This document shows positions 1-41,550 of a stretch of 41,550 nucleotides of DNA, in pieces. Numbering within the stretch: position 1 is the stretch's first letter; each line of letters begins with the position of its first letter. Source of the DNA: a virus; the IMG/VR virus record IMGVR_UViG_3300001282_000013, positions 1 through 41,550 of that record; one strand, given 5' to 3'. The translations under genes were made by a program, and so were the position numbers. A model generated the notes under the pieces. It had not been told where the DNA came from. It was given only the letters and a program-made list of their open reading frames with translations, and searched no databases.

Positions 1-212
1 CAATTAAGCGTAAAGTATTAAACGATCTAGAAGTGGCAGATAAAATTACAGTTTTTAGCTATCAAAAAGGCCAAACTGTATATCTAGAAGAAGACTGTGA
101 TGCATTTTTGGTTATGCAGAAACTGTCTGAAAAAGGCATCACTGTTACTTTTGATCGTAAACACACCAACAATCGTAGTCCTATTAGAAACTATAATCGT
201 TTCGATAAGTAA
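1..212 (+). CDS. Partial hypothetical protein, 3' end only
   Basis: An open frame (first full codon at base 3) enters from the left edge and stops with TAA at 210-212, giving 69 visible residues. It is charged and hydrophilic, with acidic residues near the middle and a basic, Asn/Arg-rich C-terminus ending RNYNRFDK. No motif is recognised. The next gene starts 11 bases later behind an AAGGA ribosome site, so the two probably share a transcript. The start lies outside the window. Confidence 0.6.
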   Translation, partial: IKRKVLNDLEVADKITVFSYQKGQTVYLEEDCDAFLVMQKLSEKGITVTFDRKHTNNRSPIRNYNRFDK

Positions 213-223
213 GGAATTACAGT

Positions 224-484
224 ATGAACAGCCAACAAATTTTGAGTCATATTGAACAGTGGGCATCCACCAAAGGTTTTAATGCGCCATATGGAATTCT
301 TACAGGTTCACATGTAAATAAAAAAGGTAACAAGTACCTTTCCATTACTTTTGGTCGTGCACGAACATTAGATGCCACAGTAGAAATTTATAACAGGAAT
401 TTCATTGTGTTGCGTACAAGTAGGTCGGGAAGTCAAGTGTTTAAATCTGTTACAGATTTACAACAAGTTTTGAATCAACTATAA
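224..484 (+). CDS. Small hypothetical protein, 86 aa
   Basis: ATG start with AAGGA about 10 bases upstream. The product is small and basic, with a helical N-terminus (MNSQQILSHIEQWAS) followed by a probable beta-rich part containing YLSITFGRARTLDATVE. No catalytic motif is visible and the family is not recognised. It ends 4 bases before the -35 box of the promoter at 489-517, so it belongs to the previous transcription unit. Its position among small sigma70-driven genes suggests an early accessory protein, which is inference only. Confidence 0.65.
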   Translation: MNSQQILSHIEQWASTKGFNAPYGILTGSHVNKKGNKYLSITFGRARTLDATVEIYNRNFIVLRTSRSGSQVFKSVTDLQQVLNQL

Positions 485-488
485 TTTG

Positions 489-517
489 TTGACAAATAAT
501 CCGATATTTCGTATAAT
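489..517 (+). promoter_or_regulatory. Perfect sigma70-type promoter P1
   Basis: TTGACA at 489-494 and TATAAT at 512-517 with a 17-base spacer, both hexamers full consensus. It drives the gene at 548. The promoter and its leader are near-duplicated at 879-927. It implies transcription by unmodified host RNA polymerase, as for early phage genes. Confidence 0.92.
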
Positions 518-537
518 ATTGGTACAGTAAACAAAAC
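489..537 (+). repeat. Promoter-leader repeat, copy 1
   Basis: The stretch from the -35 box to about base 540 recurs at 879-930 with only three mismatches, all in the promoter spacer. The leader downstream of the -10 box (TTGGTACAGTAAACAAAACG, then GA) is identical in both copies and contains the ribosome site. The genes that follow are unrelated, so the duplicated unit is promoter plus 5' leader. Confidence 0.88.
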
Positions 538-547
538 GGAGTAAAAC

Positions 548-739
548 ATGAATGCAAATGATCGTCATAATCTAGAGTTTCTTCGTAGTCTTTCTGCCGA
601 TGCGCTTGAAAATTTTCTTAGCCAAGCATCAGAAGATGATGTTCAATATGCTGAGGAACTTCTTGCAGCTTGGGAACAAGAACTTAACGCAGAACTTTTT
701 GGGTTCGAAAGTGACTTTCACTCTGCAACTATGCACTAG
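548..739 (+). CDS. Small acidic hypothetical protein, 63 aa
   Basis: First gene after promoter P1, with ACGGAG ending 7 bases before the ATG. The product is strongly acidic and probably all helical (LEFLRSLSADALENFLS, then an Asp/Glu-rich helix). No family is recognised. A small acidic protein made from a perfect host-type promoter would fit an early host-interacting factor, but nothing in the sequence identifies a target. It ends 8 bases before the next small gene. Confidence 0.65.
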   Translation: MNANDRHNLEFLRSLSADALENFLSQASEDDVQYAEELLAAWEQELNAELFGFESDFHSATMH

Positions 740-747
740 GACAAAAT

Positions 748-882
748 ATGCCTAATAATTTCAATGTAGACGAACTGAATTCTTTGCTACAAATAGAAGC
801 AGAACAAGAGCAGGATCTTGTAATTCAGGCAGCATACAGTGAGTTCCTGCAGGAAATGTTTCGCAAGTGTTATTCTGATTGA
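748..882 (+). CDS. Small acidic hypothetical protein, 44 aa
   Basis: ATG at 748, stop TGA at 880-882, 44 residues. Acidic and helical (DELNSLLQIEAEQEQDL), resembling the preceding gene in composition. It lies 8 bases after that gene and is probably cotranscribed from P1. Its TGA stop lies inside the TTGACA -35 box of the next promoter, so coding and promoter share bases. There is no strong ribosome site (only AGGAC at 738-742). It may be a true microprotein; coding status is moderately supported by position and composition. Confidence 0.5.
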   Translation: MPNNFNVDELNSLLQIEAEQEQDLVIQAAYSEFLQEMFRKCYSD

Positions 883-907
883 CAAATAATCCAATATTCA
901 GTATAAT
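879..907 (+). promoter_or_regulatory. Perfect sigma70-type promoter P2
   Basis: TTGACA at 879-884, 17-base spacer, TATAAT at 902-907. The -35 box contains the TGA stop of the 44-residue gene before it. It drives the gene at 938 and is a near copy of P1. Confidence 0.92.
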
Positions 908-927
908 ATTGGTACAGTAAACAAAAC
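879..927 (+). repeat. Promoter-leader repeat, copy 2
   Basis: Second copy of the unit at 489-537. Promoter hexamers and leader are identical, and three spacer bases differ. It ends at the ribosome site ACGGAA in front of the ATG at 938. Confidence 0.88.
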
Positions 928-937
928 GGAACAAAAA

Positions 938-1351
938 ATGGCCTACATTAGTCAAGAACGCAAAGCTCAAATCGCCCCAGTTGTCAAAGCTATTTGTAAA
1001 ATGTATGGTATTAAAGCCAGTCTGGCTGTGCATAATCATATGACTCTCACGCTGAACATTAGCCAAGGCGATATCGATTTTATTTACAATTTCAATAAAA
1101 CTGTGGGTGAATACAATCGCAGTCTCAATAAAGTAATGGAGCCAAATACTTCCGGCAGTATCAGAGTCAACCCTTACCACTTTGAAAAACACTTTAGCGG
1201 ACGGGCATTGAACTTTCTACAAGAAGTCTATGCTGCAATGATGGTGGGCAATCACGACCGCAGTGATATTCAGTCCGATTACTTTGATGTAGGTTGGTAT
1301 GTGGATATTAATATTGGTCGTTGGAATAAACCTTATGCTCTTGTAAAATAA
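938..1351 (+). CDS. Conserved phage-type hypothetical protein, 137 aa
   Basis: Starts at ATG 938 behind ACGGAA, from promoter P2. The C-terminal segment DYFDVGWYVDINIGRWNKPY and the N-terminal helix with QIAPVVKAICKMYGIK resemble, from memory, a conserved protein of unknown function in many large phages. A middle patch (HFEKHFSGRALNFLQEVYAA) looks helical. No catalytic or metal-binding set is evident. Length of about 140 residues is as expected. Location in the early block suggests expression soon after infection. Function unknown. Confidence 0.75.
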   Translation: MAYISQERKAQIAPVVKAICKMYGIKASLAVHNHMTLTLNISQGDIDFIYNFNKTVGEYNRSLNKVMEPNTSGSIRVNPYHFEKHFSGRALNFLQEVYAAMMVGNHDRSDIQSDYFDVGWYVDINIGRWNKPYALVK

Positions 1352-1364
1352 AAGGGCTAATTCT

Positions 1365-1532
1365 GTGTTTGATAAGTTCGAACTCTTGGTAATGCATGAA
1401 TTGCTAGTAGAATCAATTAAAAAAGAATATCAAGATAGGTTAAACAAGGGATATTCTGCTAGTGAGATAAAGCCGCAATTGCATGGTTTGTATCAACTAT
1501 TAAATAAGTTAAATGGAATGCTAAGTGAATAG
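1365..1532 (+). CDS. Small hypothetical protein, 55 aa, GTG start
   Basis: Reads from GTG 1365 to TAG 1530-1532, with AAGGGC about 9 bases before the start. The product is helical and charged (LVMHELLVESIKKEYQDRL) and has no recognised motif. It overlaps the following gene's start by 8 bases, a layout typical of translational coupling. An internal ATG at 1392 is an alternative start. Probably cotranscribed with the gene at 938. Confidence 0.55.
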   Translation: MFDKFELLVMHELLVESIKKEYQDRLNKGYSASEIKPQLHGLYQLLNKLNGMLSE

Positions 1533-1707
1533 ACTTTCTATTGAAAAAACTGCTCAGGGTACTTTTGTACGAGGTCCTGTAAGCTCTACAATTCCGTCTC
1601 TAGTAGCATACGCTAGAGCAAGTGGACTGTCATTCAATACTTATAAAGTGGTATCTGACCCATTTACCAGTAAATTTAGGACTTTTGGCATCCAAATTAT
1701 TGGTTGA
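1525..1707 (+). CDS. Small hypothetical protein, 60 aa, GTG start
   Basis: Starts at GTG 1525 inside the end of the preceding gene (GTGAATAG) with GGAATG upstream. The product is basic, with MNRLSIEKTAQGTFVRGPVS at the N-terminus and a probable beta-rich C-terminus. The central part (SLVAYARASGLSFNTYKV) could be a short helix-turn element, but no clear DNA-binding motif can be claimed. Its TGA stop (1705-1707) is embedded in the -35 box of promoter P3. Function unknown. Confidence 0.6.
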   Translation: MNRLSIEKTAQGTFVRGPVSSTIPSLVAYARASGLSFNTYKVVSDPFTSKFRTFGIQIIG

Positions 1708-1732
1708 CAAATAATACAACCATTGCTATAAT
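1704..1732 (+). promoter_or_regulatory. Perfect sigma70-type promoter P3
   Basis: TTGACA at 1704-1709, 17-base spacer, TATAAT at 1727-1732. The first 12 bases (TTGACAAATAAT) match P1 and P2. The -35 box overlaps the preceding stop codon. It drives the AAA+ ATPase gene at 1765. Confidence 0.92.
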
Positions 1733-1764
1733 ACTTGAATAGTTTAACAACACAGGAAGCAGAA

Positions 1765-2784
1765 ATGACTCAAGCAACTATTCGTATCCGTCAAGGTTCG
1801 TATCGTAACCGCTCTGTGGATGGTATGACTTTTGAACTGGTTACGCAATTTACCAAAACTGCGAAAAATAGTTTTGTTACTGTACGCAATGGTGGAAATT
1901 TTCCCAACATGCCTGAAACCATTCGTGTAAATGTATCTAGTCCTGCAGATTATGAGTTTGTGTCTGGTGCAGTGATTGAACCTAGTGCAGTAGAAAATAC
2001 TGTGGAAACAGATCAACAAGTTATGGAACGAATCCGTGAACGATTTGAAATCCTTACGGACATGACTAAGGCTGCAATCAGTGGTGAGATTCGTGCTATG
2101 ATTGTTAGCGGGCCACCTGGTGTTGGTAAAAGTTTTGGCATTGAGCGTGAAATTGAAAAAGCTACTTTGCTAGATCAACTTGCTGGTCGTCGTCTTCGTG
2201 CAGAGGTTGTAAAAGGTAGCGCCACTGCTCTAGGCTTATATTGCACCCTTTACAAGTATAGTGACCCTAATTGTATTTTGGTGTTTGATGACTGTGATAG
2301 CATTCTTCTGGATGATGTTGCCTTGAACTTGCTTAAAGGTGCACTAGATTCAGGCAAGAAGCGTAAAATTTCTTGGCTTAGTGATAGTAATATGTTGCGC
2401 CGGGAAGGAGTGCCTGACAGTTTTAACTTTAATGGTAGTGTGATTTTCATCACTAATCTTAAATTTGACCAGATGAAATCACAGAAACTTAGAGACCATC
2501 TGGATGCCTTGCAAAGTCGCTGTCACTATCTGGATCTAACTTTGGATACCATGCGGGACAAAATTCTACGCATCAAACAAATTGCTAAGGACGGTGAATT
2601 GTTTGAAGGATACGATTTTGATCCAAGTGTGCAAGAAGAAATTATTGCATTTATGGATACCAATAAGAACAAACTGCGTGAAATGAGTTTGCGTATGGCA
2701 CTGAAGATCGCAGATCTTCGCAAAAGCTTTCCTAAGCGTTGGGCTGCAATGGCTTCTAGTACTTGTATGAAACCTTCTGTATAA
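1765..2784 (+). CDS. AAA+ family ATPase
   Basis: ATG 1765 is preferred over an upstream in-frame TTG at 1735, because the TTG lies inside the promoter's start region and AGGAAG precedes the ATG. The 339-residue protein has an N-terminal small beta domain (about 1-85), then an AAA+ core. The core has Walker A GPPGVGKS near residue 116, Walker B ILVFDDCDS near 165, and a sensor-1-like segment VIFITNLKF near 225. A helical lid follows. The combination fits a single-ring phage AAA+ protein that remodels protein or nucleic acid, but the substrate cannot be read from sequence. It is the main product of promoter P3 and Arg codons are mostly CGN. Confidence 0.85.
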   Translation: MTQATIRIRQGSYRNRSVDGMTFELVTQFTKTAKNSFVTVRNGGNFPNMPETIRVNVSSPADYEFVSGAVIEPSAVENTVETDQQVMERIRERFEILTDMTKAAISGEIRAMIVSGPPGVGKSFGIEREIEKATLLDQLAGRRLRAEVVKGSATALGLYCTLYKYSDPNCILVFDDCDSILLDDVALNLLKGALDSGKKRKISWLSDSNMLRREGVPDSFNFNGSVIFITNLKFDQMKSQKLRDHLDALQSRCHYLDLTLDTMRDKILRIKQIAKDGELFEGYDFDPSVQEEIIAFMDTNKNKLREMSLRMALKIADLRKSFPKRWAAMASSTCMKPSV

Positions 2785-2796
2785 TAGGAGATAAAA

Positions 2797-3237
2797 ATGG
2801 GACTTGATCAATATGCATATGTAACCCTACAGGCAGGCGAACGAGATAGTTATTTCCAGAGCAATGATGGTGCTTTTGTTAACGGTGAATGGGTAGTACC
2901 TAATAAATCCAAACCTCGTGAGTTAGCATATTGGCGTAAGCATCCAAATCTTCAAGGCTGGATGGAAAATTTATGGTATAATAAAAATGCTAGCCATGAA
3001 AGTTTGCAAGAAGGAGAAAATCGTTACGATTTTAATGGTATCGAACTTGAACTTACACGAGAAGATATAGACAAACTTGAACAAGATGTATTGAACGGCA
3101 AATTACCCCATACTGAAGGATTCTTTTTCGGGCAACCTTCTGATAACTATTATAGAGAACAAGACTTAAAATTTTGTCGTGAGGCTCGTGCAGAACTATT
3201 CCTAGGACTGAAGGTATTCTATAACAGCAGTTGGTAA
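2797..3237 (+). CDS. MGLDQYAY-type conserved phage protein, 146 aa
   Basis: Strong AGGAG ribosome site 7 bases before ATG 2797. The N-terminus MGLDQYAY and the pattern YWRKHPNLQGWME are typical of a phage family beginning MGLD(M/Q)Y, known to me only as conserved hypothetical. It is rich in Trp, Tyr and acidic residues. No catalytic set is evident. It follows the AAA+ ATPase by 12 bases and is almost certainly cotranscribed with it. A functional partnership with that ATPase is possible but not shown. Confidence 0.75.
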   Translation: MGLDQYAYVTLQAGERDSYFQSNDGAFVNGEWVVPNKSKPRELAYWRKHPNLQGWMENLWYNKNASHESLQEGENRYDFNGIELELTREDIDKLEQDVLNGKLPHTEGFFFGQPSDNYYREQDLKFCREARAELFLGLKVFYNSSW

Positions 3238-3243
3238 ACAGTA

Positions 3244-3570
3244 ATGACCATTGGATATAGTGTCTACCAAAGACTTCAACAACTAGAGCTTAGAGCTAAG
3301 AAACTTGGCTTTAAGATTGCTAAATCGCAATATTCAGATTTTTTTGCTTTAGCGCCAGGTGACCCAGACTGTTTACCTTTTTATACACGAGAGGTAGAAA
3401 TTTATACAGGCACTTTGCAGGATCTGGAAACATGGCTATTAGGATATGAGCAAGCATTCTTTTATCTTAAATTGATAAAAGCTACTACAGACAGCAAAAT
3501 TCAGAAGTGTGAAGAAAAAGTAAAACATGAATTATTGCTCACTATTCTAAAACAAAATAACTCTGCTTAG
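3244..3570 (+). CDS. Hypothetical protein, 108 aa
   Basis: Follows the MGLD-type gene by 6 bases without a clear ribosome site. The N-terminal helix (YQRLQQLELRAKKLGFKI) is followed by a short acidic/aromatic part and a C-terminal helix rich in Lys/Glu. I recall similar small proteins in other large phages, but no function. Its stop codon lies in the loop of the terminator that ends this transcription unit, so it is the last gene of the P3 operon. Confidence 0.65.
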   Translation: MTIGYSVYQRLQQLELRAKKLGFKIAKSQYSDFFALAPGDPDCLPFYTREVEIYTGTLQDLETWLLGYEQAFFYLKLIKATTDSKIQKCEEKVKHELLLTILKQNNSA

Positions 3571-3584
3571 GCAGAGTTTTTTTT
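3561..3584 (+). terminator. Intrinsic terminator of the P3 operon
   Basis: Perfect 6-bp stem CTCTGC/GCAGAG, loop TTAG, then eight T. The loop contains the TAG stop of the gene at 3244. The T run is immediately followed by, and shares bases with, the -35 box of the next promoter. Confidence 0.9.
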
Positions 3585-3611
3585 GACTTACTGTGTATAC
3601 TGTTATATAAT
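3583..3611 (+). promoter_or_regulatory. Sigma70-type promoter P4, predicted leaderless
   Basis: TTGACT at 3583-3588, 17-base spacer, TATAAT at 3606-3611. The start codon ATG 3618 follows the -10 box after exactly 6 bases, so transcription should begin at or within a base or two of the ATG. No ribosome site can fit. The primase promoter at 16808 has the same geometry. Confidence 0.85.
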
Positions 3612-3617
3612 AGCATT

Positions 3618-4658
3618 ATGTGGAAATATGCAGAAGACATTATAGAATTTATTGCAGGATACAGAGAAATATCCGGTAAACTTTTACAGCCATGGGAACG
3701 GATTCCAAGTCCACTAAGTTTAGCTAGATATGATGTGCAAATTTTAGACAGTCTAGCATTACAAACGGTAGATAATTCACGAGCCTATACACAAAAGCAA
3801 AGCGAGCTAGCACTTAAGATCATTCATAAATACCGCAAACAGTTAAACAAGTTGGGTCTAATAATAGATGAGGATGTTCAGGAATTAAAGTTTAAATTTG
3901 GAATAAGATTCGTAGATCAATCTAAAACCATTTGTCTTAAGGACGGAAAAATACAAGTAAAGTTTCCTTATAATACAGAATGGATTAATAATATAAAGAG
4001 CATTGCTACAAATGGATATGGTAAAGTAGAATTTGACCATGAAAATAAAATTTGGAATTTAGGTTTGACAGAGTACATTGTCAATTATATTGTAACATTT
4101 GGTAATTTGCATCAATTTAGTATTGACCCTACACTTATTTCTGCAGCAGAAAAAATTGTAGAAATGGAAACAATTCCTTATAAAATAGAACTGACTCAGG
4201 TTAATGGTCAGTTAATAGTGTCAAATGCTCCAGAAAGTTTATTACATTATCTTAAAGAAAATGTGGGGGAGCTATCAATAAATAATTTATATAAGTTAGT
4301 TGATTATAGCAGTGTGTTGCAATACACTGTAGATCAACAACTAATTAATTTGTTAGCACAAAGTGTTAGTGAGAATGAACTAGAGTTGCTTACTAAGCGT
4401 AAACTAGAAGCACAAAGTTCAGAACAAAAAATAGAGAATATCATTAAGTATGCGGAAAAGACTGATAGGTTGCCAGTATATGTTTATGATACGGGCACAC
4501 CTAAAAAGGATACAGACAAAATCGTATATCTTAATACAAAGAAAACTAGTAAATTTATAGGTAAAATAAAACTTATGGTGTCAATGACTAATGTATTGGT
4601 TGGATACAAAAAGCAGGACTGGATTAGACGAGCAGAAAAGGTAATTTTTTTAAAATGA
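3618..4658 (+). CDS. HARP-like domain protein upstream of UvsW
   Basis: 346 residues beginning MWKYAEDIIEFIAGYREI. Around residues 113-150 the pattern KVKFPYN-type strand, helix and VEFDHENKIWNLGL resembles the HARP module found N-terminal to annealing helicases of the SMARCAL1 type (a structured-DNA-binding domain). The C-terminal 60 residues look like a nucleotide-binding-fold remnant (KIVYLNTKK, then IGKIKLMVSMTNVL). No Walker A motif is present, so it is probably not an ATPase itself. It ends one base before the uvsW-like gene, with which it likely forms a functional pair. The HARP assignment is inference from pattern; the family as a whole is otherwise unknown to me. Confidence 0.6.
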   Translation: MWKYAEDIIEFIAGYREISGKLLQPWERIPSPLSLARYDVQILDSLALQTVDNSRAYTQKQSELALKIIHKYRKQLNKLGLIIDEDVQELKFKFGIRFVDQSKTICLKDGKIQVKFPYNTEWINNIKSIATNGYGKVEFDHENKIWNLGLTEYIVNYIVTFGNLHQFSIDPTLISAAEKIVEMETIPYKIELTQVNGQLIVSNAPESLLHYLKENVGELSINNLYKLVDYSSVLQYTVDQQLINLLAQSVSENELELLTKRKLEAQSSEQKIENIIKYAEKTDRLPVYVYDTGTPKKDTDKIVYLNTKKTSKFIGKIKLMVSMTNVLVGYKKQDWIRRAEKVIFLK

Positions 4659-4659
4659 A

Positions 4660-6108
4660 ATGCAAACTAATTATAAAGACGAAGTAAATGTAAAGCTAGA
4701 GGGACTAGAGTTAAGCCATAGAAAAACCTTAACAAATAAATTCAAGTATGAAATTCCTGGAGCTAGATATAGCCCAAGTGTTCGTTTAGGCAGATGGGAC
4801 GGCAAGGTTGGTTTTTTTACCTTAGGTGGAAGTACCTTTATTAATTTACTGTCAGACATTCTGCCCTTTCTAGAGCAAAATGATTATGACATTGACATAG
4901 ATGATTTGAGGGATTACACAACAACCTTTAATTTTAACGCGGTTAAAGAGGATAGTTTTGCACATATAAATTGGCCAGACAAACATCCACAAGCTGGTAA
5001 ACCTATACTATTAAGAGACTATCAGTTAGATATTGTCAACAGGTTTTTAGAGAACCCTCAATGCATACAAGAAGTTGCCACTGGTTCGGGCAAAACTATT
5101 ATGACTGCAGTGATGTCCGCAAGTGTGCAAAATTACGGTCGTAGTATTGTAATTGTGCCAAATAAAAGTTTAGTGACACAGACAGAGTCTGACTACATCA
5201 ATGTAGGACTTGATGTAGGCGTGTATTTTGGTGATCGTAAGGACTATAACAAACAACATACTATCTGTACATGGCAAAGTCTTAATAATTTGTTAAAAGA
5301 CACAAAGAATGGCGAGGCAGTGTGTACAATTGACGAATTTATTGAAGGGGTAGTATGTGTAATAATTGACGAAGCTCATATGGCTAAGGCTGATTCTTTA
5401 AAATTATTGTTAAGTTCTGTGTTTAGTAAAGTGCCACTTAGATGGGGGTTAACTGGTACTATTCCTAAAGAAGAATATGCATTCATGGCATTAAAATGTT
5501 GTATTGGAGAAGTAGTAGGCAGATTGAGTGCAAGTGAACTTCAAGAGGCAGGGCATTTGGCTCAATGTCATGTGAATATTTTGCAACTTACTGATTTTAC
5601 AGAGTACAAGACTTACCAACAGGAGTTGAAATATCTATTAGAGAATAAGGAAAGGCTAACCTACATTGCGAAAACGGTAGAAAAAATAAGGCAATCTGGT
5701 AACACATTAGTATTGGTAGATAGAGTTGCTGCAGGTAAGGAATTAACGGGCCAACTAACAGATGCAGTTTTTGTTAGTGGCACGACAAAAGCAGCTAGTA
5801 GAAAAGAGGAGTATGACCAAGTAGCAACCAGTGAGAAAAAAATTATTGTAGCAACTTATGGTGTTGCTGCTGTGGGTATTAACATTCCACGAATTTTTAA
5901 CTTAGTTTTACTAGAACCTGGTAAAAGTTTTGTGAGAGTAATTCAAAGTATTGGTAGAGGTATTAGGAAAGCAGAAGATAAGGATCATGTAGAAATTTGG
6001 GATATTACTAGTACTTGTAAGTTTAGCAAACGACATCTTACCAAACGCAAAGCTTTTTACAAAGACGCCAATTATCCTTTCAGTGTGGATAAAGTAGAAT
6101 GGCAGTAA
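4660..6108 (+). CDS. uvsW: UvsW-type SF2 DNA helicase
   Basis: 482 residues, close to T4 UvsW. After an N-terminal domain (1-110) come the SF2 motifs: Q-motif region LLRDYQLDIV (117-126), Walker A TGSGKT (141-146), DEAH (237-240), motif III GLTGTI (263-268), and motif VI IGRGIRK (431-437). UvsW unwinds branched DNA and R-loops, reverses replication forks, and switches off origin replication in T4. The start ATG 4660 lies directly after the TGA of the HARP-like gene (TGAAATG), suggesting coupled translation from the leaderless P4 mRNA. Confidence 0.9.
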   Translation: MQTNYKDEVNVKLEGLELSHRKTLTNKFKYEIPGARYSPSVRLGRWDGKVGFFTLGGSTFINLLSDILPFLEQNDYDIDIDDLRDYTTTFNFNAVKEDSFAHINWPDKHPQAGKPILLRDYQLDIVNRFLENPQCIQEVATGSGKTIMTAVMSASVQNYGRSIVIVPNKSLVTQTESDYINVGLDVGVYFGDRKDYNKQHTICTWQSLNNLLKDTKNGEAVCTIDEFIEGVVCVIIDEAHMAKADSLKLLLSSVFSKVPLRWGLTGTIPKEEYAFMALKCCIGEVVGRLSASELQEAGHLAQCHVNILQLTDFTEYKTYQQELKYLLENKERLTYIAKTVEKIRQSGNTLVLVDRVAAGKELTGQLTDAVFVSGTTKAASRKEEYDQVATSEKKIIVATYGVAAVGINIPRIFNLVLLEPGKSFVRVIQSIGRGIRKAEDKDHVEIWDITSTCKFSKRHLTKRKAFYKDANYPFSVDKVEWQ

Positions 6109-6126
6109 TGAACACAAAACATAGTA

Positions 6127-6155
6127 TTGTTTTATGAAAAAAAATATAGTATAAT
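6127..6155 (+). promoter_or_regulatory. Probable sigma70-type promoter P5
   Basis: TTGTTT at 6127-6132, 17-base spacer, consensus TATAAT at 6150-6155. The -35 is weak, the -10 perfect. It lies in the 67-base gap before the gene at 6176, leaving a leader of about 14 bases with TAGAGA as a weak ribosome site. Confidence 0.65.
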
Positions 6156-6175
6156 AACAACTTAGAGAAATTTTT

Positions 6176-6679
6176 ATGCGATTGCTAACTTTAGATAATA
6201 CAGTTTATGATTTAACAAGTATACCCGAGGAAGTGGATGATGTAAGATTTTGTGTTTTGGACAACAGTGATCCTAAAGATCCAGACTATTTTTTTATCCC
6301 TTTAATTTTTTTAGAAAGTTTTAATAGTCCAGCCTTAGTATTGCGTATAGGCCCTCATGAAATTACAATGCCCATAGATTGGCAGCTTTTAATTGGCGAA
6401 CATGATTTAGGAGATCTAGAAGTAGTGCCACTTACTAGTTTAAATGATAGAGGATTCAGTGCATTTGGGTTTAACCCACTTAGCAGTTTCAGACCCACAT
6501 TTTATCCTATAGAAGTGGTGGATATTTATCAAGATGTAAAATGGTATTTTCCTAAACTAAAGCCAGGACAGTTATTGGCCATACCTTTAGAAACCACTGG
6601 AGCAAAACCATTATGTGTTTATTTTGTAAAAGATATTAGTAGACAGAGTGAAGTTATAAATTATAATAAATGTTGGTAA
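6176..6679 (+). CDS. Conserved hypothetical protein, 167 aa
   Basis: First gene of the P5 unit. Acidic and probably beta-rich, starting MRLLTLDNTVYDLTSIPEE, with Pro-rich segments such as YFPKLKPGQLLAIPLETTG. It has no recognised catalytic motif. The next genes include a gp62-like clamp-loader protein, so a replication-associated role is possible from context only. The gene may be conserved in related marine myoviruses, but I cannot name a family. Confidence 0.65.
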   Translation: MRLLTLDNTVYDLTSIPEEVDDVRFCVLDNSDPKDPDYFFIPLIFLESFNSPALVLRIGPHEITMPIDWQLLIGEHDLGDLEVVPLTSLNDRGFSAFGFNPLSSFRPTFYPIEVVDIYQDVKWYFPKLKPGQLLAIPLETTGAKPLCVYFVKDISRQSEVINYNKCW

Positions 6680-6680
6680 C

Positions 6681-6947
6681 ATGAACACCATTTATGTAAA
6701 TAATAATACTATATATGAAAGTCCTGACGGGGGAACAACTGTCTATGCTAGAGAAATGCAAAGTACAGAACGCACATTGGTATATGAAAATATGTCAGTT
6801 CGTATTGATCCTATGAAAGGATTGAAATATAATTTATCATATGCTAATTTCCTTGAAATACTTGAAATGGCAGATAGAAATCCAACATTACGAGATTATG
6901 TTGATCAAATGATTTCTACTTATAATTTATTGAAGACTCATGGATAA
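6681..6947 (+). CDS. Conserved hypothetical protein, 88 aa
   Basis: Starts one base after the previous stop (TAACATG), so it is likely translated by coupling. The protein begins with a beta-like N-terminus (MNTIYVNNNTIYESPDGG) containing TVYAREM, and ends with two helices including FLEILEMADRNPTLRDYVDQ. No catalytic motif is visible. It overlaps the gp62-like gene by 8 bases. Its constant proximity to a clamp-loader-like gene suggests, but does not show, a replication role. Confidence 0.65.
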   Translation: MNTIYVNNNTIYESPDGGTTVYAREMQSTERTLVYENMSVRIDPMKGLKYNLSYANFLEILEMADRNPTLRDYVDQMISTYNLLKTHG

Positions 6948-7401
6948 GTTAAGTATTAAAAACGAAATGTATCAACTTGATACAAAAAATCGTAATTTTG
7001 TTGATGAGTTAAGTGAAGCAGAGCGTAAAAAGTTTAGCACATATATCATGCTGAAATATTGCGCAAATGTGGACGGTGGTCCAGATTTACAAGAATGGTA
7101 CTTAAGAGCCACAAACGAAAGAGTCAATATTAATTTTTTTGATCTTGGTAAACATGAAAAATTGCAGTGGCTATTATGTACTACAGTAAGTCCAGATATG
7201 GGCAGTCAACGCCATTATTGGCAACCAAGTAAGAAAAAAGAAGGCAATAATAAAATTTACAAGTTACTTGCTTCCCAATATCCAGAAATGAAAACTAAAG
7301 ACATTGAAGCACTGGTCAATGTTACATCTGAACAAGACTTAAAAGATTACTTAATTAGTTTAGGCATGACAGACAAAGAGATTAAAAAGGTATTAGATTG
7401 A
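6940..7401 (+). CDS. Probable clamp-loader small subunit, gp62-like
   Basis: 153 residues, all-helical. The segment around 65-95 (FFDLGKHEKLQWLLCTTVSP) followed by a basic stretch (WQPSKKKEG) and a C-terminal helical bundle ending YLISLGMTDKEIKKVLD resembles phage gp62 proteins as I remember them. In T4, gp62 is the non-ATPase subunit that, with gp44, loads the gp45 sliding clamp. The gp44, gp45 and polymerase genes are not in the window. The match is by pattern only; an unrelated replication accessory protein is the alternative. Confidence 0.5.
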   Translation: MDKLSIKNEMYQLDTKNRNFVDELSEAERKKFSTYIMLKYCANVDGGPDLQEWYLRATNERVNINFFDLGKHEKLQWLLCTTVSPDMGSQRHYWQPSKKKEGNNKIYKLLASQYPEMKTKDIEALVNVTSEQDLKDYLISLGMTDKEIKKVLD

Positions 7402-8081
7402 ACTTTACTTGCCAATTTTGTAAAAAAAGCTATACAAAAGAAAGCACATTATTGTCACATCTTTGTGAACCTAAACGCCGCCACAATCAACAAAATGAGC
7501 AAGGAGTTCAGATAGGGTTCAATGCTTATCTAAGATTTTATGAAAAAACGCAAGGAAGCGCAAAATTTAAAGCCTACTCTGACTTTTGTAATAGTAATTT
7601 TTATATTGCTTTTGTTCGTTATGGACGCTATCTAGTTGATTTACGAGCTATCAATGTTGTAAGTTTCACTGACTGGTTATTGTCAAATAATCATAAATTA
7701 GATCACTGGACCAAAGAAAAGTTATACAACACATGGTTGTTGGAGTATTTAAAACGAGAACCTGCTCAAGATGCCATGGAAAGAGCATTAAAGGAGATGC
7801 AAGAATATGCAGACAGTAATGAAAAATTGGAAAAAAATTTCAGTAATTATTTTAAGCTTGGTGCTTCTAATCTCATATGTCATCACATATCAACTGGACG
7901 CATTAGCCCTTGGGTTATTTATAATTGCGACAGTGGAATTAGATGGCTTAATGACATCAATCAAGAACAGCTCAATATCATAATGCCATGTATCGATCCA
8001 GACCATTGGAGTAAACGATTTAAGGACTTTGTTGCAGATGCAGAATGGTGTAAACTTATTCTTAAAGAAGCAGGACTATAG
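7398..8081 (+). CDS. C2H2-like zinc-finger protein, 227 aa
   Basis: TTG start at 7398 overlapping the preceding TGA (TTGA), with AAAAAGG 7 bases upstream, is the only start that includes the finger. Residues 4-19 give CQFCKKSYTKESTLLSHLC: C-x2-C, then H and C with normal C2HC finger spacing. The rest is helical, with the conserved-looking patch KLDHWTKEKLYNTWLLEYL. I recall similar finger proteins in marine T4-like phages, always of unknown function. Nucleic-acid binding is the natural inference from the finger and the replication context. It is followed directly by the sugar cassette (TAGTG overlap). Confidence 0.7.
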   Translation: MNFTCQFCKKSYTKESTLLSHLCEPKRRHNQQNEQGVQIGFNAYLRFYEKTQGSAKFKAYSDFCNSNFYIAFVRYGRYLVDLRAINVVSFTDWLLSNNHKLDHWTKEKLYNTWLLEYLKREPAQDAMERALKEMQEYADSNEKLEKNFSNYFKLGASNLICHHISTGRISPWVIYNCDSGIRWLNDINQEQLNIIMPCIDPDHWSKRFKDFVADAEWCKLILKEAGL

Positions 8082-8434
8082 TGACCAGTAAAATTGTAAA
8101 AAAAGCCTGGGGAAACGAAACTATATGGGCCGATAATGACAAATATTGTGCCAAGTTTTTAAACTTTACTAAAGGATCAAAATTCAGTATGCATTTTCAT
8201 GCAGAAAAATCGGAAACTTGGTATGTGCTGTCAGGTAAATTTTTTTTAAAATGGATAGATACTAAAAACGCTAAACAATATGGTCAAACATTGGAGATCG
8301 GACAGACATGGACAAATCTGCAATTGGTCCCACATCAACTATTTTGTTTGGAAGAAGGCACAATAATTGAAGTTAGTACAAAAGACAGTGAAGAAGATAA
8401 TTATAGAGTATTGCCTGGTGATAATCAATCATGA
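8081..8434 (+). CDS. Cupin protein, mannose-6-P-isomerase-like
   Basis: GTG start at 8081 sharing a base with the previous TAG; AGGAC upstream. 117 residues of a single cupin barrel: KAWGNETIWADNDKYCAK at the N-terminus, metal-binding HFHAEKSETWYVLSG (histidines near 42-44, Glu near 48) and a second cupin motif around VPHQLF. This is the pattern of type II phosphomannose-isomerase and sugar-phosphate cupins. It overlaps the epimerase gene by ATGA, so it probably acts in the same nucleotide-heptose pathway, perhaps as a sugar-phosphate isomerase. The exact reaction cannot be read from the sequence. Confidence 0.8.
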   Translation: MTSKIVKKAWGNETIWADNDKYCAKFLNFTKGSKFSMHFHAEKSETWYVLSGKFFLKWIDTKNAKQYGQTLEIGQTWTNLQLVPHQLFCLEEGTIIEVSTKDSEEDNYRVLPGDNQS

Positions 8435-9204
8435 ATATTTTAGTTACAGGATATAAAGGATTTATAGGACAAAACTTTGTAAGTGCCCTAGCACATCATA
8501 ATATTAAATTGTATGAGTGGGGAGAACCACTACCAGATTTTAACAATGTTGAATTAGTTATTCATTTAGGAGCAATAACTAATACTCTTGAGCGTGACAT
8601 TCATAAAGTCATGTTACAAAACTATGAGTTCAGTTGCTGGTTATTTGAAGAATGCGGAAAGCGTAATATCAAGTTACAATACGCAAGCAGTGCAAGTGTG
8701 TATGGTGCAAGTAAAACTTTTCGCGAAACAGATATGCCTCAACCACAAAGTGTGTATGCATGGAGTAAGTTTTTATTTGAACAATATGTAGCAAAAAATC
8801 TTTACAAATATCCAAACTTAGTAGCACAAGGTTTTAGATATTTCAATGTGTATGGTCCACACGAACAACATAAAGGTGACCAAGCTAGTCCTTATCACAA
8901 GTTTTTAAGTCAAGCTATACATAATCGCGAGATTGTATTGTTCGAAAATTCTGAAAATTATTTACGAGATTTTATACCAGTAGAGCAGGTAATAGAAATA
9001 CAAACAAAATTTTTTAGTAAAGAAATATCTGGTGTGTGGAATGTAGGAACAGGGAACCCCCGAAGTTTTAGATCTATTGCTGAGCAAATTGCATCTAGAA
9101 CTGGTGCTACTATTAAATATATACCTATGCCTAACAATTTAAAAACACAATATCAATCCTATACCTGCGCTAATCTTGAATTATTAAGAAGTGTCATTGA
9201 ATGA
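8431..9204 (+). CDS. hldD: ADP-glyceromanno-heptose 6-epimerase
   Basis: 257-residue extended short-chain dehydrogenase. NAD(P) motif GYKGFIG at 7-13, ASSASVYG at 85-92, catalytic Tyr109-x3-Lys113 (YAWSK). Three patches match HldD (RfaD) specifically: GFRYFNVYGPHEQHKG (134-149), FENSENYLRDFIPV (171-184), and near the C-terminus YIPMPNNLKTQYQSYT. HldD converts ADP-D-glycero- to ADP-L-glycero-D-manno-heptose for LPS core. It is about 50 residues shorter than the usual 310, losing the C-terminal tail. It overlaps its neighbours by ATGA at both ends. Confidence 0.9.
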   Translation: MNILVTGYKGFIGQNFVSALAHHNIKLYEWGEPLPDFNNVELVIHLGAITNTLERDIHKVMLQNYEFSCWLFEECGKRNIKLQYASSASVYGASKTFRETDMPQPQSVYAWSKFLFEQYVAKNLYKYPNLVAQGFRYFNVYGPHEQHKGDQASPYHKFLSQAIHNREIVLFENSENYLRDFIPVEQVIEIQTKFFSKEISGVWNVGTGNPRSFRSIAEQIASRTGATIKYIPMPNNLKTQYQSYTCANLELLRSVIE

Positions 9205-9614
9205 AAAAGGTTATTATAAATGGATGTTTTGATATGTTACATCTGGGACATGTCAAGTTATTGGAATTCGCTAGCCTAATTCCATTTAGTTTTGTGTATG
9301 TGTTAATAGATAGTGATAGACGGATAAAGGAACTAAAAGGGCAAAGTAGACCAGTATATGGGGAACATGAGCGGGTTTTTTTACTGCAAAGTTTGAAGTA
9401 TGTAGATAGAGTAGAGGTGTTTGATTCAGACTTAGAACTAACAAATAAGATTAAAGACTTTGCACCAGACATAATGATTAAAGGTAGTGATTACAAAGAT
9501 AAGCCTATAATTGGCAAAGAATACTGTAAAGAGATAATATTTTATGAAAGAATCGACCAATATTCAACCACTAATAAAATTCAAAGTATTATTGATTGGG
9601 GAAAGTTGTATTGA
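9201..9614 (+). CDS. Heptose-1-phosphate adenylyltransferase (HldE C-domain type)
   Basis: 137 residues of a cytidylyltransferase-like fold. GCFDMLHLGH at 8-17 holds the HxGH nucleotide site, followed by a SRPV patch near residue 51, IKGSDYKDKPI near 94, and STTNKIQSI near the end. These match the C-terminal domain of HldE (RfaE), which transfers AMP from ATP to D-glycero-beta-D-manno-heptose 1-phosphate. In many bacteria this domain is fused to the kinase; here it is a separate gene overlapping the kinase by 71 bases. The start overlaps the epimerase stop (ATGA). Confidence 0.87.
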   Translation: MKKVIINGCFDMLHLGHVKLLEFASLIPFSFVYVLIDSDRRIKELKGQSRPVYGEHERVFLLQSLKYVDRVEVFDSDLELTNKIKDFAPDIMIKGSDYKDKPIIGKEYCKEIIFYERIDQYSTTNKIQSIIDWGKLY

Positions 9615-10338
9615 CAGGTATGAGTTCTGTCGTGTTATAAAAATAAGTGAAGAAGCGCCTATACCTGTAGTAAGAAATACCAAAATTTATGAAAAAAAGG
9701 GTATGGCAGCAAATGTAAATTTAAATTTGCGTATGTTGGGAATTTATCCAGACTTTGTTACTTGTACTGAACAAATATATAAAAAAAGAATTGTAGATGA
9801 AAAGACTAATCAAAAACTTTTGCGCATAGATTATGACCCACCTGTAGCAGTTTGGAATAGGCAGTTGCCCACTAGTATAAAAAATTATGATGCTATAATA
9901 ATTTCTGATTACAATAAAGGGTTTTTAGACTATGCCAGTATTTGTTATCTTATTGAAGAGTCTAGAGGTTTAGTATTCATTGATACTAAAAAACCCGATC
10001 TTCAACAATTTTATTCTGACCGTGTATTTGTAAAAATAAATGAGTTAGAATATCAAAAAACCACAAGTAAACCTAAAAATTTAGTGGTGACTAGAGGCAG
10101 TAATCATGTATTATACTATAATGATGGTAAGCAAGTGTATTCACCTTTCCAAGTACACAAACAAGAAATAACAGATGTTTGTGGTGCTGGAGACACATTT
10201 TTAGCAGCATTTTCGGTAAATTATTTGCAAACATCAAACATAGAAAATGCTATAATGTTTGCCAATAAAGCATCAGCCGTAACTGTACAGCACTTTGGTA
10301 ACTATGCACCAAGTTGGGAAGAAATCGACAATGCCTGA
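9544..10338 (+). CDS. Heptose-7-phosphate kinase (HldE N-domain type, PfkB family)
   Basis: 264-residue ribokinase-fold protein. Features matching the HldE kinase domain: KISEEAPIPVVRN (33-45), GMAANVNLNLRMLG (53-66), QKLLRID (90-96), SDYNKG (121-126), and the PfkB signature DVCGAGDTF (211-219) with catalytic Asp217. The family phosphorylates D-glycero-D-manno-heptose 7-phosphate at C1. It is shorter than the usual 310-320 residues, mainly between residues 75 and 115. ATG 9544 lies within the adenylyltransferase gene (71-base overlap); no better in-frame start follows. It shares 8 bases with the PolIII-like gene. Confidence 0.87.
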   Translation: MKESTNIQPLIKFKVLLIGESCIDRYEFCRVIKISEEAPIPVVRNTKIYEKKGMAANVNLNLRMLGIYPDFVTCTEQIYKKRIVDEKTNQKLLRIDYDPPVAVWNRQLPTSIKNYDAIIISDYNKGFLDYASICYLIEESRGLVFIDTKKPDLQQFYSDRVFVKINELEYQKTTSKPKNLVVTRGSNHVLYYNDGKQVYSPFQVHKQEITDVCGAGDTFLAAFSVNYLQTSNIENAIMFANKASAVTVQHFGNYAPSWEEIDNA

Positions 10339-10912
10339 TATTGATCTAGATTTAGCAGATAGAACAAAAATTTTAAGTAAAATTAAACATATAAATGCTG
10401 CTATTATAAATGACGATAAAATAAGCCAACATAATACTGGCATATATTGTCAGGACATTCCATACAATGCCATAACAAATACTGCCAATTTAGACTATAA
10501 AGTTGCTGAGTCTCGTGGGTATTTCAAGTTAGATTTTCTGAATTTAAATTTATATCAACAAGTAAAAGATGAACAGCATTTAAATAGTTTACTCAGTAAA
10601 GAGCCTAATTGGCATAAATTATATGACAAAGAATTTTGTTCCAGGCTAATACATATAGGCAATCATTATGATACATTAATTGCGATGCCTGAGGCAGTAA
10701 CTAACATCAACAAAATGGCAATGTTTTTAGCTGTTATTCGTCCTGCAAAGCGTCATTTAATAGGCAAATCTTGGGACGAGGTTGCTAAGACCATATGGAT
10801 TAAACCATCAGACAATAGTTATTATTTCAAGCATAGTCATAGTGTTGGGTATGCTCATTTAGTGGTAGTAAATATGAATCTACTGGAAGAATCAGACCAT
10901 TCTTCTAACTAA
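10331..10912 (+). CDS. Miniature DNA polymerase III alpha-like protein
   Basis: Start chosen at ATG 10331 because it gives MPDIDLDLADR at the very N-terminus; an earlier ATG lies inside the kinase. In 193 residues the order of PolIII-alpha (C-family) palm motifs is kept. PDIDLD (2-7) gives Asp3/Asp5, equivalent to the PDxDxD pair. HNTGIYCQDIP (34-44) follows. FKLDFLNL (65-72) gives Asp68, the third metal aspartate. Then come IRPAKRHL (136-143) and FKHSHSVGYAH (166-176), resembling FxKSHxxxYA. Over 900 residues of a normal alpha subunit are absent, including PHP and beta-binding regions. Polymerase activity cannot be assumed. Translationally coupled to the heptose kinase (8-base overlap). Confidence 0.75.
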   Translation: MPDIDLDLADRTKILSKIKHINAAIINDDKISQHNTGIYCQDIPYNAITNTANLDYKVAESRGYFKLDFLNLNLYQQVKDEQHLNSLLSKEPNWHKLYDKEFCSRLIHIGNHYDTLIAMPEAVTNINKMAMFLAVIRPAKRHLIGKSWDEVAKTIWIKPSDNSYYFKHSHSVGYAHLVVVNMNLLEESDHSSN

Positions 10913-11266
10913 AGTAATACTTCTTCTTTTGCTTCGTTTATGGCCTGTATCTTTCAGGCTCACTGCTGGGCCGTATTTCAAGCATACATCTTTGCTATTT
11001 AATGTTTTAAGAATAGGTCTAAATTCAGCCCAATCGCCTTTAAGGAAAAGGTTAATGGGTATCATTCTATTACTTTCCCACCACCAGCTTTCAGCCAAAG
11101 CCAGAAATCTTTTCTTTTGATCTTCTGTTTTCAGCATACCGAAGTCATAAATGCTAGTAATAACATCGTCTTGATTTTGAATTATACCTATATATTCGTT
11201 CGTACTATAAGTTACAAAGCTTAAAAACGGGTATTGGTCTAATAAAGTTTTAATATAATTATCCAC
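10892..11266 (-). CDS. Conserved phage protein, sole minus-strand gene, 124 aa
   Basis: GTG start at 11266 reading leftward, stop overlapping the 3' end of the PolIII-like gene by 21 bases in convergent orientation. The protein has a dense conserved-looking core, AESWWWESNRMIPINLFLKG, then KTLNSKDVCLKYGPAVSL and a basic tail KRSKRRSITLVRRMV. I recall the same pattern in other T4-like phages, without function. No ribosome site precedes the GTG; AATAAATA lies 5 bases upstream on the same strand. That it is the only minus-strand gene in 41 kb is notable. Confidence 0.75.
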   Translation of the reverse strand: MDNYIKTLLDQYPFLSFVTYSTNEYIGIIQNQDDVITSIYDFGMLKTEDQKKRFLALAESWWWESNRMIPINLFLKGDWAEFRPILKTLNSKDVCLKYGPAVSLKDTGHKRSKRRSITLVRRMV

Positions 11267-11318
11267 AAGATTATTTATTGGTTGAGCAAATGGATACTAG
11301 CAATTTGCTAAATACCAT

Positions 11319-11839
11319 ATGCAACAAATCACAAGCTATTTATATGATAATGTCGTATTGGTTCAATTTGATTTGGATCCTGAAATTAAGCAAAGGAACA
11401 GAGTAGTGTATACAAAGCCCTTACAAATATACAAAGGTATAGACAATGTCTTAAAAGTTAAAGTATTAAATAGCGATCAAAAGCCTGTTAATGTAGCAGC
11501 ATATACAATGACCTTCAACATTGTAGATGATTATGTTTTTACTAATGCAAACACAGTTTTAAGTAGTAATATAACTGTAGTTAATGCTAGTATAGGATTA
11601 GGCACAGTAACTATATCGCAATTAGACATGGTCCAACTAGATAGGGAAAGATACACTTTTAATGTAAAAATAAATGACGGATCTGCTAATGTAGCAGCAT
11701 ATGTTGATGACAATTATGGAGCTGCCGGGCAGGTAATTGTAAGTAGTGTTGCATATCCTGTTCCTCCACCTGCTAATTTAGATTTAGGGTTAGTAAGTGA
11801 TGGGGTAACCAGTGCGATATTTGACTTTGGGAACATATA

Positions 11840-11840
<1 letters not shown>
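11319..11840 (+). CDS. Tail/baseplate structural protein with BppU-like N-terminus
   Basis: 173 residues, beta-rich. The first 90 residues ([19 protein letters not shown], then [20 protein letters not shown]) resemble the Ig-like N-terminal domain that anchors baseplate and fibre proteins in several phages (BppU-type). It ends with a Pro-rich linker ([13 protein letters not shown]). It overlaps the large tail-fibre gene by one base (TAATG), supporting a role as the connector that attaches that fibre. Upstream TAAATA sits 4 bases before the ATG. Exact location in the virion is inference. Confidence 0.7.
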
Positions 11841-14751
<2,911 letters not shown>

Positions 14752-14755
<4 letters not shown>

Positions 14756-16107
14756 TAATACAAGGTGTAACAATAAAGGGAGTTCGTGTAGTTGATGCTA
14801 CTGCTCCAACATTAGGTCTTGTTCTGTATCTAGATGCAAATCAAAGCGCAAGCTATAGCGGGTCAGGTACAACAGTAAATGATTTGTCTGGTAATGGATA
14901 TACAAATTCACTAAGTGGCGCAGTATACACTATGTTGAACGGTGTTAAATGCTTTGATTGTACTACAGGTAATAATAGAGTTGTTGTAAATGGAACTGGG
15001 CCTTTATTGCCGACAACAGGATATACATATATTACATGGGCTAGATTAATAGCGTCATCATCATTTAGAACATTACTTTATACATATTCACCCAAATACA
15101 CACCAATCACAATACCTAATGGAACAAATACATTAGGATATTGGGATAGTGAATTTAGAACTTCAAATTACGACCTTGCTTCTTCGGTAGATGTTTGGGT
15201 TCAATATGCAGTGGTCGGAACTAATTCTTCTCAAAGATTTTACATAAATGGTACAGAAGTTGGCAGTTCAATAGCATATGGAGCAGGAGGAACCACACAT
15301 TGGGGTTGGGGTAATAACGATACTGCAGGTCAACCATGGGGTCAGGTAGCAAACTTAAAACTGTACAATGTTCAATTAACCGAAGAACAAATTAGGCAAA
15401 ACTATTATAATCAATTATCAAATTTTACATTACCTAACATCGTAACATCAAATCTTATATTATGGTACGACCCAAATTTTGCAACAAGTTACCCAGGTAC
15501 AGGCACAGCAATAACAAATCTTGCCAGTACTTCCTTAGCAGGAACAATGAGCAATATAACTTTTACAAGTCCTTATTTTAGCTATAACGGTAGTAGCAGT
15601 CAAATTAGTATTGCCGATAATGCCCTATTGGAACCTGGTAGTGGTGATTGGACAATGGAAGCCTGGGTATATTTAAGCAGTAGTAGCGGCAGTAAAGTTG
15701 TAATGGGTAAATTTGATCCGGGTGGCGGAGCACAAGATGTGTCATATAGTATACGAATTATCGGTGATGCCATTTATGCTCAAATAGGTAACGGTAGTAG
15801 TGTAGTAGACACACCCGCTTATACAATACCATTGAACACTTGGACGCATGTAACTTATGTTTGGAAAAATGTAGCCACTAACTCACTGGAAGCCTACATT
15901 AACGGAGTCAGCGTAGGTAGTGTGTCGCACAGTTTTTCAAGTATATTGAATACATCAGCAAACTTGTATATAGGATCATATAATGGCGGTGAATACAGTC
16001 AATGGATGAATGGTCGTATAGGTGTCACAAGATTATATAATGCAGCACTATCGTCGGCACAAGTTTTACAAAATTACAATGCAAATAAGGCTGCATACGG
16101 ATTATGA
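14752..16107 (+). CDS. Tandem LamG/ConA-like adhesin
   Basis: 451 residues. After a short N-terminus ([16 protein letters not shown]) there are two consecutive lectin-like jelly-roll domains. The first is about 20-215 ([20 protein letters not shown] to [14 protein letters not shown]), the second about 230-448 ([20 protein letters not shown] to [14 protein letters not shown]). Each shows the LamG-3 pattern of WT-x-EAWVY-type strands, a H-x-x-Y-V strand, and a final RLYN-x-x-L-x-x-x-Q motif. Such domains bind glycans, so it is a plausible receptor-binding or fibre-tip protein acting with the upstream fibre. Starts by ATGA overlap. Confidence 0.85.
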
Positions 16108-16187
16108 ATACAATAATAGGAAATGGAATTACAATTGGAGCAGGAGTATGGATTAAACCTGGAAGTCTAACTTCGGTTTATAAGTAG
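16104..16187 (+). CDS. Micro-ORF, 27 aa, fibre-like sequence
   Basis: ATG 16104 overlaps the adhesin stop (ATGA), giving 27 residues that begin [20 protein letters not shown]. This is the style of the adhesin's own N-terminus and of fibre-associated 'GNGITIG' segments in marine phages. It may be a genuine small fibre cap peptide or the remnant of a longer fibre gene. Translation by coupling is plausible; there is no independent ribosome site. Confidence 0.4.
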   Translation: MNTIIGNGITIGAGVWIKPGSLTSVYK

Positions 16188-16198
16188 ATTAGTCTAGA

Positions 16199-16206
16199 AC
16201 TAAATA
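16199..16206 (+). promoter_or_regulatory. Possible late promoter (ACTAAATA)
   Basis: ACTAAATA, two mismatches to T4 late TATAAATA, 22 bases before the ATG at 16229 and after a 12-base gap from the micro-ORF. An AT-rich TATAATAA lies just downstream. Confidence 0.35.
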
Positions 16207-16228
16207 ATATAATAACAGGATTTATGAC

Positions 16229-16540
16229 ATGGCAAGTTATACCATTGTAACATCTACTGCAGCAAATGTTGCAGGCACAAACACTTTAAACACTACTAAG
16301 GTCAGAATTGTAGCAAATAATACTTGTGTATATGCAATTAATGCACCAGCAACATTAACCAGCAATGTGGGACCTGCTATTCCCGCAAATAGACCTACAG
16401 ATATTGTTTTAAGTACTATTGGGCAAAAAGTTAGCGTGCTACCTGCCAATGGCGGAAGCACATTAATCACATTAACTGAAATAGGCACAGTATATCAAAG
16501 TGCAATAAATCAAAACAGTACAACTTTCTTGAATACATAA
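16229..16540 (+). CDS. Small structural-type protein, 103 aa
   Basis: ATG 16229 follows CAGGA by 8 bases; an out-of-frame ATG lies 5 bases earlier. Thr/Ala/Asn-rich, probably all beta (MASYTIVTSTAANVAGTN, then KVSVLPANGGSTLITLTEIG). Composition matches small virion decoration or fibre proteins. It lies directly after the tail-fibre genes and behind a TAAATA late-like box. Function unknown. Confidence 0.65.
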   Translation: MASYTIVTSTAANVAGTNTLNTTKVRIVANNTCVYAINAPATLTSNVGPAIPANRPTDIVLSTIGQKVSVLPANGGSTLITLTEIGTVYQSAINQNSTTFLNT

Positions 16541-16746
16541 TGAAAATAGCAGATTTTTTAGGACACGAATTTAATCTTTTTAATAAAACTAAAAAAGATA
16601 AACAGTCCATTGATGAATTTGTTGGCGATGTAGAAAATAGACCCAATCACAAGGCTGTTGATGCAAAGACCACTGACCAGGCTGATACAAAAACAATGGT
16701 TGCTCCATTACAACAAAAGTTAGAATTGCTTAAAATTTCCTTCTAG
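16540..16746 (+). CDS. Small hydrophilic protein, 68 aa
   Basis: Overlaps the preceding stop by one base (TAATG). Begins MKIADFLGHEFNLFNKTKKD; the rest is highly charged and probably disordered (VDAKTTDQADTKTMVAP) with a C-terminal helix LQQKLELLKISF. The short amphipathic leader resembles those of several other proteins here that may be packaged in the head. It is the last gene of the fibre block, followed at once by a terminator. Confidence 0.6.
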   Translation: MKIADFLGHEFNLFNKTKKDKQSIDEFVGDVENRPNHKAVDAKTTDQADTKTMVAPLQQKLELLKISF

Positions 16747-16752
16747 CGGGCA

Positions 16753-16780
16753 ATTGCCCCAGTCTCCCGGGGTAATTTTT
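16753..16780 (+). terminator. Intrinsic terminator after the fibre block
   Basis: Stem ATTGCCCC/GGGGTAAT (8 bp with one G-T pair), 8-base loop AGTCTCCC, then a run of T. It separates the tail genes from the primase promoter 28 bases downstream. Confidence 0.8.
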
Positions 16781-16807
16781 ACAATGATCAAATTTGCCTA
16801 ACTTTTT

Positions 16808-16836
16808 TTGACTTCAACATAATATTAGTTTATAAT
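16808..16836 (+). promoter_or_regulatory. Sigma70-type promoter P6, predicted leaderless
   Basis: TTGACT at 16808-16813, 17-base spacer, TATAAT at 16831-16836, then exactly 6 bases to ATG 16843. Same -35 sequence, spacer length and -10-to-ATG distance as P4 at 3583. No room for a ribosome binding site. Confidence 0.85.
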
Positions 16837-16842
16837 AATAAC

Positions 16843-17901
16843 ATGTCACTTTCTATTCAAGAATTCGTAATTTCTATCCTTCCAGGCAAGAAAAAACAAA
16901 ACCAAGCCGGTTGGATTAGTTTCAATGCAGTTTGCTGTCCACACAATGGAGAAAGTCAAGACACAAGGGGTAGAGCTGGAATTATTGCTAGTCCTGATGG
17001 TAAAATCAGTTATAGTTGCTTTAATTGTAAATTCAAAACTAGCTATATTCCAGGCAGAGCACTTACTTATAAATTTAGAAAACTTCTTGAATGGTTAGGT
17101 GTAGATTCTTTAGAAATAAAACGACTAAGTATCCTTGCTTGGCAAATAAAAGAAACAATAGATCCAAATACTATACTGCCAATCGAAGATGAAATAAAAT
17201 TTGAACCAAAGCAATTACCCAAAGAAGCATTGAATTTTTTTGCCTGGGTAGAATTTTATGAACTAGCAGAACGGCCTTATGATAAAGGATTGGTAGATTC
17301 TGTACAATATATCTACGATAGAAAAATATCATTACAAAAATATGAGTTTTATTGGAGCCCAGAAGTAGAGCATAAACTAAGTCATAGGGTAATTATCCCA
17401 TTCAAATACCGAAATGAAATAGTAGGGTATACTGCTAGGGCTTTAAATTCAGGTATTGTTCCAAAATATCATAGTAATCATCCAGCAGGGTTTGTATTTA
17501 ATTTAGATAATCAAAAAAACGATAGCAAATTCGTAATAGTTTGTGAAGGTGCTTTTGATGCAATGAGTATAGATGGTGTTAGTACACAAACAAATGATAT
17601 TAGTGAACAACAGGCAAACCTAATTGATGAATTAGCAAGAGAAGTAATTGTAGTGCCAGACTTTGATTTACAAATAAACAAAAATGGAAAAAAAGTTTGG
17701 CCAGGTGAGCAAATGATTAACAAAGCCATAGAATATGGATGGTCAGTAAGTTTCCCAGACTGGAGAGAAAATTGTAAAGATATTAATGATTCTGTTGTAA
17801 AATACGGGAAATTATTCACTATATATAATATTTTACAAACAAAAGAATCAAATTCGTTAAAGATTTCTTTACTGGCAAAAAAGTATAAACAAACTATATG
17901 A
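16843..17901 (+). CDS. DNA primase, gp61/DnaG type
   Basis: 352 residues, near T4 gp61 (342). N-terminal zinc module: C31, C32 and H34 (CCPHNG), then C59 and C62 (CFNC), which recognises primer sites. Toprim core: EGAFDA (235-240, Glu235) and DFD (Asp273, Asp275) for metal-dependent primer synthesis. It makes RNA primers for lagging-strand synthesis together with the gp41 helicase encoded next, with which it overlaps by ATGA. First gene of the P6 unit; predicted leaderless. Confidence 0.9.
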   Translation: MSLSIQEFVISILPGKKKQNQAGWISFNAVCCPHNGESQDTRGRAGIIASPDGKISYSCFNCKFKTSYIPGRALTYKFRKLLEWLGVDSLEIKRLSILAWQIKETIDPNTILPIEDEIKFEPKQLPKEALNFFAWVEFYELAERPYDKGLVDSVQYIYDRKISLQKYEFYWSPEVEHKLSHRVIIPFKYRNEIVGYTARALNSGIVPKYHSNHPAGFVFNLDNQKNDSKFVIVCEGAFDAMSIDGVSTQTNDISEQQANLIDELAREVIVVPDFDLQINKNGKKVWPGEQMINKAIEYGWSVSFPDWRENCKDINDSVVKYGKLFTIYNILQTKESNSLKISLLAKKYKQTI

Positions 17902-19298
17902 CTAAAGAATATAATACAGATCTGCAAAAACTTTTTTTGGAAATGCTATTACAAAATCCAGAAAGTTATGTTCGAATTCAAAATATATACAATCCAGATA
18001 ATTTTGATAGGAGTTTAAAAACCACTGCCAAATTTATTAAAGAGCATGTAAGTCAATACAGTACCATGCCCAAGCTGGAACAAATACAAGCAGTAACAGG
18101 ATTAGAATTAAAACCAATACCAGACCTTGCAGAGAATCATTATGAATGGTTCATGACTGAATTTGAACAATTTACTAAAAGGCAAGAACTAGAAAGGGCA
18201 ATTTTACTCAGTGCAGATTTAATTGAAAAAGGTGACTTTGACCCAGTTGAAAAGTTAATCAAAGATGCAGTACAAATCAGTTTAACTAAAGATTTAGGTA
18301 CAGACTATTTTGCTGATCCACGCACTAGATTAATGAAGATTAAAAATAACAATGGGCAAGTCAGTACTGGTTGGCCTACATTAGATCGTCGTTTGTTTGG
18401 TGGTATGAATCGAGGTGAGCTTAATATATTTGCAGGTGGTTCAGGCAGTGGTAAAAGTCTTTTCATGCAAAACATTAGCATAAATTGGATCACACAAGGA
18501 CTAAATGGAGTGTTTCTTACATTAGAACTTAGTGAAGAACTTTGTGCTATGCGTATGGATAGTATGATTGCTAATGTAAGTACTAGAGAAATTTTTAAAG
18601 ACTTAGATAATTTAGAAATGAAAATTAAAATGGCTGGCAAAAAATCTGGCAGTCTTCGTATCAAATATATGCCTGCACAAAGTAATGTGAATCAAATTCG
18701 TGCTTATTTAAAAGAACTAGAAGTACAAACAAATCAACGAACAGATTTTATTATGGTTGATTACTTGGATCTTGTAATGCCAGTAAGTGCTAAAGTTAGT
18801 CCAAATGATTTGTTCGTTAAAGACAAATATGTCAGTGAAGAACTAAGAAATTTAGCTAAAGAATTTAATATTCTTATGATTACTGCAAGCCAACTTAATC
18901 GTAGTGCAGTTGAAGAAATTGAGTTTGACCATAGTCATATTTCAGGTGGTATTAGTAAAATTAATACAGCAGATAATGTATTTGGTATTTTTACTAGTAG
19001 GGCAATGCGTGAGCGTGGCCGTTATCAAATTCAATTAATGAAAACTAGAAGCAGTAGTGGTGTTGGACAAAAAGTAGATTTAGATTTTGATCTAGAAAGT
19101 TTAAGAATTACAGATCCAGGTGAGGATGCACAAGGCACTCCAGGCACTCTTAAACCACAAACTACCAGTATTTTAAATCAATTAAAAACAACTAGTAGGG
19201 TCGAGAGTACTCCTAACAACCAAAACAGCAAAATTAATGCAGATGTCCAAACAAATAAGCTAAAATCAATGTTGGCTAGTTTGAAAACAAGCAATTAG
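17898..19298 (+). CDS. Replicative DNA helicase, gp41/DnaB type
   Basis: 466 residues, close to T4 gp41 (475). Helical N-terminal domain (1-135), then a RecA-like core with Walker A GGSGSGKS (180-187), catalytic Glu210 in FLTLELSEE, Walker B FIMVDYLDL (284-292), and TASQLNR of motif H3. A Ser/Thr/Asn-rich tail (about 415-466) is probably flexible and may contact primase or loader. Hexameric 5'-3' helicase driving the fork. Translationally coupled to primase (ATGA). Confidence 0.92.
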   Translation: MTKEYNTDLQKLFLEMLLQNPESYVRIQNIYNPDNFDRSLKTTAKFIKEHVSQYSTMPKLEQIQAVTGLELKPIPDLAENHYEWFMTEFEQFTKRQELERAILLSADLIEKGDFDPVEKLIKDAVQISLTKDLGTDYFADPRTRLMKIKNNNGQVSTGWPTLDRRLFGGMNRGELNIFAGGSGSGKSLFMQNISINWITQGLNGVFLTLELSEELCAMRMDSMIANVSTREIFKDLDNLEMKIKMAGKKSGSLRIKYMPAQSNVNQIRAYLKELEVQTNQRTDFIMVDYLDLVMPVSAKVSPNDLFVKDKYVSEELRNLAKEFNILMITASQLNRSAVEEIEFDHSHISGGISKINTADNVFGIFTSRAMRERGRYQIQLMKTRSSSGVGQKVDLDFDLESLRITDPGEDAQGTPGTLKPQTTSILNQLKTTSRVESTPNNQNSKINADVQTNKLKSMLASLKTSN

Positions 19299-19322
19299 CA
19301 TTTTACTAGTTTTTTGGTTTGA

Positions 19323-19330
19323 TATAAATA
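19323..19330 (+). promoter_or_regulatory. Late promoter TATAAATA
   Basis: Exact T4-type late promoter core in the 55-base gap after the helicase gene. It would start transcription about 5 bases downstream, leaving a leader with TAGGAG in front of TTG 19354. Confidence 0.85.
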
Positions 19331-19353
19331 TATAATGGCTTAGGAGTTTAATT

Positions 19354-19605
19354 TTGCTTCGCAAAACCCGTAGTTTATTAGAAGAATTAGAATCACTTAG
19401 ACTACTAAGAGACAGAGAAAACTTGGTTGAAAGTAGGGCTACTCATGTAATTCAGGGTGCAATTAATTTACTTAATTTTATTAAGGAAAACTATTCTGAA
19501 GAACAAAGCGAAGAATTAAAAAAAAGACTATTGGTTAGTATCAAGAACGAAGATCAAGCCAAATTTATTCGTGGCGTAAAAAAATTTAAAAATGAAAATA
19601 AATGA
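19354..19605 (+). CDS. Conserved small helical protein, 83 aa
   Basis: TTG start 7 bases after GGAG. Predicted entirely helical and charged: KTRSLLEELESLRLLRDREN, then ATHVIQGAINLLNFIKENY and a basic C-terminus (FIRGVKKFKNENK). I recall the same layout in marine T4-like phages. No function is known to me. First gene behind a consensus late promoter, so probably virion assembly or structure. Overlaps the next gene by 14 bases. Confidence 0.7.
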   Translation: MLRKTRSLLEELESLRLLRDRENLVESRATHVIQGAINLLNFIKENYSEEQSEELKKRLLVSIKNEDQAKFIRGVKKFKNENK

Positions 19606-20341
19606 AGTTGTCATTAAAGAAGGTGTTTTAGATGCCATAAAGTTTTTAGGCAGAGCTGCCTGGCAAGCCGCCGGCGGCAATGTTGATAAGTCTGATCCAG
19701 CCATTAGTCGTGCAAATTTAGAGTATGTAAGATCAAAATTAGCCAATGAGATTTATCAAAAGTTTGTTGGTGAATTAATAAAGCAAGGCATTCTTAATAG
19801 AAACGGGAAATTAACAGATCCTGGCAAAAGTGACGATATTATTAATATGGCTAAGGAGTTTCTGAAACAAGCATATAGAGCATATATTGTAACTCCAGAA
19901 AGACTAAATTTATTAGATACAAAAATAGACAATAGTGCGCCAACTTCTCTATCACAATTACGATCTTGGTTTGCAGGAGTGAACAGTTTTTACTTAGAAA
20001 TGTTGGAACAGGTTGAACAGACTACTGCTAGTAGTACTAGAGAAATTATATCTCAAATGGCTACAGGTATCAATAGTAATTTACCGGACCAGCTTAGAGA
20101 TCTTATTAAAGATTTGTTGAAGAATATGGCATCTAAATCAAGTTATGCTTTAACTATTCCTTGGAGCAATACTAGGCTTGCAGCAAATGCAATTAGAGCA
20201 GCAGGAACAGCAAGAGGAAACCCAGTAACTACGGAAGAAATTACTTTATATGATGAATCATTAAAAGCAATCATGCTTTTAAGACAACAAGACAAGTTAA
20301 ATTATGCTCTTGCTGCAAAGTTTGCTCGTAGTATAAGCTAG
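19592..20341 (+). CDS. Probable virion/prohead protein, 249 aa
   Basis: Begins MKINEVVIKEGVLDAI, a short amphipathic leader ending in Ile-Lys-Glu, matching the (L/I)xE form cut by T4-type prohead protease. The body is helical, with SQLRSWFAGVNSFYLEMLEQ and a later Ala-rich part. No enzyme motif is visible. Late-gene position and the leader suggest a protein packaged in the head; this is inference. A basic, Asn-rich middle would fit an internal DNA-contacting protein. Confidence 0.65.
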   Translation: MKINEVVIKEGVLDAIKFLGRAAWQAAGGNVDKSDPAISRANLEYVRSKLANEIYQKFVGELIKQGILNRNGKLTDPGKSDDIINMAKEFLKQAYRAYIVTPERLNLLDTKIDNSAPTSLSQLRSWFAGVNSFYLEMLEQVEQTTASSTREIISQMATGINSNLPDQLRDLIKDLLKNMASKSSYALTIPWSNTRLAANAIRAAGTARGNPVTTEEITLYDESLKAIMLLRQQDKLNYALAAKFARSIS

Positions 20342-20349
20342 GTATTAAT

Positions 20350-21492
20350 ATGCGAATAAATGAAATTTTAACAGAACAGGTCCAAGTAGGTAAAAAACAT
20401 CTTACACATCCAGAAGATCTTGCAGCATTTTATGGCACAGATGGAGCAAATTATGCACTTAATGCCATTATTAATACAGTAAAGAACCCAGCTCAAATAA
20501 CAATTAAATATGATGGTTACCCTGCTATAGTATGGGGTTGGGATTCAAATGGCAGATTCATTGTAGTTGACAAACATATGTTTGATAAAAAGGATGGGTC
20601 TGGTAGACAAATTTTCAGCCCACAAGATTTTATTAACTATGATACAGCAAGAGGTGTAGATCGCAGTGGGTTACATGGTGCAATTGCAAATGCTTGGCAG
20701 TCTTTACAACAAAGCACACCTAAAACTCCAGGATATTACTGGGGAGATATGTTATTTGGTAATACATTAAGCCCTGTTGCCCAAGGCAATCAGCAAATGT
20801 ATGTGTTTAAAGCAAACCCAAGAGGATTAACATATAATATTGATGTTAATAGTGAACTTGGCAGAATGTTACAGGGCAAAACTGTTGGAATAGCGGTTCA
20901 TCAATTTATACCTGCAACTTCAGTAAGTGCAGAGGACGCAGTTTCCTTAGATGGAACATTGGGCAATTTAAAACCCAAAGGAAATGTTGCGATTATTCCA
21001 GCTAAATTGCCTATAACTCCACAACTTAAATTAAATAGAAACCAAATTAATTTTGTAAAAACAACAATCAACAATAACAGTCAAGCAGTGAATGCATTAT
21101 TTGAAACTATGCCTATTGCTCAAAATACATGGATTGCATCTTTGGTGGGGCCTTTTATTAATCAAGAACTAATTAGAAATTCCAATCTTAATGATATTAC
21201 TAAAAGGTCTTATAAGTTTATTCTGGACAAGGCACCTAGTAATAGAATGCGTTCTGTATTAGAACCTTGGTTACAACAGCAACAACAAGGATTAGCTGCC
21301 ATGTGGACAATGTGGGCAGCATTATTTAATTGTAAAAATATCTTAATCCCACAACTAGAACAAGCAGCTCAAGCAAGTCCAGTAAAAGGATATCTAGACA
21401 CAGGTGTAGAAAGTCAGGAAGGCTATGTGTCTAGTGGAGTTAAGTTTGTGGATAGACTTGGCTTTAGTGCTCAAATACATGCTAAACGATAA
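20350..21492 (+). CDS. Cryptic nucleotidyltransferase/ligase-like protein
   Basis: 380 residues starting MRINEILTEQVQVGK (possible head-targeting leader, LTE at 7-9). Lys53 lies in KYDGYPAIVWGW (53-64), the form of motif I (KxDG) that carries AMP in ATP-dependent ligases. Two further patches fit later motifs: YYWGDMLFGN (129-138) in the motif III position and EGYV (357-360), then GVKFVDRLGFS (363-373), resembling motifs IV and V of RNA-ligase-like enzymes. The 200 residues between III and IV are longer than usual. Related phage proteins are, to my memory, of unknown function (perhaps DUF6267). Enzyme activity is a hypothesis. Confidence 0.6.
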   Translation: MRINEILTEQVQVGKKHLTHPEDLAAFYGTDGANYALNAIINTVKNPAQITIKYDGYPAIVWGWDSNGRFIVVDKHMFDKKDGSGRQIFSPQDFINYDTARGVDRSGLHGAIANAWQSLQQSTPKTPGYYWGDMLFGNTLSPVAQGNQQMYVFKANPRGLTYNIDVNSELGRMLQGKTVGIAVHQFIPATSVSAEDAVSLDGTLGNLKPKGNVAIIPAKLPITPQLKLNRNQINFVKTTINNNSQAVNALFETMPIAQNTWIASLVGPFINQELIRNSNLNDITKRSYKFILDKAPSNRMRSVLEPWLQQQQQGLAAMWTMWAALFNCKNILIPQLEQAAQASPVKGYLDTGVESQEGYVSSGVKFVDRLGFSAQIHAKR

Positions 21493-21507
21493 AAATTAGT
21501 AAAATTG

Positions 21508-21515
21508 TATAAATA
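21508..21515 (+). promoter_or_regulatory. Late promoter TATAAATA
   Basis: Exact late core, 38 bases before ATG 21554. The predicted leader holds a small hairpin TGCG-GTAA-CGCA (21522-21533, GNRA-type loop) and AAAGGA before the ATG. With the terminator at 21961 it defines a single-gene unit. Confidence 0.9.
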
Positions 21516-21553
21516 AAATTATGCGGTAACGCACATTTTTAAAGGAAACTAAC

Positions 21554-21934
21554 ATGGCAGTTTTTACAAGAACAAATGGTAGTGCAAAAACAGTTGTAAG
21601 CGTAGGCAATGTAGCTTTAAGTGCAGAAACAACTGGCGTACCAATTAGTACAGGTATTGGTAAGCCAATTCGTTGTATTGGCTTTACAGCAAATAACAGC
21701 GTAGCAGCACAAATGGGAACTGGCGAAGTTGTTGAAGCAGTTCTAGCTTATGTTGGCTTAACTAACACAGTTTTAGCTTATCAGGTAGATACAACCCGTA
21801 TTAGTGTAGTTATGGAAGATTCATCAGAGACCTTCACTACTGCAAATGCTAATGCAATTATTGATGGCAGAGGTATTACTGGCTTTGGTATCAATGCAGT
21901 TACAGATGTTGGATTAAAATTAGCAGCATCCTAA
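21554..21934 (+). CDS. Small abundant-type structural protein, 126 aa
   Basis: Strong ribosome site (AAAGGA) and consensus late promoter upstream, strong terminator downstream: a single-gene unit built for high output. The protein is small, Ala/Thr/Val-rich, with few charges, and probably a beta sandwich (MAVFTRTNGSAKTVVSVGNV at the N-terminus). Codon choice includes GCA/GTT/GGC in the way of highly expressed genes. These traits fit a capsid decoration or other high-copy virion protein. No family is recognised, so the role is inferred from expression signals only. Confidence 0.65.
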   Translation: MAVFTRTNGSAKTVVSVGNVALSAETTGVPISTGIGKPIRCIGFTANNSVAAQMGTGEVVEAVLAYVGLTNTVLAYQVDTTRISVVMEDSSETFTTANANAIIDGRGITGFGINAVTDVGLKLAAS

Positions 21935-21960
21935 GCTAATAATTGTTATATGCATGACGA

Positions 21961-21985
21961 AAAGGCACCAATTGGTGCCTTTTTT
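21961..21985 (+). terminator. Strong intrinsic terminator
   Basis: Perfect 9-bp stem AAAGGCACC/GGTGCCTTT with AATT loop, then more T. Ends the single-gene unit at 21554. Confidence 0.92.
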
Positions 21986-22008
21986 ATTCACACAGAAACA
22001 AAAGCATA

Positions 22009-22016
22009 AGATAAAT
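22009..22016 (+). promoter_or_regulatory. Late promoter variant GATAAATA
   Basis: One mismatch to TATAAATA, placed right after the terminator at 21961 and 27 bases before ATG 22043. Likely restarts transcription for the next late operon. Confidence 0.7.
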
Positions 22017-22042
22017 ATTTAAGATATTTCTTGGGAACCATT

Positions 22043-22309
22043 ATGGTTGCAACTACTACGGGTATTGAAAAAATTAATTTAGAAGCTCATGTAGAGTTAT
22101 GTGCTGAACGATATAAAAGTTTAGAAGAAAAACTAGATCAGGTAGATCAAAGAATAAGCACATTGGAAACACATGTTTTATCTATTAAAGAAGGAATCAA
22201 TAGTAAAACAGCAGGCATTAATAAACAACTTTTAGCAATTGCAACTACTATTATAGGTGTACTATTAACTGCTAATATAACTTTAATTATAAATTTAATT
22301 AACAAATGA
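22043..22309 (+). CDS. Coiled-coil protein with C-terminal membrane segment, 88 aa
   Basis: ATG 22043 preferred over TTG 22031; only a weak TTGGGA precedes. Heptad-rich middle (KSLEEKLDQVDQRISTLE) followed by a hydrophobic C-terminus (LLAIATTIIGVLLTANITLI, about residues 63-83). This layout matches XhlA-like, tail-anchored phage membrane proteins that assist holins, and some tail-associated proteins. Located among late genes and away from the lysis genes at 33234. Function unproven. Confidence 0.65.
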   Translation: MVATTTGIEKINLEAHVELCAERYKSLEEKLDQVDQRISTLETHVLSIKEGINSKTAGINKQLLAIATTIIGVLLTANITLIINLINK

Positions 22310-22521
22310 AAATAGTTGACCTAACCAAGCCAAAACTTTCTGTATATATAAACAATGAAGAAGCAGATTTACTCAAGCTATTTGACGATGAAAATCCTAA
22401 ATGGCTAAAAAGAGACTTTGATGATAGACAACTGTTAATAGCAAATCAATTAGTTAACAAAAATATATTAAAAAGAATTAAAGAAGATGGACGCATCGTA
22501 TTCAAAAGAAGAACTAGGTAA
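22306..22521 (+). CDS. Small hypothetical protein, 71 aa
   Basis: ATGA overlap with the preceding gene. N-terminus MKIVDLTKPKLSVYINNEEA, then an acidic helix and a strongly basic end (VFKRRTR). No motif recognised. Overlaps the next gene by 35 bases, so all three genes from 22043 are tightly packed and probably cotranslated. Confidence 0.6.
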   Translation: MKIVDLTKPKLSVYINNEEADLLKLFDDENPKWLKRDFDDRQLLIANQLVNKNILKRIKEDGRIVFKRRTR

Positions 22522-22996
22522 ATTAGTTGTAGAGCAAGCAATAAAACATATAGAGTCTTGGGCTGCTCAAGAACTTAAATTTATTACTTATAAACTTAAA
22601 CGCCCCATTTGTGTACCAATAGGCAAAAATAGTTGGTTAGTAGGGCACTATAGAATAACAAAAAACAAGAAAAAATTATTTTCAGTTTATTCAGGCGATA
22701 ATTTAATTAACAAATTTAGTAATAAACAAGCAGCATTTTTATTTGCAAGTATGGATAAATTACAACAATACGAACTTTCTCGGAGAATAATGAATAGTGA
22801 TAAAGATTATTCTAGACTTAGCGAGGAAGTTTTTATACTATTGGCAAAACAAAAACGATACATTAAAACATCAAATTTTTTAAAATTGTCTTTAATAAAT
22901 GCCAAATTAAGTGATATTAAATTAAAACTTTTATGTGCTAAGAAAGATTTAGAAAAAAACTTAATTAGAGCTAAATATGTTAAAGTCTGGGATTAA
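22487..22996 (+). CDS. Hypothetical basic protein, 169 aa
   Basis: ATG 22487 with AAAGAAG upstream, inside the end of the previous gene. N-terminal helix (KLVVEQAIKHIESWAAQE), a beta-like middle (ICVPIGKNSWLVGHYRI) and a Lys-rich helical C-terminus. High Lys content suggests nucleic-acid contact or simply AT-rich composition. Unknown family; sits just before two probable head-core genes. Confidence 0.6.
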   Translation: MDASYSKEELGKLVVEQAIKHIESWAAQELKFITYKLKRPICVPIGKNSWLVGHYRITKNKKKLFSVYSGDNLINKFSNKQAAFLFASMDKLQQYELSRRIMNSDKDYSRLSEEVFILLAKQKRYIKTSNFLKLSLINAKLSDIKLKLLCAKKDLEKNLIRAKYVKVWD

Positions 22997-23002
22997 AATA
23001 TT

Positions 23003-23668
23003 ATGAACCTTAACGAATTAAATTATAATAAACAACATAAACTAAACCAACTTATGGAAAGTAGGTTTGGTGTAAAAATTAATTATGGTGGCCTTAGTGT
23101 AGCTAAAGCAGAAAAAATGCGTTATCAAATTAATGAGCATTTAATTGGATTACGCAAAACTTATGGTGCAAGCCAACTAGAGACCAATCCTAAATACATG
23201 GAAATGCTTTTAGTTAAAGAAGGGTTAACAGAATGGCTTTCTACTCGTCGTCAAATCAATGAAGGCGAAATAGAGGCAGCAGAAGTAGTGTTAGCAGCTA
23301 AAGATATGGTAGATAGTATTCAAAACATGTTAGAAGATGCTAGTAAGATGTTAAATGAACAAATGCCTCCTTTATTAGACAGTATTAGAGATCAACTTGG
23401 GCCTGAAAAGTCTGATAGTTATAAATCTACAGCAGGACAGGCCTTACAATCATTAATTGATAATCTAAATACAGTAAGACAAAGTTTAGACCAGGGTGCA
23501 AGAGGACTTGCAGGCGAAGAAGGTGCCCCTACACCAATGAGTGCAAATTTGCCTCCAGCCGACCTAGGTGACGGCGGTGCAGAAATCGATTTAGAAATTC
23601 CAGATAATATTGCAACTTCTACAGCAGGTGAAGGTGGATCAAAACCGTTAGGGCGTGAGAAGCGTTAA
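23003..23668 (+). CDS. Probable prohead core/structural protein, 221 aa
   Basis: Helical protein with a conserved-looking body: LMESRFGVKINYGGLSVAKA, NPKYMEMLLVKEGL, then GEIEAAEVVLAAKDMVDSIQ and QMPPLLDSIRDQLG. It ends in an acidic, Gly/Pro-rich, probably disordered tail. I recall this pattern in marine T4-like phages as a virion protein. Helical content with acidic tail resembles scaffold/core proteins, but no direct homology is shown. Overlaps the next gene by one base. Confidence 0.65.
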   Translation: MNLNELNYNKQHKLNQLMESRFGVKINYGGLSVAKAEKMRYQINEHLIGLRKTYGASQLETNPKYMEMLLVKEGLTEWLSTRRQINEGEIEAAEVVLAAKDMVDSIQNMLEDASKMLNEQMPPLLDSIRDQLGPEKSDSYKSTAGQALQSLIDNLNTVRQSLDQGARGLAGEEGAPTPMSANLPPADLGDGGAEIDLEIPDNIATSTAGEGGSKPLGREKR

Positions 23669-24174
23669 TGCGCTATTATGAATTTGCTAGGCAGTTAAAC
23701 GAAGACTTTGATCAAGGTGCATCAAAGTCTTTAATGGATGTTATTACTTACGAAAAATCTAGAATTGATGCGGAAGATGCTAATCCTAGAATAAGTGCAA
23801 GCAGACTTATTACTATTATGCAAAATGTAGGTTATGAAAGTTTTAACTTTAGAGATTTAGCTAATGCCTATGCTAAATCTCAAGATCTTCAACAGTTAAT
23901 TTCTAAACCTGAAAAGAATCAAATGATAGAGTTATTGCCAGATGAAGAAACGGTATCTACAGATCAAGGCACAGATTTATCAGACATGCCCCCTCCAGAA
24001 ACTGCAATGCCACCTGATCAACCCATGGGCACTATGCAGGTTGGACAACCAGCACAACAGCCAGGCTTAGAAGAACCCATAAGTTCTGAACCGAGCGGAC
24101 CAATAGAAAGCCCACAAGGCACAGAACAAACGGTATCGGCTATGGCAAAGAAAGCGTTGAAAAGACGCCAATAG
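23668..24174 (+). CDS. Probable virion protein, 168 aa
   Basis: Starts at TAATG, coupled to the gene before. N-terminus MRYYEFARQLNEDFDQG, a leader ending Leu-Asn-Glu like the other possible head-targeting leaders. A compact helical domain follows (SRLITIMQNVGYESFNFRDL), then about 80 residues rich in Pro, Gln, Glu (MPPPETAMPPDQPMGTMQVG) and a basic end KKALKRRQ. The disordered acidic-then-basic tail fits an internal head or core protein. Confidence 0.65.
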   Translation: MRYYEFARQLNEDFDQGASKSLMDVITYEKSRIDAEDANPRISASRLITIMQNVGYESFNFRDLANAYAKSQDLQQLISKPEKNQMIELLPDEETVSTDQGTDLSDMPPPETAMPPDQPMGTMQVGQPAQQPGLEEPISSEPSGPIESPQGTEQTVSAMAKKALKRRQ

Positions 24175-24175
24175 T

Positions 24176-24195
24176 TTTAAGGGTTTCCCCTTAAA
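24176..24195 (+). promoter_or_regulatory. Hairpin before the deformylase gene
   Basis: 8-bp stem TTTAAGGG/CCCTTAAA with a TTTC loop, directly after the stop of the gene at 23668. No T run follows, so it is not a classical terminator. It may stabilise the upstream mRNA end or affect initiation at ATG 24207. Confidence 0.55.
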
Positions 24196-24206
24196 CTTTA
24201 AATATA

Positions 24207-24695
24207 ATGATAAAACCAATTAGAATTTGGCCCGATCCCATATTATTAACTCCTACTCATTTATGGGATCATCAGAACCCACAACTAGAATGTGACCAGT
24301 TAGAAAAAGATTTAACTGATACTTTATTAGCGGAAAATGCATTAGGATTGGCAGCTAATCAAATAGGTGTACAATATAGAATATTAGCGATTAATACACA
24401 GGATGACAACAACATTAGAATCATGTATAATCCAGTCATATTATATGAAAGCAAAGAAGATGAACTATCCTACGAAGGATGTTTAAGTTTTCCTAAGATT
24501 AGATTAGAAATACCAAGAAGCAATTATGTTGAAGTTTCTTGGCGTGATAAACTTAATTATGTACATAGTAGAAGATTTACTGGTATAGATGCTAGATGTA
24601 TTTTACATGAGATAGACCATTTAAACGGTATAGTTTTTAAACAATATGTAAGTAATTTAAAATTTAACCATGCATTAAAACAAGCCAAAAATTAA
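24207..24695 (+). CDS. def: Peptide deformylase
   Basis: 162 residues with all three deformylase motifs: GLAANQIG (47-54), EGCLS (90-94, metal ligand Cys92) and HEIDH (134-138, ligands His134/His138, catalytic Glu135). It removes N-formyl groups from new proteins and is a recurrent marine-phage auxiliary gene, thought to help meet high phage translation. Length is normal for a compact phage form. No clear ribosome site precedes the ATG. Contiguous with the nuclease gene at 24698. Confidence 0.93.
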   Translation: MIKPIRIWPDPILLTPTHLWDHQNPQLECDQLEKDLTDTLLAENALGLAANQIGVQYRILAINTQDDNNIRIMYNPVILYESKEDELSYEGCLSFPKIRLEIPRSNYVEVSWRDKLNYVHSRRFTGIDARCILHEIDHLNGIVFKQYVSNLKFNHALKQAKN

Positions 24696-24697
24696 AA

Positions 24698-25387
24698 GTG
24701 ATAAATCCTAAATTCAATTATAAAACTCTCTCTAAACAAAGTATTGATGGGGCAAGATACTATTGTTTACCTAATGGGTCAAAAGTAGCTAGTGTTACTA
24801 CTATTTTAGACAAAACAAAACCCTTAGAAGTTAAAAAAAGGCTATTAGATTGGCGTAAAAGTAAAGGTGAGGCTCTTGCTACTCAAATTACTGTAGAAGC
24901 TGCAAGTCGCGGTACACGAATGCATAAATGGTTAGAAAACTATATTAAGACAGGAGAATTAGGTCAACCAGGTACCAATCCATATAGTATACAAAGCTAT
25001 GAAATGGCTAAAACAGTGATAGCAAATGGTCTTAAAAATGTAGACCAATTTTACGGCATAGAGGCCAGTCTGTATTACGAAGGCCTTTATGCGGGCACAA
25101 CTGATTGTATTGCAGAATGGAAAGGAAATATAGCTATTTTAGATTTTAAACAAACTAATAAGCCAAAAAAAAGAGAATGGATTCAGGATTATTTCCTACA
25201 ATTATGTGCCTATAGCATGGCACATAATAATACTTACAATACAGATATTAAGGAAGGTATAGTTTTGATGTGTAGTGCAGATAACCAATACCAGGAATTT
25301 ACTTTAGAGGGCAAAGAATTTCAATTATATTGTGATAAATGGTTCGATAGATTAGAACAGTATTACAGACAAATAAATATAATATAG
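24698..25387 (+). CDS. RecB/MGME1-like PD-(D/E)XK exonuclease
   Basis: GTG start 2 bases after the deformylase stop. 229 residues with the RecB-type nuclease set: His76 in RGTRMHKWLE, Asp136 in GTTDCI, Asp149-x-Lys151 in LDFKQ, and QLCAYS (168-173) giving the Gln-x3-Tyr motif. This is the arrangement in Cas4, MGME1 and AddB-type exonucleases, which act on DNA ends or single strands. Likely role: DNA recombination/repair or processing before packaging. An opening segment (YYCLPNGSKVASVTTIL) is typical of the phage branch. Confidence 0.88.
   Translation: MINPKFNYKTLSKQSIDGARYYCLPNGSKVASVTTILDKTKPLEVKKRLLDWRKSKGEALATQITVEAASRGTRMHKWLENYIKTGELGQPGTNPYSIQSYEMAKTVIANGLKNVDQFYGIEASLYYEGLYAGTTDCIAEWKGNIAILDFKQTNKPKKREWIQDYFLQLCAYSMAHNNTYNTDIKEGIVLMCSADNQYQEFTLEGKEFQLYCDKWFDRLEQYYRQINII
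25372..25379 (+). promoter_or_regulatory. Probable late promoter AATAAATA
   Basis: One mismatch to TATAAATA, within the end of the nuclease gene and 21 bases before ATG 25401, which has an AAGGA ribosome site. Plausible internal late promoter for the structural gene. Confidence 0.55.
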
Positions 25388-25400
25388 AAAAGGAATAGCA

Positions 25401-25910
25401 ATGGCCATTGTTCAAATTAGCCAAGTTAAACATCGTAGAGGACTACAGGAAGACTTACCACAATTAGCATCAGCTGAATTGGGTTGGAGTATAGATACAA
25501 GACGCTTGTTTATAGGTAATGGTGGTTTGGACGAAGGGGCTCCTGAAACAGGAAATACAGAAATTTTAACTGAATATAGTAATATTCCAGGAGTAACTAG
25601 CTATACCCAAACATTAGACGATAATACAGCTAATGTTGCAGTTGCTAATATGGTATTTGATTCTACAGAACCAGGCGTAATGTTAGACTATAGAATAGAT
25701 AGAGCAGGCAATGTGCGTGTTGGGTCTTTAAGAATAAGCCAATTGTTGACAAATCTAGGTTGGGACGAAGAATATACAGAAACTAACAATATTGGCATTA
25801 CATTTAATGTTTATACTATTAGTAGCACCTATGCACAAGTTACAGCAACTACATCTAGCACAGGTGTAGATGCTAATCTCACATTTACAGTAAATACAAT
25901 CAGTTTATAA
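25401..25910 (+). CDS. Tail-fibre-type structural protein, 169 aa
   Basis: Strong AAGGA ribosome site. N-terminus ISQVKHRRGLQEDLPQLASA, then ELGWSIDTRRLFIGNG, is the repeated attachment motif of phage fibre and neck proteins (RRG...ELGW..DT..L.IGNG). Similar motif logic opens the large fibre at 11840. The rest is Thr/Asn/Ser-rich beta structure. Probably a short fibre, whisker or neck protein; exact location unknown. Confidence 0.7.
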   Translation: MAIVQISQVKHRRGLQEDLPQLASAELGWSIDTRRLFIGNGGLDEGAPETGNTEILTEYSNIPGVTSYTQTLDDNTANVAVANMVFDSTEPGVMLDYRIDRAGNVRVGSLRISQLLTNLGWDEEYTETNNIGITFNVYTISSTYAQVTATTSSTGVDANLTFTVNTISL

Positions 25911-25922
25911 TCAATTAACTCT

Positions 25923-26369
25923 ATGTGGAACGAATTTCCCAGCGATAGGCTTCGCTGGTGGTATAATTTTAGATTAGATATCAATAAATTGCCACTTGCA
26001 GAAGCAATAGAAAAAACAAATCATTTATGGGCATACTGCCCATTCCAAAAATATTACTTATTAGTAGATCAATTAGAGGATTGGCCTAATCCTTGGGAAT
26101 TAATATATGATAATGTATACTGTGATCTTGCTAAATGTTTGGGAATAGTATATACTTTATACTTGACCTCACATCAACCACAGTTAGAAATAAGACAGTA
26201 TAATGATAAAGAAGCCAATATATTATATAATTTAGTATGGGTCGATCAGGGAAAATATGTTCTTAATTTAGAACATGACAGCGTTGTAAATAAGAAACAC
26301 ATACAATCTTCTTTCCGGTTACAGAAAAAAATAACAATAACAGATTTAAAATTAGAACAAATACAATAG
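25923..26369 (+). CDS. Conserved marine-phage protein, 148 aa
   Basis: ATG at 25923 without evident ribosome site. Very Trp/Tyr-rich: MWNEFPSDRLRWWYNFRLDI, then YCDLAKCLGIVYTLYLTSH and a beta-rich end. I recall the same opening in other marine myoviruses. No catalytic set is visible. Lies just before nrdA, to which it is separated by 9 bases. Confidence 0.7.
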   Translation: MWNEFPSDRLRWWYNFRLDINKLPLAEAIEKTNHLWAYCPFQKYYLLVDQLEDWPNPWELIYDNVYCDLAKCLGIVYTLYLTSHQPQLEIRQYNDKEANILYNLVWVDQGKYVLNLEHDSVVNKKHIQSSFRLQKKITITDLKLEQIQ

Positions 26370-26378
26370 GATCAATCA

Positions 26379-28679
26379 ATGAATATACAAGTTATTAAGC
26401 GTGATGGGTCTAGAGAGCCATTAGATTTAGAAAAGTTACATCGTGTAGTTTTTTGGGCCACTAAAGACATCACAGGTGTAAGTGCTAGTGAACTAGAAAT
26501 CCGTAGTCAAATACAATTTTATAATGGGATTAAAACCAGTGACATACAAGAAACACTAATTAAAAGTGCAGCAGACCTAATCAGTGAGGAAAGTCCTAAC
26601 TATCAATATGTTGCGGGCAGATTAATTAATTATCATTTAAGAAAACAAGTATATGGAGACTATACTCCGTGTACTGTATTAGAATTGGTTAAACGAAATG
26701 TTGAACTTGGCTTTTACGATCAAGGACTTTTAAATGCCTACACAGAATCAGAATGGGAACAAATCAATAGCTTTGTTAATCACGAACGCGACGAACATTT
26801 TACTTATGTGGCTATGGAACAATGGCGTGGCAAATATTTGGTACAAAATCGCGTTACAGGACAGATCTACGAAACTCCACAAATGGCCTATGTTTTAATA
26901 TCGGCTACACTTTTCCAAAGCTATCCAGCAGAAACAAGATTAAATTGGGTAAAAGATTATTATAACGCAATTAGCGGCCATGATATTAGTTTACCAACAC
27001 CAGTAATGGCAGGAGTAAGAACACCACAAAAACAATTTAGTAGTTGTGTTCTTATTGAAACAGACGATAGTTTAGATAGTATTAATGCTACGGCGAGCAG
27101 CATAGTAAAATATGTAAGCCAAAAAGCAGGCATAGGTGTAGGTGCAGGTAGAATTCGTGCACTTGGTAGCCCTATTAGAAACGGAGATGCATACCACACA
27201 GGAGTTATTCCATTTTATAAACATTTTCAAACTGCAACAAGAAGCTGCAGTCAAGGCGGTGTGCGTAATGGTGCTGCTACTTTATACTATCCGATTTGGC
27301 ATTTAGAAGTAGAAGATTTACTAGTATTAAAGAACAATAAAGGCACAGATGATAATCGTGTCAGACATATTGATTATGGGGTACAATTTAACAAATTAAT
27401 GTACGAAAGACTAGTAAATGGACAAGATATTACCTGTTTTAGTCCTAACGATGTTCCTGATATGTATAATGCTTTTTTTAACGATCAGGATAAATTTAAA
27501 GAGCTTTATGAGCGAGCAGAAAAGAATACAAAACTTAGGAAAAAAACTTATAAGGCAGTGGAGCTTTTTAGTAAATTTGTACAAGAGCGTAAAGATACAG
27601 GTAGAATTTATCTACAAAATGTTGACCATGCAAATCAACACAGCCCGTTTAATGAGGCAGTTGCGCCAATTAAAATGAGTAATTTGTGTTGCGAAATAGA
27701 CTTGCCCACTGTACCCCTTAACGATGTTAATGACGAAAATGGCAGAATTGCACTATGCACTCTAAGTGCAATTAATTGGGGTAATGTTCGTAACCCAAAA
27801 GATTTCGAAAAAATGTGTACCTTAGCAGTACGAGGTCTTGATGCATTGTTAAGCTATCAGAATTATCCGCTGAAGGCAGCAGCATTGGCCACACAGGAAT
27901 TTAGACCATTGGGCATCGGTATTATTAATTTTGCATACTTTTTGGCTAAACACGATACCAGTTATAGTGACCCAGCAGCACTTAGTCTAGTAGATGAATA
28001 TGCAGAGGCCTGGAGTTATTACTTGCTCAAAGCTAGCATAGATCTAGCAGAGGAACAAGGTGCATGTACCCGTTGGCAAGATCTTAAAAGTGCAAAAGGT
28101 ATTTTGCCTATTGACACAAGAAAAGTAGATGTAGATGACCTTGTGCCACACAAAGAACGCATGCCTTGGGGTCAACTAAGGCAAAAAGTTCAACAGGTAG
28201 GACAGCGTAATGCCACACTAATGGCACTAATGCCTGCAGAAACATCTGCACAAATCAGCAATGCAACTAATGGCATTGAACCACCAAGAAGCTATGTTAG
28301 TGTGAAGCAAAGTAAACATGGGGTACTAAAACAAGTTGTACCAGAATATCGTAAATTAAAGAACAAATACGAATTACTATGGGATCAGAAAAGCCCAGAT
28401 GGTTATTTAAAGCTATGTGCAATATTACAAAAATACATAGATCAGGGCATTAGTGTAAATACCAGCTACAATCCGCTATGCTATGATGAAGAAAAAATAC
28501 CAATGAGTGAAATGATAAAACACATTTTACAATTTTATAAATTTGGTGGCAAACAATTATATTATTTTCAAACATACGATGGGCAAGGTGAGATAGATGT
28601 TGATAAATTGTCAGCACCACAAGTAGAAGAAGAAATAACAGAAAGCAGCGATGAAAATTGTGATAGTTGCGTAATTTAA
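26379..28679 (+). CDS. nrdA: Ribonucleotide reductase large subunit, class Ia
   Basis: 766 residues, normal length. ATP-cone at the N-terminus (VIKRDGSREPLDLEKLHRVV). Active-site residues align by position with E. coli NrdA: Cys223 and Cys460 (redox pair), Asn435-Cys437-Glu439 (SNLCCEI), and Tyr728-Tyr729 (LYYF) of the radical path. The C-terminus has the shuttle pair Cys761/Cys764 (CDSC). Makes deoxynucleotides with NrdB. It is first of a compact nrdA-nrdB-glutaredoxin run, each with a good ribosome site. Confidence 0.96.
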   Translation: MNIQVIKRDGSREPLDLEKLHRVVFWATKDITGVSASELEIRSQIQFYNGIKTSDIQETLIKSAADLISEESPNYQYVAGRLINYHLRKQVYGDYTPCTVLELVKRNVELGFYDQGLLNAYTESEWEQINSFVNHERDEHFTYVAMEQWRGKYLVQNRVTGQIYETPQMAYVLISATLFQSYPAETRLNWVKDYYNAISGHDISLPTPVMAGVRTPQKQFSSCVLIETDDSLDSINATASSIVKYVSQKAGIGVGAGRIRALGSPIRNGDAYHTGVIPFYKHFQTATRSCSQGGVRNGAATLYYPIWHLEVEDLLVLKNNKGTDDNRVRHIDYGVQFNKLMYERLVNGQDITCFSPNDVPDMYNAFFNDQDKFKELYERAEKNTKLRKKTYKAVELFSKFVQERKDTGRIYLQNVDHANQHSPFNEAVAPIKMSNLCCEIDLPTVPLNDVNDENGRIALCTLSAINWGNVRNPKDFEKMCTLAVRGLDALLSYQNYPLKAAALATQEFRPLGIGIINFAYFLAKHDTSYSDPAALSLVDEYAEAWSYYLLKASIDLAEEQGACTRWQDLKSAKGILPIDTRKVDVDDLVPHKERMPWGQLRQKVQQVGQRNATLMALMPAETSAQISNATNGIEPPRSYVSVKQSKHGVLKQVVPEYRKLKNKYELLWDQKSPDGYLKLCAILQKYIDQGISVNTSYNPLCYDEEKIPMSEMIKHILQFYKFGGKQLYYFQTYDGQGEIDVDKLSAPQVEEEITESSDENCDSCVI

Positions 28680-28688
28680 GGGGAAAAT

Positions 28689-29816
28689 ATGAGTGTTTTT
28701 AATTATAAGAACAAAGCCAAACACACCGAGTCTACAATGTTTTTAGATCCAGAGGGAATGAGCCCTTTGCAAAGATTCGAAACATTAAAATATCGCCAGT
28801 TTGAAAAACTAACAGAAAAAATGGTAGGATTTTTCTGGCAACCTACAGAAATAGATCTACTACGAGATGCTAAAGATTTTAAAGAATTAACAGAATTCGA
28901 AAAACATATTTTTACTAGTAATTTGAAAAGGCAAATTCTATTGGATAGTGTTCAAGGGAGAAGCCCTAATCTAGCATTTTTGCCATTAGCAAGTATTCCT
29001 GAATTAGAAACATGGATAGAAACTTGGGCATTTAACGAAACAATTCATAGTAGAAGCTATACGCATATAATTAGAAACATTTATAGTGATCCTAGCCAAA
29101 TATTTGATGAAATTCTAAATATAGAACCAATCATTAATTGTGCTAAAGATATTAGCAAATATTATGATGACCTAATTGATGCAAGCCTATTATACCAAAC
29201 ACTGGGTATAGGTAAACATACAGTAAATGGTAAGGAAATTGAAGTAAATCTTTATGAATTAAAGAAAAAACTTTGGCTAGCTATCAATAGTGTTAATGCA
29301 CTAGAAGGTATTCGTTTTTATGTAAGTTTTGCCTGTAGTTGGGCATTTGCAGAATTAAAGAAAATGGAAGGCAATGCTAAAACAATTAAATTTATTGCAA
29401 GAGATGAAAATGTACATTTAGGGTTTACACAGACAATTTTAAAATTATTACCACAAGATGATACAGATTTTGCTAAAATAAAAGAAGAAACAAAACAACA
29501 AGTTGAGAAAATGTTTCTAGATGCAGCAAAACAGGAAAAAGAATGGGCAACCTATCTTTTCAAAGATGGCAGTATGATAGGTTTAAACACACAATTGCTG
29601 TGTGACTATGTGGACTGGCTTACTTGTAAAAGAATGACTGCTATTGGACTTAATTGTGGTATTAAACCTGGCAGCAATCCTTTGCCTTGGACTGCGAAAT
29701 GGATTGCTGGGGCAGAAGTACAAGTAGCACCACAAGAGGTAGAATTAAGTTCATATATCATTGGCGGTGTAGTTAGAGATGTGGCTAATGATACATTTAA
29801 AGGGTTTTCTCTTTAA
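28689..29816 (+). CDS. nrdB: Ribonucleotide reductase small subunit, class Ia
   Basis: 375 residues. Di-iron and radical residues are visible: Asp in DLLRDAKDF, Glu117 and His120 in ETIHSRSYTH with radical Tyr124, EGIRFY, and ARDENVHLGF. Presence of the Tyr marks a conventional tyrosyl-radical (class Ia) enzyme, not a Tyr-less type. Begins 9 bases after nrdA behind AGGGG. C-terminal tail (GFSL end) would dock on NrdA. Confidence 0.96.
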   Translation: MSVFNYKNKAKHTESTMFLDPEGMSPLQRFETLKYRQFEKLTEKMVGFFWQPTEIDLLRDAKDFKELTEFEKHIFTSNLKRQILLDSVQGRSPNLAFLPLASIPELETWIETWAFNETIHSRSYTHIIRNIYSDPSQIFDEILNIEPIINCAKDISKYYDDLIDASLLYQTLGIGKHTVNGKEIEVNLYELKKKLWLAINSVNALEGIRFYVSFACSWAFAELKKMEGNAKTIKFIARDENVHLGFTQTILKLLPQDDTDFAKIKEETKQQVEKMFLDAAKQEKEWATYLFKDGSMIGLNTQLLCDYVDWLTCKRMTAIGLNCGIKPGSNPLPWTAKWIAGAEVQVAPQEVELSSYIIGGVVRDVANDTFKGFSL

Positions 29817-29839
29817 AAATTAGATAAGAAAGGAATTCG

Positions 29840-30088
29840 ATGATTACAGTATATAGTAAGGCAAATTGCCCTTTTTGCGTAAATGCAAAAACTTTTTTAA
29901 AGAATAAAGGTATAAATTTTGTAGAAGTAAGAATAGATGAAGATGCTGAAGCAAAAGAATTTGTATTAAGTCAGGGGCATCGCACAGTACCACAACTTTA
30001 TAAAGATGGTAAATTATTTGTAGATGGTGGATATACTGGGCTAACCAAACTAACTGAAAGCCAATTAAAAGCACGGCTAGAAGAATAA
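29840..30088 (+). CDS. Glutaredoxin
   Basis: 82 residues, typical length. Redox motif CPFC (Cys10, Cys13), TVPQLY with the cis-proline, and DGGYTGLTKL glutathione/target-binding end. Supplies electrons to the ribonucleotide reductase encoded just upstream, as T4 NrdC does. AAAGGA ribosome site. Confidence 0.93.
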   Translation: MITVYSKANCPFCVNAKTFLKNKGINFVEVRIDEDAEAKEFVLSQGHRTVPQLYKDGKLFVDGGYTGLTKLTESQLKARLEE

Positions 30089-30121
30089 TTAATTTAATAA
30101 AACTCAATTAAAGGAAAAAAC

Positions 30122-30439
30122 ATGCTAATCAATAAACAAAAAATTTCGGATGGTGACATTCTTTGTTTCAAACTTGTAAATGGTGACGAGGTAGTGGCAA
30201 AATTAGTTTCTGTAGACGATCTTAAATTTACAGTAAGCAAACCTTGCACAGTAATGCCTAGTGCTCAAGGTATAGGTCTTATGCAAAGTCTATTTTGTGG
30301 GGATATAAATACTATTGATATTGAACTTCGCAAAGACCATGTGCTTATGTTTGCCCCTGTCATTAAAGAAATGGAAAATCATTATTTAAGTACAGTAACA
30401 GGTATAAAGACAGTTAGTAAAGGGTCTATTGTAGTATAA
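30122..30439 (+). CDS. Small conserved beta-barrel-type protein, 105 aa
   Basis: AAAGGA ribosome site. The sequence LVNGDEVVAKLVSVDDLKFT followed by KPCTVMP is the pattern of Sm-like/SH3-like small barrels common in marine T4-like phages. A later segment has DHVLMFAPVIKEMENHYL. No enzyme motif. It stands between glutaredoxin and PAAR. A nucleic-acid or assembly role is possible but not shown. Confidence 0.7.
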   Translation: MLINKQKISDGDILCFKLVNGDEVVAKLVSVDDLKFTVSKPCTVMPSAQGIGLMQSLFCGDINTIDIELRKDHVLMFAPVIKEMENHYLSTVTGIKTVSKGSIVV

Positions 30440-30447
30440 GGAGCGTT

Positions 30448-30891
30448 ATGCCTGGTGGTGTGGTAAGAATAGGTGATATATTTGGGCCTGGTGGTGTAAT
30501 TGGGCCCCCAATAGCATCTGGCATCTATGTAAATGGAAGACCTGCAGCTTTAGTAGGTGCAGTTTATTCTTCACATCCTTGTTGTGGAGCCAAAAAATGT
30601 CCACCAACTCATTGCGGTGGTGCTATAGGTGATGTTCCTGTAGGTGTATTGTTTAACGGAAAGCCGCCTTTAACAAAATCTGGAATAGGATGGTGTAAAC
30701 ATAAAGTAGAGACAGCTAGTCCAGATGTATTTGTGTCAGACGGTGGTATGTTGGGACTAGCAATGGCAATAGCTGGTGCAGCATTAGGTGGACCTGAAGG
30801 AATTACTCAGCCAAGCTTTGCTGAACAATTGACACAAAAAATAGCATTTGACATGTTCAATCAAGCACTCTCACAAGCTGGTTATAAATAA
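30448..30891 (+). CDS. PAAR-domain spike-tip protein
   Basis: 147 residues. PAAR repeats: VVRIGDIFGPGGVIGPP, IYVNGRPAALVG, GDVPVGVLFNGKPPLTKSG, DVFVSDGG. PAAR proteins fold as a zinc-bound cone that sharpens the tail spike (T4 gp5.4). A Cys-rich insertion (HPCCGAKKCPPTHCGG) in the middle has more Cys and His than the usual single zinc site needs. A C-terminal helix may attach to the spike. Strong AAGGAG ribosome site. Confidence 0.9.
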   Translation: MPGGVVRIGDIFGPGGVIGPPIASGIYVNGRPAALVGAVYSSHPCCGAKKCPPTHCGGAIGDVPVGVLFNGKPPLTKSGIGWCKHKVETASPDVFVSDGGMLGLAMAIAGAALGGPEGITQPSFAEQLTQKIAFDMFNQALSQAGYK

Positions 30892-30894
30892 AAA

Positions 30895-31413
30895 ATGGCA
30901 CAAGGCATTCCAGAATATTACTTAGGTGGCACTCCGCAAAGCACTCAAGGGTTGAGTCCACTACAATTAGCATTAGCAGATATTTTAAGAAAAGGGACAG
31001 ATGTTTCTTTATTTGTAAATCCCGATTTTATAACAGAAATGCAAAGATTTACTGACAGTAAACAAATTTATCCTGCTAATGTAAATGAACAGTATAACTA
31101 TAACGGAGTTTGGGACGGCTGGAACGACGGGCGACTAGATTCACCTAGCGGATATCAAGGCGCCCGCCCTACTTCATACCCAACACTTAATTTGCCTTCA
31201 ACAGGTATTACAGGCACAAATTTTATTATCATTGGCGATCAAATATTTGTACAACGAGTTGCTCAAGACTGTGGTCCCGACGAAGACCTAAGATATGAAT
31301 TAGTGCAAGTGGGAAAAAAAGCAGAAATAGCTGAAGGAACTTTTGCAGTATATGGTAAAATTGTTTATAAAGGGTCATTGGGGTTACCCCAAGATTCTGG
31401 TCCAAGTTTTTAA
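30895..31413 (+). CDS. Probable virion protein, 172 aa
   Basis: Starts 3 bases after the PAAR gene, so probably coupled. N-terminus MAQGIPEYYLGGTPQSTQG; a middle Trp/Asn/Gly-rich stretch (YNYNGVWDGWNDGRLDSPSG); C-terminal beta part. No family is recognised. Position next to PAAR suggests a baseplate or spike-associated protein. Confidence 0.6.
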   Translation: MAQGIPEYYLGGTPQSTQGLSPLQLALADILRKGTDVSLFVNPDFITEMQRFTDSKQIYPANVNEQYNYNGVWDGWNDGRLDSPSGYQGARPTSYPTLNLPSTGITGTNFIIIGDQIFVQRVAQDCGPDEDLRYELVQVGKKAEIAEGTFAVYGKIVYKGSLGLPQDSGPSF

Positions 31414-31436
31414 TTTAAAAATTAAAGATCAGCATC

Positions 31437-33170
31437 ATGTACACTAATAATGGCAATGGTTATAACTGGTTTGGTGATACAGGGACCTATGGCGGCGTTT
31501 TAGAAATAAGAGCAAATAGTGGAGTATATGCTGGTTCATTAAGCAGTCAAGGCAGAATTGTAGCAGAACAATTGAACAATGGTGACTATTTACCAGTTGG
31601 AGACCCATTAGTACCTACAACAGAACCTTATAAACCATACTTACCCGGATATTTTGGTCAATATTGGCAAGATCCCACTAAAACCATATTTGGAGCAAAT
31701 AGTGCAATTCCAGCAATTACTGGTGTTTTGCCTAGTAAATATGGCCAATTGCCTATTCCTCTACAAGGTAGTTTGGTTTATTATATAGACCTTTCTATTT
31801 CTAGACTAACAGGCGGTGGAGGGTTAAGCAATAATCAAGTTTTTGACTTATTCTATTTTATTAATAATTTTAATCAGGCTATAACTTGGGTAACAACTTC
31901 GAATGAATACATTGAATCTTTAAACCAAGCAGAAAATACTAATTTTGCCTATTACGGATCTAATAATTATACAGACCTTATAACAGGAAATTTTAATGTA
32001 ATAAAAAATAGCAAATCGGCAATGCTGGCAATTAAAAACATTGGTAAACTAATTGCCACTGTCCCAACTGGACAATTCGGTACCCCTAATGCAGTGGCAC
32101 AGACTATGTTGGACAATGGGCTAGGCTTTGTAAATAATTTTGCTACAGAGTTAACAGCACAGGGAGTTGATTTAAATAATTTATATAATGTGAATTATAC
32201 CTCCAGAATTGCTTCTACATTATCTAAGATAACAAATGCAGCAGATTTAATTTTGATACAATCAGTGTTAGAAACTACAGTACCAAGAATGACAAGTCCA
32301 ATGGACTATACTGATATAGGCAAAGCTAGTGGGATTCCCAATGATGGCCAATTTACAAGAATGCAAGATTTAGGTAAAAAGATTTATGAAATAGCACCTA
32401 ACCTAGTTTTTGTAATTGGTGCCACATTTGCATCTATGTTGGAAAATTTAAGAACAGACGGTGTAGATCAGATATCCTCTATTAGTTCAACCTCTAGTCT
32501 ATTAAATCAGGACATTATAGATAGTTTGAGAAGTTACTTGCCACAAAATGCAGACAATCAGACTATAACTGTACTAAATGTAATAGGTGCAGCATCAGGC
32601 TACTTATTAGAACCTATGGAAAAAGTTAATAATGGCATTGCAGCACTATATGCTACTAGCTATGGCCCTCAAATAAGATCCTTATTGGAGTTAATTAGTA
32701 GAACTAATGCTGGTATAACTATAGATAGTCAAGAACAAAGTTTTGCACAAAATAACCCTAATTATTTTAGTAATCTTTGTGAGCAGTATAAAACACAATA
32801 TTATAATCTATTAAACACAATTGTAAATGATAAGAATGATAATATTAGTTATATTGTAAGGTTAATAAATGACAATTATGATTTTGTATGTCAACAAATA
32901 TATTTCGAAACTACAAATTATAGTAAAGCAAATTTTTCCAATATTACTGCACAACAATTACAACTAAATAATGTCAATAGTAATGAAATTATATTTGATT
33001 TTGTTACATTATTGCCATTTTATGGTGCTGACAGTTCCAACATAGGTACAGATGCTTTATTGTATGGAATGAGTCAAAATAATACTGGTGGCGATTTAAT
33101 TAAAGCAATTTTGGCCCAGGCCAAAAATAATCAATTACTGGGCCTATCAGGCGTCAAAATTAATCTTTAA
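31437..33170 (+). CDS. Probable virion protein, 577 aa
   Basis: N-terminal region (about 1-120) is Gly/Tyr/Asn-rich and beta-like (NGNGYNWFGDTGTYGGVLEI). From about 125 on it is helical with many Asn/Gln (FDLFYFINNFNQAITWV; KSAMLAIKNIGKLIATV). No enzyme motif or membrane segment is clear. Size, composition and position after PAAR fit a baseplate or tail component. I do not recognise a named family. No strong ribosome site. Confidence 0.6.
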   Translation: MYTNNGNGYNWFGDTGTYGGVLEIRANSGVYAGSLSSQGRIVAEQLNNGDYLPVGDPLVPTTEPYKPYLPGYFGQYWQDPTKTIFGANSAIPAITGVLPSKYGQLPIPLQGSLVYYIDLSISRLTGGGGLSNNQVFDLFYFINNFNQAITWVTTSNEYIESLNQAENTNFAYYGSNNYTDLITGNFNVIKNSKSAMLAIKNIGKLIATVPTGQFGTPNAVAQTMLDNGLGFVNNFATELTAQGVDLNNLYNVNYTSRIASTLSKITNAADLILIQSVLETTVPRMTSPMDYTDIGKASGIPNDGQFTRMQDLGKKIYEIAPNLVFVIGATFASMLENLRTDGVDQISSISSTSSLLNQDIIDSLRSYLPQNADNQTITVLNVIGAASGYLLEPMEKVNNGIAALYATSYGPQIRSLLELISRTNAGITIDSQEQSFAQNNPNYFSNLCEQYKTQYYNLLNTIVNDKNDNISYIVRLINDNYDFVCQQIYFETTNYSKANFSNITAQQLQLNNVNSNEIIFDFVTLLPFYGADSSNIGTDALLYGMSQNNTGGDLIKAILAQAKNNQLLGLSGVKINL

Positions 33171-33183
33171 TAGTCAAAAAATA

Positions 33184-33212
33184 TTGTAACTGCAATTTAT
33201 TTGTGTTATAAT
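33184..33212 (+). promoter_or_regulatory. Sigma70-type promoter P7 before lysis module
   Basis: TTGTAA at 33184-33189, 17-base spacer, consensus TATAAT at 33207-33212. A strong AAAGGAGGG ribosome site (33218-33226) and TTG 33234 follow. No late box is seen here. Confidence 0.7.
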
Positions 33213-33233
33213 AGCACAAAGGAGGGAAGTATA

Positions 33234-33800
33234 TTGGAAAAAAAATATATAGAAAGTTCCTTGGCATTCTTAATTAAATGCATTGTTGTAACTGTTTCTT
33301 TATTTGGGATTTGTTATGTTGGTAAAATTTATTATGACTACAAACAAGCTGAATTACATAAAGTCCAAACAAAAAATAGTTCTTTTATTCCAACTTTTGA
33401 TGCAAAGATTAAAGACTTAGAATGTTTAGCTACAAATATATACTATGAAGCAGGAAACCAAAGTTTTGAAGGAAAAGTAGCAGTAGCTCAAGTTACTTTA
33501 AATAGATTAAACGATGGTAGATTCGGTAAATCGGTTTGTGAAGTTGTTTATGCCAAAGGGTTAATTAGCGGTAGAATGGTTTGCCAATTCAGTTGGGTAT
33601 GCGAGAATAAAAGAAGAATCTTAAATACTCAAAGTCCACAATATATAGAAAGTATGCAGGTAGCTAAAAAGGTTTATTTAGAAAATTTCAAATTAAGTGC
33701 CCTTACAAATAGTTTATTCTTTCACGCAGATTATGTAGCACCAGGATGGCGTAAAGAAAGAATTATGAAAATCGGCAGACATATTTTTTACAAAGGATAA
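33234..33800 (+). CDS. SleB-type cell-wall hydrolase, membrane anchored
   Basis: TTG 33234, 7 bases after GGAGGG, is chosen; an upstream in-frame TTG at 33201 lies within the promoter. 188 residues. A hydrophobic segment (about 10-29, FLIKCIVVTVSLFGICYVG) acts as a signal anchor. The catalytic domain has the SleB/CwlJ (Hydrolase_2) pattern: LATNIYYEAGNQSFEGKVAV with its Glu, AQVTLNRLNDGRFGKSVCEV, and QFSWVCENKR. It cleaves peptidoglycan and is probably the endolysin, exported to the periplasm by its anchor. Followed 2 bases later by a holin candidate. Confidence 0.87.
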   Translation: MEKKYIESSLAFLIKCIVVTVSLFGICYVGKIYYDYKQAELHKVQTKNSSFIPTFDAKIKDLECLATNIYYEAGNQSFEGKVAVAQVTLNRLNDGRFGKSVCEVVYAKGLISGRMVCQFSWVCENKRRILNTQSPQYIESMQVAKKVYLENFKLSALTNSLFFHADYVAPGWRKERIMKIGRHIFYKG

Positions 33801-33802
33801 AA

Positions 33803-34117
33803 ATGAAAATTAATTTCAAGGCTATTGCAGAAAATGTTTTAAATTTTTTACAGGTTCATGTTAGAAAGATTACTGCAGATACATTAAATTGGACTACAGC
33901 TATTATTCTTCATTGTGCAACCTTGCCTAATCTTATTGCTATTATTAGTGGGTTAAGTGACAAAATGCCCGATCTAGAAATAATTTTGTTTATTTGGAGC
34001 GCATTAACTTTACTATTTGCAAGAGCAATTATTTTACGCGATAGATTAAATATTATTACTATTGGTGCTGGATTTATCACACAAGCAGTACTAATGGCTT
34101 TAATAATGTTTAAGTAA
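33803..34117 (+). CDS. Holin candidate, three membrane segments
   Basis: 104 residues behind AAAGGA. Three hydrophobic stretches: ~29-50 (TTAIILHCATLPNLIAIISG), ~56-76 (LEIILFIWSALTLLFARAII), ~84-103 (IITIGAGFITQAVLMALIMF). The N-terminus is amphipathic and basic. Size, three-segment topology and position right after a cell-wall hydrolase fit a class I holin. Sequence similarity to a known holin is not claimed. Confidence 0.65.
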   Translation: MKINFKAIAENVLNFLQVHVRKITADTLNWTTAIILHCATLPNLIAIISGLSDKMPDLEIILFIWSALTLLFARAIILRDRLNIITIGAGFITQAVLMALIMFK

Positions 34118-34118
34118 A

Positions 34119-34769
34119 ATGAATTACTTTAATCTAAAATATAATCTAAAAACACTTTACGACAGATTAGAATTTCAAGAAATTACAAGTCAACAATTAA
34201 TTAATCATATAAGAAAAGAAATACCATTTACTGAATGCTCTATTAATCCTGTATATACCATAAGTCTAGAAGAACTCCAATATGATATTACAGGATGTTA
34301 CTATGCAAGTTATGACTTAGCTGGATTGCCTTGTATAGAATTAGAAATAATGCTACCAAAGATACGAACAAGTTATGAAATTAGCGATTATGATCTTAAT
34401 AGATCTGTGTGGAACTCAATAATGTTTGATCTAATTAGTGTGTTAGGGCATGAATTCGTTCATATGCATCAATCTAGGAAAAGAAATTTTAATCCAGGTA
34501 AAGAGTATAAAAGTAAAATTATGGATCCCAAAATAAAAGAAAATCAAGAGTATTTGGGTATACCAGATGAAATAGATGCATACAGTTTTAGTGCAGCAGC
34601 ACATATGGCCTATTTTTTACCTAAAGTTGTCTCTTTTCAAGATACAAATGTGTATAATTATTATACAAGTTACTTTAAGAAGTCTGATCCGGTCGTAAAA
34701 CAATTAGAAAAAAAGTCAAAACAGTATTACAACAAATTAAAAAGGCAATATAATGAAACATGCAGATAA
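34119..34769 (+). CDS. HEXXH putative metallopeptidase, 216 aa
   Basis: Starts one base after the holin candidate (TAAAATG). Zinc motif HEFVH at 111-115 in LGHEFVHMHQS, with EIDAYSFSA (151-159) downstream as the likely third ligand (Glu151 or Asp153), giving a gluzincin-like arrangement. C-terminal end is Lys-rich. Located in the lysis module, so it could act on envelope proteins or peptidoglycan links, or on phage proteins; there is no signal peptide. Family not identified. Confidence 0.7.
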   Translation: MNYFNLKYNLKTLYDRLEFQEITSQQLINHIRKEIPFTECSINPVYTISLEELQYDITGCYYASYDLAGLPCIELEIMLPKIRTSYEISDYDLNRSVWNSIMFDLISVLGHEFVHMHQSRKRNFNPGKEYKSKIMDPKIKENQEYLGIPDEIDAYSFSAAAHMAYFLPKVVSFQDTNVYNYYTSYFKKSDPVVKQLEKKSKQYYNKLKRQYNETCR

Positions 34770-34971
34770 TGATATTGACATTGAGGATGAGGATTTCTTA
34801 ACACATCTTTCTGAAAATGATTTTATTTTCGTTGTGAATTGCGATGGTGAACTTAAAACAATTTTAGTACCAGAAGAATTTGATGCATCACAAACCACTT
34901 TACCACCAAATATACAAAAAATGTTTCAAATATTTGGAATTACTGATCTAACTAATCAAACTTTACACTGA
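34753..34971 (+). CDS. Small acidic hypothetical protein, 72 aa
   Basis: Overlaps the metallopeptidase gene by 17 bases, with AAAAGG upstream of ATG 34753. Very acidic start (NDIDIEDEDFLTHLSENDFI), then a short beta part (FVVNCDGELKTILVPEEF). No family recognised. Possibly an acidic regulator of a neighbour, but nothing proves this. Confidence 0.6.
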   Translation: MKHADNDIDIEDEDFLTHLSENDFIFVVNCDGELKTILVPEEFDASQTTLPPNIQKMFQIFGITDLTNQTLH

Positions 34972-34982
34972 AAGGATAAACA

Positions 34983-35156
34983 ATGAAATTCGATTACGGT
35001 ACCACTCCTAGTGGCTATAAGTCTATTACCTATAATATTAATTGGATGTTGGATACTTTGGCAACACCTAAATCTAATGTAGAAAACTTTAATGATTTCA
35101 AAGAAGCAAGACAGGTTATTAATAAAGTTAAATCTAATATTAGAAATGCAAAGTAA
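34983..35156 (+). CDS. Small hypothetical protein, 57 aa
   Basis: ATG 34983 with GAAAGGA 7 bases upstream; stop TAA at 35154-35156. Residues run MKFDYGTTPSGYKSITYNIN, then a helical basic C-terminus (FKEARQVINKVKSNIRN). Good ribosome site and tight packing support coding. Overlaps the next gene by 11 bases. Function unknown. Confidence 0.6.
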   Translation: MKFDYGTTPSGYKSITYNINWMLDTLATPKSNVENFNDFKEARQVINKVKSNIRNAK

Positions 35157-35478
35157 CACATTTATTTTTGTTTGGGATTGTTATGGACTAGAGTGCTGTT
35201 TAAATTTGACAGAGCTAGAACATAACAACTTAATACATATTTTAAAAAATGAAAAATCTAACATTAATGTTATTCTAAATTCTATTTTACTCAGAGCACG
35301 ATTTAATCCGCAAAGACATTATGAAATCTATACTTGTGAAGTGCAAGAAGGCATAGATCAAAATGATTTAAAAAATATGTTTGACTCTAATCCACAAAAA
35401 GCAGCAAACTTAATTAGAAATTTAGGGTCGAAAATTTATAGTGATAGATTCGAACAAGAAAAAGTTTTAATAACATAA
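35146..35478 (+). CDS. Hypothetical protein, 110 aa
   Basis: ATG 35146 is preferred to an earlier in-frame ATG (35092), because the latter would overlap the 57-residue gene by 65 bases. N-terminus MQSNTFIFVWDCYGLECCLN resembles the start of the 72-residue neighbour (NDFIFVVNCDGEL): both have an F-I-F-V-x-(N/D)-C-(D/Y)-G core, so the two may be distant paralogues. No known motif. Confidence 0.6.
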   Translation: MQSNTFIFVWDCYGLECCLNLTELEHNNLIHILKNEKSNINVILNSILLRARFNPQRHYEIYTCEVQEGIDQNDLKNMFDSNPQKAANLIRNLGSKIYSDRFEQEKVLIT

Positions 35479-35526
35479 ATTCAGTGTAGAAAAACACTAA
35501 ATATATTCTATAACTCTGAATAAATT

Positions 35527-37176
35527 ATGGTATTTGGTTATTTTACCCTTGTGGTTGCTGTACTAATAAGTGCAATTGCTGCTTACTATAGCATAGTAGG
35601 GTTGGCAAGTTTATTTGCCGCAGCCTTAGTTCCTGTAATCATCATGGGGGCAGTATTAGAAATCGGAAAAGTCACTGCTGCGTTATGGTTAAAACTAAAC
35701 TGGAATAAGTCTCCGTTTACATTCAAATTGTATCTTGTACCTGCAGTAGCAATTTTAATGTTTTTAACTAGTATGGGTATATTTGGATTTTTAAGTAGAG
35801 CCCATTTAGAACAAACTAGTACAGGTCAGGAAAGCCAAGCTCAAATACAAAGATTAGATACAGAAATAAATCGCAGAACTGATATTGTAAAAAGAGCAGA
35901 ATTAAAAATAAAAGAACTAGAAAGCACAGGCACTGGTCAAGATGCACAAATTCAAAGTCAAATTGATCGAGAACAAGTTAGAATAGACGCAGCACTAAAA
36001 AGAATAGAACCTGCTATTCAAGAACAAAATGATTTAATTGGTAGTCAAAATAAAATATACCAAGATCAATTACTTAAAATAGATCAAGATTTATTAAGAT
36101 TACAAACTAATTTAGATAAAAACGATATTGCTGCTGCACAAGCACAAGTAGGCGTACAGCCTGATGGCAGAATAGGTCCAAGATCTCAAGCTGCATTTAA
36201 AGAATATAGAGATAGACTAAACTTACAAAAAACAGAGATTATTTCACAAATAGAACGAAGTAATAATAATCCAGTAGTACAAAACGCAAGACGAGAAATA
36301 CAAAGAATAAGAACTACAGCCGAAACTCAAATTAATGAATCTAACCAATTAATTAATCGTTTAAGATCACAATTAGGTAAAGGTCCTTCTACTAATATAG
36401 ATACATTAATAGACGAACAACAAACACGAATTAAAACCGCAAATCAAGATCTAGAACAATTCATTGAACAAAAATATAAGTTAGAAAGTGAATTTAGGCG
36501 ACAAGAAGCTGAGTTAGGACCAGTAAAATATATTGCAGAACTAGTATATGGTGATAATCCAGATAAATCTTTATTAGAAAGTGCTGTAAGATTTGTTATT
36601 ATAATCATAGTAATAGTATTTGATCCATTGGCTTTAGTCCTTATACTTGCAGCACAACAAAGTATAAGATGGGCTAGTGACAGCAAACAACATCCACAAC
36701 CTAAAGAAGATAAACTATCAGATGTAACAGAAGAGGAAATAGTAAAGGAAACTTCTTTAGAATATTTAATTAAACCGTGGAACCATATTGGCAAATTACA
36801 GCCATTAGTAGCAGAACCTAGCATTAAAGTATTGGGAAATTGTTCTATTTGTCAAAGTGAATTAATAGATGCCGGAAATATAGGTGCTTTATGTTCAAAT
36901 GTAACTTGCACATCATATAATTTAAATAACACCATAGTGGTAGATCAAGACAAAGAAGAATTCCTAACAATAAAGGCAAATAGTACTCAAGAGATTAGCG
37001 TTATAGCAGAAGAAAATGCCACTGTAGAGAAAATTACAGAGGCAAAAAGAGGGTTTAAAGCCCCATCAATAAAGATTCCTGAAACTCTAGATTTAACTAA
37101 AAAATTACAACCAGTACCAGATAATATAGTAAATACTCAACAACACGATGATAATCAATCAAATGAAAAAACCTAA
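35527..37176 (+). CDS. Large membrane coiled-coil protein with zinc ribbon
   Basis: 549 residues. Hydrophobic segments about 4-24, 28-46 and 68-90, then a long coiled coil (95-330) rich in Gln/Glu/Arg. Within it, AQAQVGVQPDGRIGPRSQAA (203-222) resembles the core of a peptidoglycan-binding domain. A further membrane segment lies at about 354-376 (FVIIIIVIVFDPLALVLILA). A C-terminal tail carries a zinc-ribbon-like set Cys439-x2-Cys442...Cys456-x4-Cys461. Topology suggests an envelope protein with a coiled-coil domain between membrane segments and a cytosolic ribbon. Could sense the envelope, block superinfection or remodel the cell; no function is established. Confidence 0.7.
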   Translation: MVFGYFTLVVAVLISAIAAYYSIVGLASLFAAALVPVIIMGAVLEIGKVTAALWLKLNWNKSPFTFKLYLVPAVAILMFLTSMGIFGFLSRAHLEQTSTGQESQAQIQRLDTEINRRTDIVKRAELKIKELESTGTGQDAQIQSQIDREQVRIDAALKRIEPAIQEQNDLIGSQNKIYQDQLLKIDQDLLRLQTNLDKNDIAAAQAQVGVQPDGRIGPRSQAAFKEYRDRLNLQKTEIISQIERSNNNPVVQNARREIQRIRTTAETQINESNQLINRLRSQLGKGPSTNIDTLIDEQQTRIKTANQDLEQFIEQKYKLESEFRRQEAELGPVKYIAELVYGDNPDKSLLESAVRFVIIIIVIVFDPLALVLILAAQQSIRWASDSKQHPQPKEDKLSDVTEEEIVKETSLEYLIKPWNHIGKLQPLVAEPSIKVLGNCSICQSELIDAGNIGALCSNVTCTSYNLNNTIVVDQDKEEFLTIKANSTQEISVIAEENATVEKITEAKRGFKAPSIKIPETLDLTKKLQPVPDNIVNTQQHDDNQSNEKT

Positions 37177-37879
37177 AATATCAATTATACTACCAACTAG
37201 AAAAAGAACAGAACTATTAGTAAAAAGTATAAGCAGTTTATTAGCAAATGCTGCAGATACATCAAACATTGAAATATTAATTGCATACGATTCTGATGAT
37301 GATGAAAGTAAAACATTTTTTCAACAAGTATGGGCAGATTTTATAGCACAAAGTTCAGCAACAACAAGAATATTTGAAGTTGAACGATTTGGTTATTTAA
37401 ATCTAAACAAATATGTGAACCTACTAGGTGAAAATGCATCGGGAGATTGGATTATGTTTTGGAACGATGATGCATATATGTTAACTGAAAATTGGGACGA
37501 GCTTGTAATAAAAGAAACAGGTTGGTTCGGTCTAGTTAGAATTCCCTGTAGTAATATGAATCATCCTTTCGCACTGTTTCCAATTATCCCAAGATCATGG
37601 ATAGATGTATTTGGTACTATAAGTCCAGTGGCACATAGTGATTGGTGGATCTATCATGTAGCAAAAAATGCAGAAAGAATTAAAGACATAAATGCTTTAG
37701 TATATCATGACCGAGCTGATGTAACTGGTAATAATAATGATATAACTTTTCAAGAAAGAAGCTATGATGCAGATGGAAAAAATCCAAATAATCCCAATGA
37801 CTATACACATCCAGATCGTTTAGAAGATCTGCGTACTTGGATTGAAAATTTAAATAATTATCTTACCATAAGTAAATAA
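37163..37879 (+). CDS. Glycosyltransferase family 2-like
   Basis: ATG 37163 is preferred to 37148, as it gives the usual start MKKPKISIILPTRKR (beta strand 1 of a GT-A fold). ADP/UDP-site patches: IAYDSDDDES near 49 and WNDDAYM near 105, the latter as the metal-binding DxD-like motif. C-terminal part has HSDWWIYHVA. Inverting GT2-type sugar transfer is likely; acceptor and donor unknown. It lies within the end of the membrane coiled-coil gene (14-base overlap). It could use a nucleotide sugar such as the ADP-heptose made by the cassette at 8081, but that is speculation. Confidence 0.75.
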   Translation: MKKPKISIILPTRKRTELLVKSISSLLANAADTSNIEILIAYDSDDDESKTFFQQVWADFIAQSSATTRIFEVERFGYLNLNKYVNLLGENASGDWIMFWNDDAYMLTENWDELVIKETGWFGLVRIPCSNMNHPFALFPIIPRSWIDVFGTISPVAHSDWWIYHVAKNAERIKDINALVYHDRADVTGNNNDITFQERSYDADGKNPNNPNDYTHPDRLEDLRTWIENLNNYLTISK

Positions 37880-37883
37880 AAAC

Positions 37884-38156
37884 ATGACAATTATTTACAC
37901 TCATCCAGATATAGATTATGACCCATCTAGAACTAAAATATTAATTAGAAACTGTGATTGGTCATTTGAAACAGTTCAAAAAGTAGTTGATAGTTTAAGT
38001 GATAAAAAATATGATATATATCTATATCATGATTCTGTAAATGATTATCAGTATTGTGAAGGTATACGCACATTAAGTAAAAAGGTTTATGATTGGCAAC
38101 ATCATAAACATAAAGACCCAATCGAATGGATAAAGGAAATAGACAATGAGTTCTGA
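37884..38156 (+). CDS. Hypothetical protein, 90 aa
   Basis: Acidic, Tyr/Asp-rich product (MTIIYTHPDIDYDPSRTKIL; YDIYLYHDSVNDYQYCEGIR). No motif recognised. No ribosome site; AGTAAATA ends 5 bases before ATG. Overlaps bS21 by 11 bases and may be cotranslated with it. Confidence 0.6.
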   Translation: MTIIYTHPDIDYDPSRTKILIRNCDWSFETVQKVVDSLSDKKYDIYLYHDSVNDYQYCEGIRTLSKKVYDWQHHKHKDPIEWIKEIDNEF

Positions 38157-38382
38157 TGTTTTTAAATTATCTGGTACAAAGGTATATGTACATGATGGTA
38201 ATATTGAAAAAGCCATTAAAAAGTTTAAGAAAAAAGTAAATGATAATGGCATTTTACAAACATTAAGAGAAAAAGAGTTTTATGAAAAACCAACTAGTGC
38301 TAGAAAAAGACTAGCAGGCGTTGCAAGAAATCGTTGGCGTAAAAAACTAGCAGCAGAAGCTTTGCCCAAAAAAATGTATTAA
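38146..38382 (+). CDS. rpsU: Ribosomal protein bS21 homologue
   Basis: 78 residues with AAAGGA upstream. The bS21 pattern is clear: IEKAIKKFKKKVNDNGILQT, then REKEFYEKPTSARKR, followed by a basic helix ending in a LPKKMY tail. bS21 sits at the platform of the small ribosomal subunit near the anti-Shine-Dalgarno and helps mRNA binding at initiation. Phage copies have been reported in marine viruses and could bias host ribosomes towards phage mRNAs. Overlaps the next gene by TAATG. Confidence 0.9.
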   Translation: MSSDVFKLSGTKVYVHDGNIEKAIKKFKKKVNDNGILQTLREKEFYEKPTSARKRLAGVARNRWRKKLAAEALPKKMY

Positions 38383-38600
38383 TGTACATAGAATTTGACC
38401 TAAAAAAAAATTTTGGTCCAATGGTACAAGTAGAAATACAGCAATGGGCTGAACAGTTCAATATTCAGTATAATATCAAAATTAATAAACAAATATTAAA
38501 ATTAACTTTTGTAGATAATGAATTATATTCATTTTTTTGTTTAACTTGGAATCCTAAACATAATTGGACCTACAAATTAATTGAACCTTTAAAAAATTGA
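38382..38600 (+). CDS. Small hypothetical protein, 72 aa
   Basis: Starts within the bS21 stop (TAATG), so its translation is probably coupled to bS21. Contains QVEIQQWAEQFNIQYNIKIN and a Phe/Trp-rich end (LYSFFCLTWNPKHNWTYKL). No motif recognised. Last gene before the late promoter of hsp20. Confidence 0.6.
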   Translation: MYIEFDLKKNFGPMVQVEIQQWAEQFNIQYNIKINKQILKLTFVDNELYSFFCLTWNPKHNWTYKLIEPLKN

Positions 38601-38619
38601 CATAAGAACAATTTTCATG

Positions 38620-38627
38620 TATAAATA
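38620..38627 (+). promoter_or_regulatory. Late promoter TATAAATA for hsp20
   Basis: Exact T4-type late core, 61 bases before ATG 38689. Suggests Hsp20 is made at high level late in infection. Confidence 0.88.
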
Positions 38628-38631
38628 TATT

Positions 38632-38656
38632 TGTAGATGCTCATTAGAGGTCTACA
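38632..38656 (+). promoter_or_regulatory. Hairpin in the hsp20 leader
   Basis: Outer stem TGTAGA/TCTACA, inner stem CTC/GAG, loop ATTA, in the predicted 5' leader. The ribosome site AAGGAG (about 38676-38681) is downstream and not paired by this stem. Might affect mRNA stability. Confidence 0.6.
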
Positions 38657-38688
38657 GTCATTAACTTGCTTAAGAAAGGAGATAAAAA

Positions 38689-39135
38689 ATGACAAACTTT
38701 TCACTTCGTACTCTAGACCTACCTACACTTCATCGCCATGCAATTGGATTCGATCGAATTTTCGATGAATTAAATCGCACTTTTGCTAATAGCAAAAATG
38801 ATGGCAATTATCCTCCGTATAATGTAATTAATTTACCAGAGGATAAATTTATTATTGAAGTAGCGGTAGCTGGTTTCGAGGAAAATGAACTTGATGTAGA
38901 AGTTAGAGAAAACATTCTCACTATCAAAGGCACTAAAACTACTGATAAAGATGTTAACTTAGACTATTTACATAAAGGTATTAGCGACCGTAATTTTACT
39001 CGTACATTTACATTGAATAGTGATATTCATGTTAAAGGTGCCACAGTAAAAAATGGTATCCTAGCTATTGCACTTGAGCTTATTGTTCCTGAGGAACAAA
39101 AGCCTAAGAAAATTGCAATTGCATTCCAGAAATAA
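38689..39135 (+). CDS. Small heat-shock protein, Hsp20/IbpA family
   Basis: 148 residues behind AAGGAG. Alpha-crystallin domain about 44-140 (NVINLPEDKFIIEVAVAGFE; ELDVEVRENILTIKG; ISDRNFTRTFTL; VKNGILAIAL), with a short C-terminal PKKIAIAF that may serve as the I-x-I anchor. Holds unfolding proteins; commonly encoded by marine T4-like phages, possibly for virion assembly. Driven by a consensus late promoter. Confidence 0.93.
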   Translation: MTNFSLRTLDLPTLHRHAIGFDRIFDELNRTFANSKNDGNYPPYNVINLPEDKFIIEVAVAGFEENELDVEVRENILTIKGTKTTDKDVNLDYLHKGISDRNFTRTFTLNSDIHVKGATVKNGILAIALELIVPEEQKPKKIAIAFQK

Positions 39136-39143
39136 TTAACTGG

Positions 39144-39167
39144 CATGGGGGGAGAAATCTCCCCATG
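39144..39167 (+). promoter_or_regulatory. 10-bp hairpin with GAAA tetraloop
   Basis: CATGGGGGGA/TCTCCCCATG (one G-T pair) closed by GAAA, in the gap between hsp20 and clpS. The following bases are ATATAA then the ATG of clpS; there is no T run. Its 5' arm holds the only purine-rich ribosome-site-like sequence (GGGGGGAGA) ahead of clpS. Confidence 0.85.
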
Positions 39168-39173
39168 ATATAA

Positions 39174-39482
39174 ATGACAGATGCAGATGTAAAAACTCCC
39201 ACAAAAATTAAAAACAAAATTAATATTCATGAACCTAGCAAATATCATGTAATTTACATTAATGATGATGTAACAACTCAAGAATTTGTTGCTGAAACTC
39301 TTATTAGTATTTTTAACTATAGTTCTATTGAAGCAGAAGAAATGACAATGAAAATTCACCATGAGGGAAGTGCAGTTGTAGCAACTTTAAGTTATGAGCT
39401 TGCAGAACAAAAAGGAATAGAAGTTACAGTTCTTGCCAGAAATCATGGTTTCCCACTTGCAGTAAAAATAGAACAGGAATAA
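39174..39482 (+). CDS. clpS: ClpS adaptor of the N-degron pathway
   Basis: 102 residues. Core YHVIYINDDVTTQEFVAETL has the ND-D and T signature of the N-degron pocket, followed by EEMTMKIHHEGSAVVATLSY and ARNHGFPLAVKIEQ, as in bacterial ClpS. ClpS delivers proteins with destabilising N-termini to ClpAP. A phage copy could redirect proteolysis. A 25-residue N-terminal extension is basic. Start: ATG 39174, within TATAAATG, preceded by a stable hairpin rather than an open ribosome site. Confidence 0.9.
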   Translation: MTDADVKTPTKIKNKINIHEPSKYHVIYINDDVTTQEFVAETLISIFNYSSIEAEEMTMKIHHEGSAVVATLSYELAEQKGIEVTVLARNHGFPLAVKIEQE

Positions 39483-39483
39483 A

Positions 39484-40020
39484 ATGAGTACATCAATAAT
39501 GTTAGACATTGAAACTCTAGCCACAACTCCAGATGCAGTTGTTTTAAGTTTCGCAGCAGTAAAATTTAATGAATTTAATGCACAAGAAACTTATATAGAT
39601 GAAATTAATGTAGCATTAGATGTGGACGAACAGATTAATTTAGGCAGAACAGTAAACCCTGAAACATTAAACTGGTGGGCGACTCAGCCTAAAGAAATTC
39701 AAGAAGCAGCATTCGCCGAAGATAGAATTTCCCTTAAGCAATTTACAAAATTACTTAATAAGTTTATAGTAGGTACAGATCGTATTTGGGCACAAGGTCC
39801 TGTGTTCGATATTGCAATTATGGAAAATCTTTATAGGCAATTATCTTTACCTATACCTTGGCAATATTATAATATTCGTGATAGCAGAACTATTATTAAA
39901 GCTTTGGGTTCTGAAATAAGACATGAGCGTATAAATGCACACGATGCATTATCTGATTGTAAATTCCAAGCAGGTTATATTAAAAAAATAGTTGCAAAAT
40001 ACAAATTGCAAACATTATAA
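39484..40020 (+). CDS. DEDDh 3'-5' exonuclease, DexA-like
   Basis: 178 residues. Asp8 and Glu10 in MLDIETL, Asp109 in QGPVFDIAIM, His153 and Asp158 in HDALSD complete a DEDDh active site. The WWATQPKEI-type middle resembles T4 exonuclease A (DexA), which degrades host or damaged DNA. Start 1 base after clpS with GGAA upstream. Confidence 0.87.
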   Translation: MSTSIMLDIETLATTPDAVVLSFAAVKFNEFNAQETYIDEINVALDVDEQINLGRTVNPETLNWWATQPKEIQEAAFAEDRISLKQFTKLLNKFIVGTDRIWAQGPVFDIAIMENLYRQLSLPIPWQYYNIRDSRTIIKALGSEIRHERINAHDALSDCKFQAGYIKKIVAKYKLQTL

Positions 40021-40043
40021 CCTTTTTTATAATAAATACTGCT

Positions 40044-40253
40044 ATGACAATAGCAGAACTAAAGCAACTTGCGGGCATTAATAAAGGCCCTAAATTTAAC
40101 CCTGAAGGTATTAATATAAGCCGTTCAGGTACAGAGCTGCGCCAACTTGAAAAAAAGTTAGGACTTAAACCAGGAGATAAGGATTGGTTCAAACTATGGT
40201 TTAGTAAACCTTATTGGACAGGGTTTCCAACTGGATTTAGAGGCAGAAAATAA
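40044..40253 (+). CDS. Small conserved phage protein, 69 aa
   Basis: Begins MTIAELKQLAGINKGPKFNP; ends in a Trp/Gly-rich patch (DWFKLWFSKPYWTGFPTGFR). Conserved-looking but no known domain. No ribosome site; AATAAATA ends 5 bases before the ATG, so a leaderless late mRNA is possible. Followed by the large partial gene at 40274. Confidence 0.65.
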   Translation: MTIAELKQLAGINKGPKFNPEGINISRSGTELRQLEKKLGLKPGDKDWFKLWFSKPYWTGFPTGFRGRK

Positions 40254-40273
40254 CTCCTATAAAAAAGGTTAAA

Positions 40274-41550
40274 ATGAGAAATTTTATTAATTTAATAGAA
40301 AAAGAATTATATGAAAGTAGAGGGCTGGGTGCCAGAAAACCTGGTGAGGAATTTATAGGAGCAACTAATCCAGAACAAAAAATTTACTTTGACACTGTAA
40401 CATTTTATCCAGTGGGCGGCGTTTCATATGATTCATATGAACAAATGGTAGAAGAACTAAAAAGAATAGTGACCAGTTATAAAGGTACTAGTATTGATTT
40501 AATTAAAAAATTCACTTTACAGGATAGAGCTTTTGGTATCGCAGAATTTACAGGTCCAAATAAAGAGAAATATGCTTGGGTAAAACCTTATAAGTCAGTA
40601 AAATTAGACCCAACACTAAACGACTGGAATAATCAAACAGGAATTCCAGGATTTAAGTACAATAGTAAAGCAGCAGCAAAAACGCAGGTTGGATTAACTC
40701 CTCAAGATATTTTAACAAAGCCTAGTGAGCTAACTAGACAAGATATAGTGGCACAAATAAGTGATAAATTTGGTGCAGATAGTCCGCTTACACTAGTAGC
40801 ACAGGCAGTGGCATCTGGGCAACCTTTCCCAATTACAATAGCAGCAGTTCCTAGTATAGGATTTAGCGCATTTAGAGATTATTTCTGTGAGTTGTTACAC
40901 CCAATGGCTTTACAGACAGGCAAAGTAACCGGAAATGCCCAACAGGCTGCAGCAAGATTTTTAGGCCCAAATGGCTTTGCAGATTGTTCCATTAATTTTG
41001 GTACAGATAAAACTGAAGGTCTTAGTGATAGTATTCTAATTAGCCAGGACGGTAAAAAAATAAAAGTGAGCAGTAAAGGCGCTACCGGAGCTGAGGCTAG
41101 TGTAAAAAATATTATAGATGTAATTAATGAACTTAAAGCCGCTAATCCACAATTAGCAAAAAAACATAAAAAAATAATTGATATAATTGATAAAGTGGTA
41201 GAAGGCAAACAGGCTAATGCACCTCTTAATTTAGGAATTGAATTTAATATCATTAGCGAGTCAGACGCCAATGCAATTAGACAAATGAAGAATATGGCAC
41301 CCACAGATTTAAAAGCAGTAGATACTTTAGATATAAGTTCTAAACTGAAAAATCTCATGCTGCAAAGAGAAACAAAAGACAAGTCTAATGTTAACTTATA
41401 CTTTCATTCTTTGGCAGCAGTGGCCCATAAAGTAGCTAAACACATAAACGAAAATACAAATTTTAGTGATGCAGCTAGTGAAATACTTAATAATGCAGCT
41501 TTAATACAGGTGTATACTATAGCACAAGAACAAACAGATAGGTGGACACT
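40274..41550 (+). CDS. Large hypothetical protein, truncated by window edge
   Basis: ATG 40274 (AAGGTT upstream), open to the last base: at least 425 residues. N-terminus MRNFINLIEKELYESRG fits the short leader ending (L/I)xE seen in other possible head proteins. At about 242-275 there is GFADCSINFGTDKTEGLSDS followed by ILISQDGKKIKVSSKG. The order Asp...hydrophobic strand...K-x-S-S-K is reminiscent of a PD-(D/E)XK nuclease core with Ser in place of the Glu/Asp. The remainder is helical. Unknown family; a packaged nuclease is a speculation. Confidence 0.6.
   Translation, partial: MRNFINLIEKELYESRGLGARKPGEEFIGATNPEQKIYFDTVTFYPVGGVSYDSYEQMVEELKRIVTSYKGTSIDLIKKFTLQDRAFGIAEFTGPNKEKYAWVKPYKSVKLDPTLNDWNNQTGIPGFKYNSKAAAKTQVGLTPQDILTKPSELTRQDIVAQISDKFGADSPLTLVAQAVASGQPFPITIAAVPSIGFSAFRDYFCELLHPMALQTGKVTGNAQQAAARFLGPNGFADCSINFGTDKTEGLSDSILISQDGKKIKVSSKGATGAEASVKNIIDVINELKAANPQLAKKHKKIIDIIDKVVEGKQANAPLNLGIEFNIISESDANAIRQMKNMAPTDLKAVDTLDISSKLKNLMLQRETKDKSNVNLYFHSLAAVAHKVAKHINENTNFSDAASEILNNAALIQVYTIAQEQTDRWT

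Follow-up and report, generated by a model that had tools for sequence, protein, structure and literature searches.

The gene at positions 20350 to 21492 (plus strand) encodes a protein of 380 amino acids belonging to DUF6267 (PF19782), for which the structural models predict, with high confidence, a ligase-type fold and active site. The best overall explanation, which we consider on balance probable, is that the protein is a covalent nucleotidyltransferase (NTase) of the ligase superfamily, constituting a separate family therein, with a predicted function in nucleic-acid end repair and putatively packaged in the window phage. The window, i.e. the whole stretch of 41,550 nucleotides that was analysed, is a portion of a virus record of 52.9 kb from a T4-like phage. 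The first-pass annotation had taken the protein for a divergent nucleotidyltransferase of the ligase type in which Lys53 is the nucleophile; this prediction is now well supported by invariant motifs and two confident models.

Family membership and predicted active site

The gene is defined by its open reading frame, by its matches to Pfam DUF6267 (E 7.4e-33; 114.9 bits against a cut-off of 27; residues 16-374) and to phrog_455 (E 1.2e-21), by an alignment of 84 members, and by an AlphaFold2 model. Neither DUF6267 nor phrog_455 carries an assigned function, and both go unmentioned in the literature searched. With a divergent member from phage C48C1 as the query, at least 471 phage records match the family; nearly all are Synechococcus or Prochlorococcus myoviruses, and the remainder includes phages of Pelagibacter, Methylophilales, Vibrio, Pseudoalteromonas, and Stenotrophomonas. 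Candidate cellular homologues were set aside: the matches in genome_contigs are mostly metagenome-assembled bins or single-cell assemblies that, judged by their titles only, resemble phage contigs, and since they look phage-derived they offer no cellular context. One DUF6267-containing protein, H8ZNG8 of Synechococcus phage metaG-MbCM1 (JN371769), is labelled 'NrdB ribonucleotide reductase A subunit', which is probably a misannotation.

All motifs noted earlier are present in the open reading frame: KYDGYPAIVWGW begins at Lys53, YYWGDMLFGN covers Gly132-Asp133, EGYV corresponds to residues 357-360, and GVKFVDRLGFS holds Lys365. Across 84 non-redundant members, the most distant of which are 20% identical to the window protein, no variation occurs at K53, D55, G56, P58, G63, K75, D133, Y162, H184, K329, E357, G358, K365, R369, and F372; because of this invariance the motifs are not due to chance. 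Motif I (KYDG; 20506..20517, plus strand, as are all features below) contains Lys53, the predicted nucleotidylated lysine, and its K53, D55, and G56 stay invariant in a second alignment (n = 40) that includes short forms of the protein. Lys75 (20572..20574), 22 residues past Lys53, is a candidate motif Ia, to be compared with K35 and the invariant K54/R55 of T4 Rnl2. At the motif III position an invariant acidic residue is found where expected, namely Asp (D133) instead of the classical Glu; this motif III-like pair Gly132-Asp133 (20743..20748) lies in a model strand spanning residues 128-136. The nearly invariant Phe153 (20806..20808), part of a motif IIIa-like YVFKANP, follows D133 by 20 residues, the same spacing as between E99 and F119 of T4 Rnl2. 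Motif IV is Glu357-Gly358 of EGYV (21418..21423), and motif V contains Lys365 (21442..21444; VKFVDR). The spacing between motifs IV and V varies, with 8 residues in the window protein and 12-14 in most relatives.

Ahead of motif IV the model has, by DSSP, an all-helical insertion (residues 230-340; 21037..21369). Most of this segment is gone in natural forms of about 300 amino acids from the cyanophage branch (S-CAM8, Syn9, and S-RIM types), which retain the same invariant catalytic set in the alignment of 40 sequences. An active nucleotidyltransferase would be expected to behave in just this way, losing a helical linker but keeping precisely the ligase-like residues.

None of the sequence searches supports kinship with ligases, so that the case for it rests on the fold and on the invariance. 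In Pfam, no ligase family matches the 380-residue protein up to E 1, and there is no match to PF09414 (T4 Rnl2-type RNA ligase). Searches of PDB sequences with single-protein and profile queries gave chance matches only (ribosomal L5 and others), and hhalign against a T4 Rnl2 profile of 13 sequences aligned EGYV alone, without significance (E 0.29). DNA_ligase_A_M (T4 gp30 type) does not match, and the 15 residues past Lys365 are too few for an OB domain; DNA_ligase_aden (NAD+-dependent) does not match either, and no Ia-like domain was recognised in the 52 residues preceding Lys53.

Predicted fold and likeness to known ligases

The AlphaFold2 model of the window protein, run without templates, has a pLDDT of 92.9 and a pTM of 0.89, and only residues 1-9 fall under pLDDT 50. 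A second template-free model, of a naturally short member of 298 amino acids, has a pLDDT of 90.4; the two are not fully independent because their alignments share members. Structural matches were ranked with VIA-align, for the window model among the best 1000 PDB chains retrieved by Foldseek. With this model, rows 1-41 and 43 are nucleic-acid ligases, the sole other row among the best 43 being the poxvirus polymerase-holoenzyme complex 8k8u (Z 4.4); from row 44 on (Z 4.1), unrelated helical rows are interspersed with more ligases. The Z scores are 7.9 for the Naegleria RNA ligase (184 residues), 6.8 for the trypanosome RNA editing ligase, 6.7 for T4 Rnl1, 6.4 for T4 Rnl2, and at most 6.2 for DNA ligases. 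With the 298-residue model the best 50 rows are all ligases or ligase-containing complexes (Naegleria RNA ligase 8.3, T4 Rnl1 7.8, fungal tRNA ligase 6.6, T4 Rnl2 6.5, DNA ligases at most 5.4), and Foldseek's own best 12 matches are all ligases. The Foldseek E-values are weak for both models; its first row for the window model, Legionella LegA15, was dropped at a TM of about 0.1. The structure prediction against ligase NTase domains that the first-pass annotation had suggested as a check recovers the NTase fold, both models matching ligases before anything else.

A Z of about 8 is stated to be reachable by a chance arrangement, though a list taken up by one superfamily is not normally the outcome. 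A moderate Z is by itself unconvincing to us; what does convince us, as far as models go, is a single superfamily filling the list in combination with invariant residues at the motif places. In the structural alignments residue 379 of the window model ends at Naegleria 339, residue 375 at T4 Rnl2 234, and residue 293 of the short model at Naegleria 339. These ends put Lys365 (Lys280 in the short form) about 3 residues or less from the motif V lysines of the two enzymes, K326 and K225/K227 respectively, the latter pair being invariant in the Rnl2 alignment. By the VIA end points Lys365 stands 13-14 residues ahead of the aligned end, as does K326 of the Naegleria enzyme.

The best structural match of both models, over 173-184 residues, is the Rnl5-type RNA ligase of Naegleria gruberi (PDB 5cot/6vt1). 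It has in common with DUF6267 the KxDG motif I and an NTase domain that ends soon past motif V, but it possesses an N-terminal OB domain of its own and a Glu in motif III, it lacks a helical insert ahead of motif IV, and the identity is 7-13%. T4 Rnl1 and Rnl2 share the NTase fold and the EGYV motif IV, whereas DUF6267 is without their C-terminal domain, has Asp for the motif III Glu, carries the helical insert as an extra, and shows no profile similarity to Rnl2. With the ATP-dependent DNA ligases (T4 gp30, human LIG1) it shares the covalent NTase core and motifs I, IV, and V at lower Z, but not their OB domain, their N-terminal DNA-binding domain, or a match to DNA_ligase_A_M. The anatomy specific to DUF6267 thus comprises a five-helix insertion (about 230-340), an Asp in motif III, and a C-terminus without an OB or any other known domain for nucleic-acid binding. 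Because of these differences DUF6267 cannot be filed with any named ligase family and is for now best treated as a new one within the ligase superfamily. Carrying the helical insert and lacking an OB domain, the protein would presumably hold its substrate in another way; if the ligase-type reading is true, it would add a compact architecture without OB domain to the known ligases.

Putative leader peptide, and possible late expression and packaging

Codons 1-9 (20350..20376) encode MRINEILTE, a putative head-targeting propeptide with a cleavage site L-T-E. It resembles the propeptide of T4 gp24 (MAKINELLRE) and is of the same type as that of T4 IPIII (MKTYQEFIAE), the L/I-x-E site being common to them; gp21 cuts behind L/I-X-E, and the ten N-terminal residues of IPIII are enough for targeting (PMC9026906). 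Unlike in gp24 and IPIII, the leader here precedes a predicted enzyme, and its length ranges from 0 to about 30 across the DUF6267 family. An L/I-x-E is found in 64 of 76 distinct DUF6267 leaders nine or more residues long; in 500 control draws of length-matched starts of other ORFs from the same loci, the mean was 21.1 and the maximum 33. The relatives in this count are not independent, though their leaders are very diverse. The earlier suggestion of a head-targeting-like leader gains support from this enrichment, from the likeness to gp24 and IPIII, and from the disorder of the model exactly over residues 1-9. Other window genes of unassigned function have T4-type head-targeting-like leaders as well: 19592-20341 (MKINEVVIKE), 23668-24174 (MRYYEFARQLNE), and 33803-34117 (MKINFKAIAE). 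The first of these (plus strand, 249 amino acids) is conserved as the upstream neighbour of DUF6267 in close relatives only, and its product has zero matches among phage records.

The published virion protein tables of phages S-SZBM1 and S-CREM2 list a leader-bearing cytidylyltransferase (MRFRQFIIE and MKNFSSFLTE, respectively), and the leaderless DUF6267 proteins of both phages are absent from them. With the leader protein in and the leaderless DUF6267 out, the tables are consistent with the leader as a ticket to the head, which predicts packaging in the window phage; we regard this putative packaging as moderately likely. An abundant virion protein of S-CREM2 that is comparable in length, gp112 (408 amino acids), had been suspected of being a DUF6267 member and was ruled out, the true member being gp87. 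The leader seems to shift between proteins of one set: it is on the cytidylyltransferase in S-SZBM1 (locus L116) and S-CREM2 (L202), and on both DUF6267 (MYNDLLVE) and a P-loop protein (MIPFILKE) in HTVC008M (L119).

The T4-type late-promoter-like octamer TATAAATA stands at 19323..19330, just ahead of the three-gene unit 19354-21492 that includes the DUF6267 gene, a position retained in close relatives only and not family-wide, and again at 21508..21515, right after the gene and ahead of the ORF at 21554. Three further copies (30304-30311, 30883-30890, and 38620-38627), two of them at most 62 nt from an ORF start, bring the number on the plus strand of the window to five. This frequency is not above that in shuffled sequence. 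Positions 5-80 nt ahead of an ORF start add up to about 10% of the window, and four of the five copies fall there. The first-pass annotation had placed the gene in a late region, which holds in part: the octamers before the unit and after the gene speak for it, but the gene lies directly behind replication genes, since a primase-like gene (16843-17901; phrog_47) and the replicative helicase gene (17898-19298; phrog_19) stand directly 5' of the unit. Ribonucleotide reductase genes are found downstream of the DUF6267 gene and tail-fibre genes further upstream. Late expression of the unit is plausible.

Neighbouring genes, ligase complement and possible roles

In cyanophage-type (KWDGAP) members, a HIGH-type CTP_transf_like domain is often encoded by the next gene or fused to the C-terminus: 22 of 34 KWDGAP loci have a HIGH motif no more than 4.5 kb away, with three more fused according to Pfam, against 6 of 61 loci of other members. 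At one locus (L091:6907-7965) a HAD_SAK_1 phosphatase gene ('Swiss Army Knife RNA repair' in Pfam) lies directly upstream and overlaps the DUF6267 start, and at another (L104:345-1388) a homologous HAD gene with the same FFDIDETV motif does so too. Some lineages have, near DUF6267, an AAA_33/zeta-type kinase matching phrog_505 'polynucleotide kinase', an adenylate kinase, or a Pol-beta nucleotidyltransferase fused to a HIGH domain. The two kinases are found together in a DUF6267-adjacent cassette at L099:6636-11248, L107, L110, L112, and L082, which at L099 and L107 also encodes a protein of about 780 amino acids in which the Pol-beta nucleotidyltransferase is joined to the HIGH-type CTP_transf_like domain. 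Such a cassette would seem to be a set for nucleic-acid repair that is as yet uncharacterised; in phage RNA repair, Pol-beta nucleotidyltransferases and such HAD phosphatases accompany RNA ligases (PMC7824862, PMC9503650). None of these HIGH-type, HAD, kinase, or Pol-beta partners adjoins the DUF6267 gene of the window phage, and the neighbour evidence therefore applies to the family and not to this locus.

In the mechanism that we propose, Lys53 would accept AMP from ATP, with Glu357, Lys365, and Asp133 binding nucleotide and metal, and the AMP would be handed to a nucleic-acid 5'-phosphate end that is then joined to a 3'-OH. The protein of the window phage would probably be made late and targeted to the head through its first nine residues, which the prohead protease would remove by a cut behind Glu9; the rest would be injected alongside the DNA. 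We consider the predicted joining of nucleic-acid ends rather probable and, should ends indeed be joined, RNA the somewhat likelier substrate. Two observations favour RNA ends (e.g. cleaved tRNA) over DNA nicks, namely the RNA ligases as nearest folds and the RNA-repair-type neighbours in some relatives.

The ligase complement was surveyed in the whole records of 15 phages for three families only, DNA_ligase_A_M, RNA_ligase, and DNA_ligase_aden. T4 has DNA_ligase_A_M and RNA_ligase and no DUF6267. DUF6267 is present with all three families absent in the cyanophage and pelagiphage records S-PM2, P-HM1, S-SZBM1, S-CAM8, Syn9, S-CREM2, and HTVC008M, and in C48C1; the authors of the S-CREM2 genome list a ligase (PMC10665884) that the three-family census did not detect. 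DUF6267 occurs together with a DNA ligase in DLP6 and G001 and with RNA_ligase in G004 and G001, so that it is not simply a substitute. The pattern fits DUF6267 as either a substitute or a parallel ligase.

A replacement DNA ligase, which would close nicks and join Okazaki fragments in phage DNA and so stand in for the gp30 that cyanomyoviruses lack, would agree with the position of the gene, which adjoins the gp41/uvsX/gp61 replication genes in most phages, with the lack of DNA_ligase_A_M and DNA_ligase_aden in the seven cyanophage and pelagiphage records and in C48C1, and with the recorded absence of g30 from cyanomyoviruses (PMC2984593). We nevertheless think it unlikely: DLP6 and G001 already have a standard DNA ligase, cyanobacterial hosts possess an NAD+ ligase of their own (control, Synechococcus elongatus), DNA ligases score lower than RNA ligases against models that have no OB domain, and the neighbours in some relatives are of the RNA-repair kind.

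The fold might also serve in a reaction other than ligation, the nucleotide on Lys53 being passed to a protein, a small molecule, or an RNA 5' end in a capping-like manner, in partnership with the HIGH-type adenylyl- or cytidylyltransferase. The tight and recurrent fusion or adjacency to the CTP_transf_like domain would then be accounted for, this partner class being virion-borne in cyanophages and interpreted as NMNAT-like (PMC3037559, PMC9146016, PMC9602691, PMC10665884), as would the Asp in motif III and the lack of an OB or other known nucleic-acid-binding domain. Such a role is quite unlikely, since the nearest folds are end-joining ligases and not capping enzymes, and the HAD, PNK-like, and Pol-beta neighbours suggest nucleic-acid ends. 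Highly improbable is a ligase fold that is catalytically dead and serves the head in a structural or DNA-binding role; although the leader is of the head-protein type, and neighbours and the fused partner class occur in virions, all predicted catalytic residues are invariant in the 84 members and in the short forms, which is unexpected for a dead enzyme, and the leaderless members are missing from two virion proteomes. A covalent nucleotidyltransferase engaged in end repair remains our preferred reading. Its widest version is offered as a tentative and rather doubtful proposal: in cyanomyoviruses and related phages, DUF6267 would be the ligase that has long been missing, and would do the sealing within a nucleic-acid repair set that also has the HIGH-type nucleotidylyltransferase and, in some phages, a PNK-like kinase, a HAD phosphatase, and a Pol-beta nucleotidyltransferase. 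Exchangeable T4-type leaders would bring part of this set into the head for injection, allowing RNA or DNA repair from the onset of infection.

Cyanomyoviruses are among the most abundant marine viruses. DUF6267 is near-universal in them and functionally unassigned, and the ligase-type reading supplies it with a directly testable chemistry. It would also give a partner to the 'cytidylyltransferase' that recurs in cyanophage virions, suggest that T4-like phages are able to deliver repair enzymes with their DNA, and speak to the remark that cyanomyoviruses have no recognisable ligase (PMC2984593).

The only CTP_transf_like ORF of the window (9201-9614) was considered as a partner and set aside, as it lies 11 kb off, with a nucleotide-sugar epimerase as its neighbour, and probably has nothing to do with DUF6267. 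Epimerase, CTP_transf_like protein, and a phrog_8133 protein (9544-10338) are encoded in series at 8431-10338, likely as a sugar-nucleotide module. The window further encodes a peptide deformylase at 24207-24695 (phrog_2890, E 2.2e-34).
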